From a virus, in the IMG/VR virus record IMGVR_UViG_3300035665_000081, positions 1-42,447 of that record: a DNA stretch of 42,447 nt, one strand, 5' to 3'. Shown piece by piece: positions 1 through 42,447 of this stretch. The translations under genes and the position numbers were made by a program. The notes under the pieces are model-generated. The model was not told the origin of the DNA. It saw only the letters and a list, made by a program, of their open reading frames with translations, and ran no database searches. The stretch's first letter is position 1. The number at the start of each line of letters is the position of its first letter.

Positions 1-718
1 CGCTTGGTGTCGGTTTAGACGGCGAGTTGGGGCTGAACTCAACATCTAGACCGCTGGATATAACAGCAGAGCCGACAAACAACCTGCCGTAGGCGATTGG
101 TACAGGCAAACCTTGCTTTGCCGTGTTGACGATGCCGCTAAAACTAAATGATTCCAGCTTGGCTGCATCGCGCCCGCGTTCAAAAGACGAAAACTGCGGT
201 GTTGGCGAAATGGCTTGGGAAATGCCGCTAAAAATTAAATACGCTCCTAATCCTCCGACAAGAGTTGACGCTGCACTCAACGCTGCTGTAGTAAAAAAAC
301 CAGTAGCTGTTCCGGCAACTAAAGCTGTGCCTGTTGTGGAAGTAAAGGCACCAGCCCCTAAGCCTAAAAATCCCGCCCCTAAAGGCGCCGCAACAATCGC
401 CAATGCAACCAAACCTATGCCAGCCAAAATTTGCCCCGCGCCTTGCCCTGCACCAGCAATAACCGGAGTAATGCTAAAAACTTCGCGTTCGCTAAAAGGA
501 CAAACAATTAGCTGCACGTTATTGTCAACGATTTTTTCCTTGCCGATAGTAACGCGGTAACCTACACCGTTCTGTTCACTATCAATCAACCACTTTTCAA
601 GACCTGGAAAGTTGACGCACAACGCTTTCAGCACTTGGGCTGGCGTATCGGCGTCGAACTCAAAACGGCACTGCCCCAACTTTTTGCGGAGTGCGCCGTA
701 GACCTTAACGACTTTCAT
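1..718 (-). CDS. Tail assembly protein, lambda gpI-like (partial, C-terminus off the window)
   Basis: The reading frame starts at ATG 718 and stays open to base 1, so about 239 residues are visible and the stop is missing. The N-terminal half is a small ubiquitin-like domain (MKVVKVYGALRKKLG), followed by a long hydrophobic Gly/Ala-rich stretch at about residues 95-160. The last part has the QGLPVPIAYGRL pattern that I associate with the C-terminal end of lambda gpI-type proteins. It overlaps the K-like gene by 14 bases, as expected for the L-K-I-J order. In lambda, gpI acts in assembly of the tail tip. Base composition is AT-richer than the neighbouring K and L genes. The family call is good; the length is unknown because of truncation. 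Confidence 0.75.
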   Translation of the reverse strand, partial: MKVVKVYGALRKKLGQCRFEFDADTPAQVLKALCVNFPGLEKWLIDSEQNGVGYRVTIGKEKIVDNNVQLIVCPFSEREVFSITPVIAGAGQGAGQILAGIGLVALAIVAAPLGAGFLGLGAGAFTSTTGTALVAGTATGFFTTAALSAASTLVGGLGAYLIFSGISQAISPTPQFSSFERGRDAAKLESFSFSGIVNTAKQGLPVPIAYGRLFVGSAVISSGLDVEFSPNSPSKPTPS

Positions 719-1418
719 GCCGCAGGGCGCAGGCGGTGCTTTTTACATAGTAGCTGCCATACACATCACGGCTACTGAGTCGTCCCTGCAAATGATGCAG
801 CACGAGCTGCTCGCCTAAGTAAATGGCGGCATGGTTTGGCAGCGGCGAGGAGAACTGCATCAAGATGGCATCGCCATACTGCAGATCCTCAAACGGAATC
901 TGGCGAAAGCCCTCGTTGGCAAAGTTGTCCATGTACAGACTCTCGCCTCTTGTCCAAAACTGGTCGCGGCGGTCGTAGTCCCGCAGATCCAATCCGAACT
1001 CGCGCTTGTACCAGTCGCGGCACAGGCTGTAGCAATCCACGATGCCGAAGACAAACTCGCGCCCCACGTAGGGCAGTTCAAAGCCTCCCGGCTCGCAGTA
1101 GCCCCATTGCTCGGTCTGCGGATTGATGACGTGCCAAGGCAAGCCGGATTTTTCGCAAGCAACGCGATCAGCTTGCGACGGGGCGTGGTTCGTTTTGGGA
1201 TGGCTGTGGACGACTGCCACGATCTCGCCCAGCTCCTCGATTTCGACATACTGCGCCGCGTCAAGGACAAAGTGCTCGCTGGGGGTATCTGCCAAATTGC
1301 GGCAGGGGAAATACCGCTTACGACCTTTGACGACCGCAACCAAACCGCATGATTCCTTAGGAAATTCGGCTTGTGCGTGCTCCAGTGCTTTTGCCTTAAG
1401 GCTGTCCGATAACTTCAT
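705..1418 (-). CDS. Tail tip assembly protein, lambda gpK-like (JAMM + NlpC/P60)
   Basis: This 237-residue protein has two hydrolase-like domains. The N-terminal half is a Mov34/MPN (JAMM) domain with E22 (KESCGLV), H71 and H73 in HSHPKTNHAPSQAD, S81 and D84, which matches the zinc-binding JAMM motif. The C-terminal half is NlpC/P60-like, with a likely catalytic Cys129 in FGIVDCYSLC and His196 in PNHAAIYLG. The same architecture is found in lambda gpK, which acts with gpL and gpI in building the tail tip. ATG at 1418 was chosen because it overlaps the stop of the L-like gene (ATGA, 1415-1418). A frame extending to 1508 would run through the L coding region. Confidence 0.85.
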   Translation of the reverse strand: MKLSDSLKAKALEHAQAEFPKESCGLVAVVKGRKRYFPCRNLADTPSEHFVLDAAQYVEIEELGEIVAVVHSHPKTNHAPSQADRVACEKSGLPWHVINPQTEQWGYCEPGGFELPYVGREFVFGIVDCYSLCRDWYKREFGLDLRDYDRRDQFWTRGESLYMDNFANEGFRQIPFEDLQYGDAILMQFSSPLPNHAAIYLGEQLVLHHLQGRLSSRDVYGSYYVKSTACALRHESR

Positions 1419-2308
1419 GAGATAAGACCGGCGGACGGGAAGCTGCCGAAGGGTAATTCCGCTGTCTCCCCGAATCGCAACTTGCACGAGCTGAGCCGCT
1501 TGCCGCAACGGTCTTCGGCCAACACGCCGACAGTGTTGTCGTTGACATCAAAGTAGTTGCTGCCTGTGTAGCCGCACTCACCGCTTCGGTATTGCCACTG
1601 GCAGATGTTGGCGATGATTTGACGCTTGGGAATCATCACGCCAGCGAGGTCGAATTTGCTGGCCAACTCGAAGCTCACCGAGTCGCGGTTTTCGCTTGCT
1701 TTACGGTCTACGTACCAGACCTCATCGGGGAACTTGGCATGTGGGTCTGCGGCGGCTTCGCCATCAAGGTATTTCTTGAGGGTGCGGATGCGTTTGACGG
1801 TGGCGCCACCTAGGTCGTTGCCGGGTGTGGTGGCGTTGACCAGCAACAGCAGCGTGGTAATGGTGCCATCCAGGTTGCTGATGGTCAGCGTGGGGCGCGG
1901 GAGCGTGCCGGTGTTGCTGTACTCAAAGCCGTCAGCCTTGACGGGCAGGCGGGCGTAAGCGTTGCCGTTCCAGGTGATGTTGCCGGTGACGTTGGCGTTG
2001 CAGCCGTTGTGCCAGCGGTAAGTGTCGCTGCTGCCGTGCAAGGTTGTGTCCAGCGTCATCTCAAACAGTTCGATGATGGCGCTTGGTGCCAGTGCGGCCA
2101 GCTCCTCATAGACGCTGCTGATCGCTGTCCAGACAACCGTGCCATCGGTGATGGTGCTGCCAATGTCGGTTGGCCAGGCGGGTTGGGTGCTGGAGCTGGT
2201 GCCAGCTGTGGTGCATTGGAAGACGAGGCCGGATGCCTGCAGGCTGGTGGCGCGAACAATCGCACCAACGGCGTAAGCGGTTGAACTAGCCCAGGCTGAG
2301 TACGCCAT
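1415..2308 (-). CDS. Minor tail protein, lambda gpL-like, with N-terminal carbohydrate-binding-like domain
   Basis: The 297-residue product has an N-terminal module of about 65 residues (WASSTAYAVGAIVRAT ... TQPAWPTDIGST) typical of small beta domains attached to phage tail proteins. The body resembles lambda gpL. Four cysteines near the C-terminus (ICQWQYRSGECGYTG at about 238-250 and DRCGKRLSSCKLRFG at about 269-280) match the positions expected for the Fe-S cluster known in lambda gpL; that cluster is inferred here. The protein is expected at the tail tip between tube and J. It starts at 2308, overlapping the last base of the M-like stop, and its stop overlaps the K start. Confidence 0.82.
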   Translation of the reverse strand: MAYSAWASSTAYAVGAIVRATSLQASGLVFQCTTAGTSSSTQPAWPTDIGSTITDGTVVWTAISSVYEELAALAPSAIIELFEMTLDTTLHGSSDTYRWHNGCNANVTGNITWNGNAYARLPVKADGFEYSNTGTLPRPTLTISNLDGTITTLLLLVNATTPGNDLGGATVKRIRTLKKYLDGEAAADPHAKFPDEVWYVDRKASENRDSVSFELASKFDLAGVMIPKRQIIANICQWQYRSGECGYTGSNYFDVNDNTVGVLAEDRCGKRLSSCKLRFGETAELPFGSFPSAGLIS

Positions 2309-2649
2309 CAGGGTTCAAATACTTGGCGGAAGGTGACGTCGATTTTGCTGCGCTGGAAATCGAACAGTTCGCGGGTCCAGCTGGGGCAGATCCACTTGTA
2401 GGACGTGGTGGTGTCGGGTGGGGTCCAGTCGAAGCTGGCGTTGTCGGCGGCGCGGTCGTTTAGGAAGGTTTCGATGATGTCAGCGTCAGCGTCGGTGACG
2501 TTGAAGCTGAGGCGCCACTCCTTCGGGTTTTGGTTGAGGCCGTAGGTCAGGCGCTGTTGGTAGCCGTCGCCGAATTGGACCGTGCGGACGTTCGGTTGGC
2601 TGGTTTTGTTGGCCGAGTAGGTCGGGTTGTAGCTGGGGAAGGTGGCCAT
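2308..2649 (-). CDS. Minor tail protein, lambda gpM-like
   Basis: This 113-residue protein has the compact layout of phage minor tail protein M: an N-terminal segment with VRTVQFGDGYQQR, then EWRLSFNVTDADADIIETFL, and a C-terminal FDFQRSKIDVTFRQVFEP strand. The FGDGYQQR motif is characteristic of gpM and related distal tail proteins. It lies exactly where M is expected, between tape measure and L. Each neighbour overlaps it by one base, which points to translational coupling. Confidence 0.85.
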   Translation of the reverse strand: MATFPSYNPTYSANKTSQPNVRTVQFGDGYQQRLTYGLNQNPKEWRLSFNVTDADADIIETFLNDRAADNASFDWTPPDTTTSYKWICPSWTRELFDFQRSKIDVTFRQVFEP

Positions 2650-5600
2650 TAGGCGAGCAAGCCTCCGGGGCGTTTTTGTTTAATGAGTTCTTGCTGGACC
2701 GCGATGCCGATGGCTTTACCGAGCTGGTTGGCCTGGTTGCCATCGCCTTGCACACTAGACCCGCTGGCGTCTACGTTCACCACGACGTTGGCGCTTCCCA
2801 TCCCAAGGCTGTCGTTGGGTACGATACCGCCGCTGCGGCCTGGGACGAACAACTCGGGGCCTTTTTCGCCGACGATGTAGGGCGAGCCAGCAGATACGGG
2901 ACCGCCTGCTGCTCTGAATCCAATAGGGCCAACCCCAAATCCGACAGCAGGATTTAATTTGCCCGCAGCGGCCGTAGCACCCCCAAGACCCATTCCGCCG
3001 CCGGGGAAAAGGTTAAGGACACTGTTGAGGATCGTCATTTCGATCCACTTGGCGATGATCTGGGCCGCCATGTCAAGGAAGCGGTCGGCCACGCTTTGGA
3101 AGAAGCTGGCGAGGGCTTCCTGGGCGGTCATGGCGCCAGAAATGACGCCTTTGAACGAGTCACTGAACGCTGCGCCTATACCCTCGGCGGCTGTTGTTAT
3201 TTGCTGTATAGGATCTAACAGCGTATTTAGTTCACCTTTAACACCTATAAAGGCGTTTTGTAGACGCTTTTCTGGAGACTGTTCGGCCGTGGCTCCAGCT
3301 ATTGCAGCGCCTCTAGCAGTACGCAATCTATCTCTACGCTCTATTAAAGATTCAAGCAAGGCTTGTTGATTAAACAAGGTTTCGTTTTCTGCTTTTAGCG
3401 CTTCGAGCTCTGCAATTTGTATGTTAAGAGCCCCCACTGCGGGATCATACAGCTGTTCGATCTTCGCTAACTGCTCGCTAAGTGCTGGAATTGTTCCGTT
3501 CAAAATGCTGTCATTGTACGTTGCTTGGTAAATAATCAAATCGTTTTGCGCCTTAACCATCTGGTTAAGCGGTGCAATAAAAGCCTGTTCAATACTTGCA
3601 AGCAACTGCAACCTATTACGATCTTCGTCTGTAAGTTGTTGGGCTGTTTGCAGTAATTCTTGATACGCAGCAATTTGGCGGGCCACGGAATCGTTTGCTG
3701 CATCTATACCGCGTGTATCCGCACTCAAAGCGGGTAGCGCACCCATGCCTGGGATTTTGGATGGCACCTGAAGAAGTTTTTGTCCTTGCGCGGCTTGTGC
3801 TTCAGCCGGGGCTAAACGAGCCAGTGCAACGTCGTTAGCTTTAATTAGTGAGTTGTAAAATTTTTCGGCGTCAGTCGTTAATTTGCCTTGTGCCCGAACC
3901 AGTTCACGCTGAACTTTGGTTTGCTCTGTATCTGCTTCAAGCTGGGCGCGTACTTTAGCCAGCTCTATTGATACCGCTGCTATTTGACGCCTGTAATTTT
4001 TAATGGATATTTCTTCGTTCTCTCGGTTAATATCTTTATTGATTCGTGCAATTTTTACGGTGTTATCGTAGTTTGTGCGTGCAATAGTTTTGGCAACATC
4101 TAATTTATACCTTTCGTTTTCTACATCAAATTTTAGCATTTCTAGCTTAAACTGTCGTTCATTATTGGCGGCCTCGTTATTTATTTCTGCCAATCCAGTT
4201 CTATAGTCATCTACTGCGTTCATCAGAGTGGTAGCCGCATCTGCACCTGGAGCAGCCATAAGTTCGCGCTCTTTTGAGGCATTTCTGGCTATTTCAATAC
4301 GAATATCGCCTTGCTTTTTCAGCAGTTCCAGTTCTTTTCCTAAAGCTTGCACCTGGGTGTCGAACGCTTTTCTTTGTAGCTGCTCGGTCAAGTCAAACTG
4401 TTGACGTTGTAGCGCCAGCACCATATCTGCATATTGCTCCGCGTACTGTCTTTTTTTATCGTTTAAAGTTCTCTCCAGCTCGGCCAATTCTGTGTACAAC
4501 TTTTCGCCGTCTTGTAGCCGGGCAGTCAATTCTTCATTACTAAGTTTGATGTTTGTCTGAGTTTGTTTTTTAGCAAGTGCTTCGTATTTTGCGATAATCG
4601 GCTTTTGCGCTGCTTCTCCTCCGCTTAAAGAAGCAAACATTTCTTTTTGGAACTGCGCTGCTTGTTCTGGCTTTAAGTTTTTTGTTATAGTATTTACGTT
4701 TGATTGTGATGCGGTAGACGGGGCAAATTTAAGTACGTCAGCAATAAACTGTAGCAAGCCGGCTAAGGGACCTGCTAAGGCTACTTGCAGTTGAAGATTT
4801 AAGTCTGCCCATGCTCTGTTGAGCTTAGAAGATGCGTCACCTAAATTTTGAAGACTTGCTACGCCTTCATAACCAATTTTTTTGTTCAGCTCTTCTTGAA
4901 CAACTTGGAGCGCCAGGGAGGACCGTCCGGCTTCCGCGTATTGCTTTGCCAGAAATTCTGTTTCTTTAGATGAGAAGAGCGCGCTGTCGCTCATGTGCTG
5001 GATTGTTGTATCCAGCGTCCGCACAGCTTCACCAGCGACACGCGCACCAGCAATAACACGGTCCACAATCGTGCCGATTGCACTGGTGACAATCGACATC
5101 ATGGGGTTGCCGGGAATAAAACCGCCGGCAAAGCCGCCTACAACAGCGCCAGGGCCTCCTCCAAACAACAGCGGAAATGCACCACCAATTAGTGCGTTCT
5201 GAAGAGCACCTCCACGATTATCTTTGCTGGCAGCCCCGGCACCACCGCCTGGAGCAGGAGGTTTTGTTCCGGGTGGTTGCGCTCTTTGTGTATTTGCAAT
5301 AGCTTTACGCAACAGCAATTCGTTGCGAAGCCCGTTAAGAATTACGTCAATCTGATCTAATTCTGCTTTGGTTAGTTGGGCGCCTTCTGACTTGAGCTTG
5401 TTGTTAAGAGTTTCTAGGTGGTTAATTTCATGGTCGACTTGTAGCCCTTTAGCTTTGTACTCCAGAGCTTTTTGCTCCAGGATCAGGCCGGATCCAATTA
5501 TGTTCTGCAGGCGTTTCTGCAGAGTTGTCTGGGTGTTAAGAGTTTGCTCTGCGGCTTTAGCTGCTGGGGCTTGAATCCCGCCTGTAGCCATCCAAGCAGC

Positions 5601-6617
5601 AGGAGATCCGGGGACAGGAGGAAGTCCTCCCGGACGTCGCCCGAACGTACTTTCAGCTGCCCCAGCAGTCATGGAGCTAGGGCGCATCAGCGCCTCTTCA
5701 GCGCGATTTTTGCGTTCGTACGCAATGCGTTGGTTTCTGAGTTCTACCGTTAAACGTTTAGCGACGTCCAGTTCGTTATTAGCTAAAGCCTCGCTGGCTT
5801 GCGCCAGTCGATTCTGCAGGTCTTCTTGCTGTGTTTCTTTTAACTTTGCCTGGACAATCTGTTGACCAGTTATAAGCTGCCTGTATTCCAAATCGGCTGC
5901 CTGCTTTGCAAAATTAGCGCGTTTTTGAAAAGCAGCTACGGTGTCTAACCGCGTTGCTGGACCGGCAGCAGAACTAATCCCAGATGTTTGTCCCGCAAGC
6001 CGGGCGGTACTTAAACGAGCGCCAGTACCCGCAATGGCTTCTTCTAAAGCCCTAAAGTCGTTTGAACCAATTTTTACAGTGTTTAATACATTTTCTAGTG
6101 CAGCTTGGTAAAAAGTTAGACCTTCTATTGTATCGGGTATACTTTTGCCCAGTGCTACTACGTCCTGCACATTCATACCGCTTACTTTCATATTTACACC
6201 AAACGCTTTTGCTTGAGTTCGGGCAAACTCGTTAGATACTTTGTTTGCGGCTACAACTGCATTTCTATACTGGTCTGTGCCAACGGTAGCGTTGTTAGCA
6301 ATACTACGAAAAGTACTTAACTGCGAATTGAGTCCTGCTAAAGTTTTAGAGTACATATTTATTGTCTGTTCTGTTCCCCCAGCTGTTATTTTGAACTGCC
6401 GCGCACCTTCTTTTGCGCCGGCAAAACTTGCGACGAGATTTTCTAAATTTTTCTTGAGTTCTCTTGTTTTTTCGCTGCCTACCGCTTGATCGAATATGTT
6501 TCGTTGCTGTTTTATGCCTTGAATAAGAGTTTGTATTTTGCGTGCGCTACTTTCCAGCTGGTCAAGAGCCTGTTGACCTTTAACGCTTACTTCGATTACA
6601 GCGCCGTAGTTTGCCAC
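2649..6617 (-). CDS. Tail tape measure protein
   Basis: At 1322 residues this is the longest product in the window. It has long Gln/Ala/Lys-rich helices likely to form coiled coils (about residues 650-1130). A Gly-rich hydrophobic segment at about residues 475-530 (GGAFPLLFGGGPGAVVGGF) could insert in the host membrane. A C-terminal GGPVSAGSPYIVGEKGPELF motif is common at the end of tape measure proteins. In this family residue number sets tail length; at roughly 1.5 angstrom per residue the tail would be about 200 nm (inference). It follows the G/GT chaperones. From about 3.2 to 6.6 kb the DNA is visibly AT-richer and uses more A/T-ending codons than the flanking tail genes. Confidence 0.93.
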   Translation of the reverse strand: MANYGAVIEVSVKGQQALDQLESSARKIQTLIQGIKQQRNIFDQAVGSEKTRELKKNLENLVASFAGAKEGARQFKITAGGTEQTINMYSKTLAGLNSQLSTFRSIANNATVGTDQYRNAVVAANKVSNEFARTQAKAFGVNMKVSGMNVQDVVALGKSIPDTIEGLTFYQAALENVLNTVKIGSNDFRALEEAIAGTGARLSTARLAGQTSGISSAAGPATRLDTVAAFQKRANFAKQAADLEYRQLITGQQIVQAKLKETQQEDLQNRLAQASEALANNELDVAKRLTVELRNQRIAYERKNRAEEALMRPSSMTAGAAESTFGRRPGGLPPVPGSPAAWMATGGIQAPAAKAAEQTLNTQTTLQKRLQNIIGSGLILEQKALEYKAKGLQVDHEINHLETLNNKLKSEGAQLTKAELDQIDVILNGLRNELLLRKAIANTQRAQPPGTKPPAPGGGAGAASKDNRGGALQNALIGGAFPLLFGGGPGAVVGGFAGGFIPGNPMMSIVTSAIGTIVDRVIAGARVAGEAVRTLDTTIQHMSDSALFSSKETEFLAKQYAEAGRSSLALQVVQEELNKKIGYEGVASLQNLGDASSKLNRAWADLNLQLQVALAGPLAGLLQFIADVLKFAPSTASQSNVNTITKNLKPEQAAQFQKEMFASLSGGEAAQKPIIAKYEALAKKQTQTNIKLSNEELTARLQDGEKLYTELAELERTLNDKKRQYAEQYADMVLALQRQQFDLTEQLQRKAFDTQVQALGKELELLKKQGDIRIEIARNASKERELMAAPGADAATTLMNAVDDYRTGLAEINNEAANNERQFKLEMLKFDVENERYKLDVAKTIARTNYDNTVKIARINKDINRENEEISIKNYRRQIAAVSIELAKVRAQLEADTEQTKVQRELVRAQGKLTTDAEKFYNSLIKANDVALARLAPAEAQAAQGQKLLQVPSKIPGMGALPALSADTRGIDAANDSVARQIAAYQELLQTAQQLTDEDRNRLQLLASIEQAFIAPLNQMVKAQNDLIIYQATYNDSILNGTIPALSEQLAKIEQLYDPAVGALNIQIAELEALKAENETLFNQQALLESLIERRDRLRTARGAAIAGATAEQSPEKRLQNAFIGVKGELNTLLDPIQQITTAAEGIGAAFSDSFKGVISGAMTAQEALASFFQSVADRFLDMAAQIIAKWIEMTILNSVLNLFPGGGMGLGGATAAAGKLNPAVGFGVGPIGFRAAGGPVSAGSPYIVGEKGPELFVPGRSGGIVPNDSLGMGSANVVVNVDASGSSVQGDGNQANQLGKAIGIAVQQELIKQKRPGGLLA

Positions 6618-6670
6618 AGATCGACGTTGAAGCCTTGTACAGCAGTCTACGCGCTAAAAAGCCGCCGGGG

Positions 6671-7197
6671 TTAGCGGCGGCGTTTGGCTTTGTCGAGTTC
6701 CTTTTGCTGGTCCTCGTTCAGGATTTGGAAGTAGGCGCTCCAGCCGAGCAATTCCTCGGTGGTCATCGTGGTGCTGATTTCGGAAAGGGTCTTGCCTAGC
6801 TCTTTGGCAACTCCGAATTGGAGCATGAGCCAGTTGTCTTTCCGAAGTTCGGCACTCAGGATTTTGGGTCGATTGGCTCCGCGTCGTCGGTCAGGATCGC
6901 CAGCATCAGGGCTTGCAGGTCCTTGTCCTTGACTTCGTTCTTCAGGACGTCGATTTCGCCGGGGCTGAAGATCTTGGCGCCAGTGTCGTCCAGGGCTTTG
7001 GTGATGAGCAGCTGGAGGGCGAAGGCGTTGGCGTCGTCAGACTTGGCCTGTTTTTGGGCGCGTTCGCGCTCGGCCATGGTCAGCGGGGTCACCCACATCT
7101 CAAAGTCGCTGCCGTCGCTAAGCGTGACGGTCTTTTTGGTAGGCTCCAGGTTGGCGGCCTTGCGGAGGCGGTCAATGGCGCGGACGGGAACAGGCAT
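6671..7197 (-). CDS. Tail assembly chaperone GT, made by -1 ribosomal frameshift
   Basis: The G-like reading frame (7197 to 6856) runs into a second open frame shifted by -1 that ends with TAA at 6671-6673. The two frames meet at the heptamer C CCA AAA (complement of 6862-6868), a canonical slippery sequence, two codons before the G stop. After the slip translation continues ILSAELRKDNWLMLQFGVAK and ends in DKAKRRR. The T part contains TTEELLGWSAYFQI, the kind of motif seen in T domains of siphophage chaperones. The fusion is about 175 residues, with the slip point at 6862-6868 on the minus strand. In lambda both gpG and gpGT bind the tape measure and recruit tail tube subunits. The T frame also has an internal ATG, so a separate small protein is a less likely alternative. 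Confidence 0.8.
6856..7197 (-). CDS. Tail assembly chaperone G
   Basis: This 113-residue protein is the unshifted product upstream of the tape measure. It contains RLRKAANLEPTKKTVTLSDG, a beta-rich N-terminus, then a helical part with PLTMAERERAQKQA and KNEVKDKDLQALMLAIL, typical of phage tail assembly chaperones. It should be made in excess over the GT fusion, coating the tape measure before tube assembly. It lies between the major tail protein and the tape measure, the expected place. The stop TGA is at 6856-6858, just past the slip site. Confidence 0.83.
   Translation of the reverse strand: MPVPVRAIDRLRKAANLEPTKKTVTLSDGSDFEMWVTPLTMAERERAQKQAKSDDANAFALQLLITKALDDTGAKIFSPGEIDVLKNEVKDKDLQALMLAILTDDAEPIDPKS
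6862..6868 (-). other. Slippery heptamer CCCAAAA for -1 frameshifting
   Basis: On the minus strand the in-frame codons read GAC CCA AAA TCC TGA. The X XXY YYZ heptamer is C CCA AAA, and re-pairing in the -1 frame gives CCC AAA with full matches. The zero-frame stop is two codons downstream, and the -1 frame stays open for about 62 further codons. The match to the classic pattern and its location between G and T are seen directly; frameshift efficiency is not known. Confidence 0.8.
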
Positions 7198-7240
7198 ACA
7201 AAGTGCTTGTTTATCGTTTTAATGTAGCGGACTAGACAGC

Positions 7241-7263
7241 AAAAAGCCCCAGTTGCCTGGGGC
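7241..7263 (-). terminator. Rho-independent terminator after the major tail protein gene
   Basis: On the minus strand, GCCCCAG, a four-base loop (GCAA) and CTGGGGC form a perfect 7-bp stem followed by TTTTT. It lies between the major tail protein stop (7286) and the chaperone start (7197). It probably lowers expression of tail genes relative to head and tube genes rather than ending all transcription. Confidence 0.85.
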
Positions 7264-7285
7264 CGTGTGCTGATTTTGAGTTGGA

Positions 7286-8056
7286 TCAGGACTGGGAGAA
7301 GTCGAAGGTGGGGGTGCCAGCGGGGCGGAAGTTGACGGTCACCGATTGGGCGTCGTCGGGGTTGATGTTCAGGCTGGCGGAGGTCAGCACAGCGTCGAAG
7401 CTGATCGAGCGGCTGAGGGTCTCGCTCAGGCTGCCGCCGCTGAACACCCGGTCGGTGTACAGCTTGAAGGCGGCGCCGTCTTGCTGGCGCTGCAGCACGT
7501 CCTGGATCATGCGGTTGGACAGGGCGGCGTCCTCGTTGGTCATGTAGACCGTGGCGGTGCCGGTGCCGTCGCCGAAGCCGCTGATGTAGGTGCGGAAGGG
7601 CACGTACTGACCAGGGGTTTGGCCGATGGTGGTGACGTCGATTTCAGCGCGGCTGATCTCGAAGCTCCAGTCGCGGACTTGGCCCACAACGGCGAAGTCG
7701 GCGTAATAGACCTCGAATTCGTTGGGGGCAACGGCGGTGCCGTCGTCGGTGATGGCCAGGATGGTGCCACCGGCGCTGGTGGAGACGGTCAGCGCACCAG
7801 TGGCAGCGGTGTAGCTGAGAACGTAGTAGGTGGTGGCGTCAGAGATGGGGGCAGGCAGCGTGCCGGTGCCGGAGCCGCCGGTCTGGCTGTTCACCACGCG
7901 GAATTTCACGGGGTCACCAACCTTGAAGTTCAGGTAGGTCTCGACCGTGATGACGTCGGTGCTGATGTTGACGCCAGCTTCACCGAACGAACCGGTGGTG
8001 CCAGCGGGCTTGTAGTAGAGAGCGCCGGACGTGCCGGACAGAACGGTGGTGGCCAT
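7286..8056 (-). CDS. Major tail (tube) protein
   Basis: This 256-residue beta-rich protein begins MATTVLSGTSGALYYKPAGT and has the position and size of lambda gpV-type tube proteins, directly before the G/GT chaperones. An internal segment (about residues 40-110, with VGDPVKF and ATTYYVLSYTAATGALTVS) looks like an inserted Ig-like or beta-sandwich repeat. The C-terminal half, with VGQVRDWSFEISRAEIDVTT, has the tube-protein pattern. The codons are strongly GC-rich and the gene is followed by a strong terminator, both fitting a highly expressed structural gene. No clear ribosome-binding site precedes its ATG. Confidence 0.85.
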   Translation of the reverse strand: MATTVLSGTSGALYYKPAGTTGSFGEAGVNISTDVITVETYLNFKVGDPVKFRVVNSQTGGSGTGTLPAPISDATTYYVLSYTAATGALTVSTSAGGTILAITDDGTAVAPNEFEVYYADFAVVGQVRDWSFEISRAEIDVTTIGQTPGQYVPFRTYISGFGDGTGTATVYMTNEDAALSNRMIQDVLQRQQDGAAFKLYTDRVFSGGSLSETLSRSISFDAVLTSASLNINPDDAQSVTVNFRPAGTPTFDFSQS

Positions 8057-8085
8057 AGGGGCGTACCAATGAACGGTGTTTGGGG

Positions 8086-8125
8086 GCGGGCACTGCCCGG
8101 CTTATTACAGGTTAGCGCCTGTAAT
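8086..8125 (-). promoter_or_regulatory. Two hairpins in the leader of the major tail protein gene
   Basis: Two inverted repeats lie in the 78-base gap upstream of the major tail protein. One is ATTACAGG / CCTGTAAT (8104-8111 and 8118-8125, 8-bp perfect arms, 6-base loop). The other is a CGGGCA / TGCCCG stem just downstream in transcription. No T-run follows, so these are not standard terminators. They could be an RNA processing site, attenuator or mRNA stabiliser; this is inference. Confidence 0.4.
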
Positions 8126-8134
8126 AGACATTAC

Positions 8135-8566
8135 CTAGGACAACACAGTTGCCACGTAGGAGGTGTCGATGCGCCCCACAAAATGGGGGGCATCTTCAGT
8201 GGCGGAAAATGTGGGGCCGTTGATCTCTCCAACGCGGAAGAATACGCCGCTGGTTGTTTTAGCGGTGTTGTTCAGAGTTTCTAGGGCGTTTACTGCCGTG
8301 GTAAGAAGAGTTTGGTTGCGGGCGGGGCCGCGGCCTTTTTCGGTGAAAATACGAATGATTATCGCTCCACGGGCGTTATCGACGCTGGAGGTCAGCGTGG
8401 GTTCGTTGGTGATGCCGAAGGTGACGTTGACGCGGATGTATTCGGTGGTTGTGTTGGGTGGGACGGCGGTGATGTTGTCAAAATAGACCGGGACCGGTGG
8501 AACCAATGCGCCAAACGCTGTCAGCAGCGGGTTTTCGACGGCGGCGCGGATGGCTTGGTAGTTCAT
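8135..8566 (-). CDS. Tail terminator protein (DUF4128/gpU-like)
   Basis: The product is 143 residues. It starts MNYQAIRAAVENPLLTAFGA and has VPVYFDNI, TEYIRVNVTFG and GAIIIRIFTEKG, the pattern of small tail terminator proteins that cap the tube and set the interface with the head. It sits between the tail-completion protein and the tube protein, as expected for this role. Its start overlaps the stop of the upstream gene by one base (8566). The family call rests on pattern and position. Confidence 0.7.
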   Translation of the reverse strand: MNYQAIRAAVENPLLTAFGALVPPVPVYFDNITAVPPNTTTEYIRVNVTFGITNEPTLTSSVDNARGAIIIRIFTEKGRGPARNQTLLTTAVNALETLNNTAKTTSGVFFRVGEINGPTFSATEDAPHFVGRIDTSYVATVLS

Positions 8567-9084
8567 TAGTTAGTCCGTGCAAAGGCAATTCTGACGCCGT
8601 TTTCGAGGCTTTTTTGCATCCCGCCCCCGTTGGTATAGGTAACAAACCAATCTTGCGGAGCCGTAGCCCGGGAAGTAGGTTCACCTTCTGTAGGACCAAT
8701 GTCAGTACGCATACGTCCGTAGCGACGGCCTTCGAGTACAACCGGACCTTGTGGCTCAGTCCCAGGGTCAATGAAATATCCCTCTTCTAAATCCATAGCT
8801 TGCATGGCGTAATCAGTGGTGTTTGTAATTACAAGTTTGGGGTTTCTATTTGTTGCGGCAACCGTGTCAGGTAACTGAGGTGTGTCGCGTATTGTGTAGG
8901 GGTAACTTCCCTGGGGGCCCCTTCCTACTCCGGGGGCGTCAGCCACCCAGCTGTTCGCAAATTCGCCACTCCACAAAGGACCTTCTTGGGCAAGGTCATT
9001 CATAATCTCCGCTGCAGCATGGCGTGCGGCACTTTGCACCTTACGACGCATATCTCTATTGAACTGACCTAGCGGGCTTGCCAT
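8566..9084 (-). CDS. Tail completion / minor tail protein (HK97 gp10 or lambda Z-like)
   Basis: The product is 172 residues with an N-terminal helix (FNRDMRRKVQSAARHAAAEI), then TPLW-like PLWSGEFANSWV and TDYAMQAMDLEEGYF. The segment WSGEFANSW followed by NTTDYA is a signature I associate with HK97 gp10/lambda Z-type tail completion proteins. It overlaps both neighbours by one base. It is AT-richer than the capsid genes. The exact family could not be confirmed here. Confidence 0.65.
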   Translation of the reverse strand: MASPLGQFNRDMRRKVQSAARHAAAEIMNDLAQEGPLWSGEFANSWVADAPGVGRGPQGSYPYTIRDTPQLPDTVAATNRNPKLVITNTTDYAMQAMDLEEGYFIDPGTEPQGPVVLEGRRYGRMRTDIGPTEGEPTSRATAPQDWFVTYTNGGGMQKSLENGVRIAFARTN

Positions 9085-9461
9085 TATTGCGGCCTCGCAA
9101 TTAGGACGTGCATAACAGGGTTATCGCCGCGATAACTGGTTATTGAGATGATCTTGGCCTCGCGGGTAACTCCGGCCTGGGTGTACTGGATGCGATCGGC
9201 TTCAGTCGGGTAGTACGCTCCGAGTTCGCTGGTGCCAATAATGACTTTTATGTCGGTTGTCTGGTACAGACCTTCGGATTCGCGGGGTGTAAGGCGCGTG
9301 ATAACCGCTTTGACCGTTACGGAAATGTCGGGGCCGAAAACGTTGCCGCTGGTTGGGTCGTAAGTGCGGGGCGTGGTGCTTTTGATAAACGTGATGTCCT
9401 GGCCCCAGTCCGCAAGGATTGAGGTCGGGATTGGGGCAAAAGTGTCGTCGATTAGGCCCAT
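9084..9461 (-). CDS. Head closure / head-tail joining protein
   Basis: This 125-residue beta-rich protein has DWGQDITFIKSTTPRTYDPT and VTVKAVITRLTPRESEGL, resembling small head closure proteins that bind the connector ring and seal the filled capsid. It is placed between the adaptor and the tail completion protein, which matches the conserved siphophage order. No catalytic motif is expected. The assignment is from pattern and synteny. Confidence 0.65.
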   Translation of the reverse strand: MGLIDDTFAPIPTSILADWGQDITFIKSTTPRTYDPTSGNVFGPDISVTVKAVITRLTPRESEGLYQTTDIKVIIGTSELGAYYPTEADRIQYTQAGVTREAKIISITSYRGDNPVMHVLIARPQ

Positions 9462-9462
9462 G

Positions 9463-9993
9463 TCACCCTCGGAAGAGGCGGACGGCGTAGTTGGCGGCGC
9501 CGCCCATGCAATAAGGGCCTAGGTAGGTCTGGAGCCAAGGGTAGACGTCGAAGACGTTGTTGATGACGCCGCTGGTTTGGCTGGTTTTGTTGTATTTGAC
9601 TTTGAGTTCGCCCAGTTCCACTTGGTCATAGATGCCGGTGGTGCCAGTGCTGCCGGTGATGGCGTCGGTGTCGTTGGCGAAGGCGCGTGCCAGCTCGTAG
9701 GTGGCGGTTTTGATGCCGTCGGGGATCACGGTGCAGGCGAGATCAACGCCGTCCACCGTGTAGTTGTCGCGGGGCCACTTCAGGGCTTGGGTGTCGGTGC
9801 AGCGATCGCCGTAGAAGCTGAGCGCGTCGATCCAGCGGGTGGCGGAGATCAGGGCGCGGTTTTTTTGGTCGGTGGTCTTGCTGGTCCAGGTGCTGGAATC
9901 AGGCACCGTTTCGAAGTAGGTGTCCGCAGCCGCCAGCGTCACATAGCTGTTGGCCGAAGCTCCACCCACTGTGGCGTCAATGGCGGCGGGCAC
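9463..9993 (-). CDS. Head-tail connector adaptor (DnaT-like family)
   Basis: This 176-residue protein has the family pattern with NSYVTLAAADTYFETVPDSS near the N-terminus, then KNRALISATRWIDAL, RCTDTQALKWPR and DGIKTATYELARAFA. These motifs are typical of adaptor proteins often annotated as putative DnaT-like ssDNA-binding proteins, which form the ring beneath the portal. Its position, soon after major capsid and before head closure, supports the adaptor role over ssDNA binding. Confidence 0.72.
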   Translation of the reverse strand: MPAAIDATVGGASANSYVTLAAADTYFETVPDSSTWTSKTTDQKNRALISATRWIDALSFYGDRCTDTQALKWPRDNYTVDGVDLACTVIPDGIKTATYELARAFANDTDAITGSTGTTGIYDQVELGELKVKYNKTSQTSGVINNVFDVYPWLQTYLGPYCMGGAANYAVRLFRG

Positions 9994-9996
9994 GGC

Positions 9997-10191
9997 TTAA
10001 TACAGTCTTTTCTTGAGTTTAGCTCCAGAAGTAGATCTTCTTGTTTTAGGGGGTGGACTCAAGATGACGGCGTGGTAAACCTTGCCACCGGTCATTTCAA
10101 TGTCAGCTTGGATTTCGGCGTGTTGGTCGTAGGGGACGTCAATAAAGCTGCGGAGGTTATCCTGTAGTACGAAAAGCCGGACTGTACTCAT
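9997..10191 (-). CDS. Small basic hypothetical protein in the connector region
   Basis: This 64-residue protein starts MSTVRLFVLQDNLRSFIDVP and ends with a lysine/arginine-rich tail (TRRSTSGAKLKKRLY). ATG at 10191 was chosen because the frame upstream lies inside the opposite-strand gene. The two ATGs overlap head-to-head at 10189-10192. Three bases separate it from the adaptor gene. I do not recognise a family; the basic tail suggests a virion or DNA-contacting protein, which is inference. Confidence 0.6.
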   Translation of the reverse strand: MSTVRLFVLQDNLRSFIDVPYDQHAEIQADIEMTGGKVYHAVILSPPPKTRRSTSGAKLKKRLY

Positions 10192-10474
10192 GCCTGCTCG
10201 CAAACTTGTGGACGCTGATGCCAGCGTAGAAACAAAGGTGGCTTCTGTTCCATCGGCGGCCCCCGGAAAAACCGTGCGGTCGCTGGAAGTGGTGGCTAAC
10301 GCTATTCGGGAACGGTTCTCCAGTGGGGAATCTGCTGAGACGATCCTGCAGGATCTGCAGGTCAGTGAGCACGTATTTAGAGAACTGCTCACCCAGTCGT
10401 ACCAGCTGGTGGGGCGTGCCCCAGTGATTTTTGAGTATCAGGAGAAAATGCGGATTGGGGAGATTGAAGGCTGA
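10190..10474 (+). CDS. Opposite-strand 94-residue protein inside the head operon, possible HTH
   Basis: This plus-strand frame lies between major capsid and connector genes. Residues 30-65 (VVANAIRERFSSGESAETIL, then LQVSEHVFRELLTQ) could form a helix-turn-helix-like helical bundle. Codon first positions are G-rich, as in real genes, and the frame ends just before a strong terminator that works in this direction. No good ribosome-binding site is seen, and the start overlaps the start of the minus-strand 64-residue gene. It could be a transcription factor or a host-targeting protein; the function is unknown. Confidence 0.6.
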   Translation: MPARKLVDADASVETKVASVPSAAPGKTVRSLEVVANAIRERFSSGESAETILQDLQVSEHVFRELLTQSYQLVGRAPVIFEYQEKMRIGEIEG

Positions 10475-10492
10475 GTAGTTTTTGGCAAAAGA

Positions 10493-10517
10493 AAAGGCCC
10501 CCGGTTTGGGGGCCTTT
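10493..10517. terminator. Bidirectional terminator between major capsid and the opposite-strand gene
   Basis: AAAGGCCCCC, loop GGTTT and GGGGGCCTTT form a perfect 10-bp stem. It is followed by GTTTT on the plus strand and by TCTTTT on the minus strand, so it can end both the capsid transcript and the short plus-strand gene. Confidence 0.9.
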
Positions 10518-10537
10518 GTTTTGGCGCGTACTGAAGA

Positions 10538-11644
10538 TCAGTAAGCGGTGGTGTCGAACGGGGTGTTGACCAGCAGGCGAGCGATGGGCACTTGCTTGGT
10601 GGTGCTGTACACCAGGCTCCAGCTGCTGGTGTTGGCCAGGTTGCCGGAGGTGGAGGCGTTGGTCGGGTTGTCGCCGGCGTCGGCCCACTTGGTGCCAGTG
10701 ATGTGGTAACCGTAGTGGTAGTCAACGGCCAGGATGTCCTGCATGGACAGGATGTTGCGGTCTGCACCGAGGCGCAGGTCCTGCTGGATGCCCTCGGAAA
10801 CCACACCCGACTTGAAGAGGTACACGGGGTACTTCTTGGCGTGGGTGGAGGTGCCGCCGGTCAGGGCAGTCAGTTGGTCGTCGATGACGACGCGGAGGCC
10901 AGCGAACGTAGCCACTTCAGCAGCGGTAACGCCCACGCCGCCGCCACCCCAGGTGATGGCGCCGCCGGTGGACAGAGCCGAGGTGCTGAAGGTCAGCATC
11001 CCGATTTGCTGCAGGTAGTAAGCCACGTTGGAGTGCATGGCGATCGAGTCCAGCTCGTCGCCGCGCTCACCCAGCTTGGCTTTGGTGCCAACGACGTTGG
11101 CGACGTTCAGGAAGTTGGCCTCGGTCATGGAACCGGGGACACCAGCGAACGACTTGTCGTTCTGGTTGGGGCCGAGCACGCCAGCGCCGGAGATGCCGCC
11201 GAACAGACCCAGCAGTTGGGCTGCCAGGGTGGCAGTCTTCAGCTTGTTGATGGCTGCAGACAGTTGGTTGCGGACGTGGGCCAAGGGGTCGGCGCCGGAG
11301 CCGAGTTTGCTGAGGTCATCGGCCGCATAAGCAAAACCACGGTGCAGAATCGTCATAATCTGCTCGTCGGCAGTGACGTTCTGGGCGGTCAGATAACCCA
11401 GGCCACCGTTCCAGCTGGAGGTGGACAGGATTTGGGTTTCGGTCGGGGCGATGGGATCGAAGAAGGGCACGCGCACGCGGGTGCCGCCAGCGCGGGCGTC
11501 GAGGGCAGCGTTGCGCTGCACAATGCCGCTCTGGATCCACTTCGATTGCTCGAAGATGCCTTCAGCGGTGTACTGAAGAAATTCAGGACGGGTAACAAGG
11601 TTCGAGAGAAAAGTTCCCCCGAAGTTGCTGTTAGAAGCAGACAT
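10538..11644 (-). CDS. Major capsid protein (HK97 fold)
   Basis: This 368-residue protein follows portal and scaffold in transcription order. Its beginning (LVTRPEFLQYTAEGIFEQSK, RAGGTRVRVPFFDP) and later segments (ADEQIMTILHRGFAYAADDL, SIAMHSNVAYYLQQIGMLTF, LRVVIDDQL) match the coat protein pattern of HK97-fold capsids: N-arm, long spine helix and A-domain with the conserved VIDDQ strand. A GGAG ribosome-binding site lies 7 bases before the ATG, preceded by a short GCCCC/GGGGC hairpin (11679-11691). Strong GC-biased codons fit high expression. Confidence 0.9.
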   Translation of the reverse strand: MSASNSNFGGTFLSNLVTRPEFLQYTAEGIFEQSKWIQSGIVQRNAALDARAGGTRVRVPFFDPIAPTETQILSTSSWNGGLGYLTAQNVTADEQIMTILHRGFAYAADDLSKLGSGADPLAHVRNQLSAAINKLKTATLAAQLLGLFGGISGAGVLGPNQNDKSFAGVPGSMTEANFLNVANVVGTKAKLGERGDELDSIAMHSNVAYYLQQIGMLTFSTSALSTGGAITWGGGGVGVTAAEVATFAGLRVVIDDQLTALTGGTSTHAKKYPVYLFKSGVVSEGIQQDLRLGADRNILSMQDILAVDYHYGYHITGTKWADAGDNPTNASTSGNLANTSSWSLVYSTTKQVPIARLLVNTPFDTTAY

Positions 11645-11690
11645 GGGTTAGCTCCAGTGGAGTCAGGGTTGGGGAGGTGCCCCACAGGGG

Positions 11691-12398
11691 CTAGAAACCG
11701 GCTTCTGTTTTCAACAACCTAGCTTTGTCGGGGTCGCTGGCGAGCATCATCATTTGCTGAGTGACGTTCCAGGCGTCCTTGGACCAGGGGTTGGATTGGC
11801 CGGGGAGGGCGGTGGCGCGGGCACTACCCGTGACACCCATACCGGCGCGGTTCGTAGCCGCAAAGTGGTGCTCGTAACCGCTGCCGGGGTTTTTTAAGTT
11901 GGCGATATACTCGCCAATCGGAACTTCCACGCCGCCGACATAAGCCACAGGCTGTCCTTCTTTGGCGCGTAAGTTCTCCTGCACCAAACGATACAGCTGA
12001 TCGGGTGCAAGCGCACCAGCAGAAGAGAGTTGGGCGATGGCGCCAGCGCGGAGTTGCTCTTTTGAGTAACCCTGGCGGATTTGCTCGACTTCCGCTTCTT
12101 TTGCCGCCATTTGTTGCTTGAGGTCAGCAACAGTTTGTTGGGCCTCTTCCCAGAGGGTTTTGAACTCGCCAGATTCGGCCAATTTGGCGGTTTTGGCGGA
12201 TTCTTGCGCTTGGCGCAATTCTTCCAGCTGGGATTGGAGGGATTCGCGGTTTTCGCGGTCCTTGCGGCGCTCGGCGATCAACTCTTGGTTTTTCGCACGA
12301 AGTGCTTCGAGTTGGGCGGCCAGATCGGAGCTTTCAGCCACAGGCTGAGGGGCAACAGGCTCCACGGGAGTGACTGCTGCTTGCTGTTCTTCGGGCAC
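11691..12398 (-). CDS. Capsid scaffolding protein
   Basis: This 235-residue acidic, highly helical protein has a predicted coiled coil at about residues 25-115 (LAAQLEALRAKNQELIAERR, then repeated Gln/Glu/Lys heptads). The C-terminal part (NPWSKDAWNVTQQMMMLASD) resembles the coat-binding end of phage scaffolds. It lies directly between portal and major capsid. It should act inside the prohead and be lost on maturation; no protease domain is visible. Confidence 0.82.
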   Translation of the reverse strand: MPEEQQAAVTPVEPVAPQPVAESSDLAAQLEALRAKNQELIAERRKDRENRESLQSQLEELRQAQESAKTAKLAESGEFKTLWEEAQQTVADLKQQMAAKEAEVEQIRQGYSKEQLRAGAIAQLSSAGALAPDQLYRLVQENLRAKEGQPVAYVGGVEVPIGEYIANLKNPGSGYEHHFAATNRAGMGVTGSARATALPGQSNPWSKDAWNVTQQMMMLASDPDKARLLKTEAGF

Positions 12399-12433
12399 GG
12401 TTGTGTATTACTTGGACGGTTCTAGATTAGCAG

Positions 12434-13873
12434 TTAAGAATTGAGTTCCTCTTCGCGCTCTTCCATGTCCTCGTCGCCGGTGTTCTCGGCGGCTTCGGGC
12501 AGGGCGAGGGCGTTCTCGGTGGAGACTTCCAGCTCGTCCTCAATGTTGATGTTGTCGGGCAGGACTTCGCCGCGGCGCAGGACTTCCAGCAGCATGGCGT
12601 CGCTGATCTTGCCTGCTTGGTTGAGTTGGGTCAGGACGGCGACGTCTTGGCCGATCAGGCGGTAGTAGTCGAAGTCGCGGTCGATTGTGATTTCGGGGGC
12701 TTCGATGCCGACGTACTGGGCGGCAAACTCGAAGGCTTGGTTGAGGGCGCTCTCCAGCTCTTGGCTGATGATCGAGAGGACGCTGTTGGATTGGGCTTGG
12801 TCGATACGCTTGGCCTCGGCAGACTCGGCCACAAACTTTTGACCAAAGAGTTTGGTGACGCCCAGCGTGGACATTTGAGATGCCAACGACTCCAGCTCGG
12901 CCATTTGGGCGTCGAAGCTGGTGGCGTCGGCCTGCACGTAGTACGCCTTGTTGCCCGGTTGCATGGCGATGGCGTAGTTGACACCCATCGTTGCGGAGCC
13001 AGTCGTGTCGTCCCAGCCCTCTAGGACGAGGGTGGGCATTGCGGCGATGTGGAGGGCGTGGATTAGGTCGGCTTGGCGTTGGTAGTGGGTGATGTTGAGG
13101 TTGGCGATGTCCAGCAGTGGGGGCTGGGAGATCAGCAGGCCGCGGCGGTTGCTGTAGATCGGGACCAGGGGGATTTCGTCGAGGCTGTAGCCGCCGGTGG
13201 AGGTAAATTCGACGATCTCTTGGCCCAGCGTGTAGAGGTCGTAGCGGCCGGGGTAGATGACGCGCATTTCCTCGACCTGTTCTTCGCCGAACTCGTTGAG
13301 GGGGCGGACGTCGTAGTCGTGGATGCGGACTTGCAGCAGGCGGTTGGTGCCGGGTTCTTTGCGCCAGCCCCAGATCTGGAAGGCATCGACGTGGACGAAG
13401 TAGGGGCGGCGGCCCATCGCACGCTCTTCCGCCAGATTCATCGCTCCAGCGGCGGCTGGGTAGTCAACGAGGATGGCGCTGTGGCCGTAGGTCAGGCTGC
13501 TGACCAAGGCGCGGCGGGCGTATTCGTTGATGTTGGAGCCCAAGCCGTCGATGTTTTGGATCAGGTCCAGCCAGTAGGGGTCGCCTTCGACGTGGATGGG
13601 TTTGCGGAGGATGGCGCCAGCGGCGGTTTCGATGAGGCGGCTGGTGTAGGGGCTCAGGACGCTGCGGTCAACGCGGGTTTGGTAGGCGTCGTCGTCTTCG
13701 CGGGGTTCTTGCGGGAGATAAGTTTCACTCATGTCCCGCAGGTAGTTGGTGCCGCTGGTGACGGCGGCCATTACGCTCCAGTCCGGCATCATGGCGATGA
13801 CGTCCAGGCTGCGGACAAACGGGGATTCGCTGACTACAGCACCAGTTGGTGGGATATTGGCGCTGTAGACCAC
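12434..13873 (-). CDS. Portal protein (DUF4055-type)
   Basis: This 479-residue protein has the pattern of DUF4055 portals: WSVMAAVTSGTNYLRDMSET near the N-terminus, TRVDRSVLSPYTSRLIETAA, then HYQRQADLIHALHIAAMPTL and a long C-terminal helix with ESAEAKRIDQAQSNSVL. A highly acidic tail (GDEDMEEREEE) ends the protein. The portal ring is the entry and exit channel for DNA and binds the large terminase. It is followed by scaffold and capsid, as usual. Confidence 0.88.
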   Translation of the reverse strand: MVYSANIPPTGAVVSESPFVRSLDVIAMMPDWSVMAAVTSGTNYLRDMSETYLPQEPREDDDAYQTRVDRSVLSPYTSRLIETAAGAILRKPIHVEGDPYWLDLIQNIDGLGSNINEYARRALVSSLTYGHSAILVDYPAAAGAMNLAEERAMGRRPYFVHVDAFQIWGWRKEPGTNRLLQVRIHDYDVRPLNEFGEEQVEEMRVIYPGRYDLYTLGQEIVEFTSTGGYSLDEIPLVPIYSNRRGLLISQPPLLDIANLNITHYQRQADLIHALHIAAMPTLVLEGWDDTTGSATMGVNYAIAMQPGNKAYYVQADATSFDAQMAELESLASQMSTLGVTKLFGQKFVAESAEAKRIDQAQSNSVLSIISQELESALNQAFEFAAQYVGIEAPEITIDRDFDYYRLIGQDVAVLTQLNQAGKISDAMLLEVLRRGEVLPDNINIEDELEVSTENALALPEAAENTGDEDMEEREEELNS

Positions 13874-13905
13874 GGCTTGACTCCTACTTTGTACCTATTT
13901 TGGCA

Positions 13906-13928
13906 CTAGAGATCTAGGTGTGTCTCGT
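13906..13928 (+). promoter_or_regulatory. Palindrome and GTGTCTCGT motif before a short plus-strand gene
   Basis: CTAGA-GA-TCTAG (13906-13917) is followed at once by GTGTGTCTCGT. A closely similar string, TCTAG then TGTGTCTC, lies upstream of the ribbon-helix-helix gene at about 31.5 kb. This suggests a shared operator or promoter element at both plus-strand genes. No protein is known to bind it. Confidence 0.4.
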
Positions 13929-14115
13929 GCGTGAGTGGAACACGCCCGTGCGGGAGCCGTGGAACGCGCTCATTCACCAGTGTTTGAGGGGCGTTGATAA
14001 TCACATGCACCAGTACATGGAAACTGGGAATGTTTGGCATTTAGAGAAGGCAGATACGTTGAGAAAATATGTGTTGGAGTTGAAAATGTGGATTCATAAA
14101 GTTGAGGGGAGATAG
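13918..14115 (+). CDS. Small conserved phage protein, plus strand, between portal and structural genes
   Basis: This 65-residue protein starts at GTG 13918 (another GTG lies at 13927). It is Trp/His-rich with REPWNALIHQC and a C-terminal TLRKYVLELKMWIHKVEG. This kind of ending (LRxYVxxLKxWIHxxE) I recall from small proteins of marine cyanophages. The gene converges on the minus-strand gene ending at 14116, with no gap. Function unknown; it is probably a small regulatory or host-interaction protein. Confidence 0.6.
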   Translation: MCLVREWNTPVREPWNALIHQCLRGVDNHMHQYMETGNVWHLEKADTLRKYVLELKMWIHKVEGR

Positions 14116-14388
14116 TCACCATTTCACCTTATTTGCCCAGTAGGCGGCACTCATTTTGCCCTTGGAGATATTTTGGGCGTGACGCGCCTTGAACGATGCC
14201 CTTCTGGCCTTGTCTGCTGCTGACTCTCCTTTTTGTGCTGGTGAGCCAGATACGCCCTGTTGGCCGAAACGGATGAGTTTTACCGTGTCGCCTTCCTTGG
14301 CGAGGACGACGTGGGACTTTTTGGGGTGGTTGGGGGTGCGCTTGGGCTTGTTGTAGCCGTCGAATTTTTCGCCGCGATACTCAATCAT
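14116..14388 (-). CDS. Conserved cyanophage-type small basic protein
   Basis: The 90-residue protein carries GYNKPKRTPNHPKKSHVVLA, KLIRFGQQGVSGS and KARRASFKARHAQN, a pattern I recognise from conserved hypothetical proteins in phages of picocyanobacteria. It is strongly basic. ATG at 14388 overlaps the end of the upstream 65-residue gene by 8 bases. The frame upstream of this ATG merely shadows that gene. It is likely a DNA- or virion-associated protein, but the function is not established. Confidence 0.75.
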   Translation of the reverse strand: MIEYRGEKFDGYNKPKRTPNHPKKSHVVLAKEGDTVKLIRFGQQGVSGSPAQKGESAADKARRASFKARHAQNISKGKMSAAYWANKVKW

Positions 14389-14578
14389 CGTCTTCCTCCT
14401 CGTCTTCGGGGTTTTCGATGGGCACCAGCACTTCGATGCCCATAGCGAGCATCTTGATAAAGTTGCCCAAGGTGTCAGGGATTGAGGGGGTTTTGAATAC
14501 AAACGTGGCGTGCGTGGTGCCTTCCTCGCCGTCAATTTCGATGTGGAGGCAGCTGCCGGTGATTGTCTGGATGGTCAT
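14381..14578 (-). CDS. Small acidic hypothetical protein
   Basis: This 65-residue protein starts MTIQTITGSCLHIEID and ends in a run of Glu/Asp (ENPEDEEEDDD). It starts at 14578, sharing one base with the stop of the large structural gene upstream, and its tail overlaps the next gene, so the three genes are probably translated together. No family is recognised. Its acidic tail beside the basic product of the next gene could mean the two interact; this is speculation. Confidence 0.65.
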   Translation of the reverse strand: MTIQTITGSCLHIEIDGEEGTTHATFVFKTPSIPDTLGNFIKMLAMGIEVLVPIENPEDEEEDDD

Positions 14579-15825
14579 CAGCGGCTGATTTCTTCCCAGT
14601 CCATGGATGCGTGCACATTAGACGTTGCCGCACTGGCTGTAACAACAAGGCTTAGTTCGTAAGGGGTGGAGGTGAGGCCATTGCGTTCCAGTTGGAATTT
14701 GAATAGGGCTTCCTTGAGGATGTCTACGGATGCTGTGCTTTGGTTGGTGGAGCTGAAGTAGCCCTGGGCCAGGATGCGGCCGCCGGCTGTGGAGGTGCCG
14801 GTGAGGTTGTATTCGACGCTGGATTCGCTACCGGCGCTTGTCCAAGTGCCGCCGGTAGTGGTGGCGTTAGCCATTACGCGCCAGTTGTAGTTGGCGTTGG
14901 CGGAGGCGCCCAGGATGGATAGAGCGGTGAGAATGACGATTGCGTCTAGTGCAGCTGCTTTAAGACGTAAGGAAATAACCGGGTAGTAAGTGCCGGCGGT
15001 GGTAAGTGCGTGTGGAGCGGTGATGGTGGTGCCGATGGCTTGTTGGAGGCCGCGGAGTTCGTAGCCGCCTTCGGAAAGTACAGTCGAGCAGACCTGTTTG
15101 AGGGTGCTGGCGCTTGTTGTGGCGGCGGTGTTTGTTATTTCGTATCGGAGAGGAAGTGAGGCGGTGGTGATATAAGTTGAAGTAATGATGTTGGCGTGGT
15201 GGAAGGAATGGCAATGGATAAATTTGCCGTTAATAACGAAACCTAGGCGGACGGTGCCGAGTCCCAGCCATTCAATGTCCATCCAAAGGATTTGGGACTT
15301 TGTGGTGTCCAGTTCGAGGTTGGAGGGGCCGTCGCCGTTTAGGGGGTCGGTGTTCCAGTCGGATTGGGAGACGCGGGTTTCGACGAGGGAGCCGGTGGAG
15401 GAGCTGCGTTCGACGAAGGAGAGGGTGTTATTGGCAAGTTCTAGGTACATGCCGTTGGCAGCGCCGTAGTAGCCGACGCGCTGGCGGAGGCCGGTTTTGG
15501 CGGGGTTCAGTGTAAAAGTGGACATCACCAGCAGGGATTTGCCCGGCTGGTATGAACAGCATTTGGTGGTTTCGCGGATGACCTCGGAGCCGGAGCTGGT
15601 GGTTACGGCGAGGTTGACGAGGCCGGCGTTAACGTCGAACGTGGACGTTCCACCGGTGGCGGTGGAGGTGGCCCAGAGGCCGTTGTCGTGGTATCGGTGG
15701 CTGGAATCGAAAAGAGTAAGTGGGTTAGATGTGCGTAGACGTCCAAAAGCATCTCCGACACCAACGGGTAGAGCCGTGGTTACAAAGGGGTTGGTGTAGG
15801 AGGAGGTCTGGACGAATAAGGACAT
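14578..15825 (-). CDS. Virion structural protein, beta-rich
   Basis: This 415-residue Ser/Thr-rich protein starts MSLFVQTSSYTNPFVTTALP, with GDAFGRLRTSNPLTLFDSSH near the N-terminus. The GRLRVSxPxTLFD-type motif is one I associate with decorating or fibre-like virion proteins of cyanophages and other environmental phages. No enzymatic motifs are seen. It lies between the packaging genes and portal, which suggests a head- or neck-associated decoration or appendage. The exact role is unknown. Confidence 0.65.
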   Translation of the reverse strand: MSLFVQTSSYTNPFVTTALPVGVGDAFGRLRTSNPLTLFDSSHRYHDNGLWATSTATGGTSTFDVNAGLVNLAVTTSSGSEVIRETTKCCSYQPGKSLLVMSTFTLNPAKTGLRQRVGYYGAANGMYLELANNTLSFVERSSSTGSLVETRVSQSDWNTDPLNGDGPSNLELDTTKSQILWMDIEWLGLGTVRLGFVINGKFIHCHSFHHANIITSTYITTASLPLRYEITNTAATTSASTLKQVCSTVLSEGGYELRGLQQAIGTTITAPHALTTAGTYYPVISLRLKAAALDAIVILTALSILGASANANYNWRVMANATTTGGTWTSAGSESSVEYNLTGTSTAGGRILAQGYFSSTNQSTASVDILKEALFKFQLERNGLTSTPYELSLVVTASAATSNVHASMDWEEISR

Positions 15826-15828
15826 GGC

Positions 15829-15987
15829 CTATTTCTTGCCTTTTTTGGCGGTTTTGGCGGATGCTTTGAAGGCAGCGGCGGTGGGGGCGCCCTTGGTTCC
15901 AGGCTTACGCATTTTTTCGCCGCTGCCGGCGGCGATGCGCTTGCGTTTGGCCGCAATGTTGGCGTACAAACCGGATTTTTTAGCCAT
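15829..15987 (-). CDS. Tiny basic phage protein (52 residues)
   Basis: The product begins MAKKSGLYANIAAKRKRIAA and continues GSGEKMRKPGTKGAPTAAAF, ending in Lys-rich KTAKKGKK. This pattern recurs as a small conserved protein in many tailed phages of cyanobacteria and alphaproteobacteria, usually near structural genes. About a third of residues are Lys/Arg, so DNA or capsid-interior binding is plausible. Its ATG overlaps the TAA of the gene upstream (TAATG). Confidence 0.8.
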   Translation of the reverse strand: MAKKSGLYANIAAKRKRIAAGSGEKMRKPGTKGAPTAAAFKASAKTAKKGKK

Positions 15988-16085
15988 TACTTTTTCTTAG
16001 GTGCTTTTTTCTTGGTGCTCTTGGCCGGCATCGGCTTAGCTTTACCTTTTTTGGGCATCTTCATGTCGCCGTAATGTCCAGGCAT
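15987..16085 (-). CDS. Tiny basic phage protein (32 residues)
   Basis: The product is MPGHYGDMKMPKKGKAKPMP followed by AKSTKKKAPKKK. Such MPGHY...KK peptides occur in other tailed phages next to the 52-residue type seen downstream. It lies 15 bases after the large terminase stop and overlaps the next gene by one base. It is extremely basic and may bind DNA in the head; no function is established. Confidence 0.7.
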   Translation of the reverse strand: MPGHYGDMKMPKKGKAKPMPAKSTKKKAPKKK

Positions 16086-16100
16086 AACCAGTCGTCGTAC

Positions 16101-17351
16101 TTACCACACACGATAGGAGGTCTTTCCCAGGTTCTCTGGTTTGGCGAGGTTGAAAGTTTGCAGGCAGAGGTAGCCCAGGGCGTCAAATGCGTGGTCTACG
16201 CCGAGATTTTTGTTGGGGAGGCCGGTTCCGGGGGCATAAGTCAACGTGCGGAGGGATTTGATTAGTTCTTTGCACTTGGGGTGGATGAAGAGGCGGCGCG
16301 TTCCAGAGGCATCGAGGAGGGCGGTGTTGACGCAGGTGATTTTGTCGCGGATTTTCCAGGGATTTCGGGGGCTGGAGACCGTGAAGCCGGACTTTCGGAG
16401 GATGTTGTGGTCGGTGGCGCCAACGCCGCTGGTTTTGCGGGCGCCGCCGGTGGGGTCTGGGCAGGCGATGATGCGGCGCTCCACGCCGTAGCGGGTCTGA
16501 ATTTCTTCGCATAGATCCCAGGTGGTGGCGCCACCGGTCATGATGATTTCGTCGAAAACCCAGAGCACGTCGCCTTTTTTGACCGCACATACGGCGGACA
16601 TGGGGTCCACGTTGAAGTCGACGCCCAGCAGCAAAGGCAGCACCGGCAGGTCTTGCACCACGCTGTCGATGTTTTCGTCGCTAAATGAGACGGCGACGAG
16701 ACCGCTGAGATTCTCGAAGCTGGCCTCGAATTCTTGGCGGAAGGTGCGGGCGTCAAGCTGGGCGCGGGCGGCTTCAATTTCTTCCGGTGGGACGTTATCG
16801 CCGTCGATCGTGGTGAATTGCCACCGGTGCCAGTCCGGGTCGTCCTGGTCGCAATAGCACCAGAGGTCGTAGAACCAGCTGGCCGTGCCGTCGGGCGTGG
16901 AAATGAACAATGCCCAGCCTTGTTTGTCGGCGAGGGCGGGGCGGATGACCTCGAACCAGACGTCGCTGGACATGAAGGCGGCTTCGTCGAGCACCACGCC
17001 AGCCAGACTGCGGCCTCGTAGGGCCATGGCGTTTTCAGTGCCCTTCAGTTCGATGGTGGAGCCGTTCACCAGCTCGATTTTCAGGTCGGTCTCGTTTTTG
17101 GATTTGATCCAGGCTTTGGGGACTAGTTTTTTTAGTACCTTCCAGGCGATGTCTTTCGCCATGCGGTAGGTGGGGGCGGCGTAGAAAAAGGTTTCGCCGG
17201 GGCGTTCGATTGCCCCACGCAAGAGTTCGATGCAGGAGAGGTAGCTCTTGCCGAAGCGACGGCCGGCTACCAAGACACGGAAGCGTTTACGGCTGGAAAA
17301 CACTTGCCCCTGGGCGTAGCGGAGCGAGAGGGTTCCAGCCGTTTCGGTCAC
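16101..17351 (-). CDS. terL: Terminase large subunit
   Basis: This 416-residue protein packages DNA using ATP and cuts it with a nuclease domain. Walker A is AGRRFGKS (29-36), Walker B is VVLDEAAF with D122 and E123, and a coupling-type LFISTPDG lies at about 148-155. The RNase H-like nuclease has D245 in LLGVDFN, D299 in ACPDPTG and D386/D390 in GVDHAFDALGY. The start is GTG at 17351, since a stop lies a few codons upstream in frame. A GAAGG about 20 bases before it is too distant to be certain. A likely small subunit is 1 kb upstream, separated by unrelated small genes. Confidence 0.95.
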   Translation of the reverse strand: MTETAGTLSLRYAQGQVFSSRKRFRVLVAGRRFGKSYLSCIELLRGAIERPGETFFYAAPTYRMAKDIAWKVLKKLVPKAWIKSKNETDLKIELVNGSTIELKGTENAMALRGRSLAGVVLDEAAFMSSDVWFEVIRPALADKQGWALFISTPDGTASWFYDLWCYCDQDDPDWHRWQFTTIDGDNVPPEEIEAARAQLDARTFRQEFEASFENLSGLVAVSFSDENIDSVVQDLPVLPLLLGVDFNVDPMSAVCAVKKGDVLWVFDEIIMTGGATTWDLCEEIQTRYGVERRIIACPDPTGGARKTSGVGATDHNILRKSGFTVSSPRNPWKIRDKITCVNTALLDASGTRRLFIHPKCKELIKSLRTLTYAPGTGLPNKNLGVDHAFDALGYLCLQTFNLAKPENLGKTSYRVW

Positions 17352-17405
17352 TTTTTCGGGTACGGGTACCTTCTAGGGTATTACAGGAATTGAACCCCTG
17401 CCCCC

Positions 17406-17615
17406 CTAAGGGTTGCGGTAGCCGGTGCAATAGCCGTTGTTGCGGTACGTTCCAACCGGGCAGGTGTTGCCGGAGGAGTTGATGGACTGGTTATGCGAGT
17501 TGATGGATTTGGTGGGGATGCAGTAGCCGGTCTGGCCGTAGTAGCCGACGGGGCACATCGAGTTGACTTGCGTCAGGGGGATGACTTGGGCGAGTACCAG
17601 GGGCAGGAAAAACAT
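17406..17615 (-). CDS. Small secreted cysteine-rich protein with two CPVG...YC repeats
   Basis: This 69-residue protein begins with a hydrophobic signal-like segment (MFFLPLVLAQVIPLTQVNS, possible cleavage after VLA). The rest contains two similar units, CPVGYYGQTGYC and CPVGTYRNNGYC, separated by an Asn/Ser-rich linker. CPxGYYxxGxYC units are also found in small exported proteins of picocyanobacteria (from memory). The four cysteines suggest two disulfide loops outside the cytoplasm. It lies between terL and a minus-strand region with no gene. Function unknown; host-derived or cell-surface acting is a guess. Confidence 0.65.
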   Translation of the reverse strand: MFFLPLVLAQVIPLTQVNSMCPVGYYGQTGYCIPTKSINSHNQSINSSGNTCPVGTYRNNGYCTGYRNP

Positions 17616-17773
17616 GGGGATGTAGTACAGAAGAGGTTAGTTTAGCACAGTAGAAGGAAACTCAGTTATATCAGTAGGTTCCCTGGGACCCACTCCCACT
17701 CCGCCAGAACTCGAACCCCACCCCCGGCCAGATTGCAAAGTGTAACAAGTCTGCCACGCTGAAGCGGCGGTGG

Positions 17774-17782
17774 TGTTATACT
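17774..17782 (+). promoter_or_regulatory. Extended -10 promoter (TGTTATACT)
   Basis: TG-T-TATACT at 17774-17782 matches an extended -10 element closely and lies 26 bases before the ATG of the 62-residue gene. Initiation near 17789 would leave a short leader. No clear -35 is seen. The 17616-17773 stretch upstream contains no convincing gene. Confidence 0.6.
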
Positions 17783-17808
17783 TAACAAGTAGGCACACAC
17801 AGCCCCCC

Positions 17809-17997
17809 ATGACCTCCGTACGCATCGCCGCCGAAGCTCTCCGCGCTCACGGCATCCACTGCCGCCGAGATCCTCTCGCTGTTGGCCGCTGGCTCGCTGA
17901 GGTTAACCTCACGCAGTATTGCGTAGGCGGCCTGGCTCTGGTTGCAGCTGCCGCCAGTGATGACCCCATAGCCTCACTGGAAGCGGCCTGCAGCTGA
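17809..17997 (+). CDS. Small hypothetical protein, own transcription unit
   Basis: This 62-residue protein, MTSVRIAAEALRAHGIHCRR onward, is helical with an Ala-rich C-terminal half (GGLALVAAAASDDP). It is flanked by an extended -10 promoter and a strong terminator at 18014-18038, so it looks like a single-gene unit. No ribosome-binding site is evident in the C-rich leader. No family is recognised. The N-terminal segment to about residue 35 could fold as a small winged or helical domain. Confidence 0.6.
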   Translation: MTSVRIAAEALRAHGIHCRRDPLAVGRWLAEVNLTQYCVGGLALVAAAASDDPIASLEAACS

Positions 17998-18013
17998 GCA
18001 GGCAGGCACAAAG

Positions 18014-18038
18014 AAGGCCCCCCGCTTAGGGGGGCTTT
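18014..18038. terminator. Bidirectional terminator between convergent small genes
   Basis: AAGGCCCCCC, loop GCTTA and GGGGGGCTTT form a 10-bp stem with one G-U pair. It is placed between the stop of the plus-strand gene (17997) and the stop of the minus-strand gene (18052), serving both. Confidence 0.85.
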
Positions 18039-18051
18039 GTTGTAGGTGGGC

Positions 18052-18189
18052 TCAGCGTGCGGCGTCCAGGTACAGAGCACCACCGCCGGCGAACACCAGG
18101 AGAGCGGTAAGGGGAAGGAACGTGCAGCAAGCGGCCCCAGCGAACAGCAGGCCGGCGGCAAGTTTGGGGTTGATGGAGGGGTGGGCCAT
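18052..18189 (-). CDS. Small membrane protein (45 residues)
   Basis: The frame reads MAHPSINPKLAAGLLFAGAA then CCTFLPLTALLVFAGGGALY and ends LDAAR. Nearly all of residues 10-41 are hydrophobic, enough for one long or two short membrane segments, with two adjacent Cys in the middle. It has its own -10-like element (TATACT, 18217-18222) and shares a terminator with the convergent gene. It may be a membrane-active protein, but lysis genes lie elsewhere, so its role is open. Confidence 0.6.
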   Translation of the reverse strand: MAHPSINPKLAAGLLFAGAACCTFLPLTALLVFAGGGALYLDAAR

Positions 18190-18216
18190 GGGTCGGCGTC
18201 CGTTGTTGTCTTGCAC

Positions 18217-18222
18217 AGTATA
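18217..18222 (-). promoter_or_regulatory. -10 element (TATACT) for the 45-residue membrane protein
   Basis: The minus strand reads TTTATACTGTGC here, 28 bases before the ATG at 18189. The hexamer matches the -10 consensus at five of six positions; the -35 is weak. Confidence 0.5.
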
Positions 18223-18305
18223 AAGACAGCAGCAGCCCGCGCCAGGGCAGTGGCTGCCGGTTCTGCAGCTGTCTACTGTCTCAACCTAAGGCGCTGGATC
18301 TCAGC

Positions 18306-18800
18306 CTAAGACTCTGCGTTGCGCTTATCGTCAATCTCCACACGCAGCACTGGGGCCGCGGCGGCCTGGGCTTCCGGTGCGACCTCACCGACCACGGCGC
18401 CCATGTCTTTTAGCAACATCGCAGCAGTCTGCAGCTGACCCTTCCGCACGGCAGCAGAGAACAGCCGTTCCCTCATCTGAGCGATTCGAGAGACTAACCG
18501 CGGCCTCTCCCGCTCGAAATCCTGCGCTACCCACTGTTGCACAGCGTCCCAGTCTTTCCAGGCTGTACTTACAGCGATGCCCTCTCTTTCTGCGTGCTCT
18601 AGCACCAGTTGCCGTGTGGTGAGCCCGTCTAGTTGCCGTTTGTATAGCCGCTGTTGACGTTGCTCTATCACTGCGTCAGGATTGCGCTTGCCGTAGATTC
18701 GCCGCATCCTTTCGGCGCTATCACGGGGATAACCGTTCGCGGTTAAATCTTCCGCCGCAACTTCCGGCGCTTCGGTGTTAGCTTCCGGCTGTTCGGCCAT
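18306..18800 (-). CDS. Probable terminase small subunit
   Basis: This 164-residue protein has an acidic N-terminus, then YPRDSAERMRRIYGKRNPDA, a helix-turn-helix-like stretch (LTTRQLVLEHAEREGIAVST) and a C-terminal oligomerisation-like helix (RIAQMRERLFSAAVRKGQ). The layout, HTH then coiled helix then Ala-rich tail, fits small terminase subunits that recognise phage DNA and load TerL. ATG at 18800 was chosen because GGGGA lies 8 bases upstream and the longer GTG start adds a low-complexity segment. It is transcribed toward terL but about 1 kb away, with small genes between. Confidence 0.6.
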   Translation of the reverse strand: MAEQPEANTEAPEVAAEDLTANGYPRDSAERMRRIYGKRNPDAVIEQRQQRLYKRQLDGLTTRQLVLEHAEREGIAVSTAWKDWDAVQQWVAQDFERERPRLVSRIAQMRERLFSAAVRKGQLQTAAMLLKDMGAVVGEVAPEAQAAAAPVLRVEIDDKRNAES

Positions 18801-18917
18801 TGTTAAGATCCCCGGGCTGTTTGCTTCAATCTTAGGCTGTACCTTGCAAGCGGCCGCAGGCCGCGCAGCAAAAAGACCCAGCACAGTGGCCGGGCCGGTG
18901 ATCGGTGGGGGTGCCAG

Positions 18918-19151
18918 TCAATAGGAGGGCAGCACGAACGCAACGGTGCAGGATCCTACGGGCCGCAGCTCGAAACCCTCGCCACAATCAAACCGCCGGC
19001 ACCGCTGGCCAGTCAGCCCCAGGGCTGCCTTGGCTGCGGTGATGATCCGCCGGTCGGATGCACTAGTGGGTAGCTCGAAGCTCTCGCGGCGCACCCAGCT
19101 GTAATTGGCCTGGCCGCCGAAGGTATCGGTCAACTCTACATTCCACAGCAC
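18918..19151 (-). CDS. Small hypothetical protein
   Basis: The product is 77 residues starting MLWNVELTDTFGGQANYSWV, with a middle helix (SASDRRIITAAKAALGLTGQ) and a C-terminal CRRFDCGEGFELRP. The RIITAAKAALGLTG segment with two Cys after it resembles small single-domain proteins seen in clusters in phages and bacteria. No function is recognised. It lies three bases after the stop of the 66-residue gene and is probably in the same transcript. Confidence 0.6.
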   Translation of the reverse strand: MLWNVELTDTFGGQANYSWVRRESFELPTSASDRRIITAAKAALGLTGQRCRRFDCGEGFELRPVGSCTVAFVLPSY

Positions 19152-19154
19152 CGC

Positions 19155-19355
19155 TCAGACCTCCTCGAATTCGGCTTTATCGCTGAGCAAGCCGGGATCG
19201 TGGGCCTGATTCCAGCTGCGGCAGAGGTCGCGGGCCTCCTCCTCGCTCCAGGCGTAGGCGATGTGATGGCGGGGGCCTACGCCAGGTTCGCGGCCGTCGG
19301 GCCAGCCGGGGTTGGCTTGCCACCAGGTACGGTGAAACACTCGAAACTTTGTCAT
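19155..19355 (-). CDS. Small hypothetical protein, aromatic-rich
   Basis: This 66-residue protein begins MTKFRVFHRTWWQANPGWPD and contains HIAYAWSEEEARDLCRSWNQ. The pattern of an N-terminal strand, then YAWSEEEARDLCRSWN, resembles small single-domain proteins in which a strand is followed by a helix. Upstream codons in the same frame look non-coding, so ATG 19355 was preferred. Three bases separate it from the downstream gene. Confidence 0.6.
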   Translation of the reverse strand: MTKFRVFHRTWWQANPGWPDGREPGVGPRHHIAYAWSEEEARDLCRSWNQAHDPGLLSDKAEFEEV

Positions 19356-19413
19356 GGGTGAGCCTTGGTAGGGTTTGCTCTTGTGCAATAGTAGAACCGC
19401 TAGCGGCCCGGCG

Positions 19414-19731
19414 TCAAGTGCCAAGCCACAGAAAATCATGGGCGCCCGGATCCTCGCGGCAGTCACAGGCCCAGATCCAGAGCACGCGGGCGCGGTTGGC
19501 GTTGTGATCCGCCAGGTCTGCAGCATCCCAGGCGCCAAACTCCCGCAGATGTTGGCGGAATAGCCACGGGGGGCCGTCAAACTGCAGGCGCTCCAGCCAG
19601 AAAGCCACCGTATCATCAGCAGGGCCGGGGCCGGAGCAGTCCGCCACACATTCGGCGGGAAGCTGGCGGCAGGATTCGCGGCCGCCGCAATGGTTGAGAT
19701 CGAACCAGGGGGTCCAGGGTTGAGTCTGCAT
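19414..19731 (-). CDS. Cysteine-containing hypothetical protein
   Basis: This 105-residue protein has MQTQPWTPWFDLNHCGGRES at the start, three Cys in the next 20 residues (C15, C21, C28) plus C32, and WIWACDCREDPGAHDF near the end. The spacing of cysteines could bind a metal, but no known zinc motif is clear. It lies four bases after the stop of the next upstream gene (19735) in the minus-strand run. Confidence 0.55.
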   Translation of the reverse strand: MQTQPWTPWFDLNHCGGRESCRQLPAECVADCSGPGPADDTVAFWLERLQFDGPPWLFRQHLREFGAWDAADLADHNANRARVLWIWACDCREDPGAHDFLWLGT

Positions 19732-19734
19732 GGT

Positions 19735-19983
19735 TCAGCCCTCGCGGTAGGGTGCCAGCCCCAGCCAGCAGCGGACTGCATCAATCCGGCGGTAAGTTTT
19801 GCCGGCCCCGTAACGGTTCCAGTGGGCAGCTTGTGCGGTGCCGTGGCTGCTGAACCGGGGGGCCGCCCACTGCCACACTGCCAGGGCTTGCTGGCGTTCC
19901 AGCCCTCGAAGCTGCGTGGTGATTTGGTCCCAGCTGAGACCTAGGAACCGTTCGGGCCGTAGGCGCGGGGTTTGGTATGCCAT
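19735..19983 (-). CDS. Small Arg/Trp-rich hypothetical protein
   Basis: The product is 82 residues from ATG 19983: MAYQTPRLRPERFLGLSWDQ, then ITTQLRGLERQQALAVWQWA and a C-terminal YRRIDAVRCWLGLAP. It is basic and helical. An in-frame start further upstream would place the promoter region inside the gene, so 19983 is preferred. It is the first gene of the minus-strand run ending near 18.9 kb and is divergent from the plus-strand gene at 20099. Confidence 0.55.
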   Translation of the reverse strand: MAYQTPRLRPERFLGLSWDQITTQLRGLERQQALAVWQWAAPRFSSHGTAQAAHWNRYGAGKTYRRIDAVRCWLGLAPYREG

Positions 19984-20011
19984 GGCAGGGCTTGCCGAAG
20001 TGCCCCCGTAC

Positions 20012-20062
20012 TGTATCACACCTGCCAGCCTTGGCAAACCGCCGGGCTGCTGATACTGTATT
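20012..20062. promoter_or_regulatory. Divergent extended -10 promoter pair
   Basis: The minus strand carries TGATACAGT (around 20012-20020) and the plus strand TGATACTGT (around 20051-20059). Each is an extended -10 element (TG then TACxGT) facing away from the other, and each lies about 30-40 bases before a start codon (19983 minus, 20099 plus). The mirrored sequences suggest a divergent promoter, possibly under one control. Confidence 0.5.
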
Positions 20063-20098
20063 AAGCGAAGCCCTCAACCTAACCTAGGAGGCTCCCCA

Positions 20099-20317
20099 AT
20101 GAACCGACCCCTCGGGCCGCTCCAGCGGAACATGCTGGCCTTCTGTCAGCGCCACCCCGGACGTCATACGATCCACCCGGACAGCAAGACAATCAGGATC
20201 GCCCGCTCGCTTGAGGCCCGTGGCCTGCTGCATGTGACCGATTGCGGCATGTGCAGCGCCAGCGGCTGCCCTGTGCTGATGGTCTCGCTTGCGAACGGCG
20301 ACCGGAGGGAGCCGTGA
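20099..20317 (+). CDS. Small winged-helix-like hypothetical protein
   Basis: The 72-residue product, MNRPLGPLQRNMLAFCQRHP onward, has the look of a winged-helix domain (helix NMLAFCQRH, TIHPDSKTIRIARSLEARGL as recognition part, then LLHVTDC). Such layouts are common in phage DNA-binding proteins. An AGGAGG ribosome-binding site lies 7 bases before the ATG. Its stop overlaps the GTG of the next gene (GTGA), indicating coupling. CGMCSASGC near the end adds cysteines of unknown role. Confidence 0.65.
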   Translation: MNRPLGPLQRNMLAFCQRHPGRHTIHPDSKTIRIARSLEARGLLHVTDCGMCSASGCPVLMVSLANGDRREP

Positions 20318-20742
20318 GCGGCGGAGACTGGAACACCACCAGGGAGCGTAAGCAGCTGGCCCTAGATGCCCGAGAGCTGGAGCGCGAACAGCTGCGCCTA
20401 GAGAAACGCCAGCTCCGGGATCTGCGGTGGGCGGTTGAACGCTCCAGGCTGGCCGCTTCGGATTGGGCCGATCTGCTGGCCCTGCAGGCTGCCCACGGTA
20501 AAGAGGGCCCGCTCCAGCTGTGGCGGGAACTGGTGCCCTACTGGCGGGCCTGTCAGCGTTGCAACGGCGGCGCTGACATACCCCCGGAACTTTTTCCACA
20601 GGCTACGGGTATTTTTCCGCGCACCGATCAGCCCGCCAAGGCCCCAGCCAACCGCACCCGCTCCAGCAAAGGAGCCAGCCGCAAGCGGCGCAGCGATGCC
20701 GGTATCAGCAAGCCCCGCAAGGTGCGAGCCCCGCAGGGGTGA
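20314..20742 (+). CDS. Coiled-coil, C-terminally basic hypothetical protein
   Basis: This 142-residue protein starts at GTG 20314 with GGAGGGA just upstream. Residues 8-40 form a charged coiled coil (LALDARELEREQLRLEKRQL), followed by WADLLALQAAHGKEGP, a CQRCNGG motif and a strongly basic tail (RTRSSKGASRKRRSD). The basic tail suggests nucleic acid binding. It is the last gene before a repeat-rich intergenic region. Confidence 0.6.
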   Translation: MSGGDWNTTRERKQLALDARELEREQLRLEKRQLRDLRWAVERSRLAASDWADLLALQAAHGKEGPLQLWRELVPYWRACQRCNGGADIPPELFPQATGIFPRTDQPAKAPANRTRSSKGASRKRRSDAGISKPRKVRAPQG

Positions 20743-21029
20743 GCACGTCCCAGTCCCTGCCATCCGGTGGGGGCTTCTCACCGTCTCGCAGTGAGACTGA
20801 CGAGACACCACCTGAGACGCCCCAGTAGCAAGCCACACGCCAGGGGCAGGGTCACTCTGCCCCGGGGCAGGGCACCTTGTCCCAGCGCCTCTCCCAGTCA
20901 CCGCACCAGGCATCGGGTGTAGTGAATGGCCACCCTGAATGGTCTGGTGAATGGCGCCGGCAGGTGTCAGAAACGTACCAGCGGCATGAATGGCATGTGA
21001 TGCCCAGCGGTAAATCCATGAATGGCGTC
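20743..21029. repeat. Repeat-rich convergent intergenic region (TGAATGG repeats, GTCTC/GAGAC palindromes)
   Basis: This is the largest non-coding stretch (287 bases) and no frame in it looks coding. Six direct copies of TGAATGG lie at 20923, 20936, 20948, 20987, 21019 and 21043; the last is just inside the exonuclease gene end. GTCTCGCAGTGAGAC at 20783 and GTCTCAGGCTGAGAC at 21027 are near-perfect palindromes. GGGGCAG-ggtcact-CTGCCCC at 20843-20863 is a 7-bp hairpin, followed by another GGGGCAG. It may be a replication or regulatory site; no T-run makes it a standard terminator. Confidence 0.6.
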
Positions 21030-21872
21030 TCAGGCTGAGACTTGAATGGGATTCTGGAGAGCGGAGTAATACTGTTCCACCCTGGTCATGAATGACTTCT
21101 CAGCCTGCTGCAGTTCTTCGGGGGTCATCCAGTGAATGTTTGGCGCTCCACAGCGGCGGGCTAGAACGATCACAGCTCCAGTCGGTTCCAGTCCGGTCAG
21201 GTGTTTTAGGCCGAGGCTGTAAGCCCCACACTGGTCGATGTATGAATGACCTGGGGGCAAGCGTTCCAGGCCCTCTTCATCTTTTTTAGTTTTGCGCCCG
21301 ACGCTGGTTTTCCAGTCGGCAACCACGATGGAGTTGTTCTTGAATCCCAGCAGGGCGTCTGCCGTTCCAGCAAAACCTGCCGGGTGGTGGATGGAAAATT
21401 CGCTGGCGAAAATTTCGGTGACGTTCTCGGCGATCCAGTCGGACAAGCTGCGGGCGTAGCCGGAGGCGCTCCAGCCAACGCGGGGAACGTTGGGGCGGAC
21501 CCTCTTCAATGCCCACTGCGTGATTGGCGAGGGAATCCGGGCTAGTCCCTGATCGTCCCAGCGGATGGCGTTGCGCTTGTTTGCAGTGGAGCGTGCCAGC
21601 TGCTGAGACGTTTTGAGGAGATATTCCGCCTGACTGTGGGCCATGTTGCCTCGGGTGGCGGCAACATTGCGCTGGCAGCTTGCCTCCACCGGTCCCAGGC
21701 GGGCTTCCCAGCGCTCCAGGCCGGTTTTGTCGCTCGTCTCCTTCAGGATGTGTGTAACACTATGGTATACATTACCTTTGATGTCCCGGTAGACCCGAAA
21801 GGGGCCTGAATTATCTTGCTCCAGTCGCCATTTACGCAGTCCTGCCAGCGTGTCTTGGGTGTTGGAGGCCAT
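21030..21872 (-). CDS. PD-(D/E)XK family exonuclease
   Basis: This 280-residue protein carries the PD-(D/E)XK core: HPAGFAGTADALLGFKNN gives the conserved Asp and NSIVVADWKTSVG gives the D-x-K pair. An upstream helical part (GNMAHSQAEYLL) resembles the Glu-containing motif (GxxxHxxxE) of RecB/MGME1-like nucleases, and QCGAYSLGLKHLTG resembles motif QxxxY. It probably digests DNA in recombination or host degradation together with the neighbouring SSB. ATG 21872 was chosen for GGGAAAG upstream. The gene ends within the repeat-rich region. Confidence 0.85.
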   Translation of the reverse strand: MASNTQDTLAGLRKWRLEQDNSGPFRVYRDIKGNVYHSVTHILKETSDKTGLERWEARLGPVEASCQRNVAATRGNMAHSQAEYLLKTSQQLARSTANKRNAIRWDDQGLARIPSPITQWALKRVRPNVPRVGWSASGYARSLSDWIAENVTEIFASEFSIHHPAGFAGTADALLGFKNNSIVVADWKTSVGRKTKKDEEGLERLPPGHSYIDQCGAYSLGLKHLTGLEPTGAVIVLARRCGAPNIHWMTPEELQQAEKSFMTRVEQYYSALQNPIQVSA

Positions 21873-21905
21873 GAAGTTATTCTTTCCCAATCTAATAATA
21901 CCAGT

Positions 21906-21930
21906 AAAAAGCCCCGCGCAATGGCGGGGC
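21906..21930 (-). terminator. Rho-independent terminator before the exonuclease gene
   Basis: On the minus strand GCCCCGC, a 6-base loop and GCGGGGC form a perfect 7-bp stem followed by TTTTT. It lies between the zinc-ribbon gene stop (21939) and the exonuclease start (21872), so it should limit readthrough from the SSB gene into the exonuclease gene. Confidence 0.85.
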
Positions 21931-21938
21931 AAAGTTTT

Positions 21939-22250
21939 TTAGTCGTCGCTGGAATCCTTAAACACGTAGGCATAGACCCCGTGCTTTTCGCCCGGTCGTA
22001 ACTGAAAAACGTGGGCACGTTTGCACGCCAAACATTCGACAGCAATGCCAACTGCTTGAAGTTCGCTCATCCAGTTACCTGAAGAGCTGCACGCGGAAGG
22101 ACTGAAATCCACAGACGGATAAACTTCCTCACCGTTTCCCGGTTCTATGTCCACCAAATGCAAGCCCGTAACTTTTTGATCGCGGGCATTGCACCTAGGG
22201 CAGCAAAGCAGGACGGGTTCTTGTCCGTCCTGCTGAAACGGAAACCGCAC
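21939..22250 (-). CDS. Zinc-ribbon-like hypothetical protein
   Basis: This 103-residue protein has LCCPRCNARDQKVTGLHLVD near the start and AVECLACKRAHVFQLRPGEK near the end, giving two CxxC pairs about 65 residues apart, a plausible zinc ribbon. A GTG at 22250 lies one base after the SSB stop, which fits coupled translation; an ATG further upstream would be inside the SSB gene. Zinc ribbons of this kind are often phage regulators or accessory proteins. The specific role is unknown. Confidence 0.65.
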   Translation of the reverse strand: MRFPFQQDGQEPVLLCCPRCNARDQKVTGLHLVDIEPGNGEEVYPSVDFSPSACSSSGNWMSELQAVGIAVECLACKRAHVFQLRPGEKHGVYAYVFKDSSDD

Positions 22251-22251
22251 T

Positions 22252-22833
22252 TCAAGCGGCCTTGAAGGGATTACCTCCCGTAAGAAGTCGGCTGATGTCG
22301 AAGCCCTCGGCCTTGGCTTCCAGCCAAGCGGCATCGACGTGCTCTTGGCTGCCCTTCTTGCGGGGCACCGGGCGGACGGTGTACTCGGTGAGCAGGCCGC
22401 TGCCCTTCTTGCTGATCGTGAAGTCCCACTCCAGCAGGTTTTCGTAGTCCTCCATCTGGGAGATCTGGTCGATTTCCTTCAGGATGGACTTCTGGGTGAT
22501 CTGCAGAACTTGGACTTTGCCGGACTCGTAGTTGTAGACCGGGCAGGCGATGGCAAACTTCACGTCGGCGGTGCCAGGGCCGCCGCGGCCTTCGCGGGGC
22601 TCGAAGTCGCCCATCTCAGTCGTCACGTCCTCGATGGTGGGCTCGTAGTCGAAGCGGAAAGGCTTGGATGCGCCGTTGGCTTGGCCCCAGCACTCGTAGA
22701 ACTCCAGGGGTTCGTCGGTAAGGAGGGCGAACCGTACGGAGCCGCCGTCGGGGAGCTTGCTGAGGCTGAGGTAACCGCCGCCGGTGCTGTTGGACGTAAC
22801 AGCAGCAGAGGCTTGCTTGGAAAGGAAAGGCAT
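22252..22833 (-). CDS. Single-stranded DNA-binding protein
   Basis: The 193-residue product has an OB-fold-like core: SVRFALLTDEPLEFYECWGQ, FAIACPVYNYESGKVQVLQI, TQKSILKEIDQISQ and LEWDFTISKKGSGLLTEYTV. This combination matches phage ssDNA-binding proteins related to T4 gp32/T7 gp2.5-like folds as I know them. ATG 22833 starts MPFLSKQASAAV; the upstream frame is non-coding promoter region. It is divergent from the primase-helicase gene, and should protect ssDNA and aid the exonuclease. Confidence 0.82.
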   Translation of the reverse strand: MPFLSKQASAAVTSNSTGGGYLSLSKLPDGGSVRFALLTDEPLEFYECWGQANGASKPFRFDYEPTIEDVTTEMGDFEPREGRGGPGTADVKFAIACPVYNYESGKVQVLQITQKSILKEIDQISQMEDYENLLEWDFTISKKGSGLLTEYTVRPVPRKKGSQEHVDAAWLEAKAEGFDISRLLTGGNPFKAA

Positions 22834-22979
22834 TGTGGTTTCCGGTGTTTTGGTGGTCGCCCGAGGGCAACGTCTATGACAGTAACACGGGATTGACGGG
22901 ACGGCTAGCCTAGTAAAACGCCCCAGTCGCGGAAGGCGGCCAGGGCGCGTGTAACACAACACTGTAGGAGTCTAACAAA

Positions 22980-25430
22980 GTGTCTCGTAAGACGCAAGAA
23001 CTGCTGGATTTTGTGCGCCAGCTGCCTATTGGGCTGGCCTATGCACCGATTTACGCCAAGAAGTACGCGATCCAGTCCGGGAAAATCTCGAAGGGCAAGA
23101 CACCGCTAGAGCGCAGTCACCATCAGGTGATGGCACCGTCGGATGTAGCGCTTCAGATCGAGCGCAAGCCGGATGTGTTCCAAGCGGTCGGTGTGTTCAC
23201 CGGCGGTCGCAGCATGGGACTCGTGATTCTCGACGTGGATCGCAACCTTTCCCGGCTGCTGAAGAAGTGGGGCGAGACGCTGGAGGGGGCCCCGAAGGTC
23301 ACCAGCACCAAGGCCAACGCGGCGAAGTACCTGTTTCGCGTCCCAGAGGCCCTGTGGGGCGATGTGAAGGGCTTTGGGCTGTCGGATACCGGCGCGGGGT
23401 ATGAGGTCCTCTGGGGCCGTCAGGGCGTCATCTACGGGGCTTATCCGGGCTCCAGTGATGGGAAGGCACCGGAGGGCTATTACGGCTTTGAAGGCGACCT
23501 AGAGGCGATTCCTGACGCCCCTGAGTGGCTGTTGGCGGAAATGCGCGATCACGCCGGTAAAGAGATTCAAGACGGCGGCTTCATCAAGAACCGCCGGGCG
23601 TTGGATTTTTCGGATCGAGATCCAGCTGAGGTGGCTGAGATCATTCAGTCGGCGCTGAAGGTGATTCCCGGTCAAGGCAGCGGCAGCCGCGACCACTGGG
23701 TAAAGGTGGGGATGGCGATCCACAGCGAGTTGCCGACTGACCTAGGGCTGACGCTGTGGTCGGCGTGGTCTGCGGAAGATCCCGAATTTTCACAGGAATG
23801 GTCTGAAGGCAATCCCTGTGAGGACGTGTGGAAGTCCTTTCGGAAAGGGCCAGTCAGCCTTGGGACGCTGTTCTGGATGGCGGATCAGCAGCTGCCTGCT
23901 CGCATGTGGCTTTCCGAGGATCTGCGGAAGGTTGTTGAGAAGGTTGAGGCCGACAACATCATCAGGATTCGGCAGATCCAGATCGGCTTCCCAGAACTGA
24001 TCAAACGGGCGAAAGAGATCCAGCAGATTCAAAACCCCGCGGAAGCTGCTCACGCCATGAACGCGCTGGCGTTAGAAGGCGGTTATCGGGACGCTGGGGC
24101 GCTGGAGCGGCTGCTGATTGCCCAGATTCAGTACGAGCAGCGTGATGACGACATGGAGATCGGCGCCCTGTTGGATAAGGAAGTGCAGTTGGACTACCTG
24201 ATCCCTGATCTACTGCCGAAACCGGGTGTTGTGATGATTCATGGCGCTGGTGGTGACGGTAAATCCATGACCGCCTGGACCATTGCAAAACACGTTGCCC
24301 GCGGTATTCCTTTTTCAATTAGGGGTGCTGATGTTCCAGTTCAGCAGGGCAAAGTCCTGATCCTTAATGGCGATCAGTCTGAAGTTCAGGTCAAACAGCA
24401 GATGCAGGACTTGGAGCTTGGCCATGGTGATCCGATTCGGGTTGTTATGGGCTGGGATCTGAACTGGTATCTGCGTTTTGTAAAACTCGTTGAGAAGCAC
24501 CAGCCAGCTTTGGTGATCATTGATTCGATCACCGGTTGTAGTCGGGGTTCGGCGTTTGATGAAAATCGGAAGGAGTTTGCTGGGCCGCTGTACTGGCTGG
24601 CTAACAACAACGGTCGCCTGTTCCCTGCCTGCACCATCCTCGTTGTCCACCACAGCAACAAGGCTGGAGGCTTCCGGGGCACCACCGCCCTTAGGGATGC
24701 CGTGGATGAGGTCTGGAGCCTCCGTAAGCCCTCTGAGAAGGAGTTGGAGCGAGTGGGCTTCTCCAGTCGTCTAATCACCGTTGAGAAGAGCCGCGCAGGC
24801 CGTGGTGGCAGCAAGCTGCTGCTCAAGATGCTCGAAGACCTGACCTTTGAGCTGAAGGACTACGTGGAAATGACCACGGAGAGCGCCACGCCGGCTTCCA
24901 TCGTGGATCGGGTGCTCCAGCGGTTGCGGTCAGCCGCCAAGAGCGACGAGGGCCGTACACGGCAGGATCTGCACTCCGATCCGCTGTGCGGGGGAAGCGT
25001 GGTCGGCATCAAAAAGGCACTCCAGCGTTTGGAGGCTCGCGGTTTGGTCTTTAGTACAGAAGAACCAAGCTCCAGGAGGGCTGGCTCCAGCATCAAGCGG
25101 TACTTTGCTTTGCTCTCGCGTGATATGTGTGAGAGAGAGTGTCCCCCTATAGCAAAAACCAGTCCAGGACTGGAAAAATTAGGGGGACAAGGTACTGGGG
25201 TGTCCCCCTTAAATACGGATCCGACACCTGCCCCTGGAACGCTTGACCAGCTTTCGCCCTCCAGTGAAGTCGATTTAGGGGGACACAAAAAAGGCTGTCC
25301 CCCTGAGACCGCCTGTGTTGATGCGAGTTCTGGACAGGGGGACACATTTTCTGTAACCCCCCAAGAGAGGAAGCGTTCCAAGGAGGAACTCAAGGCTCTT
25401 ATGGATGCGGCAGTGAGGATGTGGGAATGA
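22980..25430 (+). CDS. Primase-polymerase / helicase fusion
   Basis: This 816-residue protein is the probable replication initiator and unwinding enzyme. Residues 1-200 form an archaeo-eukaryotic-type prim-pol domain with the metal-binding LDVDRN (about 84-89). The usual sxH His seems replaced by Lys in AAKYLFRV (inference). Residues about 212-300 match PriCT-2 (VIPGQGSGSRDHWVKVGMAI). Residues about 400-630 are a RepA-like helicase, with Walker A GAGGDGKS (422-429), Walker B LVIIDS with D515, and VVHHSNKAGG and RGTTALRDAVDEVWSL. The C-terminal 100 residues are low complexity and carry the six DNA motifs listed separately. It starts at GTG with AGGAG upstream. Confidence 0.92.
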   Translation: MSRKTQELLDFVRQLPIGLAYAPIYAKKYAIQSGKISKGKTPLERSHHQVMAPSDVALQIERKPDVFQAVGVFTGGRSMGLVILDVDRNLSRLLKKWGETLEGAPKVTSTKANAAKYLFRVPEALWGDVKGFGLSDTGAGYEVLWGRQGVIYGAYPGSSDGKAPEGYYGFEGDLEAIPDAPEWLLAEMRDHAGKEIQDGGFIKNRRALDFSDRDPAEVAEIIQSALKVIPGQGSGSRDHWVKVGMAIHSELPTDLGLTLWSAWSAEDPEFSQEWSEGNPCEDVWKSFRKGPVSLGTLFWMADQQLPARMWLSEDLRKVVEKVEADNIIRIRQIQIGFPELIKRAKEIQQIQNPAEAAHAMNALALEGGYRDAGALERLLIAQIQYEQRDDDMEIGALLDKEVQLDYLIPDLLPKPGVVMIHGAGGDGKSMTAWTIAKHVARGIPFSIRGADVPVQQGKVLILNGDQSEVQVKQQMQDLELGHGDPIRVVMGWDLNWYLRFVKLVEKHQPALVIIDSITGCSRGSAFDENRKEFAGPLYWLANNNGRLFPACTILVVHHSNKAGGFRGTTALRDAVDEVWSLRKPSEKELERVGFSSRLITVEKSRAGRGGSKLLLKMLEDLTFELKDYVEMTTESATPASIVDRVLQRLRSAAKSDEGRTRQDLHSDPLCGGSVVGIKKALQRLEARGLVFSTEEPSSRRAGSSIKRYFALLSRDMCERECPPIAKTSPGLEKLGGQGTGVSPLNTDPTPAPGTLDQLSPSSEVDLGGHKKGCPPETACVDASSGQGDTFSVTPQERKRSKEELKALMDAAVRMWE
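25140..25344. repeat. Alternating inverted array of six TGTCCCCCT/AGGGGGACA motifs
   Basis: TGTCCCCCT occurs at 25140, 25201 and 25296; its complement AGGGGGACA occurs at 25181, 25277 and 25336. Orientation alternates strictly and the start-to-start spacings are 41, 20, 76, 19, 40, a symmetric layout. The middle pairs (25181/25201 and 25277/25296) make two hairpins with 9-bp perfect arms and 10-11-base loops. The motif is read in different codon frames (CPP, LGG, SPL, LGG, CPP, QGD), so the DNA, not the protein, seems conserved. A replication origin or initiator-binding site is the leading guess. Confidence 0.8.
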
Positions 25431-25714
25431 TGTACTACACAAAAGACGGAGAGCCCTCTTATGTGCCACAAACTGATGAACAACGTTTCGCTGTTTGGGT
25501 GCAAAAAGTTAGTGATTGGCGCCTAGTTGTAGTTAAAGAAGTTGTAAAAGACAGATTCGGTAAACCCTGCAGAAATCGTTTAGGGCAAGTTTTATACAAA
25601 GAGGTAGAAAAGGTGGTGGGTACAGGCATAGCCGAACCCACCGAAGAGGAGTTGGCCCGTGCGTGCGCCAAGCCGTGTCGTTACAGGAGGGCAGCCCGTG
25701 CATCACGCGCCTAA
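25427..25714 (+). CDS. Small basic hypothetical protein
   Basis: The 95-residue product begins MMYYTKDGEPSYVPQTDEQR and contains VVVKEVVKDRFGKPCRNRLG and an Arg-rich tail (CRYRRAARASRA). ATG 25427 overlaps the stop of the primase-helicase gene, and GAGG lies 8 bases upstream. It is AT-richer at its start than the genes around it, for about 200 bases, suggesting a separate history. No family is recognised. Confidence 0.6.
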   Translation: MMYYTKDGEPSYVPQTDEQRFAVWVQKVSDWRLVVVKEVVKDRFGKPCRNRLGQVLYKEVEKVVGTGIAEPTEEELARACAKPCRYRRAARASRA

Positions 25715-26036
25715 CTTTTTCCTAGGGCTCATGCGGGCTGCCGCGTGGCTTATCTGGAGGGACACCGTGGCCAAACCTGAACCGCCTCAGCCGAAGCGTC
25801 CCAGGAAGCCAATCTTGGGTTACACCGTCGGTGACATCCCCTTCGAGCTGCTGGCCGTCGTGCGCGTTCAGTGGTACCGAAGGGGCCGGGCGTATGAGGT
25901 TGAGGAGTACCAGATCGTTGAGTCAGACGATGCCCACGGGCAGTTTCACTACATCGTTGGGACGGCGCTCAAACAGGGCGCCGACGTCTGTGTTCTGACC
26001 CAGTACCAGCCGGAAGACCTGGGAGTTCCAGCGTGA
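25698..26036 (+). CDS. Hypothetical protein with N-terminal hydrophobic segment (alternative start)
   Basis: From GTG 25698 (AGGAGG 7 bases upstream) the product is 112 residues, with a possible membrane-inserting start (NFFLGLMRAAAWLIW) before a Pro-rich linker (PEPPQPKRPRKP). A second GTG at 25767 also has a strong GGAGG 6 bases upstream and would give an 89-residue form without the hydrophobic part. The body (RRGRAYEVEEYQIVESD) is beta-rich. Both starts may be used. It overlaps the previous gene by 17 bases. Confidence 0.6.
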   Translation: MHHAPNFFLGLMRAAAWLIWRDTVAKPEPPQPKRPRKPILGYTVGDIPFELLAVVRVQWYRRGRAYEVEEYQIVESDDAHGQFHYIVGTALKQGADVCVLTQYQPEDLGVPA

Positions 26037-26119
26037 TTCCGCCGGTGGTGGTCTTTGGGCTGACGTGGCTGCTGGGGATGCTGGTAGTCACTGTCTACCT
26101 CACCCAATGGGCCACATGA
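26033..26119 (+). CDS. Small membrane peptide (28 residues)
   Basis: The frame reads MIPPVVVFGLTWLLGMLVVT then VYLTQWAT and stops. Residues 4-23 form one hydrophobic transmembrane segment. GGGAG lies 8 bases before the GTG, and the start overlaps the stop of the upstream gene (GTGA). It may be a membrane-modulating peptide; it is short enough to be easily missed. The terminator follows about 50 bases later. Confidence 0.55.
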   Translation: MIPPVVVFGLTWLLGMLVVTVYLTQWAT

Positions 26120-26170
26120 AGAATTGCAACAGCCCGGCTGGACGCCTAGCTGGCTGTGTGCAACAGTAAG

Positions 26171-26196
26171 GGCACGCCCGCAACGGCGTGCCTTTT
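26171..26196 (+). terminator. Rho-independent terminator in the early operon
   Basis: GGCACGCC, loop CGCAAC and GGCGTGCC form a perfect 8-bp stem followed by TTTT. It separates the primase-helicase group (22980-26119) from the small-gene group starting at 26210. Confidence 0.88.
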
Positions 26197-26209
26197 ATTA
26201 CTGATTGAC

Positions 26210-26452
26210 ATGGACGATTTCACCTGCACCAAAGTTGACAACACCAAGCTCAGCCCGTGGTACTTCGCCGTCCACTGGTCTGCGATTCAGCTCCAAGAAA
26301 AAATCGTCGATAGCGAGCGTCTCGGTGTAGACCCGACCTACGACATGCTCCAGCTCCAGCAGCTGCAGGACTTGGAACAGTTCTTGAAGATGAGCTGGGA
26401 TGCCTGGATGGACGGCATCGAAGCCCGCCAAACTGCACGGGAGGTCAAATGA
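26210..26452 (+). CDS. Small hypothetical protein
   Basis: The 80-residue product starts MDDFTCTKVDNTKLSPWYFA and is otherwise helical, with DMLQLQQLQDLEQFLKMSWD. ATG 26210 lies just after a terminator, so the gene must have its own promoter or receive readthrough. Its stop overlaps the next ATG (ATGA). No clear ribosome-binding site is seen. No family is recognised. Confidence 0.6.
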   Translation: MDDFTCTKVDNTKLSPWYFAVHWSAIQLQEKIVDSERLGVDPTYDMLQLQQLQDLEQFLKMSWDAWMDGIEARQTAREVK

Positions 26453-26712
26453 GCCAGGTACTGGAAATTGAGGATCTGTGGTTTGAAGATGGTGGTACTC
26501 GCCTCTGTGTCAATGCCGTTGTTGACGACATGGTTGTGGTCATTCCGCAAAGCCACCTTTATCCGGCAGAGTGGGGGCCTGCCTTGTGCAGAGGCTCCTT
26601 CGACCTTCACGAAGAGGATCTGATCCCCGCCAGCGATGACGGACTCCGCCAACTCCTCACCAACAGAATCGACGACTGGGCCCCAATCGACACGTCTGAT
26701 TGGGACGACTGA
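26449..26712 (+). CDS. Small acidic hypothetical protein
   Basis: This 87-residue beta-rich protein starts MSQVLEIEDLWFEDGGTRLC and contains SHLYPAEWGPALCRGSFDLH and EEDLIPASDDGLRQLL, ending very acidic (DTSDWDD). It is translationally coupled to the upstream gene by an ATGA overlap. No family is recognised. Confidence 0.6.
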   Translation: MSQVLEIEDLWFEDGGTRLCVNAVVDDMVVVIPQSHLYPAEWGPALCRGSFDLHEEDLIPASDDGLRQLLTNRIDDWAPIDTSDWDD

Positions 26713-26962
26713 AGCCCGCGAGCTTCGGAACTCCGAGGACTACGACGATTGGGAGTACGGCACCGAGCCAATCCCTGGAGATACGCACTGGGTCCGCGCC
26801 AAAACGCTGACCCAGCTCTATCGTCACCTGATCTACGTGCTTGCCACCAGTGACACGATCTGCTCCAGCAGACTCGCCAAGCTGGCCATCCACGAGATTC
26901 TCAAGTTGCGTCTCACGGATCTCACCCGGTTACGCCACCAAGACCCCAGGTATTTCGCATGA
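26636..26962 (+). CDS. Hypothetical protein (start uncertain)
   Basis: The frame from ATG 26636 gives 108 residues but overlaps the previous gene by 77 bases, and the first 20 residues are low-complexity Ser/Thr. A non-ATG start near 26696 is an alternative. The later part, DYDDWEYGTEPIPGDTHWVR and TLTQLYRHLIYVLATSDTIC, then RLAKLAIHEILKLRL, is clearly protein-like and helical. Its stop overlaps the next ATG at 26959. Confidence 0.55.
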   Translation: MTDSANSSPTESTTGPQSTRLIGTTEARELRNSEDYDDWEYGTEPIPGDTHWVRAKTLTQLYRHLIYVLATSDTICSSRLAKLAIHEILKLRLTDLTRLRHQDPRYFA

Positions 26963-27153
26963 ACTTTGACTGGTACAACGATTACTATCGGCAGTCCCGA
27001 GGTTACGGCCCCGGTGAAATCGCCGATCTCTATCGGCAACCTGCTAAACCCTCCACCTCCGTTCCAAGGGAATTTCAAGGGCGTTTTGCGACGCCTGCTG
27101 AATACGACGCTTGGGTGCGCGAGCGCTGGAGCATTTACACCAACGGCTATTGA
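26959..27153 (+). CDS. Small Tyr-rich hypothetical protein
   Basis: The product is 64 residues: MNFDWYNDYYRQSRGYGPGE onward, ending WVRERWSIYTNGY. It has many aromatic residues and EYDAWVRERWSIY. ATG overlaps the previous TGA, and its own stop overlaps the next ATG (TGATG). No family is recognised. Confidence 0.6.
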   Translation: MNFDWYNDYYRQSRGYGPGEIADLYRQPAKPSTSVPREFQGRFATPAEYDAWVRERWSIYTNGY

Positions 27154-27410
27154 TGACTGAAACCAACGTGGTTCCGTTCTACAGGTCCTTCCTGTTGAGC
27201 CAGACCGTTTACTTGGACAAGATCAAGGACATGCCGCTTCGAGACTTGGAGCTGCTCAACGTCGAGACGTTGGCGGCCCTCAACGAGTCGCGGCACAACT
27301 ACTCCTTTATCGAGGACAAGCACAGCGACGATGCCAGCTCAGAATTTCGGCGCATGAAAATCGCCGGTTACTTCCAGGCTGCGCTCCAGATCGAGCTTTC
27401 TTCTCGCTGA
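27153..27410 (+). CDS. Small helical hypothetical protein
   Basis: From ATG 27153 (overlapping the previous stop) the 85-residue product reads MTETNVVPFYRSFLLSQTVY and contains KDMPLRDLELLNVETLAALN and a C-terminal GYFQAALQIELSS. It is mostly helical, with a possible hairpin. A longer upstream frame overlaps the previous gene and was rejected. Confidence 0.6.
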   Translation: MTETNVVPFYRSFLLSQTVYLDKIKDMPLRDLELLNVETLAALNESRHNYSFIEDKHSDDASSEFRRMKIAGYFQAALQIELSSR

Positions 27411-27445
27411 TCCTGTACTACACTCTCACCGTTCTACCAACGATC

Positions 27446-27820
27446 ATGCACATTCTTTCTGACGAACAGTTCCAGCAGATCACCACTGCCCTGGAGCACG
27501 CCTTCGTGGCCATCAACGCCTGCCAGCACGTCGAACTGGACGTGACCAAGCCGGCAATCGCACCAGCAGCTAAGCCTGTGCGTGCAACCGCTACCCAGTC
27601 TCAACCTAAGACTCGTGTGTCGCGCCGCAAGACGCGGGCGGCGTTGACGGAGAAGAAGGTGCTGGAAATTAAGCGCCAGCTGCAGGCTGGTGGCAAGTCG
27701 GTCGCCAAGATCGCTAAGGAGTTCGGCGTCCACAGCACCACGATCAACTGCATCAAGTGGAACAAGACGTGGAAACACGTGACGCTCCAGCAGGATCAGC
27801 CCACCACGGTGGTGATCTGA
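27446..27820 (+). CDS. Helix-turn-helix DNA-binding protein
   Basis: The 124-residue protein has a helical N-terminus (DEQFQQITTALEHAFVAINA), a basic Ala/Pro/Arg linker (about 45-65), and a C-terminal HTH: LTEKKVLEIKRQLQAGGKSV then AKIAKEFGVHSTTINCIKWN. The HTH is the resolvase/transposase type that reads DNA with IAKEFGVHSTTI. It may be a transcriptional regulator of the early operon. It lies two bases before the dCTP deaminase start. Confidence 0.72.
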   Translation: MHILSDEQFQQITTALEHAFVAINACQHVELDVTKPAIAPAAKPVRATATQSQPKTRVSRRKTRAALTEKKVLEIKRQLQAGGKSVAKIAKEFGVHSTTINCIKWNKTWKHVTLQQDQPTTVVI

Positions 27821-27821
27821 G

Positions 27822-28334
27822 GTGTCGATCCTGTGTGACCATCAGATTGTGTCGCTGGTGCGGCGGAATCTGGTAAGCCCCTACGATCAGGAGTTGCTGA
27901 ATCCCGCGAGTCTCGATGTGAGACTTGGCGAGAACGTGTTGGTGGAGTCACCGTTGACGCGCCACATGGTGCATCGCTCCATCGTGGGGCACACGCAGGA
28001 GGAACCTTTCTTGCTCCAGCCGCATGAGTTCATACTCGCGGAGACGTTGGAGGAGTTCCAGCTGCCTGACTGTATTGCTGGGCAGCTGGCGCTCAAATCC
28101 AGCCGGGCTAGGGAGGGGATTGAGCATTTGCTTGCTGGGTATATCGACCCTGGTTACAAAGGGCGGTTGACGCTGGAGTTGCAAAATGCACGCGCTTTGC
28201 ATCCGGTTTCATTGTGGCCTGGGATGCGGATTGCACAGATTGTGTTCCACCGCATGTCGATGTTGCCCGGCAAAGACTATTCGATGACTGGCCGTTACCA
28301 CGGCGATACCACCGTTCAGGAATCCAAAGGATGA
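27822..28334 (+). CDS. dcd: dCTP deaminase
   Basis: This 170-residue enzyme converts dCTP to dUTP, raising the dTMP supply; some family members also hydrolyse dUTP. It has the family motifs LNPASLDVRLG, GQLALKSSRAREGI (S93, S94, R97), AGYIDPGYKGRLTLELQN with catalytic Glu119, and GMRIAQIVFHRM. The C-terminal MTGRYHGDTTVQESKG is the nucleotide lid. It starts at GTG 27822, next to the HTH gene, and overlaps the next ATG by four bases. Phage dCTP deaminases usually serve genome synthesis. Confidence 0.92.
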   Translation: MSILCDHQIVSLVRRNLVSPYDQELLNPASLDVRLGENVLVESPLTRHMVHRSIVGHTQEEPFLLQPHEFILAETLEEFQLPDCIAGQLALKSSRAREGIEHLLAGYIDPGYKGRLTLELQNARALHPVSLWPGMRIAQIVFHRMSMLPGKDYSMTGRYHGDTTVQESKG

Positions 28335-28594
28335 GCGATTTTGAGTTCCAAGTCAGTGATGCAGTGCATCATCCCAGCCACTACACCGCCGGGAAAATTG
28401 AGGTAATCGAGGTGTTGGAGGATTGGGTCCAGCACGCGCCGGACGCTGTGGTTGGCTCGCTCCAGTGGCAATGCCTGAAGTACCTCAGCCGGATGTGGTT
28501 GAAGAAGGATCCGCTGGAGGATGCCGAAAAATGTCGGTGGTATTTGAACCGGCTGATAAACACGCTGGCAACGGAGGCTTATCGGAATGAGTGA
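28331..28594 (+). CDS. DUF3310 family protein
   Basis: The 87-residue product contains HHPSHYTAGKIEVIEVLEDW and LQWQCLKYLSRMWLKKDPLE then DAEKCRWYLNRLI. This HPSHYxxGxIEVIE pattern with KYLxRxxxKxxxxxDxxKxxWYL is the hallmark of DUF3310, common in phages near replication genes. It may be a nucleotide-handling or regulatory protein; the biochemical role is not established. ATG 28331 overlaps the dCTP deaminase stop. Confidence 0.85.
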   Translation: MSDFEFQVSDAVHHPSHYTAGKIEVIEVLEDWVQHAPDAVVGSLQWQCLKYLSRMWLKKDPLEDAEKCRWYLNRLINTLATEAYRNE

Positions 28595-28805
28595 GGCGAA
28601 GAGATCGCCGACGAAGACGTCGTTCCAGGAGGGGTCGATTCCGGGGACGGCAGTGTTGACGCCGCAGAACGCGCTGGATTTGAGGCATCTTTATGCCTCT
28701 GGCACTTCGATTTCGGAGTTGGCCAAGGTGTACGGGATTTCGTACCAGCACGCTTGGTGCATTGTGAAAAACAGGAAGTGGCGTAATGCGATGCGCCAGG
28801 TGTGA
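28587..28805 (+). CDS. Small helix-turn-helix protein
   Basis: This 72-residue product has ALDLRHLYASGTSISELAKV followed by YGISYQHAWCIVKNRKW, a clear HTH of the homeodomain-like type with SISELAKVYGISYQH. It is short, so it may be a DNA-binding regulator or anti-repressor. It overlaps the DUF3310 gene by eight bases and the next gene by 20. Confidence 0.7.
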   Translation: MSEAKRSPTKTSFQEGSIPGTAVLTPQNALDLRHLYASGTSISELAKVYGISYQHAWCIVKNRKWRNAMRQV

Positions 28806-28995
28806 TTTCAAGCGGATGGACGTGGATCGCACTTGCCGGGATACGGCGGAGTCGATTCTGCGCCAGCGGAAATGCCCGCAATGTGGACACAGGGTTTTTA
28901 CGGTCGAGGTTGAGTTGCCCGATGGCGCAGCTCAGCACACCAAAACTGGCGTGATGAAGCGCCTTCCAGGATTTTTACGTGTTCGTTTTTTCTGA
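28786..28995 (+). CDS. NrdR-like zinc-ribbon protein without ATP-cone
   Basis: The 69-residue product starts MRCARCDFKRMDVDRTCRDT and continues AESILRQRKCPQCGHRVFTV. Cys3, Cys6, Cys30 and Cys33 match the zinc ribbon of NrdR (MxCPxC...RRRxCxxCxxRFTTxE). The ATP-cone domain that senses dATP/ATP in NrdR is missing; the protein ends about 35 residues after the last Cys. Full NrdR represses ribonucleotide reductase genes, so this could bind host NrdR boxes or poison NrdR. It lies close to the dCTP deaminase gene. Confidence 0.75.
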   Translation: MRCARCDFKRMDVDRTCRDTAESILRQRKCPQCGHRVFTVEVELPDGAAQHTKTGVMKRLPGFLRVRFF

Positions 28996-29267
28996 TGCAA
29001 GTTCCAATCAACAGTCGCCGCTGCATCCAGTGCGGCAGCATCACCACCAACGCCGTTTACTGCTTCAAGTGTTATCGCTCCAGCGATGCAGGGAAAGAGG
29101 AGTTGCGGCTGCAGCATTTGTTGAAAAAGCACAAGCCACTGCCGGATGGCGGAGAGTGCCGGACCTGTGTTCACTGGTATCACCGCTGCACGTTGGGGAT
29201 TCCCGAGGGTGGGACGGTGCTGGCTGAGTTGTGTGCGGCCAAAGAGCTGACAGGTGTGTTAGAGTAA
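28995..29267 (+). CDS. Double zinc-ribbon-like protein
   Basis: This 90-residue protein has RRCIQCGSITTNAVYCFKCY (two CxxC pairs, C10-C13 and C23-C26) and then ECRTCVHWYHRCTLG with a further Cys80. The first half is a plausible zinc ribbon; the second resembles a CxxC...C...C cluster found in small phage proteins. ATG 28995 overlaps the stop of the NrdR-like gene. The DNA polymerase gene follows about 20 bases later. Confidence 0.6.
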   Translation: MQVPINSRRCIQCGSITTNAVYCFKCYRSSDAGKEELRLQHLLKKHKPLPDGGECRTCVHWYHRCTLGIPEGGTVLAELCAAKELTGVLE

Positions 29268-29289
29268 TACAGAACACGCCCTACCCGGC

Positions 29290-31125
29290 ATGAACATTCT
29301 TCAGGGGATCGAGCACCTGCACACGCTCGACGGCGCCGACTTTGTGGCGTTTGACGTGGAGACCACTGGGCTCCAGCCAAAATTTGGTGGTTTACGGTTG
29401 CTGCAGCTGGCCACCAGCGATCAACCGCCCGTCGTACTGGACTGTTGGCAGCTCAGTGATGAAGACTGGATCACACTGGAAAACTTCTTCACCAAAGAGC
29501 GGACTTGGCTGGCGCACAATGCGGTTTTTGATCTGGGCTGGCTCCAGGAGCATGAGATTTACCCGGAAGGGCAGGTGCTCTGTTCAATGCTGGCTAGCCG
29601 GATCCTGACCAATGGCTTGGCCAACGTGAAGAACGGGCTCCAGCACGTGGTCCGGCGGTATCTGGGCTACGAAATTTCCAAGGAGGAACAGCGCAGTGAC
29701 TGGTCGGCGGATGTGTCGGCGAGCCAACTGGAATATGCGGCGAAGGATGTGGTGGTATTGACGGAGTTATGGGAGCCGATCATGCAGCGGATGACAGCTG
29801 CGTCGCCGCCGTTGGTGCCGGCTTGGCACTTGGAGTGCAAGGCGTTGCCGGCGATGGCGCAGCTTTGGCGCACCGGGCTTCCTTTCGACAAGGAGTCCGT
29901 ACAACAGCTGATCGAGGACCTCGACATTGAGCACAACGAGGTTGGTGCCAAGTTCATCGAAGACTTTGATGTGGCGCTGCCGGAGCACGCCAAGCTGCAT
30001 CGCGGGCTCGACGGCAACATCCTGTACCAAACAAAGCCTGGGGCGAAAGGTAAGAAAACTGATCCTGATGTTTTTAACCTAAATAGTCCGGTGCAGTTGC
30101 TGGCGAAGTTCACCGCGTTGTTGGGTGAGGCGCCTGTGGATATGAAGACGGGGAAGAAAAGTGCGAGTAAGTCTGCGCTCCAGGAATACATCGGGGAGCA
30201 CAAACTTATTGCGGATTATTTGCGGTGGAAACGTGTAGAGAAGCGGCGGCAAATGGCGGAGACTTTGTTAAAGAATTTGTCGGATGATGGTTTTATTCGC
30301 GCCAGTTATCTGCAGATGGGGGCTGACACCGGCAGGATGAGTTGCATGAGTCCCAATCTGCAACAAGTGCCGCGGGACGTGCGTTTTCGGGCTTGCGTGC
30401 AGGCACCAACTGGTTGGCGACTGGTTGTAGCGGACTATGGACAGATGGAGTTGCGGCTGGCGGCGGCAGAAGCTCAAGATCCTCTTATGACTCAGGTGTT
30501 CCAGCAGGGGAAAGACCTGCATACGATTACAGCGACGCAGATTTACGGGGTCAAGGAAGAAGATGTTACAAAAGAGCAGCGGCAAGTTAGTAAATCAGCC
30601 AACTTCGGTTTGTTATACGGAAGCGGTGCAAAAGGGCTCAGAAATTATGCAGCAGCGATGGGAATCCAGATGGATCTTGATGAGGCTGCGACGGTGCGGG
30701 AAAAGTTCCACGCTGCATATGAAGGCATCGCCAAATGGCAGCGGGACAATGCTCGCGCTGTTGATGCGTCTGCGGAAGATCCACCTCACATCCGCATACG
30801 CATCTCGGGCTTGCGGCGGTTTCTACCGGGCGAGAACAATAAACTTACGACCCGTTGCAACACCCCAATCCAGGGAGCTGGTGCCGCCGTCCTCAAACTT
30901 ACGCTCGGCAAACTGTGGCCGTTCCTTAAAGCAGACGGAAAAGAGCGGGTGCGCTTGGCCGGCGTGGTGCATGACGAGATCATCCTGCTCGTGAAAGAAG
31001 AACACGCCGACGTTTGGGCCGCTCAGCTCCAGGCAATCATGGAAGAAGCTGAAGCTAAGTGGCTTGGCGATATTCCACCGCTGGCCGAGGCTAAGGTCGG
31101 GTTGAGCTGGGACCAGGCAAAGTGA
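29290..31125 (+). CDS. DNA polymerase I (family A) with 3'-5' exonuclease
   Basis: This 611-residue replicative enzyme has a DEDD proofreading domain: FDVETTGL with D22/E24, HNAVFD with N77/D81, and YAAKDVVVL with D153. In the polymerase domain, GADTGRMSCMSPNLQQVPRD precedes motif A ADYGQMELR (D382), motif B RQVSKSANFGLLYG (R431, K435, F439), and motif C VVHDEI (D562). Phe at the position equivalent to E. coli F762 is the common form. No 5'-3' exonuclease domain is present, as usual in phages. It lies at the end of the replication group and is followed by an overlapping small gene. Confidence 0.95.
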   Translation: MNILQGIEHLHTLDGADFVAFDVETTGLQPKFGGLRLLQLATSDQPPVVLDCWQLSDEDWITLENFFTKERTWLAHNAVFDLGWLQEHEIYPEGQVLCSMLASRILTNGLANVKNGLQHVVRRYLGYEISKEEQRSDWSADVSASQLEYAAKDVVVLTELWEPIMQRMTAASPPLVPAWHLECKALPAMAQLWRTGLPFDKESVQQLIEDLDIEHNEVGAKFIEDFDVALPEHAKLHRGLDGNILYQTKPGAKGKKTDPDVFNLNSPVQLLAKFTALLGEAPVDMKTGKKSASKSALQEYIGEHKLIADYLRWKRVEKRRQMAETLLKNLSDDGFIRASYLQMGADTGRMSCMSPNLQQVPRDVRFRACVQAPTGWRLVVADYGQMELRLAAAEAQDPLMTQVFQQGKDLHTITATQIYGVKEEDVTKEQRQVSKSANFGLLYGSGAKGLRNYAAAMGIQMDLDEAATVREKFHAAYEGIAKWQRDNARAVDASAEDPPHIRIRISGLRRFLPGENNKLTTRCNTPIQGAGAAVLKLTLGKLWPFLKADGKERVRLAGVVHDEIILLVKEEHADVWAAQLQAIMEEAEAKWLGDIPPLAEAKVGLSWDQAK

Positions 31126-31292
31126 TCCAGGAGGACTTCGAGTATCGGGTCAGGATGTATGCACTCCATGGCCCGATGCACGATGTTTATGTGGTGGCGC
31201 CGGATGCGTTCCAGGCGCACCAGCAGGTCAGGCAGCAACACCCCGGCTGCCTGGTCCAATCCATCAAGCGAGTCTCAGAGTTAGACGCATGA
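31122..31292 (+). CDS. Small hypothetical protein overlapping the polymerase stop
   Basis: From GTG 31122 (GTGA overlap with the polymerase TGA) the product is 56 residues: MIQEDFEYRVRMYALHGPMH then DVYVVAPDAFQAHQQVRQQH, ending VQSIKRVSELDA. A strand, then helix, then strand pattern (VYVVAPDAFQAHQQVRQQHP) suggests a small alpha-beta fold. It is coupled to the polymerase gene and overlaps the next ATG by four bases. Confidence 0.6.
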   Translation: MIQEDFEYRVRMYALHGPMHDVYVVAPDAFQAHQQVRQQHPGCLVQSIKRVSELDA

Positions 31293-31498
31293 GTCCAGCC
31301 CGCACAGGAAGGGAACTTGTGATGGAGTGGCTCCAGCGGGAGATACGGCTGGCGAAGACGGCGGATTTGCACAGAATGGCTGCGTTTTTGGAGTGGGCGC
31401 GGCAAATTCGGCAGGGGTGTGCCAAGCAGAGGGGTGGGGCGAGACGGGCGCAGTCCAATGCGTGGCGGAAAAAAGTGGATGAGGATATTCGGTGGTAG
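31289..31498 (+). CDS. Small basic helical protein
   Basis: This 69-residue protein reads MSPARTGRELVMEWLQREIR and is helical with a basic C-terminus (AKQRGGARRAQSNAWRKK). Its stop TAG overlaps the start of the palindrome before the ribbon-helix-helix gene. No family is recognised; a DNA- or RNA-binding role is possible. Confidence 0.55.
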   Translation: MSPARTGRELVMEWLQREIRLAKTADLHRMAAFLEWARQIRQGCAKQRGGARRAQSNAWRKKVDEDIRW

Positions 31499-31540
31499 GT
31501 CTAGTGTGTCTCATTGTGCTATTGTGTATGAGACTAGACC
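31498..31540. promoter_or_regulatory. Palindromic operator-like element before the ribbon-helix-helix gene
   Basis: GGTCTAG...TCTCAT (31498-31514) is mirrored by ATGAGACTAGACC (31528-31540), with a 4-base insertion in the left arm. The ATG of the next gene is only eight bases after it. Such a position fits self-repression by a ribbon-helix-helix protein. The same TCTAG then TGTGTCTC string occurs at 13.9 kb before another plus-strand gene. Confidence 0.6.
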
Positions 31541-31547
31541 ACGTACC

Positions 31548-31823
31548 ATGCCGCTGAAGCACGGATCGAAGCTGTATTGCCAGTTGCTGCTGGACCCGCA
31601 TCGGTACAAGCTGGCGGAAAATCTTGCGGCTGGGGAAGGTAAAAAGGTGACGGCGTTGCTGCGGGATATGGTTTATACGGCGCTCGAAAAAGCTCTGCCA
31701 GCCTCGGAATACAAGGCGGCGGAGGCTGCGGATGAAGCCTTGTGGCGTGAGTCGGTGAAAAAGCGGGTAGAGGGCAGGATGCGCTCCAGGCAAGAACAAC
31801 CGAAAGCAGGACCGGACGCATAA
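31548..31823 (+). CDS. Ribbon-helix-helix-like regulator
   Basis: The 91-residue product starts MPLKHGSKLYCQLLLDPHRY and has KLAENLAAGEGKKVTALLRD followed by MVYTALEKALP. A short N-terminal beta segment (SKLYCQLLLD) followed by two helices with KVTALLRDMVYTALEK fits the ribbon-helix-helix fold. The rest is charged and helical, ending basic. ATG 31548 was chosen because upstream codons in the frame lie in the operator region. It may repress its own operon and others carrying the shared motif (inference). Confidence 0.65.
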   Translation: MPLKHGSKLYCQLLLDPHRYKLAENLAAGEGKKVTALLRDMVYTALEKALPASEYKAAEAADEALWRESVKKRVEGRMRSRQEQPKAGPDA

Positions 31824-31858
31824 GACTCAGTTAGATGTCTTCATAGTCTGGTCCGATG

Positions 31859-31882
31859 GTGTAGGATCTACTAGACTTACAC
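31859..31882. promoter_or_regulatory. Second palindrome between regulator and next gene
   Basis: GTGTA (31859) and TACAC (31878) are inverted arms around a 14-base core containing CTACTAGAC. The element lies about 20 bases before ATG 31902. It shares CTAGAC with the operator at 31498-31540, which suggests the same protein could bind both. Confidence 0.4.
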
Positions 31883-31901
31883 AGTAATTCAATTACAACA
31901 G

Positions 31902-32117
31902 ATGACTCGGTATGTGGTTATGGCCGGGGATCGCTGGGTCACAGCGGTCTACGGACCAGGGAATGGAATCGGTTTTACGGCGACTAAGGAGGATGCCTCC
32001 AGCTGGGTCACGTACGAGCGTGCTGTCGAAGCGGCGCGAGTTGTTGCTGACCGCACTAACAGCTTTGTTGCTGTTCATAGCATTGAAGAACCCAACTACC
32101 CCAAGTCATGGAAATAG
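31902..32117 (+). CDS. Small hypothetical protein
   Basis: The 71-residue product is MTRYVVMAGDRWVTAVYGPG then FTATKEDASSWVTYERAVEA, ending PNYPKSWK. The pattern, a strand-rich N-terminus with YVV and a helix with TYERAVEAARVVADRT, suggests a small mixed alpha-beta protein. It overlaps the next gene by 10 bases. No family is recognised. Confidence 0.6.
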   Translation: MTRYVVMAGDRWVTAVYGPGNGIGFTATKEDASSWVTYERAVEAARVVADRTNSFVAVHSIEEPNYPKSWK

Positions 32118-32377
32118 TGCCGGCGCAGGGAAAACTTCGGCAATACGAGTTAACGATTTGGTTGCCCGGTAAGGGTGCCAAGCGGGATCTGGTGAAGGGG
32201 TTGTCGCTGAATCATGCGATTCAGGTGGCAAGGAATCTTTACCCGAATTGCATGGTGGAGGTGCCGCCTGAGGCGGCGCCGAAGCCTAGGCTGGCGCGGT
32301 CACATGCTGGTCCCAAGGAAGGACGGAACCGGCGACTCAAACTCGTGGAGAAAAAGCAGAATGAGCACACCAGCTGA
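32108..32377 (+). CDS. Small basic hypothetical protein
   Basis: The 89-residue product contains KLRQYELTIWLPGKGAKRDL, LNHAIQVARNLYPNCMVEVP and a basic tail (RSHAGPKEGRNRRLKLVEKK). The first part resembles small beta-alpha-beta domains. It overlaps both neighbours (10 and 17 bases), so translation is probably coupled. No family is recognised. Confidence 0.6.
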   Translation: MEIVPAQGKLRQYELTIWLPGKGAKRDLVKGLSLNHAIQVARNLYPNCMVEVPPEAAPKPRLARSHAGPKEGRNRRLKLVEKKQNEHTS

Positions 32378-32543
32378 TTGGGCGACGGAAGCCTGGGCGC
32401 GGGTTTGCGTGGATGATGCGCGGACTCGTTTCCTGGACAGGTTATATGTACAAGATGGCCGGGACAGTTCCGATCATCCGCTCCATTCGCTGTACACCGG
32501 CTTGTACCAGCAGTACATCGAGCAGTTGGAGAAGGGCGACTAG
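32361..32543 (+). CDS. Small hypothetical protein at the end of the early operon
   Basis: This 60-residue helical protein reads MSTPADWATEAWARVCVDDA then RTRFLDRLYVQDGRD and ends YIEQLEKGD. Upstream in-frame codons overlap the previous gene, so ATG 32361 is used. It is the last plus-strand gene of this block; it converges with the minus-strand gene ending at 32540, overlapping it by four bases. A perfect palindrome GGTCTAGACC lies at 32554-32563, inside the convergent gene. Confidence 0.55.
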   Translation: MSTPADWATEAWARVCVDDARTRFLDRLYVQDGRDSSDHPLHSLYTGLYQQYIEQLEKGD

Positions 32544-32761
32544 GCCGAGTCGCGGTCTAGACCAAATTGCCCGGTAAGGTTATCTGCGGCTTCGCGGATT
32601 GCCCACCGGGCTTTTGTTTGCTCCAGCTGGTGGAGCGTGTTCAGGATGAGGGCGGCTTCGAGGAGGCCACGGTAATCGCCGGAGTTGAAGCGGTCGATCA
32701 GCCACTGGTCGGTGGCGGCCTTGTGGAAGCAGGATTCGGTGGTGTGTTCGATGGGGCGCAT
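32540..32761 (-). CDS. Conserved cyanophage-type small protein
   Basis: The 73-residue product starts MRPIEHTTESCFHKAATDQW and contains LLEAALILNTLHQLEQTKAR and WAIREAADNLTGQ. I recognise this helical pattern from small conserved proteins in cyanophages near lysis genes. ATG 32761 is preferred because AGGTGA lies just before it; a GTG at 32767 would overlap the endolysin stop. It converges with the plus-strand early operon. Confidence 0.65.
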   Translation of the reverse strand: MRPIEHTTESCFHKAATDQWLIDRFNSGDYRGLLEAALILNTLHQLEQTKARWAIREAADNLTGQFGLDRDSA

Positions 32762-32763
32762 GG

Positions 32764-33891
32764 TCACCTAGGGCGAACTTTAAGGAACCAGCCGGTATCG
32801 TCACCCTCAATTAGCCAACGAGGCAGCCAGTTTTTGCGGGAGTAGGCGACGCCCGCGCCGCCCTTGTGGCTGACGTAGCCACCGTTGACGAGGTTGGCCT
32901 CGCCGTAGGGGTCATTGTGGATGAAGTGGGTAGGCGTGAAGCCGACCACCACGCTCCAGTGGCCGGTGCCGGATGGGTTGCTCACGGGGCCTTTGTGAAG
33001 CCAGCCGACTGGAGTGGGATAACCACTGTTAATCTCGTTCTCCAGCTCTTCGACTGTGCCGTCCATCTCGAAGGTGGCGGTTAGTCCCAGTGCTTTGAAG
33101 GCAGCGATTTGGGCTTTGGGGTCGGTGGTATCACCGAAACGGGCGCGGAGTTTGTTGTATTCGTAGTCGCCCGAGATCTTGCCGTAATAGCGGGCCACCA
33201 TCGCGCAGCTGGAGCTGAAACACTGCCGGTAGCCGGTGGCGCCGTCGTCGGGTCCCAGCTGATACTCGTATGCAACCTTTAGGATTTTTTCTTTTGGCTT
33301 GACGAGAGGTTTAGCTCCCGCGTGCTGGGTCATCAGCTCAATCAACTTGCCGGCATAGTTGGGGTCGGTTGCGTAACCTTCTTTCACGAGCCATTGGGCG
33401 GCTTCTTCGCGGGTGCTGGCGTTGTTGCAGCCTTTGTAGATTTTGAAGTCTTTGTACCAGTGGTCAACGAGGTAGATGACGCAGGACAGTAAATCGGGGA
33501 AGTCGATGAAGCTGTCGGTGATCGTGACCCACTGGTTGTTGATGAATTCTTGGGTTTTGGTGTCGCTGCCCGAGCCCTTGAGGCCGAAGAAATTGTTGCG
33601 GCCGGAAACGAGTTTGCCGTAGGCGGATTCCAGTGCCCATTGGGCGGCAACAAGTTCGGGGAATTTGGCGCCGGCGACGCGGGCGGCTTCAAGGATGCCT
33701 TCCCAGGTATTGGGGAAGCTGCTTTGTTTGCCGGCGACGCTCCAGGTCTTGAACCAGCCTTGGTCGCGGCCAAGAATATGGGGGTTGGCCTTGTTGATCA
33801 GTTGTTCCAGTTCGGTGATGGCCGCCATCTGGTGAGGGAGGGCCTTGTAGTACCGGAACAAATCGCCTAGGCGGATCTTGTTGGTTGCCAT
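32764..33891 (-). CDS. Two-domain endolysin (glucosaminidase + C39-like peptidase)
   Basis: The 375-residue protein looks like a cell wall hydrolase with two catalytic domains. The N-terminal half (about 30-190) is a GH73-type glucosaminidase: VAAQWALESAYGK with likely catalytic Glu88, SGRNNFFGLKG, and a C-terminal WYKDFKIYKG. The second half (about 205-375) resembles a C39-type cysteine peptidase: RQCFSSSCAMVARYYG (likely Cys224), GTGHWSVVVGF with His311, and IHNDPYGEAN with Asp327. No signal peptide is visible, so it likely needs a holin. Candidates lie just upstream. Confidence 0.85.
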   Translation of the reverse strand: MATNKIRLGDLFRYYKALPHQMAAITELEQLINKANPHILGRDQGWFKTWSVAGKQSSFPNTWEGILEAARVAGAKFPELVAAQWALESAYGKLVSGRNNFFGLKGSGSDTKTQEFINNQWVTITDSFIDFPDLLSCVIYLVDHWYKDFKIYKGCNNASTREEAAQWLVKEGYATDPNYAGKLIELMTQHAGAKPLVKPKEKILKVAYEYQLGPDDGATGYRQCFSSSCAMVARYYGKISGDYEYNKLRARFGDTTDPKAQIAAFKALGLTATFEMDGTVEELENEINSGYPTPVGWLHKGPVSNPSGTGHWSVVVGFTPTHFIHNDPYGEANLVNGGYVSHKGGAGVAYSRKNWLPRWLIEGDDTGWFLKVRPR

Positions 33892-33910
33892 GACAAGGCC
33901 CTCTTCAGTG

Positions 33911-34051
33911 TCAGCGGCGCTTGGGGAACATCAGGCGAAGTGCCTGGAGCCCCAACTGGATCCAGCTATTGGATTTGAGCTTGCTCATGCCGATCAGTTC
34001 GCTGCCGGCGGCAACGATGATGGCGGCGACAGCAATGGTCTTGTCGTCCAT
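33911..34051 (-). CDS. Small membrane protein, possible holin
   Basis: This 46-residue protein, MDDKTIAVAAIIVAAGSELI onward, has one hydrophobic segment (IAVAAIIVAAGSELIGM) followed by a short basic tail (MFPKRR). Its place directly before the endolysin gene in the same direction suggests a holin or anti-holin. Similar small membrane peptides with this IxxxSELIGM-like pattern occur in cyanophages (from memory). Confidence 0.55.
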   Translation of the reverse strand: MDDKTIAVAAIIVAAGSELIGMSKLKSNSWIQLGLQALRLMFPKRR

Positions 34052-34121
34052 GAGAAATCAGTAGTTCCAATGAAGTTTAGCTGTAGTAGACAAGAGCGCC
34101 AGAGCACGTAATAGTTTCTAC

Positions 34122-34140
34122 GGCTACCGTTCGGGTAGCC
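34122..34140. promoter_or_regulatory. Hairpin just upstream of the HNH gene
   Basis: GGCTACC, loop GTTCG and GGTAGCC form a perfect 7-bp stem ten bases before the HNH start codon. It has no T-run. It may control translation of the HNH gene. The 34052-34121 stretch holds no convincing gene. Confidence 0.45.
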
Positions 34141-34150
34141 ACTGCCGGGT

Positions 34151-34471
34151 ATGGACCATCGCATTGAAGATGGCGAATACTTAAACAAAAAAGAGGCAAA
34201 GTTAAGGTTTAGGCAATCAATCCTGAGCGATTGGGATAACTGCTGCGCATATTGCGGGGATGACCTGGGGCGTGCCGCCACGCTGGATCACGTTCACCCA
34301 AAAATGAAGGGTGGTTTAACGCACCAGCAGAATTTGGTGGCGTGCTGTTTTGCCTGCAACATTGCTAAGTCGTCGGAGGATTGGATTGAGTGGTACAGGC
34401 GCCAGCCGTTTTGGACGGAGGAGCGGGAGGACCAGATTATTTATTGGGTTACTGGGGGTCTTGTGGCTTAG
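34151..34471 (+). CDS. HNH endonuclease, opposite strand
   Basis: This 106-residue protein contains the HNH core: CAYCGDDLG with C32/C35, ATLDHVHPKMKGG with D46-H47 (catalytic His), HQQNLVACCFACNIAK with N61 and C66/C69, and N70. It is the zinc-supported one-domain type. HNH proteins in phages are either free-standing homing endonucleases or packaging aids; being isolated, on the opposite strand and away from terL favours a mobile homing gene (inference). It overlaps the 3' end of the 61-residue gene on the other strand by 23 bases. Confidence 0.88.
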   Translation: MDHRIEDGEYLNKKEAKLRFRQSILSDWDNCCAYCGDDLGRAATLDHVHPKMKGGLTHQQNLVACCFACNIAKSSEDWIEWYRRQPFWTEEREDQIIYWVTGGLVA

Positions 34472-34634
34472 GGTCCCAGCCCATGCCTTCGAGGTACATC
34501 ATGGCGATGTAGTGGTCTTCGGCGTAGCGGCAGATGCTGTCTTTGCAGGCGCGGTAGTAGATGTCGCCGCGTTCGTTCATCAACTGTTCCAGGCGGTAGC
34601 CGTCGCCGTGGTCAGTGGTATGTACGACGGCCAT
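34449..34634 (-). CDS. Small conserved phage protein
   Basis: The 61-residue product begins MAVVHTTDHGDGYRLEQLMN and contains GDIYYRACKDSICRYAEDHY and IAMMYLEGMGWDP. I recall similar proteins in cyanophages; the YRACKDxxCRYAEDHYIA stretch is distinctive. It overlaps the TM protein start at 34634 by one base, and its end overlaps the HNH gene on the other strand. Confidence 0.65.
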   Translation of the reverse strand: MAVVHTTDHGDGYRLEQLMNERGDIYYRACKDSICRYAEDHYIAMMYLEGMGWDPKPQDPQ

Positions 34635-34876
34635 TAGCGGCGTAACTCTAGTTTGATAATACGAACGTCGTGATCTTTAACAGTGTCTTCTAGTTCACCA
34701 ACGCGGGTTTTGAACTGTTCTTGGTTTTGGATAACGCGTTCCAGCTGGGATGGGACGGTGTAGACCAGATAGCCGATGCCGGTGATGGCGCCACCGGCGA
34801 GAAGTACGACGAGACCAGCGGCGGCTTCTTGCTTTACGCCCCGCCAAAAACTAGTGTCAGACGGGGTTTGGCTCAC
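34634..34876 (-). CDS. Membrane-anchored coiled-coil protein, possible holin/spanin
   Basis: The 80-residue product has an N-terminal membrane segment (AGLVVLLAGGAITGIGYLVY at about 20-39) and a C-terminal coiled coil (LERVIQNQEQFKTRVGELED, then TVKDHDVRIIKLELRR). The layout, one membrane segment then a heptad region, fits small phage lysis proteins such as holins or i-spanin-like proteins. It sits upstream of the endolysin. Which lysis role it takes cannot be decided from sequence. Confidence 0.6.
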   Translation of the reverse strand: MSQTPSDTSFWRGVKQEAAAGLVVLLAGGAITGIGYLVYTVPSQLERVIQNQEQFKTRVGELEDTVKDHDVRIIKLELRR

Positions 34877-34916
34877 CGCAGGGAAATGCTCTACCTATAT
34901 TTTATGCGCTGGTCCA

Positions 34917-35054
34917 CTACCCCTTACCTTGCCCGCGCATCTTTTTCCTGCCGTGATTTGGCAGGCTGTGTTGTCCTTGGCCTTGCCGAGTGCGCTTTGG
35001 CTTGCCAGCTTTGTGTTCGACGCGGGCAGTTCCAGTCTTTGACTTAACAGCCAT
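34917..35054 (-). CDS. Tiny basic conserved protein (45 residues)
   Basis: The frame reads MAVKSKTGTARVEHKAGKPK and continues RTRQGQGQHSLPNHGRKKMR, ending GQGKG. The pattern KSKTGTARVEH...KxxRxGQG recurs as a small conserved protein in cyanophages (from memory), normally beside tail or lysis genes. It is about one third Lys/Arg. It lies between the fibre genes and the lysis genes. Confidence 0.7.
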   Translation of the reverse strand: MAVKSKTGTARVEHKAGKPKRTRQGQGQHSLPNHGRKKMRGQGKG

Positions 35055-35085
35055 TGTTTAAAGGGGGAGAGCGCCAGTCTATGGG

Positions 35086-36486
35086 TTACACAATCACCCA
35101 GCTAGCTCCAGAAGGCACCGTGACAGTGGCGCCGTTTGCGATGGTGATAGGACCGACGCTCATGCCGTTGAAGTTGGTGGATAGCGTGTAGTTGGCGCTG
35201 ATCGTGTTGGCGGTTTCGACAATGGCGCCAGCTGCGCCAGCCTGGGCGCCGTTGGTAATGCCGTAGCCCGAAAGGGTCGTGGGCTTGCTGGTGATTGAGC
35301 TGAACGCCGGGGCAATCGTGGCCGTCGAAGCTGCAGTGATCCGCCCCTTGGCGTCCACAGTCAGCACCGGTGCAACTGTTGCCGAGCCGTAGCTGTTTGC
35401 CGTGACGCCGCTGTTGGCAAGCGTCAGAGCGATGGAGGCGTTGGCCGAACCATCAACAGAGCCTGAGCCCGTGGCATCGCCGGTGTAGCTCAGGGTGCGA
35501 GCAGTGCCCCAGCTGCTGGTGGTGATGTTGGCGCTTCCGTTGAAGCTGGTGCCATTGATCGTGCGGGCGGTTTGCAGCGTTGTAGCTGTGCTGGCGTTGC
35601 CAGTTAGGGCGGCGGTAACTGTTCCAGCAGTGAAGTTGCCGCTGGCGTCGCGGGCGACAATCGCGCTTGCGGTGTTGGCGCTGGTGGCTGTGGTGGCGCT
35701 GTTGCTGACTTTGCCGGCCGTGCTGATTGTCGCCAACTTCGTGTCGGCAATAGCGGCAGAGGCGTTGATGTCGCCGTTGACGATCGTGCCATCAGCAATC
35801 ATCGTGCTGGTGACGCTGCCGGTGTCGCCAGTGGTGATGATGGTGCCGCTGACGTCAGGCGCAGTCAAAGTGCGCGAGGCGGTAAGCGTTCCAGGGATAA
35901 TCTCGACGTTTAGTGAGGTGGTGCCGCCGGCGCGACCGCGCAGCAGGATGCCGTCTTGTGTAGCCGCCCGACGGAAGATCTGGCCGGTGGCGTTGGTAAA
36001 GGTGTTAGCGCCAGTGAAAGCGTTGTTGCCGCTAAACATTGGTGCGTCGGTGATGCCGTAGCCGCTAACTGTCGTTGGCTTGCTGGCGATGTTGGTGAAG
36101 GTGTAGCCGGTGCAGTTGGTGAGCGTGCCGGAGGTGGGCGTGCCCAGCAGCGGAGTGACGAGGGTGGGGCTGGTGCTCAGCACGTTGCTGCCGGAGCCCG
36201 TGCTCGTGGTGACGCCCGTGCCGCCGTTGGCCACTGCCAAGGTGCCGGCTAGGGTGATCGCGCCGGTGGTGCCCGTGCTTGGGGTCAGGCCGGTGGTGCC
36301 GGCAGAAAAGCTGGTGACGCCGCCGGCGGTGCCGCCGATTTCGACAATCGAAGCGGTGCCGTTGTCTTTTTTGGTGTAGAGCTTACCGTCGAAGGTGTTG
36401 ACGGCGAGTTCGCCCAGCTGCAGGTCGCCGACGGCTGGAACCTTACTGGATACTGCGGATCGCTTGATCCTGATGACGTTTGGCAT
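35086..36486 (-). CDS. Tail fibre protein with Gly/Thr/Ser repeats
   Basis: The 466-residue product begins MPNVIRIKRSAVSSKVPAVG and has the anchor-like VGDLQLGELAVNTFDGKLYT near the N-terminus, a pattern common in fibre proteins of environmental phages. The middle is Thr/Ser/Ala/Gly-rich (VANGGTGVTT-type repeats, typical of trimeric beta-fibres). The last residues, PITIANGATVTVPSGASWVI, form a terminal module shared with the protein at 41036-41617. It is likely to recognise the host surface. Confidence 0.78.
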   Translation of the reverse strand: MPNVIRIKRSAVSSKVPAVGDLQLGELAVNTFDGKLYTKKDNGTASIVEIGGTAGGVTSFSAGTTGLTPSTGTTGAITLAGTLAVANGGTGVTTSTGSGSNVLSTSPTLVTPLLGTPTSGTLTNCTGYTFTNIASKPTTVSGYGITDAPMFSGNNAFTGANTFTNATGQIFRRAATQDGILLRGRAGGTTSLNVEIIPGTLTASRTLTAPDVSGTIITTGDTGSVTSTMIADGTIVNGDINASAAIADTKLATISTAGKVSNSATTATSANTASAIVARDASGNFTAGTVTAALTGNASTATTLQTARTINGTSFNGSANITTSSWGTARTLSYTGDATGSGSVDGSANASIALTLANSGVTANSYGSATVAPVLTVDAKGRITAASTATIAPAFSSITSKPTTLSGYGITNGAQAGAAGAIVETANTISANYTLSTNFNGMSVGPITIANGATVTVPSGASWVIV

Positions 36487-36502
36487 GTGCCTTCCCGGTA
36501 GT

Positions 36503-36514
36503 GCCTATATAGGC
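36503..36514. promoter_or_regulatory. Perfect palindrome GCCTATATAGGC upstream of the fibre gene
   Basis: A 12-base perfect palindrome with a TATATA centre lies 17 bases before ATG 36486 of the fibre gene, in the 48-base gap after the upstream fibre gene. It could be an RNA hairpin or a regulator site; no further support is seen. Confidence 0.35.
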
Positions 36515-36534
36515 GGGATCAACAGCGGAACGGC

Positions 36535-38094
36535 TTAGAAGCTGCCGCCGTCGATGGTGGAGTTGGTGTCGTGGTAATCGGTACCAGCCACAGCGGCGCT
36601 GAACGCTGAGGTGCCGTTGCCTTTAACCAGGCCGGTCAGGGTGGTGACGCCGGTGCCGCCTTGGGCCACCGCCACGGTGGTAAAGCCGGTGCCGAGTGCG
36701 CCGCTGGTGAGGGTGCCAACCGAGGACAGGCTGGACAGCGTGGTGACGGCGCTGTTGACCAGGGTGCCACTGGTAGGCAGGGTGACGCTGGTGTTGCCGG
36801 TGACCGTGAAAGAGGTGGTGAACGCACCAGAGAGAGTCAGGCTGCCGCCCAGCGTGATGGTGCTGGAGCCGTTGTTGACGCCAGTGCCGCCGTAGGTGGC
36901 GCCGATGACGCTGCCGTTCCAGGTGCCGGTGCCGATGGTGCCCAGCGTGGTAATGCTGGTTTGGCCGACGTAGGTGGAGGCAATGTCGATGGAGTCGGCA
37001 TTGACCGTGATCCGGTTGCTGGTACCAACGGCGTCGATGGTGTTGCCGGTTTTGGTCAGACCTGCGCCAGCGGTGATTTGACCGGAGCCGGAAAACTGGG
37101 CGAAGGTCAGCGAGGTTGAGCCAACAACGATGGGGTTGTTGGTGCTGAGCACCCAGCCGCTGTCGGCATTGACCGTACCTTCTTCGACGAAGGTGAACAT
37201 GCCGGAGGTGACTTCGGCGTCAGTGTCCGCATCGGTCGAGCGGGACCAGGTGCTGGCCGCCACCACATAGATGCCGTTGACACTAGCTGTGCTTTGGTCC
37301 TTGACCAGCACGCGGTCACCAGCGATTACCGCCACACCGTCGATGGTCTGCGTGCCAGACAGCGTGATGTTGGCGGTGGTGGCAGCACGGACGCTTGCTT
37401 TTACGTCAAGCCCGCTGCGGGAGGCGTCCACATACGCCTTGGTGGCCGCGTCGGTGTCAGCAGTCGGCGTTGCTAGGTTGGTGATCTTCTGGCTGTTCAA
37501 CGACACCGAGGCGGTCGGCGCCGCCATCTGATCCAGGCGGCTGGTGCGGACTTGGGTGTCGAAGTCGCTGATCTTGGCGGCAGTCAGCGTCGGAATGTCG
37601 GTGGCGCTGAGCGTGGTGCCGGAGGTGACGCGGCCTTTGGCGTCGGTGGTGACCTTGGTGTAAGTACCAGCCGTGCCAACACTGGCTAGCGTCAAGGTGA
37701 CGGAGGTGGTGCCGGAGCCGGAGGCATCACCAGAAAAACTGATGGTCTGGTTGCCGGTGATGTAGTTCTGCGCCTTGACGAAGGCGGTGGTGGCAATCTT
37801 GGTGCTGTTATCGCTTGCGGTTTGCGTGGAGGCAGTGGCGGTCGAGCCGGTGAGATCGACGCTGCCGGTAAATGTTTTGTTGCCGGTGACTGTTTGGGTG
37901 GTGCTTAGGGCGAGGTATGCACCAGAGCCGGCGATTGCGGGGGTGGTTGTGGCAGTGCCGCCGACGCCGCCGGTGCCCTTACCGTAGTACAGAATATCGT
38001 CAACTTCGTTGTACGCCAGCTCGGCGTTGGCCAACGAGCTGGGGGCGCCAGGGGAGCCGCTGGTGCGACGCTTAATCCGAAGGGTGTTGGCCAT
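36535..38094 (-). CDS. Tail fibre protein
   Basis: The 519-residue product begins MANTLRIKRRTSGSPGAPSS and has LANAELAYNEVDDILYYGKG near the N-terminus, the same kind of attachment segment as in the fibre gene downstream. Then follow Thr/Ser/Gly beta-repeats (VTGNKTFTGSVDLTGS, KAYVDASRSGLDVKASV). A region at about 225-330 resembles the tail fibre collar (GVAVIAGDRVLVKDQ, ASVNGIYVVA) found in many fibres. It ends VAGTDYHDTNSTIDGGSF, a common fibre C-terminal ending. Confidence 0.78.
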   Translation of the reverse strand: MANTLRIKRRTSGSPGAPSSLANAELAYNEVDDILYYGKGTGGVGGTATTTPAIAGSGAYLALSTTQTVTGNKTFTGSVDLTGSTATASTQTASDNSTKIATTAFVKAQNYITGNQTISFSGDASGSGTTSVTLTLASVGTAGTYTKVTTDAKGRVTSGTTLSATDIPTLTAAKISDFDTQVRTSRLDQMAAPTASVSLNSQKITNLATPTADTDAATKAYVDASRSGLDVKASVRAATTANITLSGTQTIDGVAVIAGDRVLVKDQSTASVNGIYVVAASTWSRSTDADTDAEVTSGMFTFVEEGTVNADSGWVLSTNNPIVVGSTSLTFAQFSGSGQITAGAGLTKTGNTIDAVGTSNRITVNADSIDIASTYVGQTSITTLGTIGTGTWNGSVIGATYGGTGVNNGSSTITLGGSLTLSGAFTTSFTVTGNTSVTLPTSGTLVNSAVTTLSSLSSVGTLTSGALGTGFTTVAVAQGGTGVTTLTGLVKGNGTSAFSAAVAGTDYHDTNSTIDGGSF

Positions 38095-38097
38095 GGC

Positions 38098-38370
38098 TTA
38101 GTAGTTTCCGCCGTCGGAAAGTGTTGGAACGGTCCACAGGGCGTCCGCCTTAAATGTAGCGGCGCCTGCGTCGTAGTACACGAGGCTCTGATCTACTTTA
38201 GCGGTGGTATCTACGACAAGACCGCCTGGACCGGCGGGACCAATCGGACCCTGTGGACCTTCGGTGACGGCGGTGACGGTGGTTGTTTGTGGGACTTGAA
38301 CGACAGTCGTTGAGCCAGCGGCAGTAACATCGACTGTGATTTCAGTTGTTGTTACATTTACGCTGGTCAT
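38098..38370 (-). CDS. Short fibre-like protein with collagen-like repeat
   Basis: The 90-residue product carries EGPQGPIGPAGPGG, a Gly-X-Y collagen-like stretch, after a Thr/Val-rich N-terminus (VNVTTTEITVDVTAAG). It ends WTVPTLSDGGNY, close to the DGGxF/Y-type ending of the fibre gene next to it. Such collagen segments occur in phage fibres and aid trimer formation. It overlaps its upstream neighbour by four bases. Confidence 0.72.
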   Translation of the reverse strand: MTSVNVTTTEITVDVTAAGSTTVVQVPQTTTVTAVTEGPQGPIGPAGPGGLVVDTTAKVDQSLVYYDAGAATFKADALWTVPTLSDGGNY

Positions 38371-38705
38371 GTCGTATAACCCTGAGCAACGTAAATAATG
38401 CCTTCAAGGTAATACTCTTTTAGGCCGTTGGGATTAGTTAGAAGAACGTCGTAATGCAGTTCGTCGGGAAATAATGCTGTCTGTTCATCTGTTAATGACA
38501 GCGTTACCGTTCCAGTTGAACGGTTTGTGTAGGCAACTGTGAAGTCGGCGTATTTTGTGGCGCGGTCGGTGCTCCAAGCTTGGGAGGCGACGGTCCAGCT
38601 TGTCAGGTTTATAGCTGCCCCAGCACTGTCTTTGAACTGCAGTTGAACGCTGTAGTCAGCGCGTCGCTGCAGGGTGATGTTGTAAAAACCAGGCAAGATG
38701 GCCAT
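38367..38705 (-). CDS. Tail-associated structural protein
   Basis: The 112-residue product begins MAILPGFYNITLQRRADYSV then QLQFKDSAGAAINLTSWTVA. The N-terminal QRRADYSVQLQFKDSAGAAINLT resembles a small beta-sandwich domain found at the start of baseplate or fibre-associated proteins. The remainder (TVTLSLTDEQTALFPDELHY) is beta-rich. It lies in the fibre cluster and overlaps both neighbours slightly, so it is probably co-translated. Exact role not known. Confidence 0.65.
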   Translation of the reverse strand: MAILPGFYNITLQRRADYSVQLQFKDSAGAAINLTSWTVASQAWSTDRATKYADFTVAYTNRSTGTVTLSLTDEQTALFPDELHYDVLLTNPNGLKEYYLEGIIYVAQGYTT

Positions 38706-38890
38706 CAGTCGATACCCAGCAGCTCCTTTAACTCACTTACGGTAAGTCCGCTGGCGGCCAGCTTTTCAGCAGGCGTCAGCTCGGGGACGGGATCGGGCTC
38801 GGGGCGAGATTCGATCTCCGCGATTTCTTCGGCGGTCAGTTCGACGATTTCCTGCTCGCCGGTTTGAACGTCAACAACGATGCGGTGCAT
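38705..38890 (-). CDS. Small acidic protein in the fibre cluster
   Basis: This 61-residue product is acidic: MHRIVVDVQTGEQEIVELTA, then EEIAEIESRPEPDPVPELTP, and a C-terminal helix-like LAASGLTVSELKELLGID. The VQTGEQEIVELTAEEIAEIE pattern resembles small tail-fibre-associated or assembly proteins (for example the N-terminal part of DUF4376-type proteins). It may act as an assembly factor; unproven. Confidence 0.6.
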   Translation of the reverse strand: MHRIVVDVQTGEQEIVELTAEEIAEIESRPEPDPVPELTPAEKLAASGLTVSELKELLGID

Positions 38891-38893
38891 GGG

Positions 38894-39508
38894 TCAGCCC
38901 TCGTAAAGGATGTTGATGGTGCCAGCATCAAACGTGTCGGTGCCGTTCACAGTGGTGATGCGGACGCGATCTAGGGTGCCGGAGAGGGATTTGTTCCCTT
39001 GGGCATTTCCCGTTGCAGTAGTGTTAGAAAAGCCGCATCCCCCACCGTAAACCCAGGTGTTTGTAGCTGAACTAAACAAAGAAAAGTTGATGAGCCCTGA
39101 AATACTGGAAGCAGCAGAAAAGGCCGCGCCATAAACCTGAACGCCAGCTGAATTAGCAACACTGGCAACGGTTGAAGCCGCCACGGCCGAAGTAGACCCT
39201 GTGTAGCCAGATGTCTCTATGCCGCCACTTGTTCCAAGTTGGACCTGTACGATGCTCGTTCCACTCGTACTCACCCCCTGAAACATCACCGTAATCCGCT
39301 TCACCCAACTCGGGATGCTGGTGAAGTCAATCGACGTGCCACTAGTCGAAGCAACTGCAGTGCCCGACTTGATCGTGCCTTGAATTGTGGTGCCGGTGAT
39401 TGTGGTGCTGCTGAGCGTGGCAATCGTGGCGCTGCCGTCAGTCGCCAGCACGATGTTGTTGCTGCCGGAGCTGGGGTTCTTGAGGTTGGTTGTAGATAGC
39501 GTGCTCAT
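38894..39508 (-). CDS. Fibre tip protein, tandem paralogue A
   Basis: The 204-residue product starts MSTLSTTNLKNPSSGSNNIV and then LATDGSATIATLSSTTITGT, a short attachment segment. The rest is a globular beta domain sharing SGTSIDFTSIPSWVKRITVM and the C-terminal LSGTLDRVRITTVNGTDTFD with the next gene at 39511. This C-terminal module is likely the receptor-binding tip. The two genes appear to be a tandem duplication that diverged in the middle. Confidence 0.72.
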   Translation of the reverse strand: MSTLSTTNLKNPSSGSNNIVLATDGSATIATLSSTTITGTTIQGTIKSGTAVASTSGTSIDFTSIPSWVKRITVMFQGVSTSGTSIVQVQLGTSGGIETSGYTGSTSAVAASTVASVANSAGVQVYGAAFSAASSISGLINFSLFSSATNTWVYGGGCGFSNTTATGNAQGNKSLSGTLDRVRITTVNGTDTFDAGTINILYEG

Positions 39509-39510
39509 GA

Positions 39511-40146
39511 TCAGCCCTCGTAGAGAATGTTGATCGACCCGGCGTCAAAGGTGTCGGTGCCGTTGACGGTCGTGATGCGAACGCGATCTAGGGTGCCGGA
39601 GAGGGCTTTGCCGCCAGCAGAGTGGACAAGCAAGGTAGTTGCGTCGGTCCTGTGGAAAAGACCATTACTCACAAAAGTGTTTCCACTCAGCTTATTTATG
39701 CTAAGGCTGCCTACAAAGACAACAGTCGCACTACCAGCTCGTACAATTATTCCTGCCGTAGATGCGATATTGGTGACTTGCGGCGCATCAGAAACAGTTT
39801 GGCTATTACTCTGGTAACCCGTTGTCTCGAAGCCTGATGTAGTTCCTAGTTGAATAAGTATTGAGCTAGTTCCGCTAATGCTTACCCCACTAAACATCAC
39901 CGTCACCCGCTTGACCCAGCTTGGGATGCTGGTGAAGTCGATGCTGGTGCCGCTGGTGCTGCTCTGAGCGGTCTCCAGCACCATCCGCCCGCGATCAGCA
40001 AAGCTCAGGGTGCCGCTGCCGTTGGTGACCAGCGCCTGATCGGCGGAGCCATTACCAGTCGGCAGCACCAGCGTGTTCGACCCAGCCACCGCCGGAGCGT
40101 CGATCTCGGTGTAACCCGATGTGCTGCCGTTTAGTCTGAGTGTCAT
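39511..40146 (-). CDS. Fibre tip protein, tandem paralogue B
   Basis: The 211-residue product starts MTLRLNGSTSGYTEIDAPAV with a different attachment segment (ADQALVTNGSGTLSF, a common fibre linker) and then the same receptor-tip-like module as its neighbour: SGTSIDFTSIPSWVKRVTVM, ETTGY, and LSGTLDRVRITTVNGTDTFD ending NILYEG. The middle part (KLSGNTFVSNGLFHRTDATT) differs, so the tip surface has diverged. It overlaps the gene at 40143 by four bases. Confidence 0.72.
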   Translation of the reverse strand: MTLRLNGSTSGYTEIDAPAVAGSNTLVLPTGNGSADQALVTNGSGTLSFADRGRMVLETAQSSTSGTSIDFTSIPSWVKRVTVMFSGVSISGTSSILIQLGTTSGFETTGYQSNSQTVSDAPQVTNIASTAGIIVRAGSATVVFVGSLSINKLSGNTFVSNGLFHRTDATTLLVHSAGGKALSGTLDRVRITTVNGTDTFDAGSINILYEG

Positions 40147-40565
40147 TGGTTTGCCTCCAGGGCGGTCTTGATTTCGTCAGGAGTAGACGCGCCTTCGATC
40201 ACGTCTTGGATTAGGGCGTACTTATCGCGTATCTGTTGGCGGGCTTCTTCCGCTGCGGTGGCATCAGCACCAGGAATCTGCTTCATGATCACCTCGTCGT
40301 AGGGGGCGAACTCGTCAGCGCGTTGCTCGCGGCGATGGTCGTGGCCGATCTCTTTGCACTTATCGAGGTCGTGCTCCACACAGCAGTCGCCCATGACCCA
40401 CGCATTGCGGAAGTAGCGGTCGCTGGGGATGTCGGCTTCGTCCACGATCTCGTAGGGCACGCCTTCGGGTACATCCTTCGCGGCGACTTCTTCGATGGGC
40501 AGCTCGCCGGTGGGGATGATCACCGCGACGCCGCCTTCAGGTGTGGGGTAGATGATGCGGTTCAT
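40143..40565 (-). CDS. Conserved phage protein in the fibre cluster, possible fibre assembly protein
   Basis: The 140-residue product begins MNRIIYPTPEGGVAVIIPTG and contains VPEGVPYEIVDEADIPSDRY and a C-terminal helix (RQQIRDKYALIQDVIEGAST). The MNRIIYPxxxGGVAVIxP start followed by VPYEIVD is a pattern I recall from fibre-associated proteins (tail assembly chaperone-like) of environmental phages. CCVEHDLDKCKEIGHDHRRE could bind metal. Role is inferred from place. Confidence 0.65.
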   Translation of the reverse strand: MNRIIYPTPEGGVAVIIPTGELPIEEVAAKDVPEGVPYEIVDEADIPSDRYFRNAWVMGDCCVEHDLDKCKEIGHDHRREQRADEFAPYDEVIMKQIPGADATAAEEARQQIRDKYALIQDVIEGASTPDEIKTALEANQ

Positions 40566-40570
40566 GGTGA

Positions 40571-41032
40571 TTAGCGGAAAACAGAGATAAGGACATAAGC
40601 TAAGTCAACAATTTGGCTACTAAAACGACCTGTGATAACGCGTACTGCAGAAGTTGACATTGTTGTCGCTGCGCTGGTTTCCGAAGGCGCTTTAATCACT
40701 ACCACGTTGGAGCCAGGGTCGCCGTTGCCAACGCTTGTTCCAATTCCAACAACTGCATAGTTTGCATCCGCCAACGCAGACGTGAAATTGACCGTATAGT
40801 CGCCCGTCCCGTTATCCGTAATACTGCTCACGTTGTAGCTGGCGCGGATCGACACGGTGCTAGTGCCGTTGAAGTTGACCCACGCTTTGCAGAGTTGTCC
40901 CTGCTCAGTGGTGCCGATCTTGGCGAAGGTGACAGCATTGGCAGCCAGCACATCAGTGTCAACCGTGCCATCAGGGATACCCCCGACGCTGATGCCAGTG
41001 ATTGTTCCAGAGCCGTTGATTGCGATTGGCAT
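40571..41032 (-). CDS. Fibre-like structural protein
   Basis: The 153-residue product begins MPIAINGSGTITGISVGGIP then DGTVDTDVLAANAVTFAKIG, the fibre stalk attachment pattern, and ends with a beta domain (CKAWVNFNGTSTVSIRASYN, DYTVNFTSALADANYAVVGI). The KAWVNFNGT...SYNVSSITDNGTGDYTVNF segment is a widespread fibre-tip domain of environmental phages. It is likely a receptor-binding or collar-associated fibre. Confidence 0.75.
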   Translation of the reverse strand: MPIAINGSGTITGISVGGIPDGTVDTDVLAANAVTFAKIGTTEQGQLCKAWVNFNGTSTVSIRASYNVSSITDNGTGDYTVNFTSALADANYAVVGIGTSVGNGDPGSNVVVIKAPSETSAATTMSTSAVRVITGRFSSQIVDLAYVLISVFR

Positions 41033-41035
41033 GAC

Positions 41036-41617
41036 TTACACCACCACCCAAGAGGCGCCCGAGGGCACCGTAACGGTCACCCCGGAGTTAATCGTGATCG
41101 GTCCGGCTGACATGGCGTTTTTGCCCGTGCTCAAAGTATAATCGGTGGTGACCGTCTGGCCATTCTCGTAGAAGATGTCATCAGACGATCCACCCGTTGC
41201 ACCGCCGCCGATTGCGCCCCAGGCGCTGGCTTTGTAGCCCTCGAATTGGTTGAGGGTGGTGTTGTACCGGATCATCCCGTTGACCGGGGAGCCGGGGCGT
41301 TGGCCGGTGGTGCCGTCCGGCAGTTCAAGCGCCGTGGTGGTGCCGAGGATTACGTCGCCGGTGAACGTGGCACCAGCCAGAGATGCCAGACCAAGGTTCG
41401 TGGAGGCCAGCGTGCCAACGGTTACGAAAGCCGAGTTGGCGGCATTGCGGATTTTGAGCAGGCCGGTGGTGGTATCTGCCCAGAGCTGGAAGGCGTAAGT
41501 AGTGGTCGGTGCAGTGGCGCCACTATTGATCGTGGCGATTGCAGCAAGGGCACCGTTGAGGTCTGAACGGACTGCCGCCCCTGTGCCGTTGGCTATGACG
41601 TAATCGTGCTGAGCCAC
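41036..41617 (-). CDS. Fibre protein ending in a shared beta module
   Basis: The 193-residue product starts MAQHDYVIANGTGAAVRSDL then NGALAAIATINSGATAPTTT, a known start for fibres (AQHDYVIANQSGxxVRxDLN). After TYAFQLWADTTTGLLKIRNA comes a linker and the terminal module DYTLSTGKNAMSAGPITINS ending VTVPSGASWVVV, shared with the fibre at 35086-36486. It lies directly after J in transcription order. Confidence 0.78.
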   Translation of the reverse strand: MAQHDYVIANGTGAAVRSDLNGALAAIATINSGATAPTTTYAFQLWADTTTGLLKIRNAANSAFVTVGTLASTNLGLASLAGATFTGDVILGTTTALELPDGTTGQRPGSPVNGMIRYNTTLNQFEGYKASAWGAIGGGATGGSSDDIFYENGQTVTTDYTLSTGKNAMSAGPITINSGVTVTVPSGASWVVV

Positions 41618-41645
41618 GAATCAGGCGTCCTTTAATACAAGAAGT

Positions 41646-42447
41646 TTAGCCCTGCCGTCCATATCCGGTTGCACTCCATGTGAAGTTGCGGGTGACTGGA
41701 CTGCCGCCGGAGTTGAAAAAGCTGATCTGGAAGCCGGTGCCAGTCACGTTGGAGATCTGGAAGTAATCGCCGGCCTGCAGGTTTTGTGCCGTCACACCGA
41801 CGCTGGGCAGATAGGCGTTCAAACCGCCGATGCTGGCCGTCCCAGTAAAGAACGGGTAGGGAAAGGTCACGGCGGTGTTGGTGGTGCCGCTCGCTGCGGC
41901 GTTGCTCTGCTCGGTCCGGCGTTGGACGGTGGCGAGGTAGCCCAGCTCATCGACAAGGATGTTTTCGGCAACGTCGTTGCTGGTCAGCGTGGTGCGGAAC
42001 TGGAAGCCACGGCCACGGAAGGTGCCATTGACGAACGGCTGCCATGCGTTCCAAGTCGGCGTGCCGCTCGGGTTGTCGGTGGTGCTGCGGAGTTCGAGGA
42101 TGGCGTTTACCGCGTCGATCACGCCGCCGTCCCAGTCGCTCCAGTCATCCACTTTGGCTAGGCGGCTGTCGATCAGATCGCTGGGGTAGTAACCACGGGT
42201 GACGAAGTAGCGGCTGAAGTCGATGGAGAAAGTGTTGCCGAAATCAACGGTGGTGGCGAAGTCGTAGGTGCCGGAAGACTGCACCGAACCCATCACGTCG
42301 AAGGTGGGCAGCAGATCCACATCAGGCACGTCATCCAGCAAGTCCGAGCCATCCAGCGTCAGGGCGTCAAACTCCTCGCTGTAGAAGGTGTTGGTGCGTG
42401 TGCCCTGGAACGGTGGCGCATCTTGATCTTCGCGGCGATTGATCAGC
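41646..42447 (-). CDS. Tip attachment protein, lambda gpJ-like, C-terminal part (N-terminus off the window)
   Basis: The frame is open from the window end to the stop at 41646, about 267 residues. It contains DSRLAKVDDWSDWDGGVIDA, then VNAILELRSTTDNPSGTPTW and FRGRGFQFRTTLTSNDVAEN, then VDELGYLATVQRRTEQS. This pattern (beta-sandwich, SWS.WDG, RGFQFR, VDELxxxA) is common in the C-terminal region of central tail fibre or J-type proteins of environmental siphophages. It is placed just upstream of the other fibres. It is truncated by the window, so the start and total length are unknown. Confidence 0.72.
   Translation of the reverse strand, partial: LINRREDQDAPPFQGTRTNTFYSEEFDALTLDGSDLLDDVPDVDLLPTFDVMGSVQSSGTYDFATTVDFGNTFSIDFSRYFVTRGYYPSDLIDSRLAKVDDWSDWDGGVIDAVNAILELRSTTDNPSGTPTWNAWQPFVNGTFRGRGFQFRTTLTSNDVAENILVDELGYLATVQRRTEQSNAAASGTTNTAVTFPYPFFTGTASIGGLNAYLPSVGVTAQNLQAGDYFQISNVTGTGFQISFFNSGGSPVTRNFTWSATGYGRQG

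Follow-up and report, generated by a model that had tools for sequence, protein, structure and literature searches.

What purpose is served by six copies of a nine-base word, alternating in orientation, inside the 3' end of an 816-codon viral primase-helicase gene? The array lies in the IMG/VR record IMGVR_UViG_3300035665_000081, which we analysed whole as one window of 42,447 nucleotides. The portal and capsid-region proteins encoded there have their best matches in Synechococcus and Prochlorococcus phages, so the virus is probably a cyanophage, the protein matches hinting at its host. To our knowledge, the replication origins of most environmental phages are unknown. We consider it likely that the array is the replication origin of this phage, an intragenic iteron origin that would be bound by the winged helix of its own primase-helicase and fired bidirectionally by two initiator assemblies.

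The word TGTCCCCCT occurs six times between positions 25140 and 25344 in strict strand alternation, with start-to-start distances of 41, 20, 76, 19 and 40 bp. This confirms the places, strands and spacing given in a preliminary description of the locus, and the motif is not frequent across the genome, the remainder of the window containing no exact copy. The six copies use all three codon phases and encode the peptides CPP, LGG, SPL, LGG, CPP and QGD, also as described. When the linker protein was held fixed and its codons were resampled synonymously, the commonest 9-mer reached four copies in 0 of 20,000 trials. When the codons already present were instead permuted between positions with the same amino acid, five copies arose once and six never, and nucleotide shuffles never reached six. 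A scan of the whole window for clustered 8-mers returned the array as the only cluster of more than four copies. The low-complexity linker is rich in P, G and S and could be suspected of generating repeats at the protein level or through codon bias. The resampling refutes such an artefact, the copies occupy three frames and both strands, and an antisense ORF at 24860-25504 is not conserved, the antisense frame over the array being fully open in <10% of relatives. An origin of the repeats in protein or codon usage is thus almost certainly wrong, and the earlier attribution to selection on DNA rather than protein is upheld. Between sites 1 and 2 lies the palindrome CCAGTCCAGGACTGG, whose right-hand counterpart at 25311-25325 is degenerate. 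Elsewhere in the window, about nine same-strand TGAATG words fall within some 370 bp (20916-21290), at the 3' end of an exonuclease-like ORF (21030-21932, minus strand) and in the adjoining gap.

Table 1 Positions of the primase-helicase gene, its modelled domains and the repeat array in the window.
Feature	Position	Strand	Basis or remark
Primase-helicase gene, 816 aa, proposed origin-binding initiator	22980-25430	+	ORF, Pfam domains
C-terminal winged-helix domain, residues 641-710, proposed repeat reader	24900-25109	+	AlphaFold2, Foldseek
Recognition helix, residues 674-686; residue 678 is Lys	24999-25037	+	AlphaFold2 model, covariation with repeat position 7
Exchangeable cassette (recognition helix, wing, array), approximate	25010-25370		Identity profiles, near-isogenic relatives
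Wing hairpin, residues 690-710	25047-25109	+	Model; covariation of residues 702-703 with the variable repeat half
Linker-coding stretch with array, residues 713-799, predicted disordered	25116-25376	+	Full-length model, pLDDT mostly 25-39
Site 1, TGTCCCCCT	25140-25148	+	Exact match
Palindrome CCAGTCCAGGACTGG	25159-25173		Between sites 1 and 2; retained in relatives regardless of repeat word
Site 2, TGTCCCCCT	25181-25189	-	Exact match
Site 3, TGTCCCCCT	25201-25209	+	Exact match
Site 4, TGTCCCCCT	25277-25285	-	Exact match
Site 5, TGTCCCCCT	25296-25304	+	Exact match
Site 6, TGTCCCCCT	25336-25344	-	Exact match

Pfam analysis detects two domains in the primase-helicase, PriCT_2 at residues 222-301 (E 1e-15) and AAA_25 at residues 394-563 (E 6e-19), with no match to an O-family domain or to a D5/SF3 or DUF927 helicase domain. 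Searching the sequence of the entire protein against solved structures gave no match. AlphaFold2 modelling of the C-terminal domain from 94 sequences yielded a winged helix with a core pLDDT of about 80, placing residue 678 in the recognition helix and residues 702-703 at the wing. The top Foldseek matches to this model are mostly winged-helix proteins, none with E below 0.001. The full-length model, with a mean pLDDT of 43.8, is too weak for use outside the winged helix. Array DNA would be tolerated inside the gene because the linker encoded there is disordered, and the locus illustrates how DNA under strong constraint can be concealed where a protein has a disordered linker. Names from Pfam, PHROG and PDB were also considered as an explanation of the array and set aside, as they identify domains and say nothing about the repeats.

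Three scans of viral contigs provided 122 distinct related genes with a complete 3' end. At least five sites with the core TGTCC are present at the same 3' stretch in 116 of them, and the density of this core per 300 bp is 6.80 in the array stretch versus 0.47 both upstream and downstream. One gene (L017) has four TGTCC-core sites. Two others keep the array layout with another word, namely TGTCAAAA in eight copies (L216) and TTTTCCGA in eight copies forming an exact mirror (L221), while L214 and L219 show weaker repeats at this place and L222 no clear repeat. The decisive check suggested in the preliminary description, a search for the motif at the equivalent place in related phages, is thus positive, and since the array stretch is kept with differing words, it is a stable part of the gene despite its changing letters. 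The palindrome between sites 1 and 2 also has equivalents in relatives, inside each outer 41-bp unit and between the outer convergent pair: CCAGT-N5-ACTGG is largely retained on the left (50 unique units), and 55 unique units on the right contain a related element. A GTDB scan returned no relatives of the gene in bacterial genomes, and cultured phages gave only weak matches to the helicase domain, the best being S-CBS4 at 29%, without an array.

The repeat caller accepted 98 arrays as coherent, the other 18 of the 116 being left out as insufficiently coherent. In these 98 arrays the five bases that follow TGTCC fall into 31 classes, and among the words used by different phages are CCCCT, CACTG, CACCT, AACTG, AGCTG, TCTTT and GTTTT. 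Within a genome, different sites share on average 3.41 of these five bases, whereas corresponding sites of different genomes share 1.81. Sites in one phage therefore track each other and not their positional counterparts, as would be expected of binding sites for a single changing protein. Distances between site centres cluster at 10-11, 20, 30-31 and 41 bp, near whole turns of DNA, and the dominant spacings across arrays are 41, 20, 10-11, 20, 41. The central gap, 76 bp in the window, is more variable than the others. In 62 of the 98 arrays the layout is a dyad, the pattern being its own reverse complement (exact in 46, off by 1 bp in 16). Many relatives have additional same-strand copies 10-11 bp apart, and other arrays have layouts such as +++++----. 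A sister group (L191, L197, L201, L204 and relatives) lacks strict alternation and carries several plus-strand followed by several minus-strand sites in steps of about 10 bp.

Which part of the protein follows these changes was assessed with partial Mantel tests, comparing distances between repeat words with distances between protein segments while holding the rest of the protein constant. The signal is highest for residues 672-692 (r = 0.286) and 692-714 (r = 0.228; 0 of 500 permutations each) and weaker for residues 390-640 (0.13-0.14). Residues 640-672, which adjoin the covarying segment, gave 0.002, and residues 714-721, even nearer to the array, gave 0.111; proximity to the array alone is therefore an insufficient explanation. 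Among all variable columns from residue 4 to 715, the best three are 703 and 702 in the wing and 678 in the recognition helix. Across 64 non-redundant genomes, position 7 of the repeat is C in 16 of the 19 with Lys678 and A in 18 of the 23 with Arg678. When independent pairs were taken from a tree of residues 4-635, 7-8 of them agreed and 0-1 disagreed (p about 0.016), with at least 23 changes of repeat position 7 and at least 26 of residue 678 on the tree. A single pair of relatives illustrates the point: L185 and L187 are almost identical before the winged helix, and their sole difference in the recognition helix is K678R. The sites of L187 read TGTCCCA (6/6) and those of L185 TGTCCCC (5/6). 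This covariation of residues 678, 702 and 703 supports a C-terminal domain that sets iteron specificity, with binding itself as a prediction, and we strongly infer that the winged helix of the primase-helicase binds the array.

Comparison of near-isogenic relatives showed that identity drops only from about -420 to -60 relative to the stop codon, delimiting a cassette of roughly 360 bp. Between L106 and L133 identity is 94% upstream, 60% in the cassette and 97% downstream; for L104 and L138 the corresponding values are 89%, 60% and 91%. The repeat words are quite different within each pair. Low identity between matching flanks indicates that specificity was replaced as a cassette with both flanks retained, and co-inheritance therefore explains part of the covariation. 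Part of the statistical link between helix and array could accordingly be hitchhiking, helix and array being exchanged together. On the other hand, the changes at single positions and the independent pairs, with convergent Lys-C and Arg-A combinations, argue for direct reading, although at p about 0.016 this support is modest, and the weaker partial correlations of residues 390-640 count on the other side.

In the mechanism that we propose, the C-terminal winged helix would bind each TGTCC-NNNN(N) site, recognizing TGTCC as the common core, and residue 678 of the recognition helix together with residues 702-703 at the wing tip would read the variable half. The sites stand near whole turns apart (10-11, 20, 30 and 41 bp) in two mirror-image half-arrays, an arrangement on which two opposite-facing initiator assemblies could form. 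These would load the AAA_25 helicase in head-to-head orientation, with the N-terminal primase then priming bidirectional synthesis. For origin use and loading by two assemblies we draw on the analogy with lambda O, SaPI Rep and Cch2. The window encodes a family A DNA polymerase and contains no match to DnaB (DnaB_C), ParA or a tyrosine integrase, which is consistent with an origin. The preliminary description had suggested a GC-skew switch at 25.2 kb as an origin sign, but the computed skew has none at the array and this sign was rejected. No AT-rich unwinding element is conserved, and only a mild AT peak (0.51 versus about 0.41) is seen inside the left half-array. An AT-rich stretch just 3' of the primase gene (25470-25620, 0.57-0.63 versus 0.43 for the window) was likewise discarded because relatives show no consistent AT peak. 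The missing skew switch and the missing conserved AT-rich tract count against a textbook origin.

The same absence of a skew switch, together with the location of the array 3' of the helicase domain, would also fit a control locus at which the primase-helicase binds the repeats for titration, for autoregulation of its gene or for limiting re-initiation, the origin lying elsewhere. Control of this kind can be exerted by iterons and by the P4 crr element. Nevertheless, the window holds only one such array, a dyad symmetry accurate to 0-1 bp exceeds the needs of titration, and the lambda and SaPI origins lie in or beside initiator genes (PMC7466680, PMC7581432); we regard a mere control function as unlikely. 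Repeated sites could in principle also be operators or parS-like centromeres for a phage repressor, a partition protein or a host factor, and the window encodes a small HTH-like protein (27446-27817). However, it is the winged helix of the primase-helicase that holds the covarying residues, the window has no ParA or integrase match, and the array occupies the 3' end of an ORF rather than an evident promoter, leaving another reader very improbable.

Finally, the repeats might act as RNA or single-strand hairpins, for example in an attenuator, a terminator or a single-strand primosome site. Sites 2/3 and 4/5 can indeed form hairpins, as had been pointed out before, their loops being about 10 nt long, and concerted change preserves the pairing. 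Yet stems need neither same-strand copies 10-11 bp apart nor runs of five plus and then four minus sites, and hairpins leave the helical-turn spacing and the covariation with a DNA-binding fold unexplained. The same-strand and +++++---- arrays of relatives favour a protein on duplex DNA, so the central hairpins are probably a by-product and a hairpin function would be highly surprising.

An iteron origin inside the gene of its own initiator has several counterparts. The repA genes of N15 and PY54 contain in-gene origins. In lambda, four direct iterons lie beside an AT-rich tract, and the O protein is no helicase and recruits host DnaB via P. The initiator gene O carries the lambda iterons at its middle, and any additional iterons just lengthen the protein by further residues (PMC7466680). 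The likeness is that one locus encodes both the reader, here predicted, and the sites, and the comparison with lambda ori made in the preliminary description stands as regards place, the array being at the 3' end of the gene in a linker predicted to be disordered. In contrast to lambda, the sites are about 9-10 bp long, the array is alternating and mirror-image, no AT-rich tract is conserved, and the putative initiator is a primase-helicase with AAA_25 instead of an O protein acting with P and host DnaB. The P4 alpha protein follows the same self-loading initiator-helicase scheme as proposed here, its C-terminal domain binding iterons. Similarly, the C-terminal domains of the helicases SaPI Rep and SCCmec Cch2 bind origin iterons beside their own genes (PMC7581432). 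This architecture resembles ours, and primase-helicase fusions occur among these helicases. SaPI Rep, Cch2 and P4 alpha are, however, of the D5/DUF927 type and not AAA_25 with PriCT_2, and SaPI origins lie downstream of the gene and not inside it. As the locus lacks defining features of both lambdoid O/ori and SaPI Rep/P4 alpha, we file it with neither and describe it as a variant of iteron origins, with which it shares several near-identical sites in the proposed initiator gene. The array in relatives thus supports the central point of the preliminary description, a pairing of initiator and origin, with binding and origin use as our inference. Its further suggestion of an unrecognised new system is better put as a variant of in-gene iteron origins. 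Our literature search, thin on subscription journals, found no report of the array.

In its evolution the locus resembles the PLE satellites of Vibrio cholerae, in which the RepA_N DNA-binding domain and the origin covary and have been exchanged as modules and a nuclease directed at the origin is known to exert pressure (PMC8263062). The origin of PLE lies between genes, however, and its RepA is no primase-helicase; the specificity groups described for PLE number two, compared with the 31 five-base classes in this one gene family. Ectopic origin copies can arrest lambda (PMC4488673), and by analogy such arrest is a possible second pressure on origin specificity. Because about 400 bp spans both the recognition residues and the sites, phages can swap the two as a single cassette or retune them jointly. 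We tentatively suggest, as a possibility that falls somewhat short of probable, that the family represents fast-diversifying origin recognition, in which a compact cassette in one reading frame is repeatedly swapped or retuned, giving dozens of mutually exclusive specificities, and this diversity is maintained by conflict with relatives infecting the same cell, with satellites or with defences that target origins. If so, the gene family would contain a readable amino-acid-to-base code. The natural variation among relatives offers such a recognition code together with matched swaps for testing, and a concrete system in which to study why phages alter their origin specificity, be it through incompatibility, satellites, origin decoys or origin-directed nucleases. 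Sequence alone is enough to locate both the proposed origin and its reader, since a stretch of about 400 bp in one gene contains them.

The architecture recurs outside this family. Three cyanobacterial plasmid genes for AAA-family ATPases, distantly related helicases, contain in-gene arrays with different words and layouts: TTGGACAA in eight copies (L090), AGTCAACA in six (L092) and CCTAACAC in six (L230), with 0 of 200 shuffles for each. The distant relatives L087, L089, L091, L094, L231 and L233 have no in-gene array, so the arrangement is not universal. Two further plasmids carry repeats at helicase or ATPase genes. On the phage-like E. coli plasmid p1RM9154-C1 (L093), five copies of AAAGTGAG at 4460-4650 directly follow a RepA-family helicase gene, and this word contains AAGTG, the reported iteron word of SCCmec Cch2 (PMC7581432). 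In Caldicellulosiruptor bescii pATHE01 (L232), an AAA ATPase gene (18-2174) contains nine copies of AGAGTGAA, six of them at 9-bp steps, which could be an in-gene origin or a protein-level repeat.
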